This document shows, in pieces, positions 1 to 64,000 of a DNA stretch of 64,000 bases (position 1 is the first letter of the stretch; every line of letters starts with the position of its first letter). The notes beneath the pieces were generated by a model. The model did not search any database and was not told the origin of the DNA. It saw only the letters and a list, made by a program, of their open reading frames with translations. The stretch is from Oxalobacteraceae bacterium OTU3CAMAD1 (GTDB lineage Bacteria > Pseudomonadota > Gammaproteobacteria > Burkholderiales > Burkholderiaceae_D), in assembly GCA_024123915.1 (NCBI GenBank), contig CP099650.1, positions 4,650,001 through 4,714,000 on the forward strand, in the 5' to 3' direction. The translations under genes and the position numbers were made by a program.

Positions 1-1908
1 TTCAAGGCGCAGCTGGAACAGGACCTGCAACGCGAGTACCCCGGCCGCTTCCGCGTCAACCAGCCCAACGACCAGGAACAGAACAGCCGCAACGAGGGCA
101 TGAGCCGCGCCTACCGCGTCAACCTGACGGTGCTGGCGCTGGTGGCCTTGTTCACCGGCGCCTTCCTGGTGTTCTCCACGCAGGCGCTGTCGGTGATACG
201 CCGCCGCAGCCAGTTCGCGCTGCTGCGTGTGCTGGGCATGGACCGCCGCCACCTGCTGCGCCAGATCCTGCTGGAGGGCCTGAGCCTGGGCATCGCCGGA
301 TCGGCCATCGGCATCGCCGCCGGCTACGGCCTGGCCGCCGCCGCGCTGCACTTCATGGGTGCGGATCTCGGCGCGGGATTCTTTTCCGGCGTACAGCCGA
401 CCGTCCACTTCACGCCGGTGGCCGCCGCCGTCTACTTCGCGCTCGGCGTCGGCGTGTCGCTGCTGGGCTGCGCCGCGCCGGCGTTCGACGCCGCCCGCGC
501 CAAACCGGCGGTGGCGCTCAAATCCGGCACCGAGGAGGCGGCCATGTCACGCCTGGCGACGGCATGGCCGGCCCTGGCCTGCATCGCGCTGGCGGCGCTG
601 CTGTCGCAAGCGCCACCGGTGTTCGAGCTGCCGATCTTCGGCTACCTTTCGATCGCGCTGCTGCTGGTCGGCGTGATCGCGCTGATGCCGCGCCTGGCCG
701 CCATCGTCTTCCGCTTCGCCCATAAGCGCTGGAGCGCCGCCACCGCCAACCGGCCCGGCGCCTCGCCCGTGTTGACGCTGACGCTATCGCGCCTGGCCAA
801 CGCCTCCAGCCAGGCGGGTATCGCGCTCGGCGGCGTGCTGTCGAGCTTTAGCCTGATGGTGGCCATGGCCATCATGGTGGCCAGCTTCCGCGTGTCGCTC
901 GACTACTGGCTGCGCCAGGTCCTGCCGGCCGACGTCTACGTCAGCACCATCGGCGCCGGCACCACGGCGGGCCTGCGCCCGCAGGAACAGGCGGCCATCG
1001 CCGGCCTTCCCGGCGTGCAGAAAGCCAGTTTCCTGCGTGTGCGTGGCATCTCGCTGGCGCCGGGCCGCCCGCCCGTGGCCCTGCTGGCGAGCATCGTCAA
1101 CGAGCAGGATCCCGCCCAATCGCTGGCCCTCGTCGGCGAGACGAAGCCGCCGGCGCCGGGCGGACCGCCGCCGGTCTGGGTCTCGGAGGCCATGGTCGAT
1201 TTATACGAGATGACAGTCGGCAAACGCGTGGAGATCCCCCTCAACGGCAAGCTCCATCGCTTCCAGGTGGCCGGCGTGTGGCGCGATTACGCCCGTCCCA
1301 CGGGCTCAATTCAAATGCGGCTGAGCGACTACCGCGCCATCACCGGCGACCAGCAGGTCAGCAGCGCCGCCCTGTGGCTCGAACCCGGCGCAAAACCCGA
1401 GGATACCGTGCAAGCGCTGAAGCGACTGCCGTTCGCCTCCGCCCTGGAAACGAGCGCGCCGTCGGAGATCCGCGACATGAGCATGAAAGTGTTCGACCGC
1501 AGCTTCGCCATCACCTATCTGCTGGAGGCGATCGCCATCGTCATCGGCCTGTTCGGCGTCGCCGCCACCTTCTCGGCGCAGACCTTGGCGCGCTCGAAGG
1601 AGTTCGGTATGCTGCGCCATGTCGGCGTCACGCGCGGCCAGATCCTGTCGATACTGGCCATCGAGGGCGGCGCGCTCACCGGCCTGGGCATCGCCACCGG
1701 CTTCGTGCTGGGCTGGGTCATCAGCCTGATTCTGGTTTTCGTCGTCAATCCGCAGTCGTTCCACTGGACCATGCAGCTGCATCTGCCTTGGGGTTTGCTG
1801 GCGGCCGTCGCCGGGCTGTTGCTGGCCGCGTCCGCGCTGACAGCCCTCCTGGCGGGCCGCCAATCGCTGTCCGGCGGGCCGATACGCGCCGTCAGGGAGG
1901 ATTGGTAA
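1..1908 (+). CDS. FtsX-family ABC transporter permease (5' end outside window)
   Basis: The reading frame is open from base 1, so the N-terminus lies upstream; 635 residues are visible. A membrane segment (LTVLALVALFTGAFLV) is followed by the FtsX signature ALLRVLGMDRRHLLRQIL, further membrane helices, a periplasmic domain of about 200 residues, and a second FtsX module near the C-terminus (AIVIGLFGVAATFSAQTL, then EFGMLRHVGVTRGQIL). This two-module layout is that of MacB/LolCE-like permeases that move or extract envelope substrates without a classical pore. The stop TAA shares its last base with the ATG of the next gene, so the two are translationally coupled. The cognate ATPase is presumably just upstream, outside the window. 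The substrate cannot be read from sequence. Confidence 0.9.
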   Translation, partial: FKAQLEQDLQREYPGRFRVNQPNDQEQNSRNEGMSRAYRVNLTVLALVALFTGAFLVFSTQALSVIRRRSQFALLRVLGMDRRHLLRQILLEGLSLGIAGSAIGIAAGYGLAAAALHFMGADLGAGFFSGVQPTVHFTPVAAAVYFALGVGVSLLGCAAPAFDAARAKPAVALKSGTEEAAMSRLATAWPALACIALAALLSQAPPVFELPIFGYLSIALLLVGVIALMPRLAAIVFRFAHKRWSAATANRPGASPVLTLTLSRLANASSQAGIALGGVLSSFSLMVAMAIMVASFRVSLDYWLRQVLPADVYVSTIGAGTTAGLRPQEQAAIAGLPGVQKASFLRVRGISLAPGRPPVALLASIVNEQDPAQSLALVGETKPPAPGGPPPVWVSEAMVDLYEMTVGKRVEIPLNGKLHRFQVAGVWRDYARPTGSIQMRLSDYRAITGDQQVSSAALWLEPGAKPEDTVQALKRLPFASALETSAPSEIRDMSMKVFDRSFAITYLLEAIAIVIGLFGVAATFSAQTLARSKEFGMLRHVGVTRGQILSILAIEGGALTGLGIATGFVLGWVISLILVFVVNPQSFHWTMQLHLPWGLLAAVAGLLLAASALTALLAGRQSLSGGPIRAVREDW

Positions 1909-2990
1909 TGCGTTACTGTTTGGTGTTTTTAATGCTGTTATGCGGCCTGTCCTCGCGGGCGGCGGCGCCCGGATACTCACCGGTCCAGCCGCTGCCGGCC
2001 GGCGCCTCGCTGCGCTTCCCCGCCGACTACGGCGCCCATCCGGACTACAAAATCGAATGGTGGTACGTCACCGGCTGGCTCAATACAACCGATGGCAAGC
2101 CGCTGGGCTTCCAGGTCACCTTCTTCCGCAGCGGGACGGAACATGACCGCGCCAACCCCAGCAAGTTCGCGCCGAAGCAGCTGATCATCGGCCACGCCGC
2201 CGTCTCCGACCCGGCCAACGGCAAACTGCTGCACGACCAGCGCAGCGCGCGCGAAGGCTTCGGCATCGCCTACGCCAAGGTCGGCGACGCCGATGTGAAG
2301 CTGGACGACTGGCGCATGACGCGCAACGCCGACGGCAGCTATGCGATCCGCGTGGACGCCGCCAACTTCGCGCTCAACCTGAAGCTGGCGCCGTCGCAGC
2401 CGGTGCTGCTCCAGGGCCAGCGCGGTTATTCCCGCAAAGGACCGCGCCCCGTGCAGGCCAGCTACTACTACAGCGAGCCGCAACTGACCACCACCGGCAC
2501 CGTCACACGCGGCGGCAAGGCGTCGGCCGTCACCGGCGCAAGCTGGCTCGACCATGAGTGGTCCAGCGATATCATGGGCGGCGATTCGGGCGCCGTCGGC
2601 TGGGATTGGATCGGCGCCAACCTCGATGACGGCGGCGCCCTGATGGCTTTCCAACTCCGCGACAAGACAGGTGCTAAACTATGGTCGCACGCGACATGGC
2701 GCGACGCATCCGGTAAGATCACGCAGTTCTCGCCGGAGCAGGTGAGTTTTGCCGCGCAAAGGCGCTGGCGCTCGCCCCGCACCAATGCCGAGTATCCGGT
2801 CGAAAGCCGGCTCACCACCGGCAACGTTGAGTGGCGCATCGTGCCCCTACAGGACGATCAGGAGCTGGACTCGCGCCGCTCGACCGGCGCGGTGTACTGG
2901 GAAGGCGCGGTGACGCTGAGCCGTGACGGCAAGCCGGCCGGTCGCGCCTATCTGGAACTGACGGGGTATGTCAGCCCGATGAAACTGTAG
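1908..2990 (+). CDS. CrtC/AttH lipocalin-like secreted protein
   Basis: 360-residue protein starting at the ATG that overlaps the permease stop by one base. It opens with a signal peptide (MRYCLVFLMLLCGLSSRAAA). The mature part carries the EWWYVTGWL motif at about residues 50-58 and SWLDHEWSS in the middle, both typical of the CrtC/AttH family (named for hydroxyneurosporene synthase/carotenoid 1,2-hydratase, double-lipocalin fold). No carotenoid genes are nearby, so pigment hydration is unlikely here. Family members paired with an FtsX-type permease, as here, are generally annotated as lipocalin-like exported proteins. I infer that it handles the hydrophobic cargo of the transporter in the periplasm; the ligand is unknown. 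Confidence 0.85.
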   Translation: MRYCLVFLMLLCGLSSRAAAPGYSPVQPLPAGASLRFPADYGAHPDYKIEWWYVTGWLNTTDGKPLGFQVTFFRSGTEHDRANPSKFAPKQLIIGHAAVSDPANGKLLHDQRSAREGFGIAYAKVGDADVKLDDWRMTRNADGSYAIRVDAANFALNLKLAPSQPVLLQGQRGYSRKGPRPVQASYYYSEPQLTTTGTVTRGGKASAVTGASWLDHEWSSDIMGGDSGAVGWDWIGANLDDGGALMAFQLRDKTGAKLWSHATWRDASGKITQFSPEQVSFAAQRRWRSPRTNAEYPVESRLTTGNVEWRIVPLQDDQELDSRRSTGAVYWEGAVTLSRDGKPAGRAYLELTGYVSPMKL

Positions 2991-3040
2991 AAGAATATTA
3001 GAACAACCCAAAGCATATTTACCGAAACCGCAGCCACACG

Positions 3041-4876
3041 ATGACCAACAGCACCACCGCCAGCACCCCGTCCGCAGTCGCGCCCAACGTCAACAGGGAA
3101 CAAAAGAAAGGCAGCATTTCCACCCTGCGCGGCCTGCTGCCGTTCCTGGCGCCCTACAAGCGTCAATTCGTCATGGCCGGTATCGCGCTGGTGGTCGCCG
3201 CCTGCGCCACCCTGGCCATTCCGGCCGCCTTCAAGCAGATGATCGACCTCGGTTTCGGCGGCACGGGCGACAAGAGCATCAAGCACGTCGACCTGGTGTT
3301 CCTGGCGCTGTTCGGCGTCGCCACCGTGCTGGCGCTGGCCACTGCTGCGCGATTTTATACCGTCTCCTGGCTGGGCGAACGGGTCACCGCCGATATCCGC
3401 AGCGCCGTCTACAAGCATGTCGTCACCCAAAGCCCCGAGTTCTTCGAGACTACGCAGACCGGCGAAGTCCTGTCCCGCATCACCACCGACACCACGCTGA
3501 TCCAGGCGGTCGTCGGCACCAGCATCTCGATGGCGCTGCGTAATGTGCTGCTGTTCATCGGCGGCCTGGTGATGTTGTTCGTGACCAGCGTCAAACTGTC
3601 GGCCATCATCATCGGCCTGCTGGTGTTGACGGTACTGCCTATCGTGATGTTCGGCCGCCGCGTGCGCGAGCTGTCGCGCGACTCGCAGGACCGCGTGGCC
3701 GACGCCTCGGCCATGGCAGGCGAAATCCTCAACGCCATGCCGACCGTGCAGGCATTCACCCACGAGAAGATCGAATCGAACCGCTTCGGCGCCTCGGTCG
3801 AAGGCGCGTTCAAGACCGCGATGCGCCGCATCCGCGCCCGCGCGCTGCTGACGATGATCGCCATCGTTCTGGTGTTCGGCACCATCGTCTTCGTGCTGTG
3901 GCTGGGCGCCCACGCCGTGCTGTCGGGCGACATGACCGGCGGCGACCTGGGTCAGTTCATCCTGTACGCCTCGATCGTGGCCGGCGCCATTGGCGCCCTG
4001 TCCGAGGTGATGGGCGAAGCGCAGCGCGCCGCCGGCGCCACCGAGCGCCTGCTGGAACTGATGGCCGTCAAATCGAATATCCAGTCGCCGGCCAAGCCGC
4101 TGGCGCTGCCGCCGCGCGCCGCCAACGGCGCGGCCTTGACTCTGAGCGACGTCACATTCTCGTATCCGTCGCGGCCCGAAACGGCGGCGCTGGGCCACCT
4201 GTGGCTGGACATCAAGCCTGGTGAAACGGTGGCCGTTGTCGGCCCTTCCGGCGCCGGCAAGACCACGCTGTTCCAGCTGTTCCTGCGCTTCTACGACCCG
4301 CAAAGCGGCAGCATCAAGCTCGATGGCGTCGACATCACGCAGCTCGACCTGCACACGCTGCGCGACGCCATCGGCATCGTGCCGCAGGATACGGTGATCT
4401 TCTCGGCCGACGCAATGGAAAACATCCGCTACGGCCGCGCCGGCGCCACCGACGAGGAAGTGACCCAGGCCGCAAAGCTGGCCGCCGCCCACGAATTCAT
4501 CGAGCGTCTGCCGCAGGGCTACAAATCGTTCCTCGGCGAGCGCGGGGTGCGCCTGTCCGGCGGACAGCGCCAACGCATCGCCATCGCGCGCGCTTTGCTG
4601 AAAAATCCGCCGCTGCTGCTGCTCGACGAAGCCACCAGCGCGCTGGACGCCGAATCGGAGCGCCTGGTGCAAAAGGCGCTGGAAGCGGCGATGGTCGGCC
4701 GCACCACCGTCATCATCGCCCACCGCCTGGCGACGGTGCAGCGCGCGGACCGCATCATCGTCATGGAAGACGGCAAAATCGTCGAAACCGGCACCCACAC
4801 GTCGCTGGTGGCGCTGGGCGGCATCTACGCCAACCTGGCCGCACTCCAGTTCCACAACGTCCACACCGCCCATTGA
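3041..4876 (+). CDS. MsbA-like ABC exporter (fused permease-ATPase)
   Basis: 611-residue half-transporter. After a polar N-terminus comes an ABC type-1 transmembrane domain of six helices (about residues 35-330), with the coupling-region motif ETTQTGEVLSRITTDTTLIQ. A full nucleotide-binding domain follows: Walker A GPSGAGKTT near residue 401, Q-loop PQDTVIFSA, signature LSGGQRQRIAIARALL near 505, Walker B LLLLDEATSALD and the H-loop IIAHRLATV. A homodimer would form the exporter in the inner membrane, probably for lipids or drugs as in the MsbA/LmrA group. The substrate is not evident. It is the first gene after a 50-base gap and lies upstream of the aldolase, with no obvious functional link. 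Confidence 0.92.
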   Translation: MTNSTTASTPSAVAPNVNREQKKGSISTLRGLLPFLAPYKRQFVMAGIALVVAACATLAIPAAFKQMIDLGFGGTGDKSIKHVDLVFLALFGVATVLALATAARFYTVSWLGERVTADIRSAVYKHVVTQSPEFFETTQTGEVLSRITTDTTLIQAVVGTSISMALRNVLLFIGGLVMLFVTSVKLSAIIIGLLVLTVLPIVMFGRRVRELSRDSQDRVADASAMAGEILNAMPTVQAFTHEKIESNRFGASVEGAFKTAMRRIRARALLTMIAIVLVFGTIVFVLWLGAHAVLSGDMTGGDLGQFILYASIVAGAIGALSEVMGEAQRAAGATERLLELMAVKSNIQSPAKPLALPPRAANGAALTLSDVTFSYPSRPETAALGHLWLDIKPGETVAVVGPSGAGKTTLFQLFLRFYDPQSGSIKLDGVDITQLDLHTLRDAIGIVPQDTVIFSADAMENIRYGRAGATDEEVTQAAKLAAAHEFIERLPQGYKSFLGERGVRLSGGQRQRIAIARALLKNPPLLLLDEATSALDAESERLVQKALEAAMVGRTTVIIAHRLATVQRADRIIVMEDGKIVETGTHTSLVALGGIYANLAALQFHNVHTAH

Positions 4877-4909
4877 TCGGGGTATCATTCGTTCTTTCAG
4901 GAGAATGAA

Positions 4910-5995
4910 TTGACCGACGCCGAACTGCGCCTCCGCTGCCGAACCCACCTTCCCGGCCACCGCCAACCCTCGCCCGCGCAGCTGTTCGCGGCGATGGCGG
5001 CGTGGTGCGAAACCAACGGCGTGGAGCACGACACCTACGGCAACGGCACCCTGATCCAGGAATTCGAGCAAAAAGTCGCAAAACTGCTCGGTTTCGAGGC
5101 AGCGCTGTTCTGCATCACCGGTACCATGACGCAAGCCACCGCGCTGCGCATCGCCTGCGAGGAACGAGGCAGCAAGCTGGTGGCGCTGCACCCGACGTCG
5201 CACATCTTGCGCCATGAACGCGGCAACCATCAGCTGTTCGACCACTTCCACGCCTTGCAGATCGGGGACCAGAACCGTCCATGGACGCTCGAAGAACTCA
5301 AGGGCATCCCGGACAAATTGGGCGCGGCCACGCTGGAACTGCCGATGCGCGAGATTGGCGGCCAATGCCCCGACTGGGAAGATCTCACAGCCATCAAGAC
5401 CTATTGCCGCGAGCAGGCCATTCATTTGCACCTGGATGGCGCCCGCCTGTGGGAAACCGCCGCCGCTTACGGACGGCCGGCCAGCGAGATCGCGGCCGGT
5501 TTCGACACGGTCTACGTGTCGCTCTATAAAGGCATAGGCGGCCTGGGCGGCGCCATGCTGCTTGGCTCCTCCCGGTTCGTCGCCAAGGCGCAGGAGTGGT
5601 ACCGCCGCCAGGGCGGCAATGTCTACCAGCGCACGCCGTACGTGGTGGCCGCCGCGATGCAGTTCGATGCGCGGCTGGCGGCGATGCCGGATTACTTCCG
5701 CCGCACGCTGTGGCTCTACGAGACGCTGCGCGACTATCCGCTGCTGACGCCCAATCCGGCGCGTCCGCAAGCCAGCATGCTGCATCTGCATCTGCCGGTA
5801 AGCCGCGACCGCGCGCTGAACATCCGCAACCTGATCGCCGAGCGGCATAGCGTATGGCTGTTCAATGGCGCCAGCCACGGAGCGCTGCAGGACCGCAGCT
5901 CGGTGGAGCTGTACATCGGCGACAACCTGCTCAACATGCCGGACGACCGCGTGCGCGAGATACTATCGCTGTGGTCCGCCGCACTGGCCAACTAA
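4910..5995 (+). CDS. low-specificity L-threonine aldolase family protein
   Basis: 361 residues, fold-type I PLP enzyme of the beta-eliminating lyase (threonine aldolase) family, expected to split L-threonine/allo-threonine into glycine and acetaldehyde or act on related beta-hydroxy amino acids. Seen: the PLP-aspartate region HLDGARLWE near residue 173 and the Schiff-base lysine in SLYKGIGGLGG near residue 206. Start is TTG at 4910, chosen because CAGGAG lies 6 bases upstream and no in-frame ATG nearby conserves the N-terminus; the gene begins shortly after the exporter stop. Length fits the family. Side-chain specificity cannot be assigned. Confidence 0.85.
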   Translation: MTDAELRLRCRTHLPGHRQPSPAQLFAAMAAWCETNGVEHDTYGNGTLIQEFEQKVAKLLGFEAALFCITGTMTQATALRIACEERGSKLVALHPTSHILRHERGNHQLFDHFHALQIGDQNRPWTLEELKGIPDKLGAATLELPMREIGGQCPDWEDLTAIKTYCREQAIHLHLDGARLWETAAAYGRPASEIAAGFDTVYVSLYKGIGGLGGAMLLGSSRFVAKAQEWYRRQGGNVYQRTPYVVAAAMQFDARLAAMPDYFRRTLWLYETLRDYPLLTPNPARPQASMLHLHLPVSRDRALNIRNLIAERHSVWLFNGASHGALQDRSSVELYIGDNLLNMPDDRVREILSLWSAALAN

Positions 5996-6056
5996 TTTCG
6001 CACAAGCCGGGACAACCGGCTACACTGCGCCCTCTTTTCGTTTTACTGCACATACA

Positions 6057-7604
6057 ATGACCTTCCAAGCACTCGGCCTGATCGATCCAATCCAGCGCAC
6101 GCTGGACACCCTGGGCTACAAACAGCCGACGCCCGTTCAAAAGCAAGCCATTCCCGTCGTCCTGGCGGGGCGCGACCTGATGGCCGCCGCCCAAACCGGC
6201 ACCGGCAAGACGGCCGGCTTCGCGCTGCCCATCCTGCAACGGCTGACCATGGACGGCGTGACCGCGCCTAAAGCGGTGCGCTGCCTGGTGCTGGTGCCGA
6301 CGCGCGAACTGGCCGAGCAGGTCTACGAAAGCTTCCGCACCTACGGCGGCAATCTGCCGCTGCGCTCCGCCGTGGCCTACGGCGGCGTGCCGATCGAGCC
6401 GCAGATCACCAAGCTGCGCAAAGGCCTGGACGTGCTGGTGGCGACGCCCGGCCGCCTGAAGGACCTGCACGATCAGGGCGCGATCAGCTTCACGATGCTG
6501 CAAACGTTGGTACTGGACGAGGCGGACCGCATGCTGGACCTGGGCTTCGAGCGCGATCTGGACATCCTGCTGGCGGCCCTGCCGAAGAAGCGCCAGACCT
6601 TGCTGTTCTCGGCCACGTTCTCCGACGAGATCCGCAAACTTGCCAAAGGCATGTTGAAGGACCCGGTATCGATCCAGGTCAGCGCCAGTAACACCGCCAC
6701 CAAAAGCGTCAAGCAATGGCTGATCCCGACCGACAAGCGCCGCAAGCCGGAGCTGCTGCTGCATCTCCTGAAGAAGCTTCAGTGGGGCCAGGTACTGGTG
6801 TTCGTCAAAACGCGCAAAGGTGTCGAAACGCTGGTCAAGACCTTGCAGGAGCACGGCATCTCGGCCGACTCCATCCACGGCGACAAGACCCAGCCGGCGC
6901 GCCTGAAGGCGTTGGCGCGCTTTAAACAAGCCGAAGTCCAGCTGCTGGTGGCGACCGACGTCGCCGCGCGCGGCCTGGATATCGAAGCGCTGCCGCAGGT
7001 GGTCAACTTCGATTTGCCGACCGTGGCGGAGGACTATATCCACCGCATCGGCCGCACCGGCCGCGCGGGCATGGAAGGCGAAGCTGTATCGCTGGTATGC
7101 GCGGACGAAGTCGAGATCCTGAAGGCGATCGAAACCCTGACCGGCCAAGTGATCCGGCGCGAAGAGGAACCGGGCTTCGAGGCCGATCACCGCGTGCCGG
7201 AAACCGGCCCGAAAGGCGTGGCGGCGGCCCTGGCGAAGAAGGCGGCGGCCGAAGCGCCGGCCAAGAAAAAGCGGCCGTTCACCGGCCCGGCTGGCGGCTC
7301 GGCGGCGGGCAAGGCTGCCAGCGGAACGGCGGCCGGAAAAGCGACCGCGCGTCCGGCCGGCGGCGACGCCTCGCTCGGCACGTGGACACCACCCGTGCCG
7401 GCGGGCGGCAAGGGAGCCGGCGGTGCGCGCTCCGCTGGCGGCAAGGCCGGCACGGGCCGCATATACGGCGGTGGCGGCAAGCCGGCGGCGCCGAAAGGCG
7501 CTGTTGTCGTCACCGGCGGACGTGGCGCCAAATCGCTCGCCCGCGCGGCCGGCAAAGTGACCGCGCAACCGGGCGGCCGCAAGCCCAAGTCGGGCAGCCG
7601 CTAA
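6057..7604 (+). CDS. rhlE: DEAD-box ATP-dependent RNA helicase, RhlE type
   Basis: 515 residues from the ATG at 6057, which begins the conserved MTFQALGLIDPIQ segment. Upstream in-frame codons run into the preceding gene and are not used. Core motifs: Q motif (GYKQPTPVQKQAIP), motif I AQTGTGKT, Ia PTRELAEQ, motif II DEAD in VLDEADRMLDLGF near residue 153, motif III SAT, and HRIGRTGRAG near 329. The last 130 residues form a disordered Lys/Gly/Ala-rich tail, as in RhlE proteins, likely aiding RNA binding. Role: ATP-dependent unwinding in ribosome assembly and RNA decay. The tail is unusually rich in GGKA-like low-complexity segments. Confidence 0.93.
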   Translation: MTFQALGLIDPIQRTLDTLGYKQPTPVQKQAIPVVLAGRDLMAAAQTGTGKTAGFALPILQRLTMDGVTAPKAVRCLVLVPTRELAEQVYESFRTYGGNLPLRSAVAYGGVPIEPQITKLRKGLDVLVATPGRLKDLHDQGAISFTMLQTLVLDEADRMLDLGFERDLDILLAALPKKRQTLLFSATFSDEIRKLAKGMLKDPVSIQVSASNTATKSVKQWLIPTDKRRKPELLLHLLKKLQWGQVLVFVKTRKGVETLVKTLQEHGISADSIHGDKTQPARLKALARFKQAEVQLLVATDVAARGLDIEALPQVVNFDLPTVAEDYIHRIGRTGRAGMEGEAVSLVCADEVEILKAIETLTGQVIRREEEPGFEADHRVPETGPKGVAAALAKKAAAEAPAKKKRPFTGPAGGSAAGKAASGTAAGKATARPAGGDASLGTWTPPVPAGGKGAGGARSAGGKAGTGRIYGGGGKPAAPKGAVVVTGGRGAKSLARAAGKVTAQPGGRKPKSGSR

Positions 7605-7619
7605 GAGGACCGGACACGT

Positions 7620-8789
7620 ATGCGCAAAAAGATAACCCGCCGCCAGGCAATCACGCGGACATCGATGGCGCTTGGCGGCGCGTTACTGAGTAATCTGGGC
7701 TTGGCGCTTGCTGCTCCAACCGGCGCCAAGTCCACGCAACGTCCCAATATTCTGCTGCTGGTCGCCGACGGCTGGAGTTGGCAAGGCTCGGAGTCGGTGG
7801 ACAAGCTTGGCATGCGCATGCCGACATTCGCCCGCCTCCAGCGCGACGGCGTCAGTTTCGAAAATGCCTTCATCGCATCGCGGGGCACGCAACTCCCCTA
7901 CGTTGACCTGCTCAGAAAGAGTGGCTACGCCGTCGCCGATGAGGATTTCGGCGCTTTCCTCGCCAAGCGGGCTGCTGGCAAGCCTCTTTTGTTCTGCCTT
8001 GAATCGAAAAGTCCACACCGCCGCTCAACAGCGACCTTCGATACCGCAAACCTCACCGTCCCGCCCTACCTGCCCGACACGCCGGCGGTGCGTGGCGATA
8101 TCGCCGCCTACCGTTCGGAGATCGAGCGTTTCGACCACGAAGCGGGCTTGCTGATCGACCGGCTGCAACGCGCCGGTCAGTTGTCCAATACCCTGGTTGT
8201 CATGACCGGCAAAGGCGGCTGGCCCTTCCCTCGCGGCGCAGGAACGCTTTACGACGCCGGCACCCACGTGCCACTGGTCGTCATGTACCCCGGCGGAATC
8301 GGCGGCGGGCGCGTATCGAAAGCCCTCGTCAGCAGCGCCGATCTGGCGACAACCATCCTTGACGTAGCCGGCGCGGCCAAGCGAGCGGCAGCCAACGGGC
8401 AGGCCTTTGTGCTAACCGGCAGTGAAAGCTATCCTGCCCGCGCGATCAGAACACCTCAATATCTCTACATTCGGAACCTGCACCCGGACCGCTGGCCGGC
8501 CGGAATGCCCGCCCAGCAGGCCGTCACGCCAGCGCAACTGGACAGCGATATCAGCTCGGCCTTCGCCGGCATCGCCCCAAGCCCGACCAAGACGGCGATG
8601 ATCGTCGGCCGGGGCAATCCCCCCATGGACCGGCTGCTGGACTTGGCGACCGCCAAGCGTCCGGCGGCGGAGCTTTACGACGTCCGCACCGACCCGTACC
8701 AGCTCAATAATCTGGCAGCCGATCCGGCGATGAAAGCGGTCGTCGCACGCCTGGACAGACAGCTGACGAGTCGCCACGGAGACACGTAG
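7620..8789 (+). CDS. sulfatase-fold protein lacking catalytic residues (pseudoenzyme)
   Basis: 389 residues with a good ribosome site (AGAGGA overlapping the helicase stop). The N-terminus has a twin-arginine-like signal (RRQAITRTSMALGGALL). Sulfatase landmarks are present: RPNILLLVADGWSW, MPTFARLQRDGVSFENAF, and the C-terminal LYDVRTDPYQLNNLA. The active site is not. The C-x-P-x-R stretch that normally follows FENAF and yields formylglycine is missing; the chain jumps to SRGTQLPYVDLLRKSGYAV. The metal motif ADD reads ADG, and the usual SDN/SDH near the C-terminus reads TGKGG (MTGKGGWPFPRGAG). The stop codon TAG lies inside a palindromic repeat. I infer an exported, catalytically dead sulfatase or decaying gene; an unusual start or fold variant is less likely. 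Confidence 0.8.
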   Translation: MRKKITRRQAITRTSMALGGALLSNLGLALAAPTGAKSTQRPNILLLVADGWSWQGSESVDKLGMRMPTFARLQRDGVSFENAFIASRGTQLPYVDLLRKSGYAVADEDFGAFLAKRAAGKPLLFCLESKSPHRRSTATFDTANLTVPPYLPDTPAVRGDIAAYRSEIERFDHEAGLLIDRLQRAGQLSNTLVVMTGKGGWPFPRGAGTLYDAGTHVPLVVMYPGGIGGGRVSKALVSSADLATTILDVAGAAKRAAANGQAFVLTGSESYPARAIRTPQYLYIRNLHPDRWPAGMPAQQAVTPAQLDSDISSAFAGIAPSPTKTAMIVGRGNPPMDRLLDLATAKRPAAELYDVRTDPYQLNNLAADPAMKAVVARLDRQLTSRHGDT

Positions 8790-8880
8790 GGCGGATTAGC
8801 GAAGCGTAATCGGCCATGTATAAGCCGCCGACAACGCATGCATGGCCGATTACGGCGTTCCGCCTAATCCGCCCTACGTG
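8783..8880 (+). repeat. REP/BIME-like palindromic repeat, copy 1
   Basis: 98-base imperfect palindrome starting CACGTAGGGCGGATTAGC and ending GCTAATCC-type sequence then GCCCTACGTG. The left arm is shorter (TTAGCGAAGCGTAATCGG) than the right arm (TTAGGCGGAACGCCGTAA on the other strand), which gives the element an orientation. Each end carries GTAG, as in REP pairs. Its left arm supplies the TAG stop of the sulfatase-like gene. Confidence 0.9.
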
Positions 8881-8932
8881 CCTCTGATAAAATAGCCGAC
8901 TTTAGAGCCGCAACGTGCACGTTGGAGAACAT

Positions 8933-9907
8933 ATGCAGCAATACCAGGAACTGATCCAGACCGTCCTCGACACCGGCAGCTGGCAAGACAACCGCACCGG
9001 CATCCGCACCCTCAGCGTGCCTGGCGCGATGATGCGTTTCGACCTGCTCAACGACGGCTTTCCCGCCGTGACGACCAAGCGCCTGGCCTTCAAATCCGTG
9101 GTCGGAGAACTGTGCGCCTTCCTGCGCGCGTCCCGCAGCGCCGCCGACTTCCGCGCGCTGGGCTGCAAGGTCTGGGACCAGAACGCCAACGAAAACAAGC
9201 AATGGCTGGACAATCCCTATCGCCTCGGTGAAGACGACCTTGGCCCGGTCTACGGTGTGCAATGGCGCCAGTGGCCAGGCTTCAAGCTGATCGACCTCGA
9301 TCAGCCGGCGCAAATCGCCGACGCCCAGAAAAACGGCTTCCGTCTGATCTCCCAATTCGACGACGCCGGCGTGCCCAAGGTCCTGCTGCACAAATCGATC
9401 GATCAACTGCGCGAATGCCTCGACACGATCGTGAACAATCCGGGCAGCCGCCGCATCCTTTTCCACGGCTGGAATCCGGCGGTGCTGGACGCGGTCGCCC
9501 TGCCGGCCTGCCATTTGCTGTATCAATTCATCCCGAATCCGACTACGCGCGAGCTATCGATGTGCCTCTATGTGCGCTCGAACGACCTCGGTCTGGGTAC
9601 GCCGTTCAACCTGGCCGAAGGCGCGGCGCTGATGCATCTGGTTGGCCGCCTGACCGGCTACACGCCGCGCTGGTTCAGTTATTTCATCGGCGATGCGCAT
9701 ATCTATGAGAACCACATGGATATGGTCAAGGAGCAGCTGACCCGCACGCCGTTCGCCGCGCCGCAGTTGCGGATTTCCGATCGCGTGCCGGACTTCGCCA
9801 AGACCGGCAAGTACGAGCCGGAATGGCTGGAGAAGATCGAACCGTCCGACTTTTCGCTGGAAGGCTATCAGCACCACGCGCCGATCACGGCGCCGATGGC
9901 GGTATGA
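8933..9907 (+). CDS. thyA: thymidylate synthase
   Basis: 324-residue ThyA, converting dUMP to dTMP with methylene-tetrahydrofolate. The start at 8933 (MQQYQELI) is preferred because GGAG lies 8 bases upstream; an ATG 18 bases earlier has no such site. Active-site Cys is in [10 protein letters not shown] near residue 193, followed by the dUMP-binding motif [13 protein letters not shown] and [11 protein letters not shown]. It is about 60 residues longer than the 264-residue E. coli enzyme, with the extra length in the first half, as in the longer ThyA class. It overlaps the next gene by ATGA. dihydrofolate reductase, which regenerates its folate, is 3.9 kb downstream, separated by two genes. 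Confidence 0.96.
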
Positions 9908-10614
9908 CGCGGCTGGACTTCATTCCGGGCACGTTGTGCGACGAGCGGATGTGGTCCAGGCTGACGCCGTTGTTGGGCGATGCGTTCGATTTCAATTTCG
10001 TACCGCTGCACCAGGCTCGCACGCGGCTGCAGATGCAAGAGCTGATCGCCACGCACAGCGCGCCGGCGGCCAACCTGGTGGCGTTTTCGCTCGGTGCCTA
10101 TCTGGCGATCGAGCACGCGGTCGCGCATCCCGAGCGGGTGAAGTCGTTGGTACTGATCGCTAATTCGGCCAAGGGGCTGAAACCGGCGGAGGTGCTGGCG
10201 CGCGAGCGCATCGTGGCCATGTTGGAGCGGAATGCGTATGCGGGGATGTCGCGGCAGCGGCTGCGCGAATTGCTGCATCCGTCGCATGTGGACGATGAGG
10301 CGATTGTCGGGCCGATCCAGCAGATGGCGCTGGATCTTGGCAAGGACGTGCTGTTGACGCAGTTCGCCACGACCATCGACAGGCCGGATTTGATGGACCG
10401 GTTGGCGGAGTTGAGTTTTCCGGTGCTGATCGTCGGCGCGGAAGAGGACAATCTGGTACCGCCGGAGCATCTGCGGCAGATGGCTGCGCGCTTCCCCAAC
10501 GCCAGTCTGCAGATGCTGGAGGGCGATACCGGGCATATGATCCCGCTGGAGGCGCCAGAGGCGTTGGCGCGGCATATGCTGGCCTTCCACCAAGGCGGCG
10601 GCAACAAAGCCTAA
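9904..10614 (+). CDS. alpha/beta hydrolase
   Basis: 236 residues, starting at the ATG that overlaps the thyA stop (ATGA), so probably co-translated with it. The alpha/beta-hydrolase fold is shown by the opening [14 protein letters not shown] (oxyanion region), the nucleophile elbow [10 protein letters not shown] (Ser near residue 62), the acid region [18 protein letters not shown] and the catalytic His in [14 protein letters not shown]. No signal peptide, so cytoplasmic. Members of this group include esterases and small acyl hydrolases; the substrate is unknown, and the link with thyA may be only transcriptional. Confidence 0.85.
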
Positions 10615-10626
10615 TGTCGTCTAAAC

Positions 10627-10723
10627 CACGTAGGGCGGATTAGCGAAGCGTAATCGGCCATGCATGCGCCACGTTGACGCATGCATGGCCGATTACGGCG
10701 TTCCGCCTAATCCGCCCTACGTG
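10627..10723 (+). repeat. REP/BIME-like palindromic repeat, copy 2
   Basis: 97-base palindrome in the same orientation as copy 1 and nearly identical in both arms; the central loop differs (GCATGCGCCACGTTGACGC). It fills most of the gap between the hydrolase stop and the convergent M16 peptidase stop, so it could act as a bidirectional transcription end. Confidence 0.9.
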
Positions 10724-10764
10724 TTTCAGAAGTAATTCACGTTAGCGTAAGTCGCCAAGTCCAT

Positions 10765-13650
10765 TTAAGCGGCGTTGGCCAACTCCACCAGATCCACCGT
10801 CTTCAATCCCGACAAGTCCTGCGACAGATCGCCGACGAACGCGGCGCGACTGGCCTGGCCATCCTTGATCCACGTGCGCACCGCGACGCGGATATCGTCC
10901 AGCGTGCAATTCAGCACACCGGTACGGAACTGCTGACGCAATTCCTCGCTGATCCCGCGACGGTACAGACTCCACGCGTGCGTGACCTGCTCGTGCGGCG
11001 AATTCGGCTTGTCCAAGCCCTTGATCACGCAAATGATCGCCTCTTCCAATTCCTCCTGCGAGAAGTCGTTCTCCAGCATCTGATCGATCGCCACGCCGAA
11101 GTCGGCATAGGTCTCGGCCAGACGCGGATCGCGGTAGGACGCCATCACAAACGTACCGCTGCCGCCGCCATATCCCGCGCTGCCGCCATACGCTCCGCCC
11201 TTCTCGCGCAAGGCCGCATGCAGCAATTGGTTGGTCATCAGCTCCGCAGCCACGGCCAGCGCCGCCGCACCGGCTTCGTGCACCATCGGCGCGCGCCAGG
11301 CCACCACGCAATGATTGATCTGGCTAACCGCATGCAGCGCCGCATCCGCCAACGGCAAACTCTCCGGCGCCGCCGAAACACCCGGCGCTTCCGCTTGCGA
11401 CGCCGGCAGCTTGACCATGCGCGCCAGATCGGTGCTGTCGTCGCCGGAACCGGCCGACAGCATGATCGGCGTTACGCCCGTCACGCGGCTGTGCAGCGCG
11501 CTCAGACGCCGGGCGATCGTGGCGATGCCCTCCTCCGTTTTGCTCTGCTCCAGCAGCTTGGCGTAGAACGGCAGCGAAGCCGCGCCGCCAACCACGTCGT
11601 CGAAACGGCGCAGCGGCGACAGCGGCGCGGTCGCCGCCAGCATGGCGTAGCGGTTGCCCGCCTGCGCCAAGCCGGTCAAACGGTCCTGCGCTTCGCTGTC
11701 GATCAGGAAGGCAAGGCGCTCGTATTCATCGAAGCGCGTCTCGGACAGGGTGCGCGAAATCAGTTCCGCGATGCCCTCGTGATCCTCGCGCAGGCCGCTG
11801 GCGCCGAACCACAGCTCGATGCTCAACGCGCCGCCAGGCTGCTGGGTCGCATCCAGGCCGACGTCGAACGATGGCGCCATCAGCTGGCGCCAAGCGTCGG
11901 CGTCCTCGTAATCCATGTCGCCGACACCGATCTCGGTGACCACATCGGCGTAGAGGCGCAGCCACGGCCAGTCGGCCGCGTCGAAATGCGATACGTCGTA
12001 GTTCACGCGCGCGTACGACAAGCCGTTGGAGGCGATGGTGAACGGCAGCACACGGCCACCCTGCCCGGCCAACGGCGCGGGCAAAGGCAGCGCCGGCGCC
12101 GGGTGGACGCTGACGTCCGACGGACGGATGCGCGGCAGCACCTCGGAATTGGATGGCAGTTGCTGGTGCTTGTCCAGCGCGGCCGTTTCGGCTTCGATGC
12201 GGGCGCGTTCGTGATCGGTCAGCGCGGCATTGCGCACGGCCAGTTGCGCCTCTTCCAGCGCGTCGCGCTCCGTGAAGTAAGTGGCGTCCGGGATCACGCT
12301 GGTGGTCAGGCGCGTCGGGCTTTCCAGCAGCGAGCGCACCAGCGACTTGAAGTAGTCCGGGTCCTGGATCGCTTCTTCCAGCTTGGCCAGGTGTGCTTCG
12401 CCGTCGAGCGCATCGAACACGTCGCCGCCGCGCATCGCCACCGGCAGCGCGTGCAGCAGGCGGCTCAAGGCGTTCGGCATGTGGGAGTTGGCGGTGTCGC
12501 GCTGGCTGTAGCGGATGTCGCGCAACGCGGCCTGCAGCGCGTCGGTCGGCACGCCCTGCTTCGCCGCCCGCTCCAGCGCGGACCAGATGCGCACGCGCGC
12601 TTTTTCGATCTGCGGTTCGGTCAAGCCTTCCATGCCAACGTGGAAAATCAGCTGGCGCGGGCCGTCGTCGTGGCCGTTCAGGCGCGATGGACGACCGTAA
12701 CCGGCCGATTCCATGGCCTTCATCAGCGGCGACGAGGCGTCGCCCAGCAGGCCGGAGTCAAGCAGGTAGGCGTTGTAATACGCCATCGGATCGGTCGATT
12801 CGCCCAGCAACCACGAAAACTGCAGGCCGTATTCGTCGGCCTTGGCTTGCTGCGACGGAATGCGCACTTCGTTGACACGGGGCGCGGTCCAATATTCCGC
12901 CAACTGCGGCAGCATGCGCTCCTGCGCGGAGGCCGGCAATTTGGACAGCACGCGCAGCTCGATCTGCTCCTGGATTTCTTCGGCGCTGATGGCGCCCGCC
13001 GTCATGAACACCGCTTGCGACGGATGGTAATGACTGGCGTGGAATTCCTTGAGCATCTCGTGCGTCAGCTCCGGGATCACCAGCGGATCGCCGCCGGATT
13101 CCACCTCATAGGTCGTCCCCTTGAGCAGCGTGCCTTCGATGCCGCTGTACAGCGCGCGCATAGGATCGTTGAAGGCGCCCTTCATTTCGTTGAACACCAC
13201 GCCCTGGTAGGCCAGTTTTCCGTCCTTGAGGACATGGCGCCAGCCCTCCTGCAGGAAGTTCAGGTAGTCCAGATTCGGGAAGAAGGTCGCATCCAGATAC
13301 ACGTCGAGCAGGTTGAAAAAGTCCTTGCGGTCGGTGCTGGCGAACGGGTAGACGGTGCGGTCGGCGTACGTGAACGCGTTCATGAAAGTGGCGGTGGAGC
13401 GGCGCAGCATCGAGAAAAACGGATCGCGAACGGGATAACGCTCGGAGCCGCACAGCGACAGGTGTTCCAGTATGTGGGCACGGCCGTCGCTGACGTCCGG
13501 CACCGTCGGGAAGCCGACCAGGAACACCAGCTCCTGCTGGTCGCTGGCCAGATGGATGTGGCGCGCGCCGCTGCGCGGCTCGATATATTCTTCAACGGTC
13601 GCTTGCAGGGACGGGATGGAACGGCTGCCGGTTTTTTCGAAATTCGTCAT
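10765..13650 (-). CDS. M16 family (insulinase/PreP-like) zinc metallopeptidase
   Basis: 961 residues from the ATG at 13650 (MTNFEKTGSR); an in-frame ATG 33 bases upstream is possible but adds an unconserved leader. The inverted zinc motif HxxEH is seen as HILEH at residues 59-63 within HILEHLSLCGSERYP, with the downstream ligand region NEMKGAF. The length and the CGSERYPVRDPF context match the M16C (presequence protease) subfamily: two M16 half-barrels in one chain that enclose and degrade peptides. No signal peptide is seen, so probably cytoplasmic peptide clearance. It is convergent with the hydrolase and divergent from folA. Confidence 0.92.
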   Translation of the reverse strand: MTNFEKTGSRSIPSLQATVEEYIEPRSGARHIHLASDQQELVFLVGFPTVPDVSDGRAHILEHLSLCGSERYPVRDPFFSMLRRSTATFMNAFTYADRTVYPFASTDRKDFFNLLDVYLDATFFPNLDYLNFLQEGWRHVLKDGKLAYQGVVFNEMKGAFNDPMRALYSGIEGTLLKGTTYEVESGGDPLVIPELTHEMLKEFHASHYHPSQAVFMTAGAISAEEIQEQIELRVLSKLPASAQERMLPQLAEYWTAPRVNEVRIPSQQAKADEYGLQFSWLLGESTDPMAYYNAYLLDSGLLGDASSPLMKAMESAGYGRPSRLNGHDDGPRQLIFHVGMEGLTEPQIEKARVRIWSALERAAKQGVPTDALQAALRDIRYSQRDTANSHMPNALSRLLHALPVAMRGGDVFDALDGEAHLAKLEEAIQDPDYFKSLVRSLLESPTRLTTSVIPDATYFTERDALEEAQLAVRNAALTDHERARIEAETAALDKHQQLPSNSEVLPRIRPSDVSVHPAPALPLPAPLAGQGGRVLPFTIASNGLSYARVNYDVSHFDAADWPWLRLYADVVTEIGVGDMDYEDADAWRQLMAPSFDVGLDATQQPGGALSIELWFGASGLREDHEGIAELISRTLSETRFDEYERLAFLIDSEAQDRLTGLAQAGNRYAMLAATAPLSPLRRFDDVVGGAASLPFYAKLLEQSKTEEGIATIARRLSALHSRVTGVTPIMLSAGSGDDSTDLARMVKLPASQAEAPGVSAAPESLPLADAALHAVSQINHCVVAWRAPMVHEAGAAALAVAAELMTNQLLHAALREKGGAYGGSAGYGGGSGTFVMASYRDPRLAETYADFGVAIDQMLENDFSQEELEEAIICVIKGLDKPNSPHEQVTHAWSLYRRGISEELRQQFRTGVLNCTLDDIRVAVRTWIKDGQASRAAFVGDLSQDLSGLKTVDLVELANAA

Positions 13651-13812
13651 AGGTACTCGGTATGGCCAAAAGGCCGGATTCATAGGGTGTTCGCGCCAGC
13701 GTTCGCGCTTGCTACTCGCTCTGGCAAATTACTCAACGGTCATGGAAGCGGACCGCAATTTCAACGATAATACCAGCCACCGGGAATTCTCACCCAACCT
13801 TACAGAGTATCC

Positions 13813-14298
13813 ATGAGCACACTGACCATCATCGTCGCCACCGACCAGCAAGGCGGCATCGGCATCAACAACACCTTGCCGTGGAAATTACCGGAAGATC
13901 TGGCCCATTTCAAGCGCCTGACCACCGGCCATCCGATCATCATGGGCCGCAAAACCTTCGATTCGATCGGCCGTCCGCTGCCCAACCGCCGCAACATCGT
14001 CATCACCCGCAACGCGGACTGGCGCCATGACGGCGTCGAGGCGGTGGACTCGGTCGACGCCGCCATCGGGCTGCTGGCCGGCGCCGAAGGCTATGTCATC
14101 GGCGGCGCCGAGATCTACAAGCAGTCGATGGCCCAAACCGACCGTTTGATCGTCACCGAGGTCGGCCAGACTTTCGACTGCGACGCCTTCTTTCCCGCAA
14201 TCGACCACGCGGTGTGGGAAGAGACCGCCCGCGAGCAGCACACCTCCGAAACGTCCGGCTTGCCGTACGCGTTTGTCACCTATCGCCGCAAAGTCTAA
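13813..14298 (+). CDS. folA: dihydrofolate reductase
   Basis: 161 residues, standard DHFR length. Seen: N-terminal TIIVATDQQGGIGINNTLPW with the Met20-loop GIGINNTLPW, the substrate-contact helix LPEDLAHFKRLT with its conserved acidic residue, MGRKTFDSIGRPLPNRRNIV for NADPH, and VIGGAEIY. It reduces dihydrofolate with NADPH and completes the thymidylate cycle with ThyA upstream. The promoter must lie in the 160 bases shared with the divergent M16 gene. A short gap of 27 bases leads to the next gene. Confidence 0.97.
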   Translation: MSTLTIIVATDQQGGIGINNTLPWKLPEDLAHFKRLTTGHPIIMGRKTFDSIGRPLPNRRNIVITRNADWRHDGVEAVDSVDAAIGLLAGAEGYVIGGAEIYKQSMAQTDRLIVTEVGQTFDCDAFFPAIDHAVWEETAREQHTSETSGLPYAFVTYRRKV

Positions 14299-14325
14299 CT
14301 TTACTCTTCAAGGATTCAAGCAACC

Positions 14326-14892
14326 ATGTCAGGCCAAGGTTTTCACGTCCACGGACCGCACGATCACGCGGTGGAACACGCAGCCCACGGAAACGATGGC
14401 TTTTCGAACAATATTGCCGTCATGACGGCCATTCTGGCAACCGTCGGCGCCGCGTTCGGCTATCTGGGCGGGGCGACGCAGAACGACGCGGCCATGTTCA
14501 AGAACAACGCCGCGATCGACAAGACGCAGGCCGCCAATAGCTGGAATTACTACCAGGCCAAGTCCAGCAAGCAGAATCTGGCCGAGCTGGCCATGACCCT
14601 GCCCGGGGTCGATCCTAAGAAATATGAGGCCGAGGTCGCCCGCTACAAGGCCGAAAAGGACGATATCCGCAAGGAAGCCGAGAAATGGGAGGAATCGTCG
14701 AAGGAGTGGAATCACAAGTCGGATGAGGCCATGCACCATCATCATCAGTGGGCGCTGGCGACCACGGCTGAGCAAATCGCTATTTCGTTGGCGGCTATTA
14801 CGCTGCTCACCCGTAAGAAATGGATGATGGGGCTGGCGTATGGCGTGGCTGGGGTCGGGATCGCATTCGGAGTCTTTGCCTGGCTTCACTGA
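14326..14892 (+). CDS. DUF4337 membrane protein
   Basis: 188 residues. After a His-rich N-terminus (HVHGPHDHAVEHAAHG) comes one membrane helix (IAVMTAILATVGAAFGYLGG), a hydrophilic middle with ANSWNYYQAKSSKQNLAELA and a charged coiled-coil-like stretch (about residues 95-140), then two C-terminal helices. The WNYYQAKS element and the layout match DUF4337. Function unknown; three helices place it in the inner membrane. It follows folA by 27 bases, so it may be co-transcribed. Confidence 0.85.
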   Translation: MSGQGFHVHGPHDHAVEHAAHGNDGFSNNIAVMTAILATVGAAFGYLGGATQNDAAMFKNNAAIDKTQAANSWNYYQAKSSKQNLAELAMTLPGVDPKKYEAEVARYKAEKDDIRKEAEKWEESSKEWNHKSDEAMHHHHQWALATTAEQIAISLAAITLLTRKKWMMGLAYGVAGVGIAFGVFAWLH

Positions 14893-14914
14893 CATCGGGG
14901 CCGCTGGCGGAGCT

Positions 14915-14953
14915 ATGGCCGATTACGGCATTCCGCCTAATCCGCCCTACGTG
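14915..14953 (+). repeat. half of a REP/BIME-like repeat (copy 3, right arm only)
   Basis: 39 bases equal to the right arm of the other copies (ATGGCCGATTACGG, then CCGCCTAATCCGCCCTACG); one base differs (GGCATT for GGCGTT). The left arm is absent, so it is a truncated or solitary REP. Confidence 0.85.
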
Positions 14954-15043
14954 TTTCCGTGGTGACTAGGCGCCGCCTGGCGCTGTAATACGCCCGTCAC
15001 ACCGCTGAGGCACTCTACTGCGCGGTTTGGTCATTTTTTCTAT

Positions 15044-15115
15044 ATGATATTTTTTTCCCGCAGCGGGCGCATTTCTGCGAGAATCCCGTTCTTATTTTTT
15101 TTCTGCGATTCCTAG
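15044..15115 (+). other. possible 23-codon leader ORF upstream of the decarboxylase
   Basis: A short frame from ATG at 15044 to TAG at 15113-15115 encodes MIFFSRSGRISARIPFLFFF then CDS. It has three arginine codons and ends about 20 bases before the hairpin at 15135. No clear ribosome site precedes it, so translation is doubtful. The rest of the 290-base gap (14893-15182) holds a half repeat, a small CCCGC/GCGGG palindrome at about 15057 and T-rich tracts. Confidence 0.2.
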
Positions 15116-15134
15116 CAATAGTGTCGCGCCCTGT

Positions 15135-15172
15135 CCGCCCCTTCACATTTGTCAGGGGCGGCTTGCTTTTTT
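15135..15172 (+). terminator. terminator-like hairpin in the decarboxylase 5' leader
   Basis: A perfect 8-bp stem (CCGCCCCT / AGGGGCGG) with an 11-base loop is followed by CTTGCTTTTTT, the form of an intrinsic terminator. GGAG of the ribosome site begins at 15173, only a base beyond the T-run, and the ATG is at 15183. This placement suggests attenuation or control of ribosome access rather than the end of an upstream unit. Inference only. Confidence 0.55.
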
Positions 15173-15182
15173 GGAGACATGC

Positions 15183-17441
15183 ATGAAATTTCGTTTCCCC
15201 ATCGTCATCATCGACGAGGATTTCCGTTCCGAGAACACGTCCGGCCTGGGCATTCGCGCCCTCGCCGATGCAATGGAAAAAGAAGGCATGGAAGTGGTGG
15301 GCGTGACCAGCTACGGCGACCTGTCCCAGTTCGCCCAGCAGCAATCGCGCGCGTCGGCCTTCGTGCTGTCGATCGATGACGAGGAATTCGGCGCCGGTTC
15401 GGTCGAAGAGACCGACACCGCGCTCAAATCGCTGCGCGCCTTCGTCGAAGAAATCCGCTACAAGAACGCCGACATTCCGATCTACCTGTACGGTGAAACC
15501 CGCACCTCGCGCCACATCCCCAACGACATCCTGCGCGAGCTGCACGGCTTCATCCACATGTTCGAGGACACGCCGGAATTCGTCGCCCGCCACATCATCC
15601 GCGAAGCCAAGTCCTACCTGGACGGCCTGTCGCCGCCGTTCTTCCGCGCCCTGGTGCACTACGCCAACGACGGTTCGTACTCGTGGCACTGCCCCGGCCA
15701 CTCGGGCGGCGTGGCCTTCCTGAAGTCGCCGATCGGCCAGATGTTCCACCAGTTCTTCGGCGAGAACATGCTGCGCGCCGACGTCTGCAACGCCGTCGAG
15801 GAACTCGGCCAGCTGCTCGACCACACCGGCCCGGTGGCCGCGTCCGAGCGCAACGCCGCGCGCATCTTCAACGCCGACCACTGCTACTTCGTCACCAACG
15901 GCACGTCGACCTCGAACAAGATGGTCTGGCACTCGACCGTGGCGCCGGGCGACATCGTCGTCGTCGACCGCAACTGCCACAAGTCGATCCTGCACTCGAT
16001 CATCATGTGCGGCGCGATTCCGGTGTTCCTGATGCCGACGCGTAACCACCTGGGCATCATCGGTCCGATTCCGCTGGAAGAGTTCTCGATGGAAAGCATC
16101 CAGCGCAAGATCGAGGCGAATCCTTTCGCCCGCGAAGCCAAGAACAAGAAGCCACGCATCCTGACCATCACGCAGTCGACTTACGACGGCGTGGTCTACA
16201 ACGTCGAAACCCTGCGCGAACTGCTGGACGGCAAAATCGACACGCTGCACTTCGACGAAGCATGGCTGCCGCACGCCACCTTCCACGATTTCTACAAAGA
16301 TATGCACGCGATCGGCAAGGACCGTCCGCGCGCGAAAGAATCGATGATCTTCTCGACGCAGTCGACCCACAAGCTGCTCGCCGGCCTGTCGCAGGCCTCG
16401 CAGGTGCTGGTGCGCGAATCGGAAACCGTCAAGCTGGACCGCGACGCTTTCAACGAGGCGTACCTGATGCACACGTCGACGTCGCCGCAATACTCGATCA
16501 TCGCCTCGTGCGACGTCGCCGCCGCCATGATGGAAGCGCCGGGCGGCACCGCGCTGGTCGAGGAATCGATCCTGGAAGCGCTGGACTTCCGCCGCGCGAT
16601 GCAGAAGATCGATCAGGAATGGGGCAAGGACTGGTGGTTCCAGGTGTGGGGTCCGCAGAACTTCGCCGAAGAAGGCATCGGCTCGCGCGAAGACTGGGTC
16701 ATCCGCGCAGAGGACGACTGGCACGGCTTCGGCAACTTGGCGCCGAACTTCAACATGCTCGACCCGATCAAGGCGACCATCGTCAACCCGGGCCTGTCGC
16801 TCGACGGCCAGTTCGCCGACAGCGGCATTCCGGCGTCGATCGTCACCAAGTATCTTGCCGAGCACGGCGTGATCATCGAGAAGTGCGGCCTGTACTCGTT
16901 CTTCATCATGTTCACCATCGGCATCACCAAGGGCCGCTGGAACACGCTGCTGACCGCGTTGCAGCAGTTCAAGGACGACTACGACAAGAACCAGCCGATG
17001 TGGCGCATCCTGCCGGAATTCGCGGCCGCCAACCCGACCTACGAAAAAATGGGCCTGCGCGACCTGTGCCAGCAGATCCACGATTTCTACAAGGCCTACG
17101 ACGTCGCGCGCCTGACGACCGAGATGTACCTGTCGGACATGATCCCGGCGATGAAGCCGTCGGACGCGTTCGCCAAAATGGCACACCGCGAAATCGAGCG
17201 CGTGGCGATCGAGGAGCTGGAAGGCCGCATCACGTCGATCCTGCTGACGCCGTACCCACCGGGCATTCCGCTGCTGATTCCTGGCGAGCGCTTCAACAAG
17301 ACCATCGTCGACTACCTGCGCTTCGCGCGCGACTTCAACGAGCGCTTCCCGGGCTTCGAGACGGACGTGCACGGCCTGGTCAAGCGCGAGGTCGACGGCA
17401 AGCGTGGTTACTTCGTCGATTGCGTCAAGCTGGACGCTTAA
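15183..17441 (+). CDS. Orn/Lys/Arg decarboxylase (biodegradative arginine decarboxylase type)
   Basis: 752 residues, start ATG after TTGGAGACATGC. Layout fits the inducible fold-type I basic amino-acid decarboxylases: an N-terminal response-regulator-like wing domain (KFRFPIVIIDEDFRSENTSG, about residues 1-130), the PLP domain with HCPGHSGGVAFLKSPIG, ATFHDFY and Schiff-base Lys397 in STQSTHKLLAGLSQAS, and a C-terminal domain ending YFVDCVKLDA. The reaction consumes a proton and yields agmatine, cadaverine or putrescine, used for acid resistance or polyamine supply. Substrate choice among Arg, Lys and Orn is not certain from motifs. No antiporter gene is adjacent, unlike adiAC or cadBA. Confidence 0.88.
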   Translation: MKFRFPIVIIDEDFRSENTSGLGIRALADAMEKEGMEVVGVTSYGDLSQFAQQQSRASAFVLSIDDEEFGAGSVEETDTALKSLRAFVEEIRYKNADIPIYLYGETRTSRHIPNDILRELHGFIHMFEDTPEFVARHIIREAKSYLDGLSPPFFRALVHYANDGSYSWHCPGHSGGVAFLKSPIGQMFHQFFGENMLRADVCNAVEELGQLLDHTGPVAASERNAARIFNADHCYFVTNGTSTSNKMVWHSTVAPGDIVVVDRNCHKSILHSIIMCGAIPVFLMPTRNHLGIIGPIPLEEFSMESIQRKIEANPFAREAKNKKPRILTITQSTYDGVVYNVETLRELLDGKIDTLHFDEAWLPHATFHDFYKDMHAIGKDRPRAKESMIFSTQSTHKLLAGLSQASQVLVRESETVKLDRDAFNEAYLMHTSTSPQYSIIASCDVAAAMMEAPGGTALVEESILEALDFRRAMQKIDQEWGKDWWFQVWGPQNFAEEGIGSREDWVIRAEDDWHGFGNLAPNFNMLDPIKATIVNPGLSLDGQFADSGIPASIVTKYLAEHGVIIEKCGLYSFFIMFTIGITKGRWNTLLTALQQFKDDYDKNQPMWRILPEFAAANPTYEKMGLRDLCQQIHDFYKAYDVARLTTEMYLSDMIPAMKPSDAFAKMAHREIERVAIEELEGRITSILLTPYPPGIPLLIPGERFNKTIVDYLRFARDFNERFPGFETDVHGLVKREVDGKRGYFVDCVKLDA

Positions 17442-17497
17442 TGGCGTGGCCGGGATGGTCCGGCCGGTATGCTAACGATATGATAGATTGCGGGTTT

Positions 17498-17518
17498 GGG
17501 CGTGCCGCCGGCACGCCC
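17498..17518 (+). terminator. strong hairpin after the decarboxylase gene
   Basis: A 9-bp perfect stem (GGGCGTGCC / GGCACGCCC) with a 3-base loop, 57 bases after the decarboxylase stop; a smaller GGCCGG/CCGGCC hairpin lies at 17448-17465. There is no T-run, so this may be an RNA-stabilising or Rho-assisted end rather than a classical terminator. Confidence 0.4.
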
Positions 17519-17547
17519 CCGTCATCAGATAGAGAGACAAGACACAC

Positions 17548-17739
17548 ATGCGCCTTCTTATTGCCCTGATCCTTCCGTGGCTGACCTTCTTCACGATTGG
17601 GCGTCCGTTCGCGGGCATCATTTGCCTGATCCTGCAAATCACCCTGATCGGCTGGCTGCCAGCGGCGATCTGGGCGGTGTATGCGCTCAGCCAGTACAAG
17701 ACCGACCAAAAGATCCGCGACGCGATGGGCGGCCGCTAA
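17548..17739 (+). CDS. YqaE/Pmp3 family membrane peptide
   Basis: 63 residues with two hydrophobic helices (LLIALILPWLTFFTIG and GIICLILQITLIGWLPAAIW) and the polar end VYALSQYKTDQKIRDAMG. Proteolipid Pmp3/YqaE peptides have this two-helix layout and are linked to membrane potential and stress tolerance in other organisms. The start ATG at 17548 follows AGAGAGACAAGACACAC. It lies alone between the decarboxylase and a palindromic repeat. Confidence 0.8.
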   Translation: MRLLIALILPWLTFFTIGRPFAGIICLILQITLIGWLPAAIWAVYALSQYKTDQKIRDAMGGR

Positions 17740-17774
17740 TGCTTGCTTCGCCACGGCCTACTTCGCCACGGATC

Positions 17775-17871
17775 CACGTAGGGCGGATTAGCGTAGCGTA
17801 ATCGGCCATGCATGCGTCTCGACGGCGCATACATGGCCGATTACGGCGTTCCGCCTAATCCGCCCTACGTG
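17775..17871 (+). repeat. REP/BIME-like palindromic repeat, copy 4
   Basis: 97-base palindrome in the same orientation as copies 1 and 2, with GCGTAGCG for GCGAAGCG in the left arm and its own central loop. It sits between the convergent yqaE-like and dioxygenase genes. Confidence 0.9.
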
Positions 17872-17890
17872 TCTCCACGATACCTCCGCC

Positions 17891-18769
17891 TTAACCGGCT
17901 ACACCCACCGTCAACGTCGCGACATAGCCATCGGTCGCATTCCCCGTTACCGTGGTCATTTGCAGCGAGTATCCATCGCTGAACACGTTGTCGGTCGCCA
18001 GGCTGATCGCGGCCATATTGCGCACGCTGGCGCTGTAGCCGGTCGTGGCGTACACCTCATTGCAGGTCGCCACCGGGAAGCTGAATTGCGACGTCTTGAT
18101 GCGGTTGGCCGCGCTGGTCGCCGCCGACAGCGACCGATATACCTCGAAGTGCACATGCGGCACGCGTCCCGAATAGCAGCCGGGGAAGATCGTCGTGAAC
18201 GACACAGTGCCACTGCTATCCGTCGCCTGCACGCCGCGCAGATAGTTCTGCGCCGTCACCCCACTCGAATACAACGAATAATTACCGTCGCGGTCGCAGT
18301 GCCACAGATACACCGCGAACCCATCGAGCGACGCGCAACTGCCGTTGGTGTTGACGATCTGTAGCTTGATGGTCAGCGGCACGCCGGCCGCCACACCCGT
18401 CGGACCGTTGAAGCTGCTGCGGATATCACTGCGCACGACGCCCGATTGCGTCAGCACATTAACCACGCCGCTCGAATTACTGTTGGTGCCGTCGGCCGGA
18501 TACGGGCCGCCGGTTTCCTCCGGTATCACCGAGCACGAGCCGGCGGTGGTGGGCGTCGTCGTAGTGGTCGTCGTCGTGGTGGCCGGCGTCGTCGTCGCGG
18601 TAGTACTGGTGGTACCGGTGGCGCTGTCGCCGCCGCCGCAACCCATGATCGGCAGCGCCGAAGCGCCTGCCAACAGCCAGCGCAGCGTCTGGCGACGGTC
18701 GCTGTTTAGATTAAGCATCGCGGTCAGATCGGCCGCCAGACTGTGTTCGCTATCGTCATGATGTTCCAT
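17891..18769 (-). CDS. intradiol ring-cleavage dioxygenase-like secreted protein
   Basis: 292 residues. The N-terminus has a twin-arginine-like export signal (DRRQTLRWLLAGASALPIMG) ending in a cysteine (MGCGGG), then a low-complexity Thr/Ala linker of about 35 residues. The catalytic domain starts at CSVIPEETGGPYPADG and has the intradiol dioxygenase core: NYLRGVQATDSSGTVSFTTI, the ligand Tyr in PGCY and the ligand histidines in RVPHVHFEVY. Family enzymes use non-haem Fe(III) to open catechol rings between the hydroxyls. Exported, Thr-linked versions are common in soil bacteria and their substrates are mostly unknown. No catechol-pathway genes are nearby. Confidence 0.85.
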   Translation of the reverse strand: MEHHDDSEHSLAADLTAMLNLNSDRRQTLRWLLAGASALPIMGCGGGDSATGTTSTTATTTPATTTTTTTTTPTTAGSCSVIPEETGGPYPADGTNSNSSGVVNVLTQSGVVRSDIRSSFNGPTGVAAGVPLTIKLQIVNTNGSCASLDGFAVYLWHCDRDGNYSLYSSGVTAQNYLRGVQATDSSGTVSFTTIFPGCYSGRVPHVHFEVYRSLSAATSAANRIKTSQFSFPVATCNEVYATTGYSASVRNMAAISLATDNVFSDGYSLQMTTVTGNATDGYVATLTVGVAG

Positions 18770-18799
18770 GCTTGCTCCCCTTTTTTAGTGATTGAACCG

Positions 18800-18822
18800 C
18801 CACCCCGCGATGGCCGGGGTGG
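18800..18822 (-). terminator. hairpin between cpxP-like and dioxygenase genes
   Basis: 8-bp perfect stem (CCACCCCG / CGGGGTGG) with a 7-base loop, about 20 bases past the stop of the CpxP-like gene on the minus strand. No T-run follows on that strand, so termination is only likely. Confidence 0.4.
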
Positions 18823-18843
18823 TTCGGTGGTACTGCTTTAAAT

Positions 18844-19389
18844 CTAGGAACGCGAACGGCGCGGCTTGTCCCCGCTGTCCCTGTCCCTGTCTCGATCGAG
18901 CTTTTTGCGCTGCTCGGGCGTCAGCACCGCCAACAGCTTTTGCTCGGTGCGCGCACGCTGCAACGAAATATTGGCCATAGCGGTCGCGGCCGCCTGCGCC
19001 AGCGACGCGGCTTTGGCGTCGTCGTACTTGTCGGCGTCGGCGAGCTCGCGCAGCGCTTCCTGCGCCTTGGCCGCCGCCTTGCCCTGCTCGCGCAGATACG
19101 GCTTTTCCTCATGCAGGATCGCAAAGACCTTGTCGTCCTGCGCCTCGCTCAACTCGACGCCGCGCAAGAACAACGGGCGTCCGACCATGAACGGTCCGCC
19201 GAACGGCGGCATGCCGCCATGCAGGCGCGAACCGTTGTCGGGACCGGCGCTGCCCGGCCCGCCCGGCGGCATGCCCGGAGAATGATCGTCCACCTCGTTG
19301 GCGCCGCTGGCGCCGGCCACAGCGAACAATGGCAGCGCCACCGCCATGGCAAGCAACAACTTCTGCACGCTTAGTTTGTTAGTTTTCAT
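18844..19389 (-). CDS. Spy/CpxP family periplasmic protein
   Basis: 181 residues with a signal peptide (LLLAMAVALPLFAVAGASGA). A Gly/Pro-rich segment (MPPGGPGSAGPDNG, GGMPPFGGPF) precedes an all-helical domain with ELSEAQDDKVFAIL and the LTxxQ-type motif LTPEQRKKLDRDRDRD near the C-terminus. These are marks of Spy/CpxP, ATP-independent periplasmic chaperones and Cpx feedback regulators. It is divergent from the response regulator, with consensus Cpx boxes between them, which fits regulation by CpxR. The very basic end (KPRRSRS) is not typical of E. coli CpxP. Confidence 0.85.
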   Translation of the reverse strand: MKTNKLSVQKLLLAMAVALPLFAVAGASGANEVDDHSPGMPPGGPGSAGPDNGSRLHGGMPPFGGPFMVGRPLFLRGVELSEAQDDKVFAILHEEKPYLREQGKAAAKAQEALRELADADKYDDAKAASLAQAAATAMANISLQRARTEQKLLAVLTPEQRKKLDRDRDRDSGDKPRRSRS

Positions 19390-19439
19390 GCAAACCCTTC
19401 CTTTCTCGACTGGAAGACTTCATTTTCTAGTTGCCATAT

Positions 19440-19454
19440 GTTAAGTAGCGTAAG
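19440..19454 (+). promoter_or_regulatory. degenerate Cpx box
   Basis: GTTAAGTAGCGTAAG matches GTAAA-N5-GTAAA with two changes. It lies 21 bases, about two helical turns, from the first perfect box, in the cpxP-cpxR divergent promoter. Confidence 0.45.
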
Positions 19455-19460
19455 GACAAC

Positions 19461-19475
19461 GTAAATCGACGTAAA
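19461..19475 (+). promoter_or_regulatory. Cpx box 1 (CpxR-binding consensus)
   Basis: GTAAATCGACGTAAA equals the established CpxR-P consensus GTAAA-N5-GTAAA exactly. It lies 72 bases upstream of the CpxP-like start. Confidence 0.8.
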
Positions 19476-19514
19476 GCCGGCTTTGCCATCGGAATTGCGC
19501 CCGTGCAAGCCGTT

Positions 19515-19529
19515 GTAAATCGACGTAAA
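19515..19529 (+). promoter_or_regulatory. Cpx box 2 (CpxR-binding consensus)
   Basis: A second identical GTAAATCGACGTAAA, 54 bases from box 1 (about five helical turns) and 66 bases upstream of the response regulator start. The same 15-mer twice, spacer included, suggests duplication and autoregulation. Confidence 0.8.
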
Positions 19530-19594
19530 AGTAGACTGGCGGGAACTCTCGCGCTGGTATGATTGATGATCCTTATACAAAGAATTGCGCGGCA

Positions 19595-20287
19595 ATGAAG
19601 AGCAAAGTACTGTTGATCGACGACGACATCGAGCTGGTGGGCATGTTCCAGGAGTATCTGGAGCAGGAAGGCTTCGACGTCAAAGCCGTGCACGACGGCG
19701 AAGCCGGCACCGCCGAAGCGGCCACCGGCACGTACTCCATCGCCATCCTCGACGTCATGATGCCGCGCATGAACGGACTGGAAACGCTGCGCCGCATCCG
19801 CACTAATAGCCAGCTGCCCATTCTGATGCTCACCGGCCGCGGCGACGACACCGACCGCATCGTCGGCCTGGAACTGGGCGCCGACGACTACGTCACCAAA
19901 CCCTGCACGCCACGCGAACTGACGGCCCGCATCCGCGCCATCCTGCGCCGGGCGCAAAGCGCGCCCACCGACAATGGCACGCCCGCCGCCCTCAACGTCG
20001 GCCAGCTCACCATGTGGCCGGAGCAGCGCCGCGCCGCCTGGGCCGGCGCCAAGCTGGAACTGACCAGTACCGAATTCAATCTGCTAGAGGTCCTGGCCCG
20101 CAACGCCGGCCGGCCCGTCAGCAAGAACACGCTGTCCGAACAGGGCCTGGGCCGCCCGCTGGCGCGCTTCGACCGCAACATCGATGTCCACCTGAGCAGC
20201 CTGCGCCACAAACTCGGCACCATCGCCGACGGCCGCTCCTGCCTGCAAACGGTCTACCGCCTTGGCTACCAGCTGATCAAGGAGTAG
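19595..20287 (+). CDS. cpxR: CpxR-like OmpR-family response regulator
   Basis: 230 residues from the ATG at 19595 (MKSKVLLIDDDIEL). Receiver domain: acidic pocket DDD, phospho-Asp in IAILDVMMPRMNG near residue 52, and the Lys in YVTKPCTPREL. The C-terminal winged-helix DNA-binding domain (about residues 130-230) includes LELTSTEFNLLEVLARN, FDRNIDVHLSSLRHKLG and TVYRLGYQL. Three bases separate its stop from the kinase GTG. The adjacent CpxP-like gene and Cpx boxes support the CpxR assignment over other OmpR-type regulators. Confidence 0.88.
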   Translation: MKSKVLLIDDDIELVGMFQEYLEQEGFDVKAVHDGEAGTAEAATGTYSIAILDVMMPRMNGLETLRRIRTNSQLPILMLTGRGDDTDRIVGLELGADDYVTKPCTPRELTARIRAILRRAQSAPTDNGTPAALNVGQLTMWPEQRRAAWAGAKLELTSTEFNLLEVLARNAGRPVSKNTLSEQGLGRPLARFDRNIDVHLSSLRHKLGTIADGRSCLQTVYRLGYQLIKE

Positions 20288-20290
20288 CCC

Positions 20291-21823
20291 GTGGGCCGTC
20301 TGTTCTGGAAGTTCTTCGTGTGCATACTGCTGGCACAGATGACGGCGACCGTGGGCGTCCTCGGCGGCATTTGGCTCAAGGACCGCAGCCAGCAAAAGGC
20401 CGCGCCGGCCGACATCGACACCAGCCCACCGGCGGAAATCGCCATCAACGCAGCGGCCGCCACCCTGGAATACGGCGGCACCAACGCCCTACGGCGCATG
20501 CTCGAAAATATGGACAGGCGGCGTGTGTACGCGGTCGACGACGAAGGCCGCGAAATGCTGGGCCGTATCGTCAGCCCGTCCATGCTGCGCGAGTCACGCG
20601 CCCTGCTCAAGGACGACGGCAAGCGCCGCGTGGTGCGCCAGGTGTACGACCCGCAAGGCAATCGCTATATGCTGTTCCTGCCGTGGGCCGAGCGCCAGCG
20701 CGGCTTCGACAGCGAATCGCGGCAGCTGCTCGCCGGTTTGAAAAGCCAGCAGATGCTGTTTGAGGACCGGCGCATGGCCGGCGGTTTTGGTGGGCTTGGT
20801 GGTCCGCCGCCCGATGGCGCGCCCCCCGGCAATCCGCCTTCCGGCCAGGCGCAGGGCGGCAACGGCGCCAATGGCGCGCCGGGCATGCAAGGCCCGCGCG
20901 GGCCGATGGGGCCACGATTCGAACCGCTCAAGCCGTGGGTGCCGATCGTCGCCGCGATCTTCGCCAGCCTGCTGTTCTCCGTGATACTGGCGTGGTATTT
21001 CTCGCGGCCGATCCGCGCCTTGCGGGCGGCGTTCGATGCCGCCGCCGGCGGCGACCTGGCGCCGCGCTTCGTCAGCGCATCCGGCAAAAGCCTCACGGAA
21101 CTGAACGACCTCGGTCGCGACTTCGACCGCATGACGGCGCGCCTGCGCAATCTGATCGACGGCCAGACACGCCTGCTGCACGACGTGTCGCACGAACTGC
21201 GCTCGCCGCTGGCGCGGCTGCAGGCGGCCATCGGCCTGGCGCACCAGCAGCCGGATAAAATCGCCGCGTCGATGGAGCGTATCGAACGCGAGAGCGTCCG
21301 CATGGACAAACTGGTGGGCGAGCTGCTGACGTTGGCGCGCCTGGAGGCCGGCGCGATCAAGGCCAGTCAGGAAGAAATCAGCATGGCCGATCTGCTGGAG
21401 CAAATCGCCGACGACGCCATTTACGAGGCGGCCAGCCAGCAACGCACTGTGGTGCACGAAGGCGATGCCGATGTGCTGGTGGTCGGCCAGGCCGATTTGC
21501 TGGGGCGCGCGATCGAAAACGTGGTCCGCAACGCCATTAAACACAGCGCAGAAGGTGGCGAAGTGCAGCTGCAAGTGCGCGCGCTCCCCGATGCGCGCCA
21601 GCTATGCATCCGCGTGCTAGACCGGGGACCGGGCGTGGCGCCGGCCGACTTGGAAACCATCTTCCAGCCATTCTTCCGGTCCGCCAATGCGGGTACCGAA
21701 GGCCACGGACTGGGTCTGGCGATAGCCCAGCACGTGATCGAAGCGCACGGCGGAAGTATAAAAGCCACCAACCGTGCGGGTGGTGGCTTGTGTGTGGAGA
21801 TGATCCTGCCGGTGAAGCTGTGA
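20291..21823 (+). CDS. cpxA: CpxA-like sensor histidine kinase with collagen-like segment
   Basis: 510 residues, GTG start three bases after cpxR. The first helix (FWKFFVCILLAQMTATVGVLGGIWL) leads to a periplasmic domain of about 190 residues, ending in a Gly/Pro-rich stretch (GGPPPDGAPPGNPPSG, then GAPGMQGPRGPMGPR with five Gly-X-Y triplets) just before the second helix (VAAIFASLLFSVILAWYF). HAMP follows, then the H-box HDVSHELRSPLARL near residue 300, the N-box VVRNAIKHS and the G-boxes DRGPGVAP and GHGLGLAIAQHVI. It senses envelope stress and phosphorylates CpxR. The stop sits in the first of three 13-base-spaced GAAGCTGTRA repeats. Confidence 0.88.
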   Translation: MGRLFWKFFVCILLAQMTATVGVLGGIWLKDRSQQKAAPADIDTSPPAEIAINAAAATLEYGGTNALRRMLENMDRRRVYAVDDEGREMLGRIVSPSMLRESRALLKDDGKRRVVRQVYDPQGNRYMLFLPWAERQRGFDSESRQLLAGLKSQQMLFEDRRMAGGFGGLGGPPPDGAPPGNPPSGQAQGGNGANGAPGMQGPRGPMGPRFEPLKPWVPIVAAIFASLLFSVILAWYFSRPIRALRAAFDAAAGGDLAPRFVSASGKSLTELNDLGRDFDRMTARLRNLIDGQTRLLHDVSHELRSPLARLQAAIGLAHQQPDKIAASMERIERESVRMDKLVGELLTLARLEAGAIKASQEEISMADLLEQIADDAIYEAASQQRTVVHEGDADVLVVGQADLLGRAIENVVRNAIKHSAEGGEVQLQVRALPDARQLCIRVLDRGPGVAPADLETIFQPFFRSANAGTEGHGLGLAIAQHVIEAHGGSIKATNRAGGGLCVEMILPVKL

Positions 21824-21854
21824 ACGGAAGCTGTAAACTGAAGCTGTAAGCGGC

Positions 21855-22595
21855 TTATCCGTTGCGCCGGAATTCCAGATGCTGGCCGCTCACGCCTTGC
21901 GTGACGAAATCCGCGTCCGCTGGAACTTGCACCGTAAAGAAATCCCATTTAAACATGGGGATGAAATTGAATTTCTTGGACTTAAAGATCCCGCGATTTC
22001 GCTTGAGCTCGCTATAACGGTCTCCCTTGAATTCCTTGTTCACCGCCGTGAACGGCAGCATATGCTCGGCCATATCGGGGAAATGCAAGGTCGGATTCTT
22101 CTGTTTGAAGTCTTCGAAGATCTCGAACTGATCGCGGCAAATCACCTGGATCGCCGTTTCAGGGAAATTGTTATGCTGCGTCCACAGAACGTGCCAGCCG
22201 GTGCTGGTCTGATCGAGGAAATCGCGCAGGCGTGGACTCAAGATATACGCATCCGACTCGATATGGATGATTTTATCGACGCCCAGTTCCCTGGCCACCT
22301 CCACCGAGTGAAGAAAGCTGCGCCACCAACCGGGATAGTCCTTGATACTCTGCCGCCCCAGGTTATCGTCGAATCGAATGATTAAATTCTTGTCGTCTAA
22401 CGATGCCAGCGGAGCGGCATTGGATACCGTTTTGATGATTTCAGCCGGCGGCAGGTACGGCGACCCATCGTCGATCATGAGCCTTTTGACCACATCCAGC
22501 GGGAAATCCTGATAATAATCGAGCCAGCGCTGATAGCGAGTCTCCCAGGCGTGGGCGTCTCTGATATAGCTCGTGCAAAAGATTATCGATTTCAT
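21855..22595 (-). CDS. putative glycosyltransferase-like protein
   Basis: 246 residues from ATG at 22595; a GTG codon directly before it could also serve. No signal peptide or membrane helix. The opening KSIIFCTSYIRDAHAWETRY and MIDDGSPYLPP resemble the start of family-2-type GT-A glycosyltransferases, and VDKIIHIESDAYIL could hold the metal-binding acidic motif. The remainder (WHVLWTQHNNFPETAIQVI) is not one I recognise. It lies in tail-to-tail orientation with cpxA and 17 bases after dcd. Substrate unknown; the assignment is by motif resemblance only. Confidence 0.5.
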   Translation of the reverse strand: MKSIIFCTSYIRDAHAWETRYQRWLDYYQDFPLDVVKRLMIDDGSPYLPPAEIIKTVSNAAPLASLDDKNLIIRFDDNLGRQSIKDYPGWWRSFLHSVEVARELGVDKIIHIESDAYILSPRLRDFLDQTSTGWHVLWTQHNNFPETAIQVICRDQFEIFEDFKQKNPTLHFPDMAEHMLPFTAVNKEFKGDRYSELKRNRGIFKSKKFNFIPMFKWDFFTVQVPADADFVTQGVSGQHLEFRRNG

Positions 22596-22612
22596 CACGT
22601 GACCGAACGCCC

Positions 22613-23179
22613 TTAGGCTTTCGGCAAAGTCACGCCGCGCTGGCCCTGATATTTACCGTTGCGGTCCTTGTACGACACCTCGCACACCTCATCGCTCTCG
22701 AAGAACAGCACCTGGGCGCAGCCCTCGCCGGCATAAATCTTCGCTGGCAGCGGCGTGGTGTTGGAGAATTCCAGGGTCACATAGCCTTCCCATTCCGGCT
22801 CGAACGGCGTCACGTTGACGATGATGCCGCAACGCGCGTAGGTCGATTTACCCAGGCAGACGGTCAGCACGCTGCGCGGAATACGGAAATACTCCATCGT
22901 GCGGGCCAGCGCGAAGGAGTTCGGCGGGATGATGCAGACATCGCTCTTGACGTCGACGAAGGAGTTCGAATCGAAGTTCTTCGGATCGACGATGGTGCTG
23001 TTAATGTTCGTGAAGATTTTGAATTCGTCGGCGCAGCGGATATCGTAGCCGTACGACGAGGTGCCGTAGGAGATGACTTTGCGGCCATCCTGCTCGCGCA
23101 CCTGGTCCGGGAAGAACGGCTCGATCATCCCATGCTGCTCCGCCATGCGGCGTATCCATTTATCGCTTTTAATCGTCAT
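22613..23179 (-). CDS. dcd: dCTP deaminase
   Basis: 188 residues, standard length. It deaminates dCTP to dUTP, feeding dUMP for thymidylate synthase. Seen: [22 protein letters not shown] at the start (first 20 residues are diagnostic), [16 protein letters not shown], the active-site helix region [24 protein letters not shown] text ([16 protein letters not shown]), [10 protein letters not shown], and [19 protein letters not shown] with the catalytic Glu. The end [19 protein letters not shown] is typical of the trimer. Good agreement with Dcd rather than the bifunctional Dcd-Dut. Confidence 0.96.
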
Positions 23180-23234
23180 CGCAAGGTATTCCTAAAATTG
23201 CCGGGGGGCGCTACCGCGCCGAATGGACGAGATT

Positions 23235-24083
23235 TTACGCGAAAGCCCCGTATTTAAGAACTTTTTTAGCGCCGTCGGCGGTGGATTGTTCGTCCAGCAG
23301 ACCAGCGATCATGTCGGCCGTGGCGTCGGCCGCCGCCGCCGGCGTCTCCATCGGGAACAGATGGCCGCCGGGGATCAACCGGAAGTGGCGGCCCACCAAC
23401 GCTTGCGTATGTTTGTGGCCGGATTGGCTGGTTTCCCACGAATCGGTGCCGCCGATGAAACCGATCGGCACCGGAAAGCGCCCGCGCACGATTTTCGGCA
23501 AATGATGCGGCAAGGTGGCGTAGACCGCCGTCTCGATCTCCCGCGTGTAGCGCAACTGGACGCCTTCCGGGTGCGGTTTCATGCCATTGTCGATGTAATC
23601 GGTCAGCACGCCGGGCGCCCAAGCCGCGAAGATATCCTTGCCGGCGAAGTGCTCATACGCGGCGGCGGCGCTTGGCCACACATTCCGACGGCGTTTAGAG
23701 AATTTGGCCGGCGGGACGTCGTACGCCTTGCCAACCAGTTTGATGGTCCGCCAGACCAGCGCGCGCCAGCCGGCGACCACCGGCGCGTCGAGCATGACGA
23801 CGCAGCGCACCAGGTCCGGCCGCGCATGGGCGACCAGTAAACTAAGCATGCCACCCAGGGAATGCCCCACAAGGATCACGGGTTCCGAATAACGCGCGGT
23901 CAGTTCGGCGATGTATTCGTCCACAAGACGCGGCCAGCAGTCGGTGACCGGATAGCTTGGGTTATGCGCGTGCATATCGAGCGCCTGGATGTCGAATTGC
24001 TCGCTCAGCCTCTCGAAGAACTGGCGGTACACGCCCGCCGGATAGCTGTTGGCATGGGCGAAATGCAGCTTGGGCTTGCTCAC
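23235..24083 (-). CDS. alpha/beta hydrolase
   Basis: 282 residues. Opens with LHFAHANSYPAGVYRQFFERL (oxyanion-hole region), then the nucleophile elbow VILVGHSLGGMLSLLVA (GHSLGG, Ser near residue 98) and the catalytic His in LIPGGHLFPMETP near the C-terminus. No signal peptide. The family covers esterases, lipases and acyl-CoA-independent hydrolases, so the substrate is open. It is 55 bases upstream of dcd on the same strand and may share a transcript. Confidence 0.85.
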   Translation of the reverse strand: MSKPKLHFAHANSYPAGVYRQFFERLSEQFDIQALDMHAHNPSYPVTDCWPRLVDEYIAELTARYSEPVILVGHSLGGMLSLLVAHARPDLVRCVVMLDAPVVAGWRALVWRTIKLVGKAYDVPPAKFSKRRRNVWPSAAAAYEHFAGKDIFAAWAPGVLTDYIDNGMKPHPEGVQLRYTREIETAVYATLPHHLPKIVRGRFPVPIGFIGGTDSWETSQSGHKHTQALVGRHFRLIPGGHLFPMETPAAAADATADMIAGLLDEQSTADGAKKVLKYGAFA

Positions 24084-24158
24084 AAGCGGTCTCCGTATGG
24101 TTATTGTCGACCAATTGTAACGGCAGTTCCGCCCAGCGGCTGGTGGGAAGGCTCTAAT

Positions 24159-26663
24159 TCAGCGGCCGTACCAGTAGCGGGCGTGCGTCTCCCGATAGCT
24201 GGCTATGTCGATGGTCTGGCCGAAATTGAGTGTTAAAGCGCCCGATTGGTCGTTCCGCAAGCGCTGGATGTTCAGCTCTCCATAGCGCTCGTAGACCTCT
24301 TTTTTGGGATGTTGGTAGCGATTGCGGTAGCCGACCTGGAACACGGCGGCCTGCGGGTTCACCGCCGTCAAAAAATCCAGGGTCGAACTGGTGCCACTGC
24401 CATGATGTGGCACCAGCAGGACGTCGGCACGCAGCCGTTCGCGGTCGCGCGACACAAGTTGCGACTCTTGCAAGGCCTCGATATCGCCGGCCAGCAGCAT
24501 CGCTTTGCCGCCGACGGTAATCTTCAGGGTGCAGCCCCGCGCGTTTGGCTTAAGAGTCAGGTCGGCGTAGCTGGCAGCCAGCGGATGGAGTATCTCGAAG
24601 CGCACGTCATCCCACGTCCAAGCCTGTCCGGCGGCGCACTGCACATGCCGCCGCGCCGACGCCACTATCGGATGATTGGGCTGCAGCGATCCAAGCACCC
24701 ACTTGACCGGTAAGCCATCGAGCACCGACAAGGCGCCGCCCGAGTGATCGACGTCGCTGTGACTGACAATCATGCCGTCCAGCGAGGCGATGCCGCGTGC
24801 TCGCAAATACGGCAGGATGACGCGGTTGCCGGCGTCGATTTCGGTGCCGTAGCTTGGACCGGTATCGTAAAGCAAACGGTGATGGCTGGTTTCAATCAGC
24901 AGCGCCATGCCCTGCCCCACATCGAAAGCGGTCACTGTCATGCGACCTGGTTGCGGGTGCGATGGTTCGGCCGCCAGCAACGGTATCCAGGTCGCCAAGC
25001 CAAGCCAGCGCGCCGGCCATCCGCGTGGCGCGAGCAGCCACAGGGTCCCGAACATCGCCCAACAAAACAGCCACAAAGGCGGAGTCGGAGCGCGCCAGAC
25101 CGCGTAACGCAGGCCGCTGAACCATTGCAGGCAAATGGTCAGCCACTCGACCAGCAGATGCGCCAGACCGAGGACCCAGGCCGCCAATGACATCGGCAGC
25201 ATGCTGCCCACCAGCGCCAGCGGCGTGACGACAAGACTAATCAACGGGATCGCCACCGCGTTCGCCAAAGGACTGATGACGGACACCTGCGCGAACAGCA
25301 GCATCGTCAGCGGCACGAGTCCAAGCGTGACGGCGTACTGGGTGTGGGCGCCAACGCGCAAGGCCTGCCAGCATCGGTGACCAATCGTCAACGCGGGCTG
25401 GGCGTTCTGCGGTGGATCGTCGACGCCGGCGGCTAGCCTGGCTGGACGCAGCGTGGTACGGCCGACGGTGGAATACAGGATGACGGCCACCGCGCCGAAC
25501 GACAGCCAAAATCCCGGCCATAGTACTGCCCACGGGTCAAGTAGCACCACAACTCCGAGCGCTGTGCACAGCACATGCGACACGTTGGCGATCCGGTTTA
25601 GCCACAGCGCGACGGCGACAACGATCAACATATACAAGGTACGCTGGGCCGGCACGCCGAAGCCGGCGAGCAGCACATAGAACAACGCGACCGTCGCGCC
25701 GACCAGCGCCGCGACTTTTTGCGCCGGCATCATCAACGGCAATTGCGCGCGGGTGAAAAACGAGTGCCGCCACAATGAGAAGGCGATCAGCGCGAACAAC
25801 CCCGCCACCATGGTGATGTGCAATCCACTGATGCTGACGAGATGACCGATACCGGTATTGGTGAAAACCTTCCAATCCGCTTGATCGATCCCGCGCTGGT
25901 CGCCAACGACCAATGCGACGATCACGCCGGCGTAAGGTTTATCGGGAAGCGCCGCCAGAATCCGCGCCCGGAGCGCCGCGCGACAATGCTCGATGACGTT
26001 GCGGGCGCTGAAGACAAAGCTGTCCAGGCGCCGATTGGCGTGATTCGGCCGCACGTAACCGGTCGCACGTACGCCCTGCTCCAGCAACCACGCCTCGTAA
26101 TCGAAACCATATTCGTTGGCGTTGCCGTGTGGCCGCTGCAGGCGAACCGTGAGTTGCCAGCGTTCGCCCGGCTGCACGTTGCCGATTTGCGTGATCTGAT
26201 CGCGAAAGCCTGCGTACCAGGACAGCGCGATACGTGGCGGAACCGGAGCCGGCCCGGCCACCGTCGTCTGCGCGCCATTCAGCCCATCCAGCACGCCCTC
26301 CACGGCGAAATTGAACCGAACGCCCTGGGCGAAACGATAGGGTAAATTATCCACGGTGCCAATTACCGTAAAATCCCGCCCCTCATGCGCGCTCGCCAGT
26401 TGCGATGACAGCGCCCCGTGTGCCAGCCAAGCAGCCCAATAAAAGCCGACGATGGCGCCAACCAGCAAAGCGTGCATCGCGCGCAAAGTCTGATAGCGGA
26501 ACCCCCAATCCGTAGGAAATTTGCGCTTGACCACCATCTGCCACAACGCCAGCCAGACAGACAAAATCCCCGCAGCCCAAGCAATGACCGGGACGTCAGG
26601 CAGCACCGCTTGCGTTTGCAAGGACGCCGCTCCCGCCGCAAAGCCGATTATCGCCAATCGCAT
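24159..26663 (-). CDS. comEC: ComEC/Rec2 family DNA-uptake channel
   Basis: 834 residues from the ATG at 26663 (MRLAIIGFAAGAASLQ); an ATG at 26693 would add ten polar residues. Domain order is that of Gram-negative ComEC: N-terminal helices and OB-like DUF4131 region (WLAHGALSSQLASAHEGRDF, VRLQRPHGNANEYGFDYEAW), the competence membrane domain (HLVSISGLHITMVAGLFALI) of about ten helices, and a C-terminal metallo-beta-lactamase domain (VTAFDVGQGMALLIET, SHSDVDHSGGALSVLDGL, LLVPHHGSGTSS). It forms the inner-membrane pore for single-stranded DNA uptake. No other competence gene is adjacent. Confidence 0.92.
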   Translation of the reverse strand: MRLAIIGFAAGAASLQTQAVLPDVPVIAWAAGILSVWLALWQMVVKRKFPTDWGFRYQTLRAMHALLVGAIVGFYWAAWLAHGALSSQLASAHEGRDFTVIGTVDNLPYRFAQGVRFNFAVEGVLDGLNGAQTTVAGPAPVPPRIALSWYAGFRDQITQIGNVQPGERWQLTVRLQRPHGNANEYGFDYEAWLLEQGVRATGYVRPNHANRRLDSFVFSARNVIEHCRAALRARILAALPDKPYAGVIVALVVGDQRGIDQADWKVFTNTGIGHLVSISGLHITMVAGLFALIAFSLWRHSFFTRAQLPLMMPAQKVAALVGATVALFYVLLAGFGVPAQRTLYMLIVVAVALWLNRIANVSHVLCTALGVVVLLDPWAVLWPGFWLSFGAVAVILYSTVGRTTLRPARLAAGVDDPPQNAQPALTIGHRCWQALRVGAHTQYAVTLGLVPLTMLLFAQVSVISPLANAVAIPLISLVVTPLALVGSMLPMSLAAWVLGLAHLLVEWLTICLQWFSGLRYAVWRAPTPPLWLFCWAMFGTLWLLAPRGWPARWLGLATWIPLLAAEPSHPQPGRMTVTAFDVGQGMALLIETSHHRLLYDTGPSYGTEIDAGNRVILPYLRARGIASLDGMIVSHSDVDHSGGALSVLDGLPVKWVLGSLQPNHPIVASARRHVQCAAGQAWTWDDVRFEILHPLAASYADLTLKPNARGCTLKITVGGKAMLLAGDIEALQESQLVSRDRERLRADVLLVPHHGSGTSSTLDFLTAVNPQAAVFQVGYRNRYQHPKKEVYERYGELNIQRLRNDQSGALTLNFGQTIDIASYRETHARYWYGR

Positions 26664-26870
26664 CGCCACTCCGCCAGTGCGTCGCCCTCGCATTGGAGCG
26701 TTCGGCCAGCCCGTCCGACCGACACAGCGATACTATGCAAGCTTCCGCAGACCGTCGAATTCAGCGATCCAGCCTTTGATCCGCATCAATGTAAAAATTT
26801 CTGTAGACAAAAAAACGCCAGCAGGGACAACCCTGCCGGCGGTCGATACGGGCCGAAGAAAAGGTGACGC

Positions 26871-27671
26871 TTATTTCGGCGAAACGTCGGTCGCCTTCAC
26901 CGCGATACGTTCGGCGATGTTTTTCGCGGCGATGGTCTCGGTCAGGAACGACGTCGATTTCACCAGCAGGTCGCGCGCCACCTCTTCCAGCGGCGAGCCG
27001 CTGATGCTGGCGTGGTTGCCGCCCAGCCCCGTGCCGCCGCCCCAGCCCATCGCCGAGACGCCGAAGCCGGTCTTCTCGTTGTTGGCCTGGAAGGTCTTGG
27101 AGGCGATGATCTTGGCGCGGCGCACGTCCACCACGCGGATATCCATGTTCATGTGGACCTTGGACTTCTTGTAGTCGACCGCGCCGGCCAGCATGCTCAG
27201 CGGGCCCTTGAGGAAGCTCAGACCGCCCAGGCCGGTCGAGCTTTGCTCGAAGCCCAGCGACGTGATCGAGCCGGTGATCATGTAATCGGCCGCCTCGGCT
27301 TCGACCTTTTTGCCAATCAGCGCCAGCTCCTTGTTGATCTCTTCCATTTCGGCGCGCTCCTGCACGTCGAAGCAGCCGGTCTGCGTCAGCGCGGTGGCCA
27401 GCATCTCGGTCATGCCGGTGCCCACGCCGGTGTAACTCGGCTGCGCCACGGTGCCCGAACGCTCCCACCAGCGGTACTGGCGCGGGTCCTGCTGGCCGGC
27501 GCCCGACGAGCAGTCGGCGGATTTGCATTTGAATTCGGTGAAGACGACCTTGGCCGCAGGACTATTGCACTTGGGCACATCAATCTGGCGCTCCGACACC
27601 GTGCTGGTGTCGGCGAAGCACATCGCGGGGATAAACAGGAGGGCGGCGGCGAGGCGAACGTCTGGTTTCAT
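26871..27671 (-). CDS. CsgG/HfaB family secreted protein
   Basis: 266 residues with a signal peptide (LAAALLFIPAMCFA) and no lipobox, unlike lipoprotein CsgG. The core matches the CsgG/HfaB family: AAKVVFTEFKCKSADC, GTGMTEMLATALTQTGCFDVQERAEMEEI, YMITGSITSLGF and VHMNMDIRVVDVRRAKIIAS. E. coli CsgG makes the outer-membrane channel for curli. Here no curli genes are nearby, and a Cys-rich N-terminal segment is added, so a curli role is not supported. Many bacteria have stand-alone members of unknown function. Confidence 0.8.
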   Translation of the reverse strand: MKPDVRLAAALLFIPAMCFADTSTVSERQIDVPKCNSPAAKVVFTEFKCKSADCSSGAGQQDPRQYRWWERSGTVAQPSYTGVGTGMTEMLATALTQTGCFDVQERAEMEEINKELALIGKKVEAEAADYMITGSITSLGFEQSSTGLGGLSFLKGPLSMLAGAVDYKKSKVHMNMDIRVVDVRRAKIIASKTFQANNEKTGFGVSAMGWGGGTGLGGNHASISGSPLEEVARDLLVKSTSFLTETIAAKNIAERIAVKATDVSPK

Positions 27672-27766
27672 ATGGATTTCCGTGGGTTGGTACAGGCAAA
27701 TATTGGCGATTATGCACTGTCAACTCATCAATAATTCTATCCAAATGTCACAAAATCAATTATCAC

Positions 27767-28561
27767 CTAAGAAACTATCATCCGCGACAACGCTGCCTTG
27801 GCATTGGCCGTGGTCGCCAACGCGACCTCCTCCACGCTAATGCCGCGCAACTCGGCCAGCACGGCGCCGATCCGGGGGATTTGATCGGGGCTGTTGCGCC
27901 CCGGATGGATCCAGCTGGGCGAAATGTCCGGCGCATCGGTCTCCAGCACGATCGCCTCCAGCGGCAGCTCGGTGGCCATGCGGCGTATCTGCAAGGCGCG
28001 GGTAAACGTCATGGCGCCGCCGAAACCGAGCTTGAATCCCAGGTCGATATAGCCCTGCGCCTGCTGGAAGCTGCCGTTGAAGGCGTGCGCGATGCCGCCG
28101 GCGGGCCGGATCTGGCGCGCGTGCTTGAGCACCACGTCCTGCGAGCGGCGCACATGCATCAGCACCGGCAGCTCGAAGTCGCGGGCGATCTTGAGCTGCT
28201 CGCGGAAGAAGAAGATCTGCTTCTCGCGCATCGCCGGTTCGGTCAACATGGGAATGAAGAAGTCCAGGCCGATCTCGCCCAGTGCGACGAAGCGCGGGTC
28301 GGCCAGGGCCGCCTCGACCCGCTCGCGCAGCACCCGCAAGTCGTCTTCCTTCGCGTTCGGAACATAGATCGGGTGGATGCCGAGCGCATAGCAGCCATTG
28401 TCCACGCTGGCCGCCAAATCGGCGACGATGGAGAAGTTGGCCGTTTCCACCGCCGGGATCACGATCATGCCGACGCCCTGCACCCTCGCCTTCCGCGCCT
28501 GTTCGGCGGATTCGCCGCCGAATTCGTGCGCGTCGAGGTGGCAGTGGGTGTCGATCCACAT
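27767..28561 (-). CDS. tatD: TatD family metal-dependent hydrolase/DNase
   Basis: 264 residues, typical length. Metal-binding motifs of the TatD TIM barrel are present: WIDTHCHLDAHEF at the N-terminus, GEIGLDFF, PVLMHVRRSQD and VLETDAPDISPSW. Members are 3'-5' exonucleases or DNases involved in DNA repair and turnover. The start lies four bases from the lolD stop, so it ends the lolC-lolC-lolD-tatD unit. Confidence 0.92.
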   Translation of the reverse strand: MWIDTHCHLDAHEFGGESAEQARKARVQGVGMIVIPAVETANFSIVADLAASVDNGCYALGIHPIYVPNAKEDDLRVLRERVEAALADPRFVALGEIGLDFFIPMLTEPAMREKQIFFFREQLKIARDFELPVLMHVRRSQDVVLKHARQIRPAGGIAHAFNGSFQQAQGYIDLGFKLGFGGAMTFTRALQIRRMATELPLEAIVLETDAPDISPSWIHPGRNSPDQIPRIGAVLAELRGISVEEVALATTANAKAALSRMIVS

Positions 28562-28565
28562 GATG

Positions 28566-29285
28566 TCAGTCCTGGTAGGGTTTCAAGCCTTCGTCGGTCA
28601 GGCGCAGCACGCGGTCGCAGCGGCGCGCCAGTTCGATGTCGTGGGTGACGATGACGAATGCCGTGCCCAGGGTGCGCGACAGCTCCAGCATCAGGTCGAA
28701 AATCTGCTGCGCGGTGGCGTGATCGAGGTTGCCGGTCGGTTCATCGGCCAGCACGCAGGCGGGCTGCGTGACCAGCGCGCGCGCCAGCGCCACACGCTGA
28801 CGTTCGCCACCGGACAATTCGCCCGGCACGTGGGTGACGCGCTTGGCCAGATTCACGCGGGCGAGGATTTGCTGCGCGGCGCTGGTCGCGTCGCTGCGTT
28901 TGACGCGCCGTATCATCAGCGGCATGCCGACATTATCCAGCGCGGAGAACTCCGGCAGCAGGTGATGGAACTGGTAGACGAAGCCCAGCGAAGCGTTGCG
29001 CAGATCGCCGCGCGCCGACTCATTGAGGCTGGCGAAGTCCTTGCCCAGCAAGGTCACGCTGCCCGTGGTCGGCGTATCGAGGCCGCCCAGCAGATGCAGC
29101 AGCGTCGATTTGCCCGAGCCGGAGGCGCCGACGATGGCGACACGTTCGCCACGCCGCACGTCGATGTCGATCCCGGCCAGCACCTTGACCGAGTAGCTGC
29201 CCTGCGTGAAGGTCTTGCCCAGGTTGCGGCAGGACAGGACCACCGGTTCCAGGTTGGTCGTGGAGTTGGTCATTGGATCACTCAT
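28566..29285 (-). CDS. lolD: LolD lipoprotein-release ATPase
   Basis: 239 residues; ABC ATPase of the inner-membrane complex that extracts lipoproteins and hands them to LolA. Walker [19 protein letters not shown], the LolD-type segment [17 protein letters not shown], signature [16 protein letters not shown] and Walker [14 protein letters not shown] are present. The ATG at 29285 overlaps the upstream permease stop by 8 bases (ATGAGTGA), indicating coupling; an ATG 12 bases later is also possible. Confidence 0.95.
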
Positions 29286-30543
29286 AGCGCAATGCCTCCG
29301 CAGGTTTGACGCGGGCGGCCCACCAGCTTGGGTAGATCGTGGCGACGAACGCCAGTACCACGGCCACGCCGCCGATCTTGAAAACGTCCGGCCAGCGCAG
29401 GTCCGACGGCACGACGCTGATGTAGTAAATATCCTTGGACAAGAACTGCACTCCTAATAAATGTTCGATAAACGGCACGATGACGTCGATATTGAGCGCC
29501 ACCAGCACACCGCCGGCTACGCCCAGAATGGTGCCGAGAATGCCGACCAGCGCGCCCTGGATCATGAAGATCTTCATGATCGATCGCGGCGAGGCGCCCA
29601 GGGTGCGCAGAATGGCGATGTCGGCCTGCTTGTCGGTCACCGTCATCACCAGCGTCGACACGAGGTTGAAGGCGGCGACCGCGATAATCAAGGTCAGGAT
29701 GATAAACATCATGCGCTTTTCGGTCTGGACGGCGGCGAACCAGTTGGCATTGAGCTTGGACCAGTCGCGCATGGTCAGGTCGCCGGACATCGTGCGCTTG
29801 AGGTCCAGCGCCACTTGCGGGGCGCGGTTCATGTCGGACAGGCGCAGGCGCAGACCGGCCGGCGCGTCCAGGCGCAGCAGCTTTTCGGCGTCGGTCAGGT
29901 GCACGAAGGCGAGCGCGGAATCGAACTCGTTGTGGCCCGCCTCGAAGATGCCGACCACATTGAAGGAGCGCATGCGCGGCAGCACGCCGGCGGGCGTGGC
30001 CTGGCCCTGGGCCAGCGCCAGGGTCACCTTCTCGCCCAGATTGACGCGCAGCGCGCGCGCCAGTTCGATCCCGAGCACGATGTTGTAGGCGCCCGGCTGC
30101 AGCGCGTTGAAACTGCCCCTGCGGGTCTGCCTGGCGACGTCGGAGACGTTCGGCTCCTGCTCCGGCAGCACGCCGCGGATGATGGCAGGACGCAGGATAT
30201 CGTCGCGTACCAGCATGCCCTGCGTCTCGGCGAACGGTGCGGTGCCGATCACCTCGGGATTCTTGCGGGCCTCGGCGGCTTCGGCCTGCCAGTTCGGCAT
30301 CGAGCCGCGCGCGTCGAACACCTCCACGTGGGCCAGCACCGACAGCATGCGCCCGGTCACGTCCTTCTGGAAGCCGTTCATCACGGACAGCACCACAATC
30401 AGCGCGGCCACGCCCAGGCCGATGCCGGCCATCGAAATCAGGGAAATAAACGAGATAAAGCTGTTACGCCCGCTGCGCTTGCCGGCGCGCGTGTAGCGCA
30501 GGCCGACCAGCCATTCAAACGGTAGATTCTTAATGATACTCAT
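29278..30543 (-). CDS. LolC/LolE family permease, second tandem copy
   Basis: 421 residues, FtsX fold with four helices and a large periplasmic domain. Starts [20 protein letters not shown], then [20 protein letters not shown]; the second half has [20 protein letters not shown] and ends [18 protein letters not shown]. It pairs with LolD to release outer-membrane lipoproteins. It is the same length as the gene just upstream, aligns with it without net gaps, and is nearly identical at both ends, so the two are paralogues from tandem duplication. Their middle periplasmic parts differ most. Which one plays LolC and which LolE is not clear from sequence. Confidence 0.93.
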
Positions 30544-30637
30544 GTGTTCCAGCGGACATAATCGGCAAAGTCAGCAGTTTGCCATATAAATGGTGTTAGA
30601 TGCGTGCGGCGAGGCACACAGCCTGCGTCGACCCGCC

Positions 30638-31903
30638 TCACTCATAGCGCAGCGCTTGCGCCGGCTTCACGCGGGCGCCGCGCCAGCTCGGATAGATCGT
30701 CGCCACGAACGCCAGCAGCACCGAGATCACGCCGATGTTGGTGACATCGGACAGGCGCAGGTCCGAAGGCACCGAGCTGATCAGATAAATGTCCTTGGAC
30801 AGGAAATGCATCCCGAACAAGCCTTCGATGAACGGCACGATGATGTGGACGTTGACCGCCAGCACCGAACCCAGCGCGATGCCGAAGCCGGTTCCCAGCA
30901 CCCCGGTCAGCCCGCCCTGGATCATAAAAATCTTCATGATCGACGCCGGCGAGGCGCCCAGGGTGCGCAGGATGGCGATGTCGGCTTGCTTGTCGGTCAC
31001 CGTCATGACCAGAGTGGCGACCAGGTTGAAGGCCGCGACCGCGATAATCATGGTCAGGATGATGAACATCATGTTCTTCTGGCTTTTCACGGCGGCAAAC
31101 CAGGTCGAGTTGGCGCTGGTCCAGTCGCGCATGAACAAATCGCCCGGCATCGACTGCTTCAATTGACGCGCCACCTCGGGCGCGCGCTGCATGTCGGCCA
31201 GGCGCAGGCGCAGGCCGGACGGCGCGGCAACCCCCGCCAACTGCTCGGCATCGCTGATATTGATGAGCGCAAGACCGGAGTCGAACTGGTTGTGGCCGAC
31301 CTCGAAGATGCCGGTCACGGTCAGCGAACGCACGCGCGGCTGCATGGCGCCGCCCGACCCCGGCCCCTGGGCCCGCGCCAGGGTCACGGTCTGGCCGACC
31401 TTGACTTTCAGCGCCCTGGCCAGCTCGGCGCCCAGCACGATGTTGAATTGACCCGGTGTGAGCGAGTCCAGGCTACCCTCGCGCATGCGCTCGGCCACCT
31501 CGGAAACGTTCTTCTCGGCCGACGGCAGCACGCCGCGCACCACCGACGGGCGCAAAATGTCGTCGCGAATCAGCATGCCCTCGGTCTCGACGAAGGGCGC
31601 GGCGGCGCGCACCTCGGGGTTGGCGGCGGCCTGGCGGGCGCGCTCCTCCCAGTCCGGCATGGAGCCGCGCATGTCGAACACCTCGACGTGCGCCAGCACC
31701 GACAGCATGCGGGTGGTTACTTCCTTTTCGAAGCCATTCATGACGGACAGCACCACGATCAGCGCGGCCGTGCCCAGGCCGATGCCGGCCATCGAAATCA
31801 GGGAAATGAAGGAGATGAAACTATTGCGACCGCTACGCTTGCCGGCGCGCGTGTAGCGCAGGCCGACCAGCCATTCGAACGGCAAATTCTTGACTATACT
31901 CAT
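30638..31903 (-). CDS. LolC/LolE family permease, first tandem copy
   Basis: 421 residues, starting [20 protein letters not shown] and ending YPSWRGARVKPAQALRYE. It has the FtsX/MacB-type layout of LolC/E: one N-terminal helix, a periplasmic domain (residues about 45-270), and three C-terminal helices ([20 protein letters not shown] onward). It is the promoter-proximal gene of lolC-lolC-lolD-tatD. An AGTTTGCCATAYAAATRG block lies about 35 bases upstream of both copies, so the duplication unit (about 1.36 kb) took the 5' flank along. Confidence 0.93.
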   Translation of the reverse strand: MSIVKNLPFEWLVGLRYTRAGKRSGRNSFISFISLISMAGIGLGTAALIVVLSVMNGFEKEVTTRMLSVLAHVEVFDMRGSMPDWEERARQAAANPEVRAAAPFVETEGMLIRDDILRPSVVRGVLPSAEKNVSEVAERMREGSLDSLTPGQFNIVLGAELARALKVKVGQTVTLARAQGPGSGGAMQPRVRSLTVTGIFEVGHNQFDSGLALINISDAEQLAGVAAPSGLRLRLADMQRAPEVARQLKQSMPGDLFMRDWTSANSTWFAAVKSQKNMMFIILTMIIAVAAFNLVATLVMTVTDKQADIAILRTLGASPASIMKIFMIQGGLTGVLGTGFGIALGSVLAVNVHIIVPFIEGLFGMHFLSKDIYLISSVPSDLRLSDVTNIGVISVLLAFVATIYPSWRGARVKPAQALRYE

Positions 31904-32033
31904 GGGCTAACTGGGCGATCAACTGAAGTGAGCCCGAAGTTTGCCATACAAATAGCATTTCATGGGTGAAACGCCGCACTGGCACCGACAAATCGTCGCG
32001 CCACCAGAGGGCGGCGACGCGACGGTCAGGCTA

Positions 32034-32729
32034 TCAGGCGAACTTTTGGTCCTGGCCCGACGACTTGCGGCGGCCCATGAAGCCGATCATGCCCAGGCCC
32101 AGACCCAGCATGGCCCAGGTGCTCGCTTCCGGCACCGGTGCGGCCATGGCCACGCCCAGCAGTTGCTGCGACGCCAGACCATTGCTGCCCGTGCCGGTGA
32201 AGGTCGTGTAGTCGTACATATTGATCAGCATCGTGTGCTTGGACGCCTTGTCCAGCATCGTCGCGGCGGCGTCGGCGCTATCGTCGGCGCCGTCGATGAA
32301 GTACTGCGTGCCGTTCTGCGCATACATATTGCCGTCATCGGCGACCAATTCCCACAGCGCCAGCTGGAAAGCCTTTTGCGTGGTGGTGTCGTGCATGGCG
32401 CTGGCGTACGACGTTTCGTACAGCGCCTTGACGCTGTCTTTCACTGCGGCCTGGGTGGCGGTGTAGACGGTCTTTTGCTGCAGATCGACCATCGGCTGGA
32501 TGCAGAAGGCCAGGAAGCTATCCTTGATGCTGTCGGTGTTGGTCAACTCGATCACCGGGATGCCGACGAAAGGCGTGCCGTTGAAGTTCTGGCCGTCGAA
32601 GTTGGCCACCAGTCCGCCCGCACCGACGATTGGCTTCGAATTGTAGGTGTCGGCGGCGAACGACGCACCCGACAAGGCGACGGTGACAGCGAAAACAGCG
32701 GCGTGGATGGCGTTGAATTTGATTTTCAT
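32034..32729 (-). CDS. PEP-CTERM sorting-domain protein with thioester-like motifs
   Basis: 231 residues. Signal peptide (FAVTVALSGASFAA) and a C-terminal sorting signal: VPEASTWAMLGLGLGMIGF followed by GRRK, the substrate form for EpsH/XrtA exosortases. The body has FLAFCIQPMVDLQ near residue 75 and KAFQLALWELVAD near residue 125. A Cys followed by a later Gln in an [A]-F/I-Q-L-A-[L/I]-W-E context is the arrangement seen in TQXA-type thioester domains, so an internal Cys-Gln bond is possible. It lies 49 bases after the SdrD-like gene on the same strand. Likely exported, processed and surface- or matrix-associated. Confidence 0.85.
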   Translation of the reverse strand: MKIKFNAIHAAVFAVTVALSGASFAADTYNSKPIVGAGGLVANFDGQNFNGTPFVGIPVIELTNTDSIKDSFLAFCIQPMVDLQQKTVYTATQAAVKDSVKALYETSYASAMHDTTTQKAFQLALWELVADDGNMYAQNGTQYFIDGADDSADAAATMLDKASKHTMLINMYDYTTFTGTGSNGLASQQLLGVAMAAPVPEASTWAMLGLGLGMIGFMGRRKSSGQDQKFA

Positions 32730-32778
32730 GATAATTTTTCTATAAGAGTGATAAATGTTTGCTTGTTCTTGAGGAAAC

Positions 32779-35700
32779 TTAGACGTATGCGAATTCCGCG
32801 TGGCACTGCGCGACCAACTGGACCGGCTGCGTGCCGTCGGCCATCAGGTCGGCCATGGTTGGCAGGGTCAGGCCGGCGGCGGCCGCGTCGGACGCGGCCA
32901 CGTTGAAGTAGACGTCGGTCATGTCTGCCGTTTTGCCGTTGCTCATGGTCACGCTGCTACGCTCCAGGTGCAGATTGTTGTTGGCGTCGAGGAACGGCAG
33001 TTCGGTGTAGCCGACGTTCAGGCCGGTCACACCGGCGGCCGCCAGCGACACCAGTTCGCCCGCGTCGGTTTTGCCGTCGCTGTTGGCGTCCTGCCAGATC
33101 AGCAGGCTAGCGAATTGCGCGTCCGAGGCGTTGACTACGCCGTCGCCGTTGCTGTCGTAGCTGGCCAGCTTGGCGAAGCCCGAGCCCTTGGCGGTGCCAC
33201 CGAACAATTCGCCGACGTTGTCGATGCTGCCATTGCCGTTGCTGTCGATGGCCAGGAAGCCGTCGCCCTTGGACAACCAGCCCGACTGGATCGCCTTGCC
33301 CGTGCCCAGCAGGTCGAAGCTCCCCTGCATGTCGCCACGGGCGATAGTGTGGATGCCGTCGCCGTTCAGATCGATCGCGATCGGCGTGATGCCGGCGTCC
33401 CAGCTCATATCGTTCTCGCCCGAGCTCAGGGTAATGGTGTCGGTCTTGGTGACGTTGACTTTGTTGACCATGTCGCCGTTGACGTCGGAATCAATGGCGT
33501 CGTTGCTGCCGGTGTTCTTGACGCCCCACTTCCAGTCGTTCATGTTGATGTTCTTGAAAATCACGTTGGACTTGTCGAACACCAGGTAATACTTGCCAGG
33601 AGTCAAATCGGCAAACTTGTAGTTGCCGTTGCTATCCGTCTTGACGGTGCCCAGCTTGTTGTTGGCGGTGTCGTACAGCGATACGCTGATGCCGCCGATG
33701 CCCTCCTCGCCGCTATCCTGCACACCGTTGTGGTTGCCGTCGCGCCAGACCTTGTCGCCGACGCTGGCCTTGCGGTAGATGCCGGCGTCGACCGTGCGCA
33801 GCTGTTCGCCGGCATCCAGGCTGATGGTGTCGGTGCGGCCGCTGTTGCCGTTGACCGTGGTGACGTCCGAATCGACGGTGTAGTCACCGGCGTCGGCCTT
33901 GGTGAAGAACCAGCCGGCGCCCTTGGTTACTTCCACCTTGTAGTTGCCCGCTTGCAGGCCGTTGAACAGGTACTTGCCGCCATTGGCGGTGACCACGGTC
34001 TCCTTGAGCACGTTGTTGGCGTCGTACAGTTTGACGGTGACGCCATCGACACCCTTCTCACCCGCATCCTGCACGCCGTTGTAGTTGGCGTCTTCCCAGA
34101 CCGTATCGCCAATGCTGGCGGCCTTGACCAGGCCGGCGTCATGGGTCTTGTCGTTGGCACCAGAGGCCAGCGTGATCTGCGCGGTCTTGCCTGCGCTGTC
34201 GACGTCGGAGTCCAGGCTGTCATTGCCGCCCTGGTTTTGCTTGGTGAACAAATAGCCGTCCACCGCCCCGAACTTGACCGAATACTTGCCCGGACCGAGG
34301 TCGTTGAACGAATACAGGCCATTGGCGTCGGTGGCGGTGGTGCCGACCGCGACGTTTTTCTCGTTGAACAAGGTTACGGCCACGCCCTTGGCGCCGGCTT
34401 CGCCGCTTTGCTGGATGCCGTCGCCGTTGGTGTCGTACCAGACCTTGTCGCCGATGCTGCCCTTCTGATAAATGCCCGCGTCCATGGTGGTGACGTTCTG
34501 GCCGGCGGTCACCGTCACGCTGCCCAGGTTGCCGCTGGCGTTGGCGTCGCTGTCGATGGCGTTGTTGCTGCCGACCTTCTGCGTGGTGACGGTGTAGCCG
34601 GTCGGGGTTTTGATGGCAACCGAGTAGGTGCCCGCCTCGACGCTGAACTTGTAGTTGCCGCTATCGTCCGTGGTGGTGGTCTTGAGGACCTTGCCGGCGG
34701 TGTCGCGCAACTCGACGGTTACGCCGGATTTGCCGCTTTCGCCGCTGTCCTGCAAGCCGTTGCCGTTGCCGTCAATCCAGACGCGGTCGCCGATGGTGGC
34801 GGCCGCCAACACGCCGGCATCGACGGTCTTGTCGACCTGGCCGGACGTCAGCGTGAAGGTGTGCGACTTGCCGGCGGCACTGACGTCGGAGTCGGTGGCG
34901 TCGTTGCCGCCCTGGTTGGCGGTGGTGAAGGTCATGTTTTCAGGCAGGCTCGCCTTGTCGAACACGACGCTGTAGCTGCCCGGCTTGAGGTTGCTGAACT
35001 GATAGTTGCCGTTGGCGTCGGTCAAGACGCTGGCGCCGACCTGCTTGCCGTCGGCGTCGAACAGGCTGACCTTGACATTGCACACGCCCGCTTCGCCGCT
35101 GTCCTGCACGCCGTTCTTGTTGGTATCGAACCAGACGCGGTCGCCTACGCTGGCGTTTTTGTACAGGCCGGCATCGACGGTGTTGTTTACCTCGCCCGCG
35201 TTCAGGGTGATGGCGCCGGTCTGGCCGGTGGCGTCGACATCGCTGTCCTTGGCGTCGTCCGCGCCGGCGTCCTTGCCGGTGAACTGGTAGCCGGCCGGCG
35301 CCTTGACCGACACCGTGTAGCTGCCCGGATCGGCGGTGAAGTTGTAGCGGCCGGCCGCGTCGGTACTGGTGGTTTGCACCACTTTGCCGTTGGCGTCCTT
35401 GAGCTCGACGGTCACGTTGCCGATGCCCGCCTCGCCGCTGTCCTGCACGCCGTTGGCGTTTTTGTCTTCCCACACGGTGTCGCCCAGCTTGGCCTGGAGC
35501 ACGACCACGCCGGCGTCGAGGTCGGCGTTGTTGGCGCCCGAGACCAGCGTCACCTGCGCGCTCTTGCCGGTGGTGGCGTTGGCGTCGGAGTCGGCCGCGT
35601 CGCTGCCGCCCTGGTCGGCGGTGGTAAAGGTGTGGCCGGCGGGCAAGGTGGCCTTGTCGAACTGCACGCTGTAGGTGCCAGGCTTGAGGTTGGTGAAGCC

Positions 35701-37572
35701 GTAGACGCCGTTGGCGTCGGTGGTGGCGCTGGCGCCGACCGGGTTGCCGCTGGCATCCAGCAAGGTGACCTTGACACCGGCCACGCCCGCTTCGCCGGCA
35801 TCCTGCACGCCGTTGCGGTTGGCATCGAGCCAGACGCGATCGCCCAGCGAGGCAGCGCGGTACAGGCCGGCGTCGATGGTGTTGTCGACCTGGCCCGGGG
35901 TCAGCGTGACCAGGCCGCTCTGGCCGGCGGCGTCGATATCGCTGTCGGCGGCGGCGTTGCCGCCGGCGTTCTGGCCGGTGACGGTCATGCCGGCCGGCGC
36001 GGTGACGGCGATCTTGTATTGGCCGGCGTCAACAGTGAAGCTGTAGTTGCCGTCTGCGCCGGTGGTGGTGGTCGCGACCACGTTGCCGTTGGCGTCGCGC
36101 AGCTCGACGCTGACGCCGACCAGGCCAGCTTCGCCGGCGTCCTGCACGCCGTTGCCATTGCTGTCTTCCCACACGCGGTCGCCCAGGGTGGCGCGCTCGG
36201 CGACAATGCCGGCGTCCACGGTCAGGTTGCTCTCGCCAGAGGCCAGCGTCACCGGCGCGGTGCGGCCGGTGGTGGCGTCGGCGTTGGAATCGGCGCTGGT
36301 ATCGCCGCCCTGGCCTTGCGTGGTGAACAAGTGGTGGGCCGGCAGGCTGGCTTTGTCGAACTGCACGCTGTAGCTGCCCGGCTTGAGGTCGCTGAACTGG
36401 TAGTGGCCGCTGGCGTCGGTGGTGACCGCCGCGCCGACCGGGTTGCCGGCGGCGTCGAGCAGGGTGACGCGCACGCCGGCCACACCCGCCTCGCCGGCGT
36501 CCTGGCTGCCGTTGCGGTTGGTGTCGTACCAGACGGTATCGCCCAGCGAGGCGGCGCGGTACAGGCCGGCGTCGGCCTTGTTGTTGGTCTCGCCCGGCGC
36601 CAGCGCGATCGCGCCGGTGTTGCCGCTGGCATCGATGTCGCTATCGGTGGCGTCGTCGCCGCCCTGGTCCTGGCCGACAGGTTTAAAGCCTGCCGGCGCC
36701 TTCACCGACACCGAGTAGGTGCCGGCGTCGACGTCGAAGTGGTACTGGCCGGTGATGTCGGTGGTGGTGCTGGCGACCACTTTACCGGCGCCGTCCTTGA
36801 GTTCGACCACGACATTGCCGATGCCCGCCTCGCCGGCGTCCTGGACGCCGTTGCCGTTGCCGTCTTCCCAGACGAAGTCGCCCAGATGCGCCGGCGGCAC
36901 TTTGAAGGTCAGGTAGTTTGGCGTGGCGCTCGTGTCGGCGGCGTTGCAGCCAACCAGGCCGCCCGCGTCGCGCACCTTGAAGCCGATGTCGAAGCTGCCC
37001 GAGGCGCTCTGGCTCGGCTCGAAGGCGAGCTTGCCGGCGGCGATGTCGGCGGCCGACACCTCGGTGTTGGCGGCGACGGCCACGCCGTTGAGCGTCAGTT
37101 TTCCGGCGGTCGGCAGCGACGTGACGATGACGGACTGGAAGGCGTCGTGCTCGACCGCGTCGACGAAGCCGAAGTCGGCTTGCGACAGCACGACGGCGTT
37201 GCCGTTGTCCAGATTGAAGGTTTTGTTGGCGGCAGTGGGCGCGTCGTTGACCGGATCGACGATCACTTGCATCGTCATCGTCACGGTGTTGCCGGCGCCT
37301 TGGTCCACCACGAACTCGACCGTAGTGAACTGGCCGTTGTAATCGGCGTGCCACTGGCCAGGACGGATATAAATGGTGTCTGCATCGACCTTGCCGAAGA
37401 GCGCGGTGTTCTTGGTCGACGTGGTGCCGTCCGGCAGGACCACGTACATGGCGCTCACGTTGATCGCGGTGCCGGCGGTGTAACCGGCAGCGGCAAGAAT
37501 GTCACGCACATCGAAATTACCTTCGGTATCTTCGCAAATGTGAATAGAGGTAGCAAGGTTGATCGAACTCAT
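32779..37572 (-). CDS. giant SdrD B-like repeat surface/secreted protein
   Basis: 1597 residues with no N-terminal signal peptide (MSSINLATSIHICEDTEGNF). Residues 1-220 resemble cadherin-like modules (VDPVNDAPTAANKTF, SFDIGFKVRDAGGLVG). Then come ten SdrD B-like domains, each opening with a calcium-loop motif such as LGDFVWEDGNGNGVQDAGE. The last 250 residues hold a type-I-secretion-style region with EF-like loops (IDLNGDGIHTI, IDSNGNGSIDNVGELFGG, DANSDGKTDAGEL). Lack of a signal peptide and this C-terminus suggest type I secretion, but no secretion genes are nearby and no GGxGxD array was seen. Probable role: calcium-stiffened adhesive stalk. A PEP-CTERM gene follows closely. Confidence 0.85.
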   Translation of the reverse strand: MSSINLATSIHICEDTEGNFDVRDILAAAGYTAGTAINVSAMYVVLPDGTTSTKNTALFGKVDADTIYIRPGQWHADYNGQFTTVEFVVDQGAGNTVTMTMQVIVDPVNDAPTAANKTFNLDNGNAVVLSQADFGFVDAVEHDAFQSVIVTSLPTAGKLTLNGVAVAANTEVSAADIAAGKLAFEPSQSASGSFDIGFKVRDAGGLVGCNAADTSATPNYLTFKVPPAHLGDFVWEDGNGNGVQDAGEAGIGNVVVELKDGAGKVVASTTTDITGQYHFDVDAGTYSVSVKAPAGFKPVGQDQGGDDATDSDIDASGNTGAIALAPGETNNKADAGLYRAASLGDTVWYDTNRNGSQDAGEAGVAGVRVTLLDAAGNPVGAAVTTDASGHYQFSDLKPGSYSVQFDKASLPAHHLFTTQGQGGDTSADSNADATTGRTAPVTLASGESNLTVDAGIVAERATLGDRVWEDSNGNGVQDAGEAGLVGVSVELRDANGNVVATTTTGADGNYSFTVDAGQYKIAVTAPAGMTVTGQNAGGNAAADSDIDAAGQSGLVTLTPGQVDNTIDAGLYRAASLGDRVWLDANRNGVQDAGEAGVAGVKVTLLDASGNPVGASATTDANGVYGFTNLKPGTYSVQFDKATLPAGHTFTTADQGGSDAADSDANATTGKSAQVTLVSGANNADLDAGVVVLQAKLGDTVWEDKNANGVQDSGEAGIGNVTVELKDANGKVVQTTSTDAAGRYNFTADPGSYTVSVKAPAGYQFTGKDAGADDAKDSDVDATGQTGAITLNAGEVNNTVDAGLYKNASVGDRVWFDTNKNGVQDSGEAGVCNVKVSLFDADGKQVGASVLTDANGNYQFSNLKPGSYSVVFDKASLPENMTFTTANQGGNDATDSDVSAAGKSHTFTLTSGQVDKTVDAGVLAAATIGDRVWIDGNGNGLQDSGESGKSGVTVELRDTAGKVLKTTTTDDSGNYKFSVEAGTYSVAIKTPTGYTVTTQKVGSNNAIDSDANASGNLGSVTVTAGQNVTTMDAGIYQKGSIGDKVWYDTNGDGIQQSGEAGAKGVAVTLFNEKNVAVGTTATDANGLYSFNDLGPGKYSVKFGAVDGYLFTKQNQGGNDSLDSDVDSAGKTAQITLASGANDKTHDAGLVKAASIGDTVWEDANYNGVQDAGEKGVDGVTVKLYDANNVLKETVVTANGGKYLFNGLQAGNYKVEVTKGAGWFFTKADAGDYTVDSDVTTVNGNSGRTDTISLDAGEQLRTVDAGIYRKASVGDKVWRDGNHNGVQDSGEEGIGGISVSLYDTANNKLGTVKTDSNGNYKFADLTPGKYYLVFDKSNVIFKNINMNDWKWGVKNTGSNDAIDSDVNGDMVNKVNVTKTDTITLSSGENDMSWDAGITPIAIDLNGDGIHTIARGDMQGSFDLLGTGKAIQSGWLSKGDGFLAIDSNGNGSIDNVGELFGGTAKGSGFAKLASYDSNGDGVVNASDAQFASLLIWQDANSDGKTDAGELVSLAAAGVTGLNVGYTELPFLDANNNLHLERSSVTMSNGKTADMTDVYFNVAASDAAAAGLTLPTMADLMADGTQPVQLVAQCHAEFAYV
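33420..36882 (-). repeat. ten tandem SdrD B-like repeats with alternating length
   Basis: The Gly-Asp codon pair that starts each repeat falls at (high coordinate) 36882, 36543, 36183, 35844, 35484, 35145, 34791, 34452, 34113 and 33759. Intervals are 339, 360, 339, 360, 339, 354, 339, 339 and 354 bases. The alternation implies growth by two-repeat units. The last repeat is estimated to end near 33420. Confidence 0.85.
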
Positions 37573-37870
37573 GTCGTAAAGCCTTCGTATTCTTCTAAAA
37601 ATTGGGGGAGCTGAACGGCTGCTGTCACGTGGTCGAGGTGGTCAGCGGCGCGGCACGCGGAGGCATTCACGGACGCTAAGTGATGCCTGCAAATCATCTA
37701 AGTTGCTCATATTACATACAGATTTGATTTTGGACAATTGATTTTTATCCATGTTAGTGATTTTATTTTCAATATCTTTCTGGAATGTTGTGTTTTTAAC
37801 TTGACAAGTCTATCCGCATTTTGCTGGAAAGATTTTTTCGGTCCCCGCCGCAATGCCCTACAATCTCGGA

Positions 37871-38950
37871 ATGACTGAAATCACCCTTGTTCTGCCTTAC
37901 GCGCTGCCCCCACCGGAGATGGCGCGCGATCTGATCCGCGCCCTGCAAACACCCGCACTGGCGGCGCTAATATCGCGCCACAGCGATGTCAACACCAACA
38001 CTTTCGACAACAACAGCCGCGTGCTGCCGCATGAGGCGTGGCTGAGCCACGCCCTCGGCCTGGCGCCGGCGCCCGACCATCCGGACACCGGCGCCCCCGT
38101 GGCCACCGCCGCCATGCGCGGCTGCGGTCCGGAGCTGGCGGCAGCGGCGGCCAGCGGCCACTGGTTCGTCGTCCAGCCGGCCAATATCCAGATCTCGCGC
38201 ACCCACTCGCTGCTGTCGGACCCGCGCGCCCTGCAGTTGACCGAAGACGAATCGCGCAGCCTGTACGACCTCGCCCGTCCCTACTTCGAGGAACTGGGCA
38301 AGCCGCTGCTGTACGCCACGCCGGGGTTGTGGTTCGCCCGCGCGGACGACTGGTCCGGCCTGCGCACGGCGTCGCCGGACGCCGCCACTACCCAGTACAT
38401 CAGCGACTGGGTGCCGGAGGGCGACCGCGCGCGCGACTACCGCAAGCTGCAAAACGAGATCCAGATGCTGTGGCACGAACACCCCGTCAACGAAGCACGC
38501 CATGAACGCGGCCTGCAGCAGGTCAATTCGTTCTGGCTGTGGGGCGGTTCGGGACCCGTGACCCCGGCGGCGCTGCCGCTGTGGGTGGCCAGCGCCGGCG
38601 CGCCGTCATGGATGCAGGCGCTGGCCGCCCCCGGGCGGCGCGCGCCGGAGGCCGCGCGGCTGATCGCCGATGCGGGCAATGAAGGCGGCGCCGTCACTGC
38701 CGTGCTGGCGGAGTTGATTCCATCGGCGCAAACCGGCGACTGGGCCGACTGGCTGGCACGCGTGCAGCGCCTGGAACAGGAGTGGTTCGCGCCGCTGCTG
38801 GCGGCGCTTAAGGAGGGCCGCGTCGATCGCGTCACCCTGGTGATCAGCCACCGTCACAGCTGGATGACCGTCTCGAGCACCAAACTGGCCCAGCGCAAAT
38901 TCTGGCGCAAGCAAAACCTGAACACTTTATTGAGTACCGTCCGCACATGA
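37871..38950 (+). CDS. RpfE-like protein upstream of recJ
   Basis: 359 residues from the ATG at 37871 (MTEITLVLPYALPPPEMARD); an ATG 18 bases upstream is an alternative. No signal peptide. Features include RALQTPALAALISRHSD, GHWFVVQPANIQISRTHSLL, HPVNEARHERGLQQVNSFWL and WLWGGSG. These and the position directly before recJ fit the RpfE-type/phosphoglycerate-mutase-like family known from the Xanthomonas rpf region, whose biochemical role is unresolved. Its stop overlaps the recJ start (ATGA). The 298 bases before it (37573-37870) are AT-rich, hold the divergent promoters of this gene and the SdrD-like gene, and include TTGACA at 37801; no gene is seen there. Confidence 0.7.
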   Translation: MTEITLVLPYALPPPEMARDLIRALQTPALAALISRHSDVNTNTFDNNSRVLPHEAWLSHALGLAPAPDHPDTGAPVATAAMRGCGPELAAAAASGHWFVVQPANIQISRTHSLLSDPRALQLTEDESRSLYDLARPYFEELGKPLLYATPGLWFARADDWSGLRTASPDAATTQYISDWVPEGDRARDYRKLQNEIQMLWHEHPVNEARHERGLQQVNSFWLWGGSGPVTPAALPLWVASAGAPSWMQALAAPGRRAPEAARLIADAGNEGGAVTAVLAELIPSAQTGDWADWLARVQRLEQEWFAPLLAALKEGRVDRVTLVISHRHSWMTVSSTKLAQRKFWRKQNLNTLLSTVRT

Positions 38951-40641
38951 CCCGTATCGCCACCCGTCCCTGCCCTTACCGCGAATCCGAAATGCTGCGC
39001 CAGGGAGGCATCCATCCGGTGCTGGCGCGCCTGTACGCGGCGCGCGGCCTGACCGACATCAAGGATTTGTCGAGCGAGCTGGCGGCGATGATCCCGCCAT
39101 CGGGCCTGCTGCACATCGGCGCCGCCGCCGTCTTCCTGGCCGACGCCATCGCCGCCGGCAAACGCATGGTCATCGTGGCCGACTACGACTGCGACGGCGC
39201 CACCGCCTGCGCGGTCGCGCTGCGCGGCCTGCGCGCCATGGGCGCCAACATCGACTTCATCGTCCCCAACCGCTTCGAATACGGCTATGGCCTGACGCCG
39301 GAGATCGTGGAACTGACGGCACGCGAGAAGCGGCCCGACATCATCATCACGGTGGACAACGGCATCGCCAGCATCGACGGCGTGGCCGAGGCCAACCGGC
39401 GCGGCATCGAGGTGGTGATCACCGACCACCACCTGCCGGCCGATACCCTGCCCGCCGCGCGCGTGATCGTCAACCCGAACCAGCCCGAATGCGGCTTCCC
39501 CAGCAAGCATATCGCCGGCGTCGGCGTAGTGTTCTACGTGCTGCTGGCGCTCCGCGCCGAATTCCGCAAGCGCGGCGCCTACGAGACGCAGCCGCAGCCC
39601 AAGCTGGACAACCTGCTCGACCTGGTGGCGCTGGGCACCGTCGCCGACGTGGTGCGGCTGGACCCGAACAACCGCATCCTGGTGGCGCAAGGGCTCAAAC
39701 GCATGCGCGCCGGCCGCATGCACGCCGGCGTGGCCGCGCTGTTCCGCGTGGCCGGACGCGAGCCGCGCACCGCCAGCCCGTTCGACCTCGGTTTCGCGCT
39801 CGGCCCGCGCCTGAACGCCGCCGGCCGCCTGGAAGACATGTCGCTCGGGATCGAATGCCTGATCACCGACGACGAGGGCCGCGCCTGGGAACTGGCGCAG
39901 CGGCTCAACGAGATCAACCTGAAACGGCGCGAGATCGAGGCCGAGATGCAGGACACCGCACTGCTGCACCTCGACACCTTCGAACCGGCCAACAGCAGCA
40001 CCATCTGCGTGTTCGACGAATCGTGGCACCAGGGCGTGATTGGCATCGTCGCCTCGCGGCTCAAGGAAAAGTTCTTCCGGCCGACGATCACCTTCGCGCC
40101 CGGCGCCGACGGCTGGATCAAGGGGTCGGGCCGTTCGATCCCCGGCTTCCACCTGCGCGACGCGCTCGACCTGGTCTACAAAAAGGCCCCCAGCCTGATC
40201 GACAAGTTCGGCGGCCACGCGATGGCGGCCGGGCTGACCCTGCGCGCCGAAGCCTTCGACGCCTTCGCCGCCGCCTTCGAGGAAGTCGGCCGCGCGTGGC
40301 TGAGCAAACAGCAGCTGGAGCGCATCGTCGAAACCGACGGCCCGCTGGAGGACGCCTACTACACCACCGCCTTCATCGACCTGATGGCCGGCCAGGTGTG
40401 GGGCCAGGGCTTCGCGCCGCCGGTGTTCTGCGACGAGTTCCGCGTGGTCAGCCAGCGCATATTAAAAGAGCGCCACCTCAAACTGTTGCTAGAGAAGAAC
40501 GGCGCCCGCTACGACGCCATCTGGTTCGGCCACGTCGACTCGCTGGGCGAACGGGCCAAAGTCGCCTTCCGCCTGGACGCCAACGAGTACAACGGCGTAA
40601 CAAAAGTACAACTCCTGGTGGAGCACGCAGAGCCGGCCTGA
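38947..40641 (+). CDS. recJ: single-stranded-DNA-specific exonuclease RecJ
   Basis: 564 residues, typical size. 5'-3' exonuclease used in recombination and mismatch repair. DHH-family metal motifs: IVADYDCDGATACAVAL, ITVDNGIASIDG, VVITDHHLPADTLPAA and NPNQPECGFPSKHIAGVGV; DHHA1-type region GSGRSIPGFHLRDAL with GGHAMAAGLTL; and a C-terminal OB-like domain (YDAIWFGHVD). Translation is coupled to the upstream gene by ATGA. Confidence 0.96.
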   Translation: MTRIATRPCPYRESEMLRQGGIHPVLARLYAARGLTDIKDLSSELAAMIPPSGLLHIGAAAVFLADAIAAGKRMVIVADYDCDGATACAVALRGLRAMGANIDFIVPNRFEYGYGLTPEIVELTAREKRPDIIITVDNGIASIDGVAEANRRGIEVVITDHHLPADTLPAARVIVNPNQPECGFPSKHIAGVGVVFYVLLALRAEFRKRGAYETQPQPKLDNLLDLVALGTVADVVRLDPNNRILVAQGLKRMRAGRMHAGVAALFRVAGREPRTASPFDLGFALGPRLNAAGRLEDMSLGIECLITDDEGRAWELAQRLNEINLKRREIEAEMQDTALLHLDTFEPANSSTICVFDESWHQGVIGIVASRLKEKFFRPTITFAPGADGWIKGSGRSIPGFHLRDALDLVYKKAPSLIDKFGGHAMAAGLTLRAEAFDAFAAAFEEVGRAWLSKQQLERIVETDGPLEDAYYTTAFIDLMAGQVWGQGFAPPVFCDEFRVVSQRILKERHLKLLLEKNGARYDAIWFGHVDSLGERAKVAFRLDANEYNGVTKVQLLVEHAEPA

Positions 40642-40691
40642 GGCGCCAAGCGCGGCCAGATTCACTCCCCGATTGCTATTCATCCGAAAAA

Positions 40692-40707
40692 GGAGTATAA
40701 GTACTCC
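40692..40707 (+). promoter_or_regulatory. inverted repeat, likely operator of the Xre/RES locus
   Basis: GGAGTATAAGTACTCC has 6-bp arms around TAAG, 15 bases before the antitoxin ATG and just before the GGAGGA ribosome site. TATAAG inside it could be a -10 element. Autoregulation by Xre antitoxins through such repeats is known; here it is inferred. Confidence 0.55.
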
Positions 40708-40722
40708 ATTAACGGAGGATCT

Positions 40723-41160
40723 ATGAATCTGACCTATGCTTACCCTCGCAGCCGCTTCGAGCCAACCGCCTTGGTGGACCTGAACGCCAAGGCCGAGCGC
40801 GAGCGGTTATCGAAGTCGGCCCTCAAGGGCTTTTTCAAGCTCGCCGCCACGTGGCATGTGCGCGACGAGGACGCCCGCCAGCTGCTGGGCGGGCTGTCGA
40901 GCAGCGCCCTGTACGAATGGAAAAAGAACCCGGAACGCACGCTGGAGGTGGACTGTATCACCCGCATTTCCTACCTGCTGGGCATCTACAAGGCGCTGCA
41001 CATCATCTACGGCGACAAGCTCGCCGACGAATGGGTCAACCTACCCAACAACAACCAGATTTTTGAAGGCCGCACGCCGCTGGCGTACATGCTGGGCGGC
41101 GGCCTGCTGGCGATGCAAACCGTGCGTCAATTATTAGATGCGCGCCGCGGAGGATTGTAA
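40723..41160 (+). CDS. Xre/MbcA-family antitoxin
   Basis: 145 residues. The N-terminal part (RLSKSALKGFFKLAATWHVRDEDARQLLGG) is helix-turn-helix-like, and the C-terminus has the toxin-binding domain of the MbcA/ParS/Xre group: ITRISYLLGIYKALHIIYGD, ADEWVNLPNNNQIFEGRTPL, AYMLGGGLLAMQTVRQLLDA. It neutralises the RES toxin next door and probably represses the operon. The stop codon is directly followed by the toxin GTG. Confidence 0.9.
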   Translation: MNLTYAYPRSRFEPTALVDLNAKAERERLSKSALKGFFKLAATWHVRDEDARQLLGGLSSSALYEWKKNPERTLEVDCITRISYLLGIYKALHIIYGDKLADEWVNLPNNNQIFEGRTPLAYMLGGGLLAMQTVRQLLDARRGGL

Positions 41161-41850
41161 GTGCCGGTCAGCCTGATTCCACCCCTTACCACGCTGCGCC
41201 AGTTCGACACTTGCCGTTTGCTGCCATCCCGGTTCGCCGACCTGGAGGATTCCGTGCTGTCGCCGCTGGCCGACAGCGACGACATGCTGCGCGACCTGTT
41301 CGACCTTGACAACGCCACCAACGCGCGGCTGCGCACGCAAAACGGCGGCTCGGCCGGCATCAACGTCGATGAACTGGTGTTCGGCGTGCCGAACTTCCGC
41401 ATCGTAAACGCAGCCTTCACCTACGCGCATCCGCAGGGCAGCCGCTTCAACGACGGCCGGCGCGGCGCCTGGTACTGCGCCTTCGACGTGGAAACCGCGC
41501 TGGCGGAGGTGAGCTTTCACAAGGCGGTGGAATACGCGGAAATCAACCGCTTCGACGACAGCGTGCAGTATCAATGCATGCTGGCCGACTTCACCGCCAC
41601 CTTCCACGACCTGCGCGGCCAGCCGCGCTACGACGCCTGCCTGTCGCCGGCCAGCTACATCGAATCGCAGACACTGGCCGAACGCCTGCTCGACGGCGGC
41701 TCGCTCGGCATCATCTACCCCAGCGTGCGGCGTCCGAGCGGCACCAACCTGGCCTGCTTCCGCCCCGCCTTGGTGGGCAACGTGCGCAAAGGCGCCGCCT
41801 ATCGCCTGACATGGCAAGGCAGCCCGGAACCGACCATCGACATTATCTGA
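41161..41850 (+). CDS. RES domain toxin (NAD+-degrading family)
   Basis: 229 residues, GTG start immediately after the antitoxin stop. The RES fold is shown by GSRFNDGRRGAWYCAFDVET with its Arg and Tyr, the Glu in ALAEVSFHKAVEY, and the Ser in YPSVRRPSGTNLACFRP. Characterised RES toxins (MbcT and relatives) consume NAD+ when free of the antitoxin. All three signature polar residues are present, so activity is plausible. At 229 residues it is longer than minimal RES toxins (about 150-180), with an N-terminal extension of about 70 residues. Confidence 0.9.
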   Translation: MPVSLIPPLTTLRQFDTCRLLPSRFADLEDSVLSPLADSDDMLRDLFDLDNATNARLRTQNGGSAGINVDELVFGVPNFRIVNAAFTYAHPQGSRFNDGRRGAWYCAFDVETALAEVSFHKAVEYAEINRFDDSVQYQCMLADFTATFHDLRGQPRYDACLSPASYIESQTLAERLLDGGSLGIIYPSVRRPSGTNLACFRPALVGNVRKGAAYRLTWQGSPEPTIDII

Positions 41851-41862
41851 CTCATTTTTACC

Positions 41863-42192
41863 ATGCAAACCAAACCTGAAAACGACACTGAACTGCGCCT
41901 CAAAGTGAACCGCGAGACCGCGCGCATGCCATGGACCGAACTGCTCAAGCATTTCGCCGCCGGCAACGTGGTGTGGATCGCCAACTCGCTCGACCTGGTC
42001 GATGTCGCCGTGCGCATCTCGCACGACGACAAGGTCAACATCAGCCAATGGATGAACGCCGGCCTGCTCGCGCGCGTGAGCGACGAGCAGGCGCAAGGCT
42101 GGCTGGAAGCCAACGCCGAACTGTGGGCGGTCGTCGTCAGCCCGTTCATCCTCGTGCAGCAGGAAAAAGCGGTTCCAGCCAGCGTGCACTAA
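41863..42192 (+). CDS. DUF2288 family protein
   Basis: 109 residues, soluble and without a signal. ARMPWTELLKHFAAGNVVWI, LDLVDVAVRISHDDKVNISQ and ANAELWAVVVSPFILVQQ match DUF2288, a small conserved family of unknown function in proteobacteria. It starts 12 bases after the RES toxin and may be read on the same transcript, though a functional link to the toxin-antitoxin pair is not established. Confidence 0.85.
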   Translation: MQTKPENDTELRLKVNRETARMPWTELLKHFAAGNVVWIANSLDLVDVAVRISHDDKVNISQWMNAGLLARVSDEQAQGWLEANAELWAVVVSPFILVQQEKAVPASVH

Positions 42193-42205
42193 GTCCCCGC
42201 CTAGA

Positions 42206-44089
42206 TTAGAACTTGAAGCTGCCCGCGTCCAGGGTCAGCGTCCCGCCGCACGCCGGTGTGGTGGCTTCACGATTGCCGCTGGCGGTGGACTGATTACTCT
42301 CCCACACCGTGCTCACGCCGTACTTCATGAACTTGTACTGGATGGCGGTCGCCGGTGGCAGCTGGAAGGTGCGCGACCACGGCACGTTGGCGCCGCTGCC
42401 TTCGATCGTCAACTGGTTGCTTGTACCCTGCACCCAGTTACCCAGCTCCGCGCGGTTACCGACCACATAAACGTTCTGCCCGACCACCGTGTTCGCGTTC
42501 GCCACGCGGAAGGTCACCGGCACCGTGGTGCACGTCCCGCCTCCACCGCCACCGCTACTGCCCACCTTCTGGTTGATATGCAGCGCTACCGCTGGCACGA
42601 CCGAACCCCCATTGCCGGGAATGCTCACGCTGATCACGCCATTGGTGCCGACGGTCACGCTGTCGCTGGTGCAGGCGGTGCCTGCGGCGTTCAACTGCCC
42701 ATGCACGACGTTGCAATAGGTCCCCGCAGGCAGCTGCGTTTGTAGCGACGCGTTCCACGTCGCGCTGTCGTTATTGATCGCGACATAGCCCTTCGCGCCA
42801 CGGCCGAAGGCGATCTGGTTGCCGGTGCCGTTGGTGAAGTTGTCGACGCCCTGACCTGACGTCACCGCGCGGAAGGCAACCATGTTCGAGATATCGCTCC
42901 AGCGGTGGATGAAGTCCCACTGCTGGTTGATCAGCGGCGCGCCGCTGGCGTCGAACGGACTGGCGCTCGGCGGGCCCTGATCGTAGCTGGTGAAGCGGAA
43001 GCCAGAGTGCAGCTGCGCCGCGCCGTAAGGCCACGCCAGCATGAAGATATTGGCCAGGTCGTAGCGCTTGGTGCCTTGCGTATCGTTGGGCGAACCGGAG
43101 ACGTAATTGCTTGCCACCAGTGAGCTGTTGTTACGCTCGGTGTCCCAGTTGTTGACGAACACCGTCGCCTTCTCGCTCGGGATGAAACCCCAGGTGCCGC
43201 CCCAATTACCCGGTGTGCCCATGATGGTGCGGATCTGCGACAGGTTGGCGCCATTCTCGTTGCGGAACACGGCCTTGATCGCGTAGGTGTACTGGAACTC
43301 GTTCAGCGTGCCGCCCGCGAAGTAGCTCGATCTCACCACGTTGCTGTCCGGGATAACCTCCTGCGTCACCCACAGCGGCTCGCCGGAGGTGGTGGTCTGT
43401 GTCACGCCGCTCATGATGGCCTGGATATCGGACGGCTGCATATGCTTGGCCGCGTCAAAGCGCAAACCGTCCACGCCCATGGCGACCAATTTGTTCAGAT
43501 AGGTTTTCACCTGGCCTTGCACGTACGCGCCTTCCGTCTTCAGATCCGGCAGGCCGCTCAGGCGGCAGAACATCACATTATTGCGATTACCGGGCGAGCC
43601 GTAGTCGCCGCCGGCGATATCGCAAGCCGGATGGAAATCGCTGCCGCTGAAGAAGGGATACGTCAGCGACGTCGAATTCCAGGTCGAACCGTCGGTCGCG
43701 GTGCCGGCGCCCGCCGCCACGTGGTTCACCACCACGTCGACATAGATGCGCACCTTGGCCGCGTGGCAGGTGTTGACCATGGCCTGGAACTCGGCCTCCG
43801 TGCCCATATTACTCTTGAGCGAATTGAAGTTGACCGGCTGGTAGACATCCCACCATGTACCGAGGCTGGCCGCCGCCGTCGGCGGCGACACCTGCACCGC
43901 GCCGTAACCTTGGGGACCGAGCCAGTTGGTGCACTCCTTGGCGATGTCGTTCCACTTCCAGCGGAACATCTGCACCGAGGTATCGGGCGCGTTGAGTGCG
44001 GCATGCGCCGGCACCGCCATCAGTGCGCTCAACAAACCTGCGGCGCAAAGGGATTTCATCAGACTGCGTTGTGTCGAATTGATCATCAT
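42206..44089 (-). CDS. secreted GH13 alpha-amylase with CBM20 starch-binding domain
   Basis: 627 residues; ATG at 44089 or 44086, AAGGA just upstream. Signal peptide LCAAGLLSALMAVPAHA. The GH13 barrel has region I VYVDVVVNH-type text (IYVDVVVNHVA), region II nucleophile DGLRFDAAKHM, the acid Glu in WVTQEVIPDS, and region IV FVNNWDTERNNSS, whose NWDTER form is that of subfamily 32 (Streptomyces-type). After a Gly-rich linker (GSSGGGGGG) a CBM20 follows (VTFRVANANTVVGQNVYVVG, ELGNWVQ, ending AGSFKF). It hydrolyses starch outside the cell. Divergent from a GH43 gene, with a palindrome between. Confidence 0.95.
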   Translation of the reverse strand: MMINSTQRSLMKSLCAAGLLSALMAVPAHAALNAPDTSVQMFRWKWNDIAKECTNWLGPQGYGAVQVSPPTAAASLGTWWDVYQPVNFNSLKSNMGTEAEFQAMVNTCHAAKVRIYVDVVVNHVAAGAGTATDGSTWNSTSLTYPFFSGSDFHPACDIAGGDYGSPGNRNNVMFCRLSGLPDLKTEGAYVQGQVKTYLNKLVAMGVDGLRFDAAKHMQPSDIQAIMSGVTQTTTSGEPLWVTQEVIPDSNVVRSSYFAGGTLNEFQYTYAIKAVFRNENGANLSQIRTIMGTPGNWGGTWGFIPSEKATVFVNNWDTERNNSSLVASNYVSGSPNDTQGTKRYDLANIFMLAWPYGAAQLHSGFRFTSYDQGPPSASPFDASGAPLINQQWDFIHRWSDISNMVAFRAVTSGQGVDNFTNGTGNQIAFGRGAKGYVAINNDSATWNASLQTQLPAGTYCNVVHGQLNAAGTACTSDSVTVGTNGVISVSIPGNGGSVVPAVALHINQKVGSSGGGGGGTCTTVPVTFRVANANTVVGQNVYVVGNRAELGNWVQGTSNQLTIEGSGANVPWSRTFQLPPATAIQYKFMKYGVSTVWESNQSTASGNREATTPACGGTLTLDAGSFKF

Positions 44090-44135
44090 GTGTCCTTATC
44101 GTTATGTTTAGGGAAATACTGTCTCCCACACAAAA

Positions 44136-44150
44136 TGTAGCAGAACTACA
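44136..44150 (+). promoter_or_regulatory. inverted repeat TGTAG-N5-CTACA upstream of the amylase
   Basis: TGTAGCAGAACTACA lies 47 bases upstream of the amylase start. Its half-sites (TGTAG and CTACA) recur in the 26-base palindrome at 44208, so both may bind one regulator. Confidence 0.45.
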
Positions 44151-44207
44151 GTAAACATCAACTGGAATCTGAATTATTTTCTCCTATGGTGGCGTCGGAT
44201 ATGTAAG

Positions 44208-44233
44208 GCGACTACATATATATATGTAGTCGC
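44208..44233 (+). promoter_or_regulatory. perfect 26-base palindrome between amylase and arabinanase genes
   Basis: Two 13-base arms (GCGACTACATATA and its complement) meet with no loop, in the 248-base gap between divergent glycoside hydrolase genes. An AT centre without a T-run fits an operator better than a terminator. It is 105 bases before the arabinanase ATG. Confidence 0.6.
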
Positions 44234-44337
44234 GATACAGATCGGAATATCAACCATGTGAAAAAAGTCATTAGACGGGCACCGGTGTGTGGCACAGCAT
44301 GGGCTGGCTGCACACACCAATAAAAACGGAGACAAAC

Positions 44338-45270
44338 ATGAGTAAATTCACGCACCTGAAAAAGTGGGCGGCCGTCGGCTGCCTGACGCTGGCCTCATCC
44401 TTCAACGCCGGCGCCACCACATGGACGCTGACCGGCGCGGTCGTCACACACGACCCAAGCGTCTACAAGGAAGGCAATACCTGGTGGATCACCGAGACCA
44501 GCGACACCGGCATCGGCGTCAAATACTCCCCAGATGGCCGCGCGTGGACGCAAGGCGTCAGCATCTTCGGCGGCGGCCTGTCGTGGTGGGGCCAGTACAA
44601 CGGCAACAGCAAAACCGTGTGGGCACCGGACATTCATGTGTGGAACGGCAAGGCGATCATGTACTACGCGGTGTCCACGTTCGGCAACCAGAAATCGGCG
44701 ATCGGGCTGGCCACTGCGAGCAGCATCGCCCAAGGTAACTGGACGGACAAGGGTGTCGTCATCACGTCCGCACCGGGCGACAACTTCAACGCGATCGATC
44801 CCAACTTCGTGGTCGACAAATCGGGGCAGCCATGGCTAAGCTACGGCTCCTTCTGGGATGGGATCTTCCTGACGCGGGTGGACGCCAACACACTCAAACC
44901 CATAGGCACCAAATACCGTCTGGCCGATGACGCCGCCGGCATAGAAAACCCGTTCATCATCGCCAACGGCTCGTACTACTACCTGTTCGTCTCCAAAGGC
45001 ACCTGCTGCGCGGGCGCCAACAGCACCTATCACATCTCCTACGGCCGCTCCACCAGCATCACCGGGCCGTATGTCGACAAGAATGGCGTCGACATGCGCA
45101 ACGGCGGCGGCACCGTGCTCGACTCGGGTGGCGCGCGCTTCATCGCACCGGGCGGCGAATCGATCAGCAACGGCGCGATGGTGCGCCATCGTCTCGACAG
45201 CCAGAACAACTACAACGGCGTACTGTTCATCAGCGACCTGTTCTTCACCAACGGCTGGCCGACCTTCTGA
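44338..45270 (+). CDS. secreted GH43 family arabinan endo-1,5-alpha-L-arabinosidase
   Basis: 310 residues from ATG at 44338, after GGAGACAAAC. Signal peptide (KWAAVGCLTLASSFNAGA). Five-bladed propeller residues: the general base Asp in VTHDPSVYK, the modulating Asp in FNAIDPNFVVD and the acid Glu in AAGIENPFIIA; KTVWAPDIHVWNGK and WLSYGSFWDGI are typical of GH43 arabinanases. It would cut arabinan in plant cell walls. The next start shares one base with its stop. Confidence 0.93.
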   Translation: MSKFTHLKKWAAVGCLTLASSFNAGATTWTLTGAVVTHDPSVYKEGNTWWITETSDTGIGVKYSPDGRAWTQGVSIFGGGLSWWGQYNGNSKTVWAPDIHVWNGKAIMYYAVSTFGNQKSAIGLATASSIAQGNWTDKGVVITSAPGDNFNAIDPNFVVDKSGQPWLSYGSFWDGIFLTRVDANTLKPIGTKYRLADDAAGIENPFIIANGSYYYLFVSKGTCCAGANSTYHISYGRSTSITGPYVDKNGVDMRNGGGTVLDSGGARFIAPGGESISNGAMVRHRLDSQNNYNGVLFISDLFFTNGWPTF

Positions 45271-45971
45271 TGACGTACCAGGCGGAGAAAAAACGCTGGC
45301 CGGTGATGCTGGCGGCAGCCGCCGGCGGCATCCTCGGCGCCACAGCGCTCATGTGGGCGCGCTGGCCGGACGACGAACCGGCCACCGCACCCATACCTTC
45401 GCCGACGATGGCGGCGCCTGTGGTAGCGGGCGCCGCGCCGTCTCGCGGTGCATCGCCGCTCCGCGGGCCCGGTGTTATATCGTCGGATATCGCGCTGACC
45501 GACAATCAGGAGCTGATCGCCGACAGCGCGCTGCGTAAAGTGATGGATTCCTATTTGCTCGGAGGCGGCGACAAGGGAGGTCTTCAGGCACTACTGGACT
45601 ACCTGAATCGCCACCTGCCCGCCAACGCGGCGCGCGAAGCGGGACAGCTTGCGACCAGCTACAACGCGTATTTGAGCGCGCACGACCAACTGCTGGCGGC
45701 GCAAAATTTCGGCGCCACGCCCGACCTCAATCGCCTGATCGGCTGGCAGCGGCAGCGGGAGCAACTGCGCCACCGCATGCTGGGTGAGAAAGTCTCGTTA
45801 GAGTGGTTCGGCAACGAAGAAGCCTATCTCACGCAAGCGCTGGAAGAGCTGAGCCAGCGCCGCGACGGCAAGGCAGCGCCCACAAACAGCGCGGACGAAG
45901 ACCAAGCGAAGCATGACCAGCATATGCAGCAAGTGCTACGGGACGCGATTCACTTCCACAGAGACACGTAG
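45270..45971 (+). CDS. lipase-foldase (LifO)-like membrane-anchored protein
   Basis: 233 residues; the ATG overlaps the arabinanase stop by one base. One N-terminal helix (WPVMLAAAAGGILGATALMW), then an Ala/Pro linker of about 40 residues and a helical domain. In that domain LRKVMDSYLLGGGDKGGLQ sits where foldases have Arg-x-x-Phe-Asp-Tyr-x-Leu-Ser, and LRHRMLGEKVSLEWFGNEEA parallels the foldase R-x-x-LG ... lFgdEEa segment. The Phe and Tyr of the signature are replaced, and it is about 100 residues shorter than usual. The stop lies in a palindromic repeat. No lipase is adjacent. Assignment is by pattern and tentative. Confidence 0.5.
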   Translation: MTYQAEKKRWPVMLAAAAGGILGATALMWARWPDDEPATAPIPSPTMAAPVVAGAAPSRGASPLRGPGVISSDIALTDNQELIADSALRKVMDSYLLGGGDKGGLQALLDYLNRHLPANAAREAGQLATSYNAYLSAHDQLLAAQNFGATPDLNRLIGWQRQREQLRHRMLGEKVSLEWFGNEEAYLTQALEELSQRRDGKAAPTNSADEDQAKHDQHMQQVLRDAIHFHRDT

Positions 45972-46062
45972 GGCGGATTAGGCGGAACGCCGTAATCGGC
46001 CATGTACGCGCCGTCGGCGGCGCATCGATGGCCGATTACGCTACGCTAATCCGCCCTACGTG
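45965..46062 (-). repeat. REP/BIME-like palindromic repeat, copy 5 (inverted)
   Basis: 98-base copy in the opposite orientation to the others: the longer arm (GGCGGAACGCCGTAATCGG) is on the left. It gives stop codons to both convergent genes flanking it, TAG at 45969-45971 and, on the minus strand, TAG at 46046-46048. Confidence 0.9.
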
Positions 46063-48085
46063 CCTCCGCAAACAAATACCCGCACCCCTGATCCGAAGGA
46101 TCACGCGCCAATATCCGATCATACAACCCCACATTCTCCGCCAGCGTCCTCGCCACATCCTCCGGCAGCAACAACCCAGCCGCCACCTGCCGCTCCGCCG
46201 CCGCCTGCACAGCCGCCACAAAATCACCCCGCGTCGGATACCGCACCTCCAAACTAGGCCGAGGATCCCCAGCCGCAACCCGCTCCGCCTCCGTCCTCGC
46301 AAACGGCACAAAACTCCCATCGAAACGCGACGTAGCCCAAGCAAACCCCGTCTCCGGCGCCCGCAAATTCCACCCCGTATGGGTCCCCAAAGGCGCCTGC
46401 AACTCCACCAACCGCACCCCGCCCCGGTCATTGCCATCGGCATCCGGCGTCGGCACGCGCGTCTCGTATTCATCGCCACGTTTAACCGGCACCCCGCCAC
46501 CGATCAACCTCGGCTCGCGCAGATTCTGCTCCGGCGGTATCAACCCCAAGCCCTTGGGGAAGATCGCACGATAATCAGCAACCGTCGTCAGCGAACCGTC
46601 GGCCAGTTGCGGATAAGCGCTCTCCGGCGGCTGCTTGCCGTCGACCACCCACTGCTCCAGCCCCACGATCAACGCCCGCATAGGCAAATAGTGATTGCTG
46701 GTGGAGACGCAAGCCGTGAACGGCGCGCGCACACGCGAACGGCCGACATAATGCTGCGCGCCCATGAAGCCGTAGACCCGCACATTGTCCGCCGGCGCCA
46801 CGTCGCGCGCACCATCCGTGGTGGTGGTGATCAGCGAAGCGCCGCGATTCCAGTACTCGGTCGATGTGTTCGCGTAAATCAGCTTCGGCAAATTCCCCTG
46901 CTTGTCCCGCGCCCGATCAAGGGTGGACGCCGTTTTGCCGCTAACAGGATCGCGCGACGGCGCCGTGGTGAACGGGAAGGCATCCGCCGGATACTCATGC
47001 TCCTCCATCATCGACGGGTGACGCGTAGGCTGTACGAAGCGGCTATTAAACCCCGCCGAACCGCCGGCGCCAGGCACTTGGAGGTACGCGCCGCTGAAAG
47101 CCAACCGCCCGGATTCGTCCACATTCAGACCATCGTGCAGCATCCGGCCGATCAGGCGGCCGGACTGACTGATGCCAAACATGAGCACAGCCTTGGGCAC
47201 GGGCGCGCCCTCAAACGGTGTATCACGGAAGTAGGCCAGCAGATCGCGTATGCCAGCCAGCCCCGCTCCGGTGACGTAAGGGTCTTTCGCCACGTACGTC
47301 AATTCATAAATGGTATCGGGCTTGAAGCCGCCGTCCAACTGCACGCGGCCGGGCCCGCCCTTCTTCTCCGGCGCCACGAAACTCCAGCTGCTGCGCGGGA
47401 TGGGCTTACGCTTATCGGCGGGACGCGCCCGTTGGGTCAACTGCGCTTTGGGATCGCCAGGCTTGGCCGGTTCGTAGGTAAGGCCACGCTGGCCCGCGTA
47501 GACCGCGATATCGATCGGTGCGTTGACGGTGAATTCATTTTGCACCTTGCCCTTGATACCCTTGGCAACCGGCGGCGCAAACACCAGCGGACGCGCGCCG
47601 GCAGCCTGCGGCGCCACGTCCCACGTCCAGGCGGAGAACAGCAGCGAGTAACCATGGCGCATCAGGAAACCGTCACCCGCGTCGGCGGCTGTGGTGGGAT
47701 CGTTGTTGACCGGGCTGCGGCCATTGACCTGCCCCATGATCGCGATGCCGCCACGGTTGTTGACGTCATAAATCAAACTGGAAGGCTTGGTTCCGATTGG
47801 GCGCAGCAGTACGAACTCGCTGGAGAAAACCACTCGGCCGCGCGCATCGCGGGGTGCACGCTTCAAATCCACGATAACGGCGTTGGACTTCGACTTGGGA
47901 TCCAACGCGTAGTAAGCGACGCCGCGTATCTTTTCATACGCACCGGCGTCGCCGAAAGTCATCCCCGCCGCGAACGGCGTGCGCTCGATCACTTCGATAC
48001 GTTCCACCGCCGCCCGCGCCGGTACGCAGAGTGCCGCCATCGCGGTCGTGGTGGCCAGCAGTGCCAGCCGGTGCCTGTAAATCAT
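46046..48085 (-). CDS. secreted alpha/beta hydrolase domain protein (Abhydrolase_10 type)
   Basis: 679 residues with a signal peptide (LALLATTTAMAALCVPARA). The body has DVNNRGGIAIMGQVNG, GDGFLMRHGYSLLFSAWTWD, the nucleophile elbow VLMFGISQSGRLIGRMLHDG and FMGAQHYVGRSR. These segments match the large alpha/beta-hydrolase domain family Abhydrolase_10, whose substrates are mostly unknown. The final residues EARRAD are encoded by the palindromic repeat. It is convergent with the foldase-like gene; whether the two are functionally linked is only a guess. Confidence 0.8.
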   Translation of the reverse strand: MIYRHRLALLATTTAMAALCVPARAAVERIEVIERTPFAAGMTFGDAGAYEKIRGVAYYALDPKSKSNAVIVDLKRAPRDARGRVVFSSEFVLLRPIGTKPSSLIYDVNNRGGIAIMGQVNGRSPVNNDPTTAADAGDGFLMRHGYSLLFSAWTWDVAPQAAGARPLVFAPPVAKGIKGKVQNEFTVNAPIDIAVYAGQRGLTYEPAKPGDPKAQLTQRARPADKRKPIPRSSWSFVAPEKKGGPGRVQLDGGFKPDTIYELTYVAKDPYVTGAGLAGIRDLLAYFRDTPFEGAPVPKAVLMFGISQSGRLIGRMLHDGLNVDESGRLAFSGAYLQVPGAGGSAGFNSRFVQPTRHPSMMEEHEYPADAFPFTTAPSRDPVSGKTASTLDRARDKQGNLPKLIYANTSTEYWNRGASLITTTTDGARDVAPADNVRVYGFMGAQHYVGRSRVRAPFTACVSTSNHYLPMRALIVGLEQWVVDGKQPPESAYPQLADGSLTTVADYRAIFPKGLGLIPPEQNLREPRLIGGGVPVKRGDEYETRVPTPDADGNDRGGVRLVELQAPLGTHTGWNLRAPETGFAWATSRFDGSFVPFARTEAERVAAGDPRPSLEVRYPTRGDFVAAVQAAAERQVAAGLLLPEDVARTLAENVGLYDRILARDPSDQGCGYLFAEARRAD

Positions 48086-48150
48086 CCCGCGCCTCTATCC
48101 GTTTGCAAAACGTCTATCCTAGCAGACGTGGCGCGCAGGCGAGACAGCCG

Positions 48151-49224
48151 TTATGTGGGCGTATCGACTTCGTCCCAATCACGGTCTTCGAATCGAACCA
48201 GCCAGTTCAACGCGTGATGGCGCTCCTGCAGCACGCCATCGTTCAAGCCCGCCGGTGCCGGGTACTTCTTCAACAGCGCCTGGCGAGTGGCCCAATGCTG
48301 ACGATAGTGCAAATCCAGCGCGTCCAAAATCTCCGTCGCCGACCGCATTGCCGGCTGCTTGCGCAAGCCTTCGGTCCCGCGCTCGATGGCGGTGCGGGAG
48401 ATCGACGACACATCACAGATCGCGTCCGCGAACGGCAACGCATCCTGCAGCCCCAAGGCCCACTGCAACACCAGGATGGCCTCGTAGCGCCACAGGAATT
48501 GCGTGATTTCCTGCTGCGTTGGCGCCTCCTGCGCCAGGAATGCACGCTCCGCGTCCGTCAAACCGGCAAACGCCGGCGGAAAGCGCTGTTGAAGATCGGC
48601 GGCCGTAATCGGCGTCTCGCCGTTCAAAGACTCGGCGCGTATCGCCACCACGAACAAGGCCAGCATCCTTCGCAGCACATCCTCTGGCGCGCGCAAACGC
48701 AGTTCCGGCTCGGACACCAGCGGCGGCAGATCCGCCGGGACGGTGACCTTGCGGGCGGCGAGCAGCTCGTCGCTGCGCGCCTTGCGCTCCCAGGCCTGCG
48801 GCGGGTACGGCACCACAGCGTGCGGATCGCCATCGTCGCCGGAAGCCGGCAAAAGAATGCGTCCCAGCGGATCGCGCACGCTGCCATCGGCCATGAACAC
48901 GATGGCGTTGGCCGCCTTCGCCCACGCGGAGAAACGAGCCATCTCACCCTCCTCCACGGCCAGGCTGACGTGCTGGCGCACGCGCTGGATGTGGCGAATC
49001 GCGTGGTAGCGCACGCGCGTCATGTTGCCCTGGCCGGCGTCCGCCACGAAGTTCATGAAACCATTGAGATGCGGCTGCAATTCAGGATCGGACAAATCGC
49101 GTCGCGCGTTCAGCATATGCGCGAAATCGAGCTTGGGCGCGTCGGCCACCGTGCAGTAGGCGTTAAGCAGGATGTGGTTACTAATGTCTTTCGCAGCGAA
49201 GAATTGTTTGATTCGGTTTAGCAT
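48151..49224 (-). CDS. DUF4272 domain protein
   Basis: 357 residues, no signal peptide or membrane helix. The C-terminal half has DVLRRMLALFVVAIRAESLN, LTDAERAFLAQEAPTQQEIT, WRYEAILVLQWALGLQDALP and ICDVSSISRTA, the pattern of DUF4272. The N-terminal 150 residues (FMNFVADAGQGNMTRVRYHA, FSAWAKAANAIVFMADG) form a separate part that I do not recognise. Function unknown. It lies between the hydrolase and the aldo/keto reductase genes on the same strand. Confidence 0.75.
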   Translation of the reverse strand: MLNRIKQFFAAKDISNHILLNAYCTVADAPKLDFAHMLNARRDLSDPELQPHLNGFMNFVADAGQGNMTRVRYHAIRHIQRVRQHVSLAVEEGEMARFSAWAKAANAIVFMADGSVRDPLGRILLPASGDDGDPHAVVPYPPQAWERKARSDELLAARKVTVPADLPPLVSEPELRLRAPEDVLRRMLALFVVAIRAESLNGETPITAADLQQRFPPAFAGLTDAERAFLAQEAPTQQEITQFLWRYEAILVLQWALGLQDALPFADAICDVSSISRTAIERGTEGLRKQPAMRSATEILDALDLHYRQHWATRQALLKKYPAPAGLNDGVLQERHHALNWLVRFEDRDWDEVDTPT

Positions 49225-49238
49225 AAGTAATTCGTCAT

Positions 49239-50078
49239 TTAACGCATATCCAGCGCACGGCGACGGCGCGGCGGTGGAAACGCTCGGTCCAGCGCCGCCA
49301 GGTCTTCCGCAGAGAGGCGGATATCGGCGGCGGCGCGATTAGCGCGCAAGTGTACAGGATCGACGGCCTTGGGGATGGCGATCACTCCCTCTTGGTGCAG
49401 CACCCACGCCAACGCGACCTGCGCGGGCGTGACGCCATGCGCCTCGGCCACGGCAACCAGGCCGGGATTGCCAAACAGCGCGGCTTGTTCACGGCCGGTC
49501 GATTCCAGCGGCGAATAGGCCATCACCGGCAAGCCCTGCTGGCGGCACCACGGCAGCAGATCGAACTCGATCCCGCGCTTCATCAAGTTGTAGAGAACCT
49601 GGTCGGTGGCCACGGCGCCGCAATCGACGGCGTCCTGCATGCCCTCCAGGTCGAAGTTACTGACGCCGTACTCCTTGATCTTACCGGCCTTCTTCAGTGC
49701 CTCGAAAGCGTCGAAGGTCTCGTCCAGCGCGAAGCATCCGGGCCAATGCAGCAGATAGAGATCGATGCAATCGACCTTCAACCGTTTGAGACTACGCTCG
49801 CAGGCCGCCTGCGTGCCTTCCAGGTTGGCGTTGTGCGGATAGACTTTGGTGACCAGGTAGACCTCGGACCGGCGGCTGGCGATCGCCTCGCCGACGACCA
49901 ACTCCGCGCCACCCTCGCCGTACATTTCGGCGGTGTCGATCAACGTCATGCCAAGATCGAGGCCCATTTGCAGCGCGCGGACCTCATCGCCCTTGCGGGA
50001 CGGGTCTTCGCCCATATTCCAGGTGCCTTGGCCGAGTACTGGCACTGCGCGGCCTGATGGAAAACTGACTGTCTTCAT
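49239..50078 (-). CDS. aldo/keto reductase
   Basis: 279 residues from ATG at 50078 ([20 protein letters not shown]), preferred because the family starts there; the frame extends 39 bases upstream. The catalytic tetrad is visible: Asp and Tyr in [18 protein letters not shown], Lys in [10 protein letters not shown], His in YLLHWPGCF. The C-terminal NADPH-binding part includes [20 protein letters not shown]. Carbonyl substrate unknown. It is the last normal-GC gene before the AT-rich cluster. Confidence 0.92.
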
Positions 50079-50094
50079 TGCGGAATTCCTTTTT

Positions 50095-50367
50095 TTAAGA
50101 AACCAAGCTCGCCGCACGCCCTGCCCGGCTCAGTCGAAACTGGAATCGAACGTCTTTTACGATCTGGTGCTTGCCCCAGAAGAAATTACAAACCAGTGCG
50201 ACCTCAGCACCGTCCTTGCTTTCAGGGAGGCAGCCGCCGCTGATCTTGACCACCTTCTCGCCTTGCTTCGACAACGGCAGCTCAATCGTCAAGCCTTCGG
50301 GGATAGTATCCGTCAACTCCACCTTTTCAACACAACTAGCCGCTCTCAGTTGAGTCGAGCACCCTGT
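50095..50367 (-). pseudogene. remnant of a small lipoprotein lacking its signal peptide
   Basis: After a TGA at 50368-50370 the frame reads TGCSTQLRAASCVEKVELTD and runs about 90 residues. TGCS is the end of a lipobox plus the mature lipoprotein start, but no signal peptide is encoded in any frame just upstream. A GTG at 50322 could start a 75-residue internal product (MELTDTIPEGLTIELPLSKQ) ending [16 protein letters not shown]. Cysteines recur (SCVEK, SGGCLPE, LVCNFFW). I read this as a 5'-truncated lipoprotein gene left by recombination. The product family is unknown. Confidence 0.45.
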
Positions 50368-50412
50368 TCATACCAAATTCCGCACCCATGATCGAAGAAG
50401 GCTACAAATTAA

Positions 50413-50802
50413 CTAATATTCGAAGATTTCAGTACGAGATCCCAATCTTGGCACCGCTACGACAAAATTGCGCCACGCTCCCAAAATTCTTTGAAAGCGA
50501 TCGATGTCAATATCCCTCTTGAAACTTTCATCCTCTAACGAGTAAATTTCAGCCTTCTCGCCACACAGGTATGCTCCCCAAGTCTCTCTCGACCAATCTT
50601 GACTGTCTGCTTCGCCTGACTTAACAGCAGCGACCGCGCGCAGCCCTTCATCCAACCAAGAAACAGACTTGGCGTAACCGAGCCCTCCATCGTCCATTAA
50701 TAAACACCCAACGATATCGATGACACCTTCGGTTTCATTATCGGAGCGGCAAACTGGCTCGACCTCGCCATTTATCGACTCCCAGCTAAAATACACCTCC
50801 AT
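50413..50802 (-). CDS. acidic orphan protein, immunity-like
   Basis: 129 residues, start ATG with AAGG 8 bases upstream. Acidic, cytoplasmic, no motif I can name: MEVYFSWESINGEVEPVCRS, VIDIVGCLLMDDGGLGYAKS, WSRETWGAYLCGEKAEIYSL. Base composition is much poorer in G+C than the neighbours. The size, charge and position downstream of a TpsA/CdiA-like exoprotein suggest an immunity-type protein, but no cognate toxin is visible. Function not assigned. The 234 bases upstream (50803-51036) show no convincing gene. Confidence 0.6.
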   Translation of the reverse strand: MEVYFSWESINGEVEPVCRSDNETEGVIDIVGCLLMDDGGLGYAKSVSWLDEGLRAVAAVKSGEADSQDWSRETWGAYLCGEKAEIYSLEDESFKRDIDIDRFQRILGAWRNFVVAVPRLGSRTEIFEY

Positions 50803-51036
50803 AAAACACCTTACAATTTTGGGGCGCCGTCAAATCTGACATCAAGACACGAGTTCAAGCGCAGGGCATATCTGATCTTCCGAGATGCAAGTAGCTAGTC
50901 TAATGCAGTTGCGTGTACGGCAACGCAGACCTGCCCCTCCGCCCGGTACGCAACTCGCTGCCGCTACCAATCACATTGATGCTTTAGTCCTACAAGGGTG
51001 ATGACGAGGTCAAACAAGTTGATTCCAGCGATAATT

Positions 51037-51462
51037 TCAATCCTCTAACCAGCCCCCCATCGGCCCCTTGATTTTGCCAAAATTGTAGTTTCCAAAATCA
51101 CGAACAAACCCAGTAGTCAATTTTTCGTCAAACTTCACCAACATAAAATCCCCAGATGTTCGTCCTTCTTGAATAAACAAATCTTCCACAAAAATTTCCA
51201 ACGGTTCGCACTTTAATTTACCCATGGCCCGAACTTTATAAAATAGCAAAGAACGCCCACCACCTAAACTAGGAACCATACGTAATATTTGATACATCAT
51301 GTTCTGGTTTGCTATTTTCAACCTATATGGAAAATCGAAATCCTCGGGAAGATGATCGCCCAAAATAAACAAGCCGTCTCCCCTATCCACAAGCCATCCA
51401 GTAACTTCAACATTACTATCATGATCAAACATCGGATTTTTCAAAAGGTCTTTAACATCCAT
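51037..51462 (-). CDS. orphan protein of unknown function, immunity-like
   Basis: 141 residues, AT-rich gene. MDVKDLLKNPMFDHDSNVEV, GWLVDRGDGLFILGDHLPED, FYKVRAMGKLKCEPLEIFVE and LVKFDEKLTTGFVRDFGNYN suggest a beta-rich cytoplasmic domain with an OB-like character; I do not recognise the family. It sits in the string of small genes after the exoprotein. Immunity or accessory function is inferred from place only. Confidence 0.6.
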   Translation of the reverse strand: MDVKDLLKNPMFDHDSNVEVTGWLVDRGDGLFILGDHLPEDFDFPYRLKIANQNMMYQILRMVPSLGGGRSLLFYKVRAMGKLKCEPLEIFVEDLFIQEGRTSGDFMLVKFDEKLTTGFVRDFGNYNFGKIKGPMGGWLED

Positions 51463-51508
51463 TCGGATAGTCTCTTCGTAGAGTTAATGACGCGATATCC
51501 CGGATGCC

Positions 51509-51718
51509 TCATCCACCTCGTTTAAGAAGTTCTAAATCTCTCTCATCAACGGTCCAAACATCAAGCGACTCTCCATCACAATCAATGAACTCAACTTCAT
51601 ATCGAGAGTCTTCAGATTCAAAAACCATTAATACAGCGCCAAGCATTCCCTTCGTGATATTTTCTTCTAAAGAGCGCGCTGCTTTTACAACGTCATAATC
51701 CAGAAATTTGGTTCTCAT
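51509..51718 (-). CDS. DUF4926-like small protein
   Basis: 69 residues from ATG at 51718; the frame extends 24 bases further but the shorter start matches the family. KFLDYDVVKAARSLEENITK, GMLGAVLMVFESEDSRYEVE and EFIDCDGESLDVWTVDERDL correspond to the DUF4926 pattern (a ligand-less SH3-like barrel with YEVEFvd-DGet). DUF4926 proteins often occur next to toxin modules; here none is seen. Confidence 0.65.
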   Translation of the reverse strand: MRTKFLDYDVVKAARSLEENITKGMLGAVLMVFESEDSRYEVEFIDCDGESLDVWTVDERDLELLKRGG

Positions 51719-51781
51719 TGTTGGCAGGAGGTTCAGGACCACTGACAGCCCTATTGAACAACAATCCTCGTTTTAAAAGAG

Positions 51782-52102
51782 TTACTGTTTACACTCTTCC
51801 ATAGTCCGGTAATAATCTTTAAGTGAGCATGTCCCACCCCAACCGTCTTTGTATCGAAATCCCTGACGAAACATACATTGCTCAGCGCGAGCCTTCTCCT
51901 CCACTGTCGCGCGTACGCCGGAAAAACCTCCAACATTCGGGTAGCCGCAGGCCAACATGGCTAGCTTAACATCATCCTCAGAGCTCCCCACTTTTATCAA
52001 CATCTCAAAATCTTGGGGTGGTGGTTGAAATGGTTTACTAACACAACCGAAGCTTAAAACTGCGAATCCAAAAATTGCTGCAAGCCGGCTTTTATTCTTC
52101 AT
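51782..52102 (-). CDS. small lipoprotein with CMxxxGFRxKDG motif (copy C)
   Basis: 106 residues. Signal peptide with lipobox (RLAAIFGFAVLSFGC), so a lipoprotein with mature Cys at about residue 20. The mature part has AMLACGYPNVGGFSGVRATV, ARAEQCMFRQGFRYKDGWGG and a Cys-rich end (TCSLKDYYRTMEECKQ). It is a close paralogue of the broken gene just upstream on the same strand, and shares the CMxxxG(F/Y)R core with the lipoprotein overlapping the exoprotein. Located in the inner or outer membrane facing the periplasm. Function unknown. Confidence 0.8.
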   Translation of the reverse strand: MKNKSRLAAIFGFAVLSFGCVSKPFQPPPQDFEMLIKVGSSEDDVKLAMLACGYPNVGGFSGVRATVEEKARAEQCMFRQGFRYKDGWGGTCSLKDYYRTMEECKQ

Positions 52103-52157
52103 CTGGTTTTAAATATGAGTTATTTTCAAAAGACACAACTAAATTAAGAACACACCC

Positions 52158-52426
52158 CTACTGACATTCCTTTAGATCTAGAATATTTGGCAAGGAGCAA
52201 ATACCCGGGGAGCCGTCTTTATGGCGAAAGCCCGACTTAACCATGCATTGCTGAGCACGAGCATGCTCCTGAATTGTAGAGCGAACTCCGGAAAATCCTC
52301 CAGCATTAGGATAACCACATGCCAACATCGCCTTCTTAACAACTTCCTCAGATGTCGAATTTTTGTCCACATTGCAAACTCTGGGGGAGCGGGCAGTTCA
52401 AGGCCCAGAACTACGGCGCCCCACAA
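52158..52426 (-). pseudogene. frameshifted, truncated paralogue of the CMxxxGFRxKDG lipoprotein (copy B)
   Basis: The 3' part in one frame reads DKNSTSEEVVKKAMLACGYP, then GGFSGVRSTIQEHARAQQCM and GFRHKDGSPGICSL, nearly the same as the intact gene downstream. The matching upstream residues (LELPAPPEFAM, aligning with the Pro-rich segment after the intact gene's lipobox) are in a different frame, so a frameshift lies near 52368-52375. No signal peptide remains: the frame begins within the 3' end of copy A. A 70-residue product from GTG at 52370 is possible but would be cytoplasmic. Confidence 0.7.
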
Positions 52427-52779
52427 GACGGCATCGCTCTGGAAATTTCGTTGTCATAACACTGCTGTGTAGAGCGATACCCCTTCTTAAGCATACAACG
52501 CTGCCAATCGTGAAATAGACGGAAATCGGTATCGCGCTCAGTTTCCCCTTCACGTTGAGCTGCCCTGATAGTTTCCGGGCGAAAGCCAGTATGAAGGGTA
52601 TAACCTCCGCCGCATTGCGCACTCTCTACCAAACGGCTTTCACTCGTCATGCCTGGCTTCTCCCAATATTCCAAGGTCGCTTTGACCGGTTCCAAATTCA
52701 TTGGAACAAACCCAAAACCACTGGAACAGCCGCCGGTGAGAGAAAGGACCAACAGGATCACATAAACATTCATCTTCAT
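52411..52779 (-). CDS. small lipoprotein coupled to the exoprotein (copy A)
   Basis: 122 residues from ATG at 52779, which overlaps the exoprotein stop as ATGA. Signal peptide and lipobox MNVYVILLVLSLTGGC put the mature Cys near residue 17. Mature part: KATLEYWEKPGMTSESRLVE, QCGGGYTLHTGFRPETIRAA, then HDWQRCMLKKGYRSTQQCYD with the CMxxxGYR core shared by copies B and C. Position and coupling suggest co-production with the exoprotein, as an immunity, tethering or secretion accessory lipoprotein. Family unnamed to me. Confidence 0.8.
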   Translation of the reverse strand: MKMNVYVILLVLSLTGGCSSGFGFVPMNLEPVKATLEYWEKPGMTSESRLVESAQCGGGYTLHTGFRPETIRAAQREGETERDTDFRLFHDWQRCMLKKGYRSTQQCYDNEISRAMPSCGAP

Positions 52780-55700
52780 TTTAATGCACCTATAAACACA
52801 GAAATTGCGCGCCAAACCTCGGGAGGAAGGAGTTCCGCTGCTGCGAATGGCGACGCAACCGGAATTGCTACCGCAGCCCAGGTATCGTAAGTGGTACGCA
52901 CCGTGGGGGACATTCCCCTCGATATGTTCCCTTCCTCGTCATATAAGCCGCTGGCCTTTCCGCCTATATAATCATGGCTACCCGAAAAAGTCTCGATAAG
53001 CTGATCCTGCCAACTTCCTGGTGCATAGGCTTTCCCAAACAGAGTTCCCACCATACCCTGAACACCACCTGTCGGACCAGCAGCTTTTTTCCCCTCCTCG
53101 GTATTCATAAACGCTGAAAGTGACATTCCGACCGTTTTCTCGTCAAACTGAACTTGTCCTTGCGCATTAAGCAGGAGTTGAGTCCGGCCAGCGGCATCCA
53201 AAACAGCTTTGCCGTCTGGCCCCTGCAAGGTCATGCAGCGCTCATTGCTGGCCCCACAAATCAGATCCAAATCCACACGCGTGCCCCCAACTTTTTGACC
53301 GTCCCCTCGCACACCATCGCTAGGGCCAGTCAAATTATCGAATTCCGTCTTGCCATCAGTGATACCAGCAAATTTCCCTGAATCCTCAACCATCAATTGG
53401 CGCATCGTATTCGCCGCAGCCGACAACCCTTCCTTAGTCAGCGCCGAGCCCGCGTTGCCTGTGACCGCGCCAATCAGCACATTCATCACCTTCTCTTGCG
53501 TGAAGAGGTCATTGAGCTGTTCTTGAAGCTGAACCTTATCAGCACCCGTAGCGTTTTTGACTTGCTCTTGCAGCGCGGTTCTCTTGCCATCAACATAGCT
53601 ACTCACGACAGAAGTAGCAAGGGAACTGGCCGCCTGGGTAATCGCAACCTGCGATTTCATCTCCTCCATCAGCTTCTGTCCGTCCCATGCTTGAGTCAGC
53701 GCGCCGGTGTTTCCCACACTGTTTTCAGCAGTAACACCGCGCGCGATGCCAGCGACAACTCCAACTGCATCCTGTCCGGTCAAAGCGAACTGCTGCGCGC
53801 CATTGGTGATCGTAATCGCGCCGGCGCTGATGCCGCTGAAAGTTGTGCTCCCCTGACTGCCACTGGCGCTGCCGACCCCGGAACTAACCCCGGCTTTGCC
53901 ATCTGCGCTGGCCGCCTTCTTTTGCGCCTCGGTTAAATTATCTGGCAAAGAGCTCTGGTCTCCAAGCTTGGTGCTGTAAGAACCAGAGAACGAGTAGCCG
54001 CTAGCACTATACGTATCCTTATTCTGCAGGTCGCTGGCGGTCAGACTTCCCGTCGTCAAAGTATTTTTATCCAGATCAACCGCTACCTGGCTACTACTCA
54101 GCACGCCGCCCTTGAGGTCGGTATTGCCGGCGACCGTCACCTGGAAACCACCCGCGCCAGACTTAATACCGCTTTGTTCCAGCACGGAGAGGAAATCGCC
54201 GTTGACCTTCGATTTTCCGATATTGCCACCCACGGTACTTACACCATAGCAGAACGGAGGAATACAAAGACTAGCGTTCAAGCCGGAACTGCTTTGCTTA
54301 CTGTCAAACTTGCTACTGTCCTGCAGGCTTTCGATATTGAGGTCTCCACCAATCTGAGCCACCACGCTGTCGCCCGAGATTACGCCACCTTTCAAGGTGG
54401 TATCGCCGCCGCTAGTCACCGTTACCTTTTTGCCCGCGTTGACGTGCGAGTTGGTGTAGCCGATATCATCGCCATCAGCCTTGCCGCGCGCCTGACTAAC
54501 GGCAAGGTCGATGGTGAAGCCGTTTGACGCGCCTCCAATGCCAAAACCGATGCCAATGCTCGCGCCACTGGACTTATTAGTGCTATGCTGGCTGACCGTA
54601 TTTTCCGCAGCCAACAGATTGACATCGTTGTCCGCAGATAGCGACACATCCCCGCCCGCCTTGATGTCGCTACCAATGGCTGTCAGATTGCTGTCAGTAC
54701 CGCCCCCGGTAGCCTTAATACTGACGTTACCCCCCGCGATAATTGTGGAGCCGACAGCCGTCTCGCTGGTCCTCACCACATTGTTTTCGCTCTTCGAATT
54801 CCCCAAGCTAATACTCACCCGAAGACCACCATCCTTGATGGCGGCCAGCGAGCTCGACATGCCTGACACCGCGCCAGCCGCGGTCAGCGCAGCTAACGCC
54901 TGCATGCGGCTGTCGCCGACGCCCTGCGCTGCCTTGACCATGCCACTTACGCCCTTGGCCGCCTCAACGATCGGGACCGTAACAGTGCCGCCGATCGCGG
55001 TCTTGCTATAGGTCGAGTGGTCTGTGCTGTCGTTGATATTCGTCGCACCTGAGATCAACACATCCTTCGCGACAATGCTGATGTCACCGGTAGGTGAGGC
55101 GACATTGCTCGACGTCTGCGTGTACTGCCCGCCCGCCTTCAACGTCACATTGCCGCTAAGGCTGGCGATCTGGCTGCCCACCTGCGTCACGCTCTCGGCC
55201 GTGCCGTCGTTGGTGGTCTTGACGGTGCCCACCGCCGCCTGGAAGCGCGTTCCTATAGAGCCGGATTTCTTGCTGCTGCTGGCCGATTCGCTGTCGACGC
55301 TGTTCTCGGCGCTGACGATGCTCAGGTCGCGCTTGGCGTCGATGACGATGTCCTTGTCGGCCACCACCGTGCTGCCGGTGATGATGGTGTCGCGACCGCT
55401 GGTCGCGCTCACGCTGCCGCCGCTGAGCACGCTGCCCACCTGCGTGACCGTGTTGCTGCTGCCGGTCTTGTTATCCTGGCTCTTGGTGTAGCCGACGCCT
55501 TCGGTGATGTCGAGCGAGAAACCGCTCTTCTTGTGTTCGGCACTGTGGTTCTCGCTGCCCGTCTGCGCGGCGCTCGACACCAGCAGGTCGCGCCCGGCGT
55601 TCAAGGTCAAGGCGTTCTCCGCCGTCAGCTGGCTGCCGCCGATGACGATGTCATTGCCCGATTTGACCGAGACCGAGCCACCGCTGACGTTGCCGCCGAT

Positions 55701-58700
55701 CACATTGCTCACGCTGCTGTAGTCGGCCGTCGTGTCGCTGCTCTTCTTGAAAGTGCTCTTCGATTCGCGGTGGAAGGCCACGTCGGACAGGTGGTTTTCC
55801 TGTACCTGGGTGATACTGACGTCGCCGCTTGCCGCCAGCGACACGTCGCCGCCGCCGGCGATGTTGCTGCCGGCGATGGCCAGCCCACCGGCGCCGGCGT
55901 CGCCCGCCTTGATCGTCAGGTTGCCGCCTGCGGCAACCGTGGCGCCAACGACGGTTTGGTCTTCGTGGATGATCTTGTCGTAGCTCTTGCTTTTCGGATC
56001 ATTTTCCTGGTGCGTCTTGACCTCGTCGACGACCGCGGCGATGGAAATATCGCGCCCTGCCACCATCGTACCGTTGCCGGTGGCGCCCAGATTCACTTGC
56101 GTGCCGCTCAGCTTGATGTCCTGCCCCGCCTTGAGCGACAGGTCGCCGGTGGTGCTTATCTGGCCGACCTTGTTGGTGATGCTGCTGTCGTTCTGCCGGT
56201 TGCCGTTGACGTCGGCGACATAGGCGCTGCCGGTCTGGATGGCGTTGAAGGCGATGTCGCGCCCTGCCTGGATGACGGCGCTGGCGGCGACAATGGTGCC
56301 GCCGGTGTCGGTGACGTCGCGTCCGGCCGAGATGCCGAGCGCGCCCGTGGCCGTGATGCTGGTCTGGTTCGACAGCGACGTGTAGCTGCCGCTTGTGTTG
56401 ACGCTGGCATACTCCTGCTTGACGCTGAGCGATTGGTTGATAACGTCGCGCTCGGCCTTCAAGCCGACGTCGCCGCCCTTGATGGAGCCGCCCTGGTTGA
56501 CGATGTCCTGCCCCGCGATCAGCACAGTACGACCGTTGCCGCCGTCGATCAGGCCGCCCCGGTTGACGATGCTGTCCGTGGTGTCGATCTTGACGCCTGC
56601 GCCGGTGACGAGCGCGCCGCTAGGTTTGACGGCGTCGTTGCCGGCGTGCGCCAGATAGACCTTCGGAACCAGCACCTTCTCGACGGTGCCATCGGGCAGC
56701 ATGACGGTTTCGGTTTCCATCCAGACGATGTCACTGGTCAGATGGCTGATCTGATCGGCCGTCAGCGCGATGCCGGGACGCAGGTTGAATTGCTGGGCGA
56801 AGCTGACGCCGCTAGTCAACAGCGCCTTGTAGCGGCTATCGTCGCTCTCGCCGGTGGCCGGCGCGCGGCCGGTCAGCTCGATCAACTGGTCACGCACCAT
56901 TTTTTGCTCGTAGAAGCCGTCGCCCAGGCGTTTCTGGGTGGTCGACGGGTCCATCGCCAGCTGGTTGAGCAGGTAATCGCTGCTGACCCAGTTGCCGTGG
57001 TTGGCGAATTGCGAGCGGGTTTCGAACACATAGCTGCCGTTGGCATCTGGATTGATGGTGGACAAGCCATTGGGCGAGACCTTGACCGCGTTGGCGTTGC
57101 CGCCGACTTGCGAGGCGCCCTGCGTCTGCCCGGCGCCGCGCCCGGTGGTAAGGTCGCCCAGCGCGCCGCCATTGGCGCCGCTGCCGTTGACGCGGTCCGC
57201 GCCGCGTGCGCCACCGGTGACGCCGCTGCCGTTGGCGCTGCTGGCATCGCCCGCATTGTTGACCAGACCGCTGCCGTTCGTGTCCAGCATGGTTTGGGCG
57301 TTGTTGCCCGTGCCGCTGGCGCCTGCCTGGCCGTTGGCGAGGGCGTTGTTGACCAAGCCGCTCGCGCCGTTCAGGCCGCCGACCGAGGCATGGTTGCCGA
57401 CGCCGCTGCCACCGACCTGTCCGTAGGCGTTGCCGCCGCTGCCGCCGCTGCCGGAGGCGTGGCTGGCGGCGGTGGCGATGTTGTTGCCGGTGGCGACGAC
57501 GTTGACGCTGTCGAGGATGTTGCCGGCCGTGCCGGCGGTGACGTCGACGTTGGTGAAGCTGCGTCCGGTGATGCTAACGCCTTTGCCGCCGGAGATCGTG
57601 CCGGCCGCTGTGCCGATCACCTCGTTCAAGGTCGGCATGGTGTAGGCGGTCACATCGCCGTCATAGGTCCGCCACGTACCGTCGAAGGTGTGGGCACGGT
57701 ACAGCGTGGCGCCTTCGTTGACGATGGCCGCGCCGCCGTCGATGACCAGGCCACCGTTGGCGATGATATTGCCGTACTGATTCATCAACGACTGGCCGAC
57801 GGTCATGTGCATATTGCCGCCGGACAGAATCTGCGCCAACGCACCGGATGTTGGGGAGATCTGATCTTCAATCGCCACGTGGTGCGCCACCCGCGATTGC
57901 TCCAGTTTGCCGGCCTCGGACTTCAGCGACCGTATCTTTTCGCGGTTGATGATGGTGGTCGGATCGTAGTAATTCGGCTGGGTCACGAAGCGCACGCAGT
58001 TCGCGGCACAACTGCCATACTGGTTGGAGAACGTCGGCCCTGAATCGGTCCAGCTGGTGACGTGATCGACATATTGGTAGGCGTTGCTCTGCGGGCCGCC
58101 CTGGTCCGGATTGGCCTGGTTGTCGGAGCTGTACAGATAGAACAGCTCGCGTGTGCCATCGCTCATCGATATACGGGCCTTGGCGCCGTAGGCGCTGTAC
58201 AAACCGCTTCCGCCGGCGACGAAGGCCGAATCGTTGGCGTGCGTACGTATCACGGCGCGGCCGTAGGTATTGCCGTCCGGCGCTACAAAGGTGGCGTTCT
58301 CAATAATATCGTCGGGATTGACGAAGTACACCTCGTGCGGGAAATAGTTGGCGGAGTTCGGGTCGAAATTCTTGTGGTTGTCGCCGTTGTGATACCACTC
58401 GGGCAACTGCATCTGCTTGGTTTCGTCGACCGTCTGCACCTTGACCAGCGAAACGTTCTCACGAATGTTGTTCAGCGTACCCGCGTTCAGCACCAGATCG
58501 CCAGCCGCTTCGATGGTTGACGAAATATTATTGACCACGGCCGTCTGCCCGCCCGTCAACGCGCCCACGATGGCCAGGCTGCCGGAACTGTAGATGGTCG
58601 CCCCGCCGGTGTTGTTCACCGTCCCGGACACGCCCAGGATCATCGAATTGGTCGCGCCCACCAGCGACGTCGCCGTCGTGTTATTGAGATTTTGCGCGGT

Positions 58701-61700
58701 CATCGTCAAATCGCCGCCGACGATGGCGTTGTTGTTGGTGACCGTGCCGCCGCTGACGATGTCGAGCGCGGTCTCGCCGTTGATCTCGCCGTCGTTGTTC
58801 AGGTCGCCCGCAGCCTTGATCGCCACGCCCTGCGCCTGAATCACGGCGCCGGCATTGTTGGTGACCGCGTTGCCGCTCAGCGTGAGGTTGCGCACCGCTT
58901 CAAAGGTGGCGTTGTTGGTGATGTTGCCCGTCACCGTCAGGCTCAGGTCGCGGTTCGAGTGGAACTGCTGCGTGCCGTTGCCTTGCGTGTAGTCGCCATC
59001 CATCGTCAGCGCCAGGTCGCGTCCGCCCTGCAGCTCGCCGTTGCCCGTCATCGTGTGCGTGACGACGATCAGGTCGCGGCCGGTGGTGATGTGGCCGCCT
59101 TCGTTGCTGAGCTGGTTCGTGGTCAGATTCAGGTCGCCTTGCGAGCCTGTCGCCGTTCCCAGATTGCCGCCGTCGTTCTTGACGACATTGGCGACGATCA
59201 ATGCGTTGCCGGCCGAGACGATGGAGCCGCTGTTGTTCAAGGTGGCGGCGGCCTGGTTGAAGGTCAGCGTGCCCGCGCTGTTGATCTTGCCCTGGTTGTC
59301 CAGTTGCTGCGTCACCTGCAGGTCGAGGTTCTTGCTGGTGGCGATATTGCCGTTGATGCCGCTGGTCAAGGTCGTCGATTTGATCACCAGGTTGCCGTTG
59401 CCGGCGATGGTGCCGTTGTTGCCGATCACGCCCAGGCTGGTGATGGTGGCGTCGCCGCTGCCGATGTTGATGATCTTGCCGCTGCCGTTGTCGATGGATT
59501 GCGCCGACAAGGTCAAGACCGATGCCGCGCCGATCGCTTCGATGACGCCGGCGTCGTTGCCCAGGGCGCCGGTCGCCTTGATCTCCAGGTCGCCGCCCGC
59601 GTGCAGCGTGCCCTGCGTGTTCGTCAGCGCGCCGTCGATGGCCAGTACCGCCTTGCCGTCCGACAAGATCTGTCCGCCGACATTGCTCAAGCTCTTGCCG
59701 GTGACCGTCAGCTCGGCGCCGCTGTCCTTGGCGGTGGCGATCTGGCCGCCGTCGTTGACGATGGCATTGGCCACGAACGTGGCCTTGTCGCCGGCGACGA
59801 TCTTGCCGTTGTTGTTCAGATTGGCGGCGGATTGGTCGAACACCAGTGTGCCGGTGCTGGTGATGTCGGCGTGGTTGTCCAGTTGCTCGGTGACCTTCAG
59901 CAACAGATTGTTGCCGGCGCCGATGGCGCCGCCGGTGTTGTTGGTCAAGGTCTTGGCGCTCAGATTGAGGTCGCCGTTACCCGCCAGCACGCCGCTGTTG
60001 ACGATGCTGCTGTCGCTGACCAGATTGGTGTCCCCGGTGCCGACGTTGACGATACGCCCCGCCGTGCTGTCGATCGCGCCTGCCTTGATCTCCAGCTTGC
60101 TGGCCGCGCCGCCGGCCTCGATGGCGCCGCCGGTATTGTCCAGCGTCCCCGTCGCGCCGATGTCGACGTCGCCGCCCGCCTGTACCTTGCCTGCGCTGTT
60201 ATCGAACCTGCCGCCGCTGGTCAAATCGGCGTCGCCGCTGGCCAGGATCTTGCCGCCACGATTGCTGATGGCGTCGGCATCGACCTCGATGTCGGCGCCG
60301 GAAGCGCCGGCCGTGGCGATCTGCCCGCCGTCGTTGCTGAAGCTGGCCGCGTTGAAGGTGGCCCGGCCGCCGGAGATCATTTGCCCGCTGTTGCTGAAGC
60401 TGGCACCCCATTGCATGAACTCCAGGGTGCCGGCGCTGCTGACCGTCCCCATGTTCTGCATCTGCTGCGTCACCGCCAGGGTCAGGTCGCCGCCGGCGGC
60501 GACCGTGCCGCCGGCGCCGTTCTGCGCCGTCCGCGCCGACAGGATCAGATCGCCATTGCCGGCGATCATGCCGTTGCTGGTGATGGCGCCGACGGCGCTG
60601 ATCGAGGTCAGCCCGCCACCCACGTTGACCAGGCGGCCGCTGCCGTTGTTGATGGCCCCGGCGCTGATCGTGAACACGCTGGCCGCGCTGGCCGTTTCGA
60701 TCACGCCGCCGGAGTTGCTCAGCAGGCCGCCGGCCGACAGGTCGAGCGTGCGCAGGGCCTGGATGGTGCCGCCCGTGTTGTTGACGGTGCCGGTAACGTC
60801 GAGCAAGGCGCTGCCATTGGCCAGCACGCTGCCGCCCTGGTTGCTCATGCTCTGGCTGTCGATCAGGATATCGGCGCCGCTGTTGTTCAGGGTCGCGATC
60901 TGGCCGCCGTCGTTGTTCAGCACGCCGGCCGCGATGTGCGCCTGACCCGCCGAGACGATCTGCCCCCGGTTGTTAACCACGGCGGTGGCGCGGCTGAAGT
61001 CGAGCGTGCCGCCGCTGCTGATGGTGCCACGATTGTCGAGCTGCTGCGCGACCGCCATGTCCAGGTTGACGCCGGACACGATATTGCCGCCGGCCTGGTT
61101 CTGCAAGGTATTGGCGACCAGGTTCACATCGCCGTTACCGGCGATCAGGCCGCTGTTGACGATGCCGTTCTGCGCGGAGACCGACGTGTCATTGGTGCCG
61201 ACGTTGACGATGCGCCCGCCGGTGTTGTCGATCGCGCCGGCGCCCAGGCTGAAGGTGCTGTCGCTGCCGATCGCTTCGATGACGCCGCTCGTATTGTTGA
61301 GCACGCCGCCCACGTCAAGCCCCATGTCCTGCCTGGCCTGGATGGTGCCGCGCGTGTTGTCGGCCGTGCCCGCCACGGCGAGCTGCGCGCTGTGGTCGGC
61401 GAGGATGGCGCCGTCGCGGTTGCTCAGGCTGCCGCTGGTCAGCGCGATATCGCTGCCGGAACCTTTTACCGTCGCCAGTTGGCCGCCATTGTTGTCGAAC
61501 GCGCCCGCGCTCAAGGTCGCCTTGCCGCCGGAGATGATGGTGCCGCTATTCTGAACCGCCGCCGTCACCTCGGTGGAATCCAGCGTGCCGGTGCTGTTGA
61601 TCGCGCCAAGATTTTGCAGCTCGCGCGTCACGCCCAGGGTCATGTCGCCGCCGGAGAAGACGGTCGCGCCGGCCGTGTTGCGCAAAGTGTCGGCGGTGAC

Positions 61701-64000
61701 GTCCAGCTTGCCGCTGCCGGCCACCAGGCCGCCATTCAGCAGCAAGGCATCGGCGCCGACATGGGTGTCGCCGGTGCCGACGTTGACGATGCGGCCGCCG
61801 GTGTTGTCGATCGCGCCGGCCTGCACCTGCATGACGCTGCCGGCGCTGATCGCTTCCAGCACGCCGGCGGTGTTATTGATGGCACCGCCCGCGCTGACTC
61901 GCAGGTCCTGCACCGCCTGGATCACACCCTGGGCGTTGTTCAGCGCGCCGGTGAGCGTGAAGATGGCGTTGCGGTCGGCTTGGATCAGGCCGCCACGATT
62001 GGAGACGGCGGCGGCCGTGATGCCGACGTCCGCCTGTGACTGTTTCAGCGTGGCGATCTGGCCGCCATCGTTGTTCAGCACGCCGGCGGCGAGCTGCATT
62101 TCACCGCCGGCGACGATGCGCGCGGCGTTGGTCAGGGTGGCGGTCGCCAGGGTCGAGGTCATGGCGCCGACGCTGCTGATGATGCCGTTGTTGTCGAGTT
62201 TGTCGCGCACGGCCAGTTGCAGCGCGGCGCCGGAGGAGACGGCGCCGCCGGCGTTGTTGGCCAGGGTCAGCGAGGACACGCTCAGGCTGCCGTTGGCGGC
62301 GATCAGGTTGTTGTTCTGGATATACGATGCCGAGGTCACGCTTGAATCGCCGTTGCCGGCGCTGACGATGCGGCCGTCGGTGTTATCGATGGCGCCGCCG
62401 CCGATGTGCATCGCGCTGGTGGCCGCCAAGGTCTCGATGATGCCGTTGCGGTTGTCGAGCAAGGCGCCGGCGCCCAGTGCCAGGTCGCGCCGGGTCTGCA
62501 CCACGCCGTGCTGGTTGTCGGCCGCGCCGCTGACGGCGATGTCGCCGGCGCCGTCCGACAGGATGCGGCCGCGCTGGTTGCTCAGGCTGTCGCTCTCGAT
62601 GGTGAGGTTGGCGTCCGACTTGGCCGCCGTGGCGATGTCGCCGTCGTCGTTGTTCAGCCGCCCGGCCTTGATCAGCAGGTCGCCGTTGGCGCTGACGAGT
62701 CCGGTGTTCACCAATTCTGCCGTCACGCGGCTGAAGGCCAGCGTGCCGTTGCTTTGGATGGCGCCGTCGTTTTGCAGGCGGTCGCTCACGCCCAACGTCA
62801 TGTCCAGGCCCGACGTCACAGCGCCGGTGGTAGTGTTGTCGAGGGTTTGCGCGTTCAGGGTCAACGCGCCGTTGCCGGCGATCAGACCGCTGTTGAAGAC
62901 ACTCGTGGCGGCGGCGACGTTGGTGTCGCCGCCGCCGACGTTGACGATGCGGCCGACGGTATTGTCGATCGACAGCGCGCTGACGTCCAGTTTCCCGAGC
63001 GCGCCGAGTACTTCGATCACGCCGCCGGTGTTGTCCAGCGCGCCACCGGCGCCGATCTGCATCTCCCAACCGGCCTGCATGGTGCCGAGATTGTTGTTGA
63101 TTGTGCCGGTAAAGTTCAAGCTGGCGCTGCCGCTGGCGATGATTTTCCCGCCGCCGTTGTCCAAGGTGCCGCCCAATAATGACATCTGGGGCACGAGGGT
63201 GCCGGTGGTCGTGATCAAGCCCCGGTTGACGAGGCCGTCCGCCACCACCACCATGCCGTCGGCCGCGCTAACCTGGCCGTAGTTGATGACCTGCGCCGTC
63301 CCGCCCTGGAGCGCCAACTTGGCGCCGCCATTGATCAAGCCATAGTTGGTCAATTCCCGGGTCACCGCAACGCGCAAGTCGCTGCCGCTGGTCATCGTGC
63401 CGCTGTTCTCAATGACCGGCGCGCTCATCTCCACCTGTCCGTTGCCCGCGATCAGGCCACTGCTGACGATGCTGCTGGAGGCGTTGATGTCGGTGTCGCC
63501 CAGGCCGACGTTGACGATGCGGCCCGCGGTATTGCGGATGGCGCCGGCCTGCACGCTCAGCTTGCTGAACATGCCGGCGGCCTCGATCGCGCCGCTCTGG
63601 TTGAGCAGCGTGCCGGCCACCGTGATGGCGGCGTCGCGCTCGGCCAACATCAGGCCGGAAGAGTTGTCGAGGCCACCTTTTCCGGCGGTGACGTCGAGGT
63701 GGCGATCGGCGATCACCTTGCCGCCGCGATTGCCGATGTCCTGCGCGCTCAGCGAGACGTCGGCGCCGGAACCGGCCGCCGTGCCGATCTGGCCGGCGGC
63801 GTTATTGGCGTGCGCCACCGCGACCGTGAGGTCGTCGCCGGCGGCGATGCGGCCGGAGTTGTTCAGCGTGGCCGCGTCCTCGGTGAAGTCGAGCTTGCCA
63901 CCGCTGCTGATGTCGCCGCTGTTGTCCAGCTGCCGCTGGATGGCCAGTTCCATGCTGGTGGCCGACTGCACCGTGCCATCGTTGCGCACGGTCTGCGCGG
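52776..64000 (-). CDS. filamentous haemagglutinin/CdiA-like TpsA exoprotein (N-terminus outside window)
   Basis: About 3740 residues visible; the frame runs off the window edge, so the signal peptide and TPS secretion domain are missing. From the visible N-terminus: degenerate beta-helix repeats with an exact 193-residue period (to about 59.4 kb); a non-repeat domain with LPEWYHNGDNHKNF and NREKIRSLKSEAGKLEQS; a Gly/Asn/Ser-rich linker (57.08-57.46 kb); SDYLLNQLAMDPSTTQKRLG; FHA-2 type haemagglutinin repeats; and a C-terminal domain (MRQLMVEDSGKFAGITDG, KVGGTRVDLDLICGASNERC, GSWQDQLIETFSGSHDYIGG) ending VWRAISVFIGALK. No VENN pre-toxin motif or toxin domain is recognised. Likely a two-partner-secreted adhesin; the TpsB partner is outside. 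Confidence 0.92.
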   Translation of the reverse strand, partial: AQTVRNDGTVQSATSMELAIQRQLDNSGDISSGGKLDFTEDAATLNNSGRIAAGDDLTVAVAHANNAAGQIGTAAGSGADVSLSAQDIGNRGGKVIADRHLDVTAGKGGLDNSSGLMLAERDAAITVAGTLLNQSGAIEAAGMFSKLSVQAGAIRNTAGRIVNVGLGDTDINASSSIVSSGLIAGNGQVEMSAPVIENSGTMTSGSDLRVAVTRELTNYGLINGGAKLALQGGTAQVINYGQVSAADGMVVVADGLVNRGLITTTGTLVPQMSLLGGTLDNGGGKIIASGSASLNFTGTINNNLGTMQAGWEMQIGAGGALDNTGGVIEVLGALGKLDVSALSIDNTVGRIVNVGGGDTNVAAATSVFNSGLIAGNGALTLNAQTLDNTTTGAVTSGLDMTLGVSDRLQNDGAIQSNGTLAFSRVTAELVNTGLVSANGDLLIKAGRLNNDDGDIATAAKSDANLTIESDSLSNQRGRILSDGAGDIAVSGAADNQHGVVQTRRDLALGAGALLDNRNGIIETLAATSAMHIGGGAIDNTDGRIVSAGNGDSSVTSASYIQNNNLIAANGSLSVSSLTLANNAGGAVSSGAALQLAVRDKLDNNGIISSVGAMTSTLATATLTNAARIVAGGEMQLAAGVLNNDGGQIATLKQSQADVGITAAAVSNRGGLIQADRNAIFTLTGALNNAQGVIQAVQDLRVSAGGAINNTAGVLEAISAGSVMQVQAGAIDNTGGRIVNVGTGDTHVGADALLLNGGLVAGSGKLDVTADTLRNTAGATVFSGGDMTLGVTRELQNLGAINSTGTLDSTEVTAAVQNSGTIISGGKATLSAGAFDNNGGQLATVKGSGSDIALTSGSLSNRDGAILADHSAQLAVAGTADNTRGTIQARQDMGLDVGGVLNNTSGVIEAIGSDSTFSLGAGAIDNTGGRIVNVGTNDTSVSAQNGIVNSGLIAGNGDVNLVANTLQNQAGGNIVSGVNLDMAVAQQLDNRGTISSGGTLDFSRATAVVNNRGQIVSAGQAHIAAGVLNNDGGQIATLNNSGADILIDSQSMSNQGGSVLANGSALLDVTGTVNNTGGTIQALRTLDLSAGGLLSNSGGVIETASAASVFTISAGAINNGSGRLVNVGGGLTSISAVGAITSNGMIAGNGDLILSARTAQNGAGGTVAAGGDLTLAVTQQMQNMGTVSSAGTLEFMQWGASFSNSGQMISGGRATFNAASFSNDGGQIATAGASGADIEVDADAISNRGGKILASGDADLTSGGRFDNSAGKVQAGGDVDIGATGTLDNTGGAIEAGGAASKLEIKAGAIDSTAGRIVNVGTGDTNLVSDSSIVNSGVLAGNGDLNLSAKTLTNNTGGAIGAGNNLLLKVTEQLDNHADITSTGTLVFDQSAANLNNNGKIVAGDKATFVANAIVNDGGQIATAKDSGAELTVTGKSLSNVGGQILSDGKAVLAIDGALTNTQGTLHAGGDLEIKATGALGNDAGVIEAIGAASVLTLSAQSIDNGSGKIINIGSGDATITSLGVIGNNGTIAGNGNLVIKSTTLTSGINGNIATSKNLDLQVTQQLDNQGKINSAGTLTFNQAAATLNNSGSIVSAGNALIVANVVKNDGGNLGTATGSQGDLNLTTNQLSNEGGHITTGRDLIVVTHTMTGNGELQGGRDLALTMDGDYTQGNGTQQFHSNRDLSLTVTGNITNNATFEAVRNLTLSGNAVTNNAGAVIQAQGVAIKAAGDLNNDGEINGETALDIVSGGTVTNNNAIVGGDLTMTAQNLNNTTATSLVGATNSMILGVSGTVNNTGGATIYSSGSLAIVGALTGGQTAVVNNISSTIEAAGDLVLNAGTLNNIRENVSLVKVQTVDETKQMQLPEWYHNGDNHKNFDPNSANYFPHEVYFVNPDDIIENATFVAPDGNTYGRAVIRTHANDSAFVAGGSGLYSAYGAKARISMSDGTRELFYLYSSDNQANPDQGGPQSNAYQYVDHVTSWTDSGPTFSNQYGSCAANCVRFVTQPNYYDPTTIINREKIRSLKSEAGKLEQSRVAHHVAIEDQISPTSGALAQILSGGNMHMTVGQSLMNQYGNIIANGGLVIDGGAAIVNEGATLYRAHTFDGTWRTYDGDVTAYTMPTLNEVIGTAAGTISGGKGVSITGRSFTNVDVTAGTAGNILDSVNVVATGNNIATAASHASGSGGSGGNAYGQVGGSGVGNHASVGGLNGASGLVNNALANGQAGASGTGNNAQTMLDTNGSGLVNNAGDASSANGSGVTGGARGADRVNGSGANGGALGDLTTGRGAGQTQGASQVGGNANAVKVSPNGLSTINPDANGSYVFETRSQFANHGNWVSSDYLLNQLAMDPSTTQKRLGDGFYEQKMVRDQLIELTGRAPATGESDDSRYKALLTSGVSFAQQFNLRPGIALTADQISHLTSDIVWMETETVMLPDGTVEKVLVPKVYLAHAGNDAVKPSGALVTGAGVKIDTTDSIVNRGGLIDGGNGRTVLIAGQDIVNQGGSIKGGDVGLKAERDVINQSLSVKQEYASVNTSGSYTSLSNQTSITATGALGISAGRDVTDTGGTIVAASAVIQAGRDIAFNAIQTGSAYVADVNGNRQNDSSITNKVGQISTTGDLSLKAGQDIKLSGTQVNLGATGNGTMVAGRDISIAAVVDEVKTHQENDPKSKSYDKIIHEDQTVVGATVAAGGNLTIKAGDAGAGGLAIAGSNIAGGGDVSLAASGDVSITQVQENHLSDVAFHRESKSTFKKSSDTTADYSSVSNVIGGNVSGGSVSVKSGNDIVIGGSQLTAENALTLNAGRDLLVSSAAQTGSENHSAEHKKSGFSLDITEGVGYTKSQDNKTGSSNTVTQVGSVLSGGSVSATSGRDTIITGSTVVADKDIVIDAKRDLSIVSAENSVDSESASSSKKSGSIGTRFQAAVGTVKTTNDGTAESVTQVGSQIASLSGNVTLKAGGQYTQTSSNVASPTGDISIVAKDVLISGATNINDSTDHSTYSKTAIGGTVTVPIVEAAKGVSGMVKAAQGVGDSRMQALAALTAAGAVSGMSSSLAAIKDGGLRVSISLGNSKSENNVVRTSETAVGSTIIAGGNVSIKATGGGTDSNLTAIGSDIKAGGDVSLSADNDVNLLAAENTVSQHSTNKSSGASIGIGFGIGGASNGFTIDLAVSQARGKADGDDIGYTNSHVNAGKKVTVTSGGDTTLKGGVISGDSVVAQIGGDLNIESLQDSSKFDSKQSSSGLNASLCIPPFCYGVSTVGGNIGKSKVNGDFLSVLEQSGIKSGAGGFQVTVAGNTDLKGGVLSSSQVAVDLDKNTLTTGSLTASDLQNKDTYSASGYSFSGSYSTKLGDQSSLPDNLTEAQKKAASADGKAGVSSGVGSASGSQGSTTFSGISAGAITITNGAQQFALTGQDAVGVVAGIARGVTAENSVGNTGALTQAWDGQKLMEEMKSQVAITQAASSLATSVVSSYVDGKRTALQEQVKNATGADKVQLQEQLNDLFTQEKVMNVLIGAVTGNAGSALTKEGLSAAANTMRQLMVEDSGKFAGITDGKTEFDNLTGPSDGVRGDGQKVGGTRVDLDLICGASNERCMTLQGPDGKAVLDAAGRTQLLLNAQGQVQFDEKTVGMSLSAFMNTEEGKKAAGPTGGVQGMVGTLFGKAYAPGSWQDQLIETFSGSHDYIGGKASGLYDEEGNISRGMSPTVRTTYDTWAAVAIPVASPFAAAELLPPEVWRAISVFIGALK
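59467..63520 (-). repeat. eight tandem 579-base units in the exoprotein gene
   Basis: The codons for (R/K)(I/L)(V/I)N(V/I)G recur; the plus-strand anchor TTGACGATGC or its variant begins at 59467, 60046, 60625, 61204, 61783, 62362, 62941 and 63511. Six intervals are exactly 579 bases (193 residues) and one is 570. Further units probably continue past the window. Confidence 0.9.

Follow-up and report, generated by a model that had tools for sequence, protein, structure and literature searches.

What does a small lipoprotein do when its gene begins inside the stop codon of a giant exoprotein gene? The question was raised by a stretch of 64,000 nucleotides (hereafter, the window) from Oxalobacteraceae bacterium OTU3CAMAD1, whose genome of 7.48 Mb is a single contig. 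A first-pass annotation of the window, made from the letters alone, had offered three answers: the product might be an immunity lipoprotein, a surface tether, or a new accessory factor for two-partner secretion (TPS). We compared the exoprotein, its C-terminal end and the lipoprotein across genomes.

Results

Organization of the locus

The locus reads cdiB-cdiA-lipoprotein, with cdiA and the lipoprotein gene on the minus strand. The CdiA/TpsA-like exoprotein has 4511 aa (P0012). Its gene occupies positions 52776..64000 of the window and runs on to a start at about 66311 (window-equivalent), and profile searches found in its product ESPR (PF13018), TPS (PF05860) and haemagglutinin-repeat (PF13332) domains. 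Just upstream of cdiA and outside the window lies cdiB (window-equivalent 66354-68072), whose product matched ShlB (E 4e-102) and two POTRA domains. Hence, a TpsB transporter gene adjoins a TpsA gene encoding an ESPR/TPS domain and haemagglutinin repeats, which is a hallmark of contact-dependent inhibition (CDI) loci. Just upstream of cdiB, an ORF on the plus strand (window-equivalent 68321-69205, L037) encodes what we take to be a relative of REP-associated transposases. Elsewhere in the window, at 40723-41850, Pfam recognized a toxin-antitoxin module made of an Xre/MbcA/ParS antitoxin (PF09722) and a RES toxin (PF08808).

On the minus strand, the CdiA-like frame ends with ...GCA TTA AAA TGA, its stop being at 52778-52776. 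The lipoprotein gene (52411..52779, minus strand, 122 aa), proposed to encode the cognate immunity protein (lipoprotein CdiI), starts with an ATG at 52779-52777. Four bases, ATGA at 52776..52779, are thus common to both genes, just as the first-pass annotation had it. A Shine-Dalgarno-like AGGTG (52787..52791, minus strand) stands 7 nt 5' of this ATG, inside cdiA. A chance overlap was rejected, because the lipoprotein has homologues and 16 of 24 homologous tip loci show an identical overlap of 4 bp (see below).

The lipoprotein begins with MKMNVYVILLVLSLTGGC, in which a signal peptide with the lipobox LTGGC was recognized by eye. Its cysteines are C18, predicted to carry the lipid, C56, C95, C107 and C119. 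The mature part is hydrophilic, with a GRAVY of -0.76 and a best 19-aa window of 0.56. Using the sequence as a query, we retrieved 11 proteins, its own included, and 174 with a profile; the partial P0005 and P0008 and the frameshifted P0011 were left out of later alignments. The family is variable, with a mean column identity of 36% across the 24 rows of profile A6. All four cysteines besides the lipid Cys are kept in a 12-row core alignment, and two of the four in the 24 rows; the superfamily signature is CG...C[ML]..(K/R)GY. No immunity family of Pfam or NCBIfam gave a significant match (NCBIfam reached chance level only, E 0.08-0.23), no solved structure resembled the lipoprotein up to E 1, and a search of plasmids with the lipoprotein query returned no match. 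Relatives in the profile listing come from Pasteurella multocida, Histophilus somni and Rodentibacter; the neighbourhood was read for G446 (L024).

The C-terminal tip is found on carriers of two secretion types

The exoprotein had been said to bear no recognizable toxin tip, and this did not stand: a C-terminal module is present, known by homology only. With the last 198 aa of CdiA as query, 51 proteins were retrieved, its own included. Forty-nine of them (P0012-P0060) are long TpsA-like proteins, a wording chosen because some listings show no TPS domain (P0052, P0058). They have in common, near their end, the motif D..hE.F.G.HD...YD..GN (h, hydrophobic) or a close version of it. P0061 matches the region before the tip and ends early, and P0062 is an Rhs/SpvB-type protein (Rhs_assc_core in NCBIfam) whose last ~90 aa match the tip. 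The tip at L034 (G641 C222) also sits on an Rhs-type carrier with Rhs_assc_core; one of these two Rhs-type carriers is of the SpvB/TcdB type. The occurrence of the same tip on TpsA-like and Rhs-type carriers suggests, as far as sequences tell, exchange between secretion types.

We delimited the tip, the proposed toxin domain, as the last 100 aa of CdiA (52779..53078, minus strand). Its consensus is GGxQG..LFG..Y..GSWQDxLIExFxGxHDxIGG...GLYDxxGN...PFAxAELLPPEVW, and residues G24, G25, Q27, G41, D45, G53, H55, D56, Y66, D67, G70, P97 and F98 of a 120-aa segment are invariant in 16 aligned tips. When L034 was added and the two plasmid rows were left out, D67 dropped to nearly invariant and F51 became invariant. 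The mobile unit may nonetheless be larger, about 200 aa, because a weaker likeness to divergent carriers of the Rhs type, in G641 and G433, begins at CdiA residue ~4290, before the tip (29% over 4290-4496 and 4295-4498, respectively).

Classic CdiA-CTs contain a motif such as VENN together with an entry domain for the cytosol. VENN, (E/Q)LYN and WVHN were found in 0/49 long TpsA-like proteins when their last 400 aa were scanned, and these proteins thus give no clear sign of classic CDI processing. The tip matched no Pfam or NCBIfam model (DUF5990 was hit by 1 of 16 tips, at a chance-level E of 0.18), its one match among solved structures was also at chance level (E 0.79), and none of six strings modelled on HD/YD-type motifs occurs in PMC3482391.

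A lipoprotein gene follows the tip across genomes

Tip profile A2 had matches in 11 of 195 genomes from the family, 4 of 321 from the class, 5 of 398 from the phylum, 10 of 21 from the genus of G189 and 2 of 74 from the own genus, one of these last two being false. These samples overlap, and all except the genus of G189 include the own genome. We read 26 tip places, two plasmid matches included, and retained 24 as real: L022 was dropped as a flagellar-type protein, judged by eye, and L036 as an unrelated protein. L031 holds the remaining half of the tip that is split at L029 and was not counted separately.

A lipobox protein lies directly behind the tip at 22 of the 24 loci. Eighteen of these calls were made by script and four by eye (L013, L021, L025, L034); at L016 the script flag fits a Cys other than the aligned lipobox, which was assigned by eye. 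The lipoprotein of L028, counted among the 22, is shortened to 72 aa. At L035 the tip ORF and the start of the lipoprotein form one continuous frame, and at L029 a frameshift interrupts the tip and the neighbouring lipoprotein has lost its lipid Cys. The 4-bp overlap was found at 16 of the 24 loci, the start of L013 being taken from the alignment, while six lipoproteins begin 2-11 nt past the stop, that of L032 on a TTG. Judged by eye, Asp at position +2 after the lipid Cys, described in part of PMC3415462 as an inner-membrane retention signal, occurs in a single lipoprotein of the 22 (L018).

Pairs of tip and lipoprotein occur in genomes of the same family, as far away as G641, which belongs to a different class of the phylum, and on two Enterobacter plasmids. 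On these IncF-type plasmids (L010, L011) the pair lies near traM, and the annotated gene start at L010 leaves out the signal peptide of the lipoprotein. At L034, the tip of the Rhs-type carrier likewise has a lipoprotein behind it, again overlapping by 4 bp, which indicates that the pairing is independent of the TPS scaffold. The rule of one tip, one immunity family is, by sequence, not strict, since the lipoproteins of L018, L021, L025 and L034 (107-216 aa) do not align with the own family; L025 showed DUF637 below the cut-off only (E 0.008).

The two partners also vary together. Pairwise distances between tips and between mature lipoproteins were correlated (Spearman rho 0.69, Mantel p 2e-4) for 13 pairs out of the 24 loci; L018, L021, L025, L028, L029, L030, L034 and L035 had been removed first, and 3 of the 16 remaining pairs were then left out for having partial tips. 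Grounds for exclusion were an unrelated lipoprotein, or a tip or lipoprotein that was incomplete, damaged or located at the end of a contig. The segment before the tip core (residues 1-45) correlated equally with the lipoprotein (0.72). Hence, common descent of the cassette explains the correlation as well as contact between the two proteins would.

The lipoprotein does not follow the scaffold

As a control for the scaffold, we searched CdiA residues 3950-4100 in 74 genomes of the genus (E <= 1e-20), which located it 27 times in 18 genomes. Leaving aside our own, we fetched the other 26 places, two of them from Duganella sp. 1411 (G949), and 24 were readable, L088 running into N and L106 ending early. 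At 20 of the 24, the same scaffold bears another tip with no lipoprotein behind it, and other genes come next. The ends at L089, L096 and L104 look broken, and the immunity gene may simply be missing there. A lipoprotein of 267-293 aa, with the 4-bp overlap, was found at the other four (L092, L095, L099, L105), the only ones among the 26 scaffold places to have a GHSRG motif. L092 and L099 are lipoproteins by eye that the script had not flagged; conversely, the products at L100 (84 aa, GRAVY 1.16) and L102 were flagged by the script and called by eye a membrane protein and a soluble protein, respectively.

Over the ~1000 aa compared, the CdiA of Duganella sp. 1411 is 60-96% identical to our CdiA in blocks of 50 aa as far as residue ~4177; beyond that point identity falls to 18-40% and the tip is a different one. 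The slot behind this swapped tip is taken by Imm8 (PF15586, E 5e-30), itself followed by a decayed relative of the lipoprotein (81% over residues 22-75). Replacement of the tip between relatives, along with the gene behind it, is a CDI hallmark, and the arrangement is the displacement pattern that part of PMC9086364 describes for orphan CDI modules. The first-pass annotation would have been contradicted by a C-terminus that varies independently of this gene; here, on the contrary, Imm8 came with the new tip and the lipoprotein was left as a relic.

An array of lipoprotein copies and candidate orphan immunity genes lies downstream

Profile A6 detected three lipoprotein copies in the window. Next to the own gene come a truncated copy that has lost its N-terminus (52182..52394, minus strand, E 8.3e-6) and a second intact lipoprotein of 106 aa from the same superfamily (51782..52102, minus strand, E 5.1e-20), to which the truncated copy is related. 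Then follow, all on the minus strand, a 69-aa ORF (51509..51718) that may encode a small immunity-type protein, orf141 (51037..51462, 141 aa) and orf129 (50413..50802, 129 aa). A relative of orf141 stands directly behind another CdiA tip (L098; E 1.6e-26, 39%) and a relative of orf129, matched in two pieces, about 0.7 kb behind yet another (L083; E 7e-13). Thus, orf141 and orf129, which had no significant Pfam or NCBIfam match, are probably orphan immunity genes. G+C in 500-base steps is 0.40-0.52 between 50.0 and 52.5 kb, versus 0.636 for bases 1-48000 of the window. In other genomes, tip fragments lie between lipoprotein copies (G161, G047) or lipoproteins stand in tandem (G520, G122). Orphan tip and immunity modules downstream of the operon are another CDI hallmark, represented in the window by the three lipoprotein copies, orf141 and orf129, and in G161 and G047 by the tip fragments.

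The second intact lipoprotein has relatives of its own behind tips. In L052, such a relative begins at the stop codon that closes a CdiA-like frame, with one base shared; this frame is 54% identical to our CdiA over residues 4037-4097, and its tip has GHSRG. In L050, another relative comes after a short ORF with a match to the last part of the L052 tip (E 3e-8, 33%). A second CdiA tip, with a lipase-like GHSRG motif and followed by a lipoprotein, is therefore seen at L092, L095, L099, L105 and L052.

It had been asked whether homologues of the lipoprotein would lie mostly away from TpsA genes. In the 195 family genomes, profile A6 gave 25 matches in 16 genomes. All 13 matches with E < 1e-11 are at tip loci, either directly behind the tip or in the adjoining array. 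The 12 weaker ones include two further copies of G161 and the truncated copy of the window. Of the four that were read (L050-L053), those of L050 and L052 follow another CdiA tip or what remains of one; at L051 and L053 the lipoproteins are longer and apparently have two domains, and the stretch examined showed no match to our CdiA.

Discussion

We consider it highly probable that this is a contact-dependent inhibition operon of the order cdiB-cdiA-cdiI, whose lipoprotein CdiI is the antidote to a mobile toxin tip acting in the envelope. Of the three roles initially proposed, that of immunity lipoprotein is the one favoured by the comparisons: the gene follows the tip (22 of 24 tip loci), not the TPS scaffold. 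The last ~100 aa of CdiA would be the mobile toxin module, and the lipoprotein CdiI would face the periplasm and bind the tip there. In CDI systems, the C-terminal half of CdiA waits in the periplasm of the producer, according to parts of PMC11630599 and PMC9086364. The lipoprotein would protect the producer from its own CdiA, waiting in this way, and also from siblings. A toxin active in the periplasm would need its antidote in that compartment, and a lipoprotein made by overlapping translation would fit. As for the downstream copies, they may be immunity genes that are no longer in service and persist as an orphan array.

The signal peptide and lipoprotein form of the antidote, together with the absence of the known VENN-type motifs, suggest that the toxin acts in the envelope of the target cell, which is unusual for CDI; the site of its toxicity would be the periplasm or envelope of that cell instead of the cytosol. 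Parts of PMC9086364, PMC11630599 and PMC3415462 present CDI toxins as mostly nucleases that reach the cytosol, with some inner-membrane ionophores or pore formers. A lipoprotein CdiI would then point to a third site of CDI toxin action, the envelope. In the literature searched, most subscription journals being outside its scope, we found no case of CDI with lipoprotein immunity; the phrase "immunity lipoprotein" does occur in a paper on T6SS (PMC12992299).

What the toxin might do in the envelope can be approached from the conserved features of the tip. Its conserved polar residues (D45, E49, H55/D56, Y66/D67, N71) fit a small enzyme. A hydrophobic 19-aa stretch, with a mean hydropathy of 0.9-1.8, lies at or beside the invariant PF in 16/16 tips, and it also fits action on the membrane. 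Overall, the polar residues favour an enzyme, and the hydrophobic stretch leaves room for membrane insertion. Within the immunity reading, it is thus possible, if on the whole unlikely, that the toxin is a membrane-depolarizing ionophore rather than an enzyme. CDI ionophores form a large family in E. coli, according to part of PMC11630599, and the PF stretch would suit one. The same source, however, depicts their CdiI as small, very hydrophobic two-helix proteins, whereas the lipoprotein here is hydrophilic, and polar residues such as D45, H55, D56, Y66 and D67 would be unexpected in a pore.

Another sub-case of the immunity reading, which we hold to be doubtful, is that the tip is a divergent Lipocone (SAA/Wnt-like) enzyme acting on lipid headgroups, with the lipoprotein corresponding to the immunity domain, marked by four absolutely conserved cysteines, that is reported for Min-Wnt/prok-SAA toxins. 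The four cysteines that the 12-row core family keeps besides the lipid Cys speak for it; that the wider family of 24 rows keeps only two of them speaks against it, and so do the Pfam searches, in which the tip had no significant match and a single member reached DUF5990 at E 0.18. Membership of the SAW clade was rejected by motif, sNxxGR being found in 0/16 tips.

The remaining two proposals would have the lipoprotein serve the exoprotein rather than neutralize its tip, and both are disfavoured, since the gene goes with the tip and not with the scaffold. A BcpO-type TPS accessory, that is, an outer-membrane lipoprotein that aids secretion or maturation of the exoprotein whatever the tip, seems to us very improbable. 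The lipobox and the non-Asp residue at +2 do resemble BcpO, which is needed for full CDI activity and whose alleles 10-16 vary with the tip, though they have no signal sequence (PMC3415462, in part). Yet the lipoprotein is absent behind other tips on the same scaffold (20 of 24 readable places) and present behind the Rhs-type carrier of L034, its sequence is variable (36% mean column identity) where the mature BcpO alleles 1-5, 7 and 8 are nearly identical, and the gene order is cdiB-cdiA-gene rather than bcpA-I-O-B. A surface tether, which would bind the CdiA C-terminus and anchor the filament to the cell, is hardly credible: adjacency and translational overlap do suggest contact with the C-terminus, but the tip swap of Duganella sp. 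1411 puts Imm8 in the slot and leaves the lipoprotein as a relic, and extra lipoprotein copies beside tip fragments would make little sense.

Returning to the immunity lipoprotein, we see an even chance that it belongs to something broader, namely an undescribed class of CDI/Rhs toxins that act in the periplasm or envelope without entry into the cytosol. These would be matched by a large superfamily of disulfide-stabilized outer-membrane lipoprotein antidotes (CG...C[ML]..(K/R)GY), which would also serve the lipase-like GHSRG CdiA tip. In practice, our observations offer a rule by which "hypothetical lipoproteins" behind filamentous haemagglutinins can be annotated, and they suggest a possible function for a tip that has no name and is carried by both CdiA and Rhs-type proteins.

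Comparison with known systems

The locus resembles cdiBAI in its TpsB partner, its giant TpsA with a polymorphic tip, the small gene directly behind, the swapping of tips and the orphan immunity array. It differs from the CdiA-CT/CdiI pairs of cdiBAI in that the immunity gene encodes a lipoprotein, and from classic cdiBAI in that its own tip has neither a VENN, (E/Q)LYN or WVHN motif nor a Pfam or NCBIfam model. VENN is described as the usual motif in Neisseria and gammaproteobacteria, whereas Burkholderia types have (E/Q)LYN; the motifs being usual for different groups, their absence before the CT is a variant feature. CDI ionophores have a five-helix bundle as toxin domain, and their CdiI is a small, very hydrophobic hairpin of two helices; the mature lipoprotein, with a GRAVY of -0.76, is by contrast hydrophilic.

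Like BcpO of Burkholderia bcpAIOB, the product is a small predicted outer-membrane lipoprotein encoded in a CDI operon. BcpO alleles 1-5, 7 and 8 are described in part of PMC3415462 as having 73-74 aa, a lipobox and a nearly identical mature part, and as lying behind bcpI; unlike them, our lipoprotein has 122 aa and is variable and tip-specific. BcpO, which aids activity, comes after bcpI, between bcpI and bcpB, whereas our gene stands directly behind cdiA, with cdiB upstream. The lipobox is also a likeness to Imm65, the immunity protein that goes with Tox-JAB-1 and, in the part of PMC3482391 consulted, the sole apparent lipoprotein of that 2012 collection of polymorphic toxins. Imm65 is listed there for Bacteroidetes, and our lipoprotein, in contrast, matches no Pfam family. 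Finally, compared by motif and not by structure, the tip differs from the SAW clade of Lipocone (Min-Wnt, prok-SAA), a clade with a four-helix core and pocket residues, in having no sNxxGR. Its pairing with a lipoprotein is nevertheless like that of Lipocone polymorphic toxins, whose tips are paired with lipoprotein or membrane immunity, a four-Cys domain included, and which are read as acting in the periplasm or on the membrane, according to part of PMC12419801.
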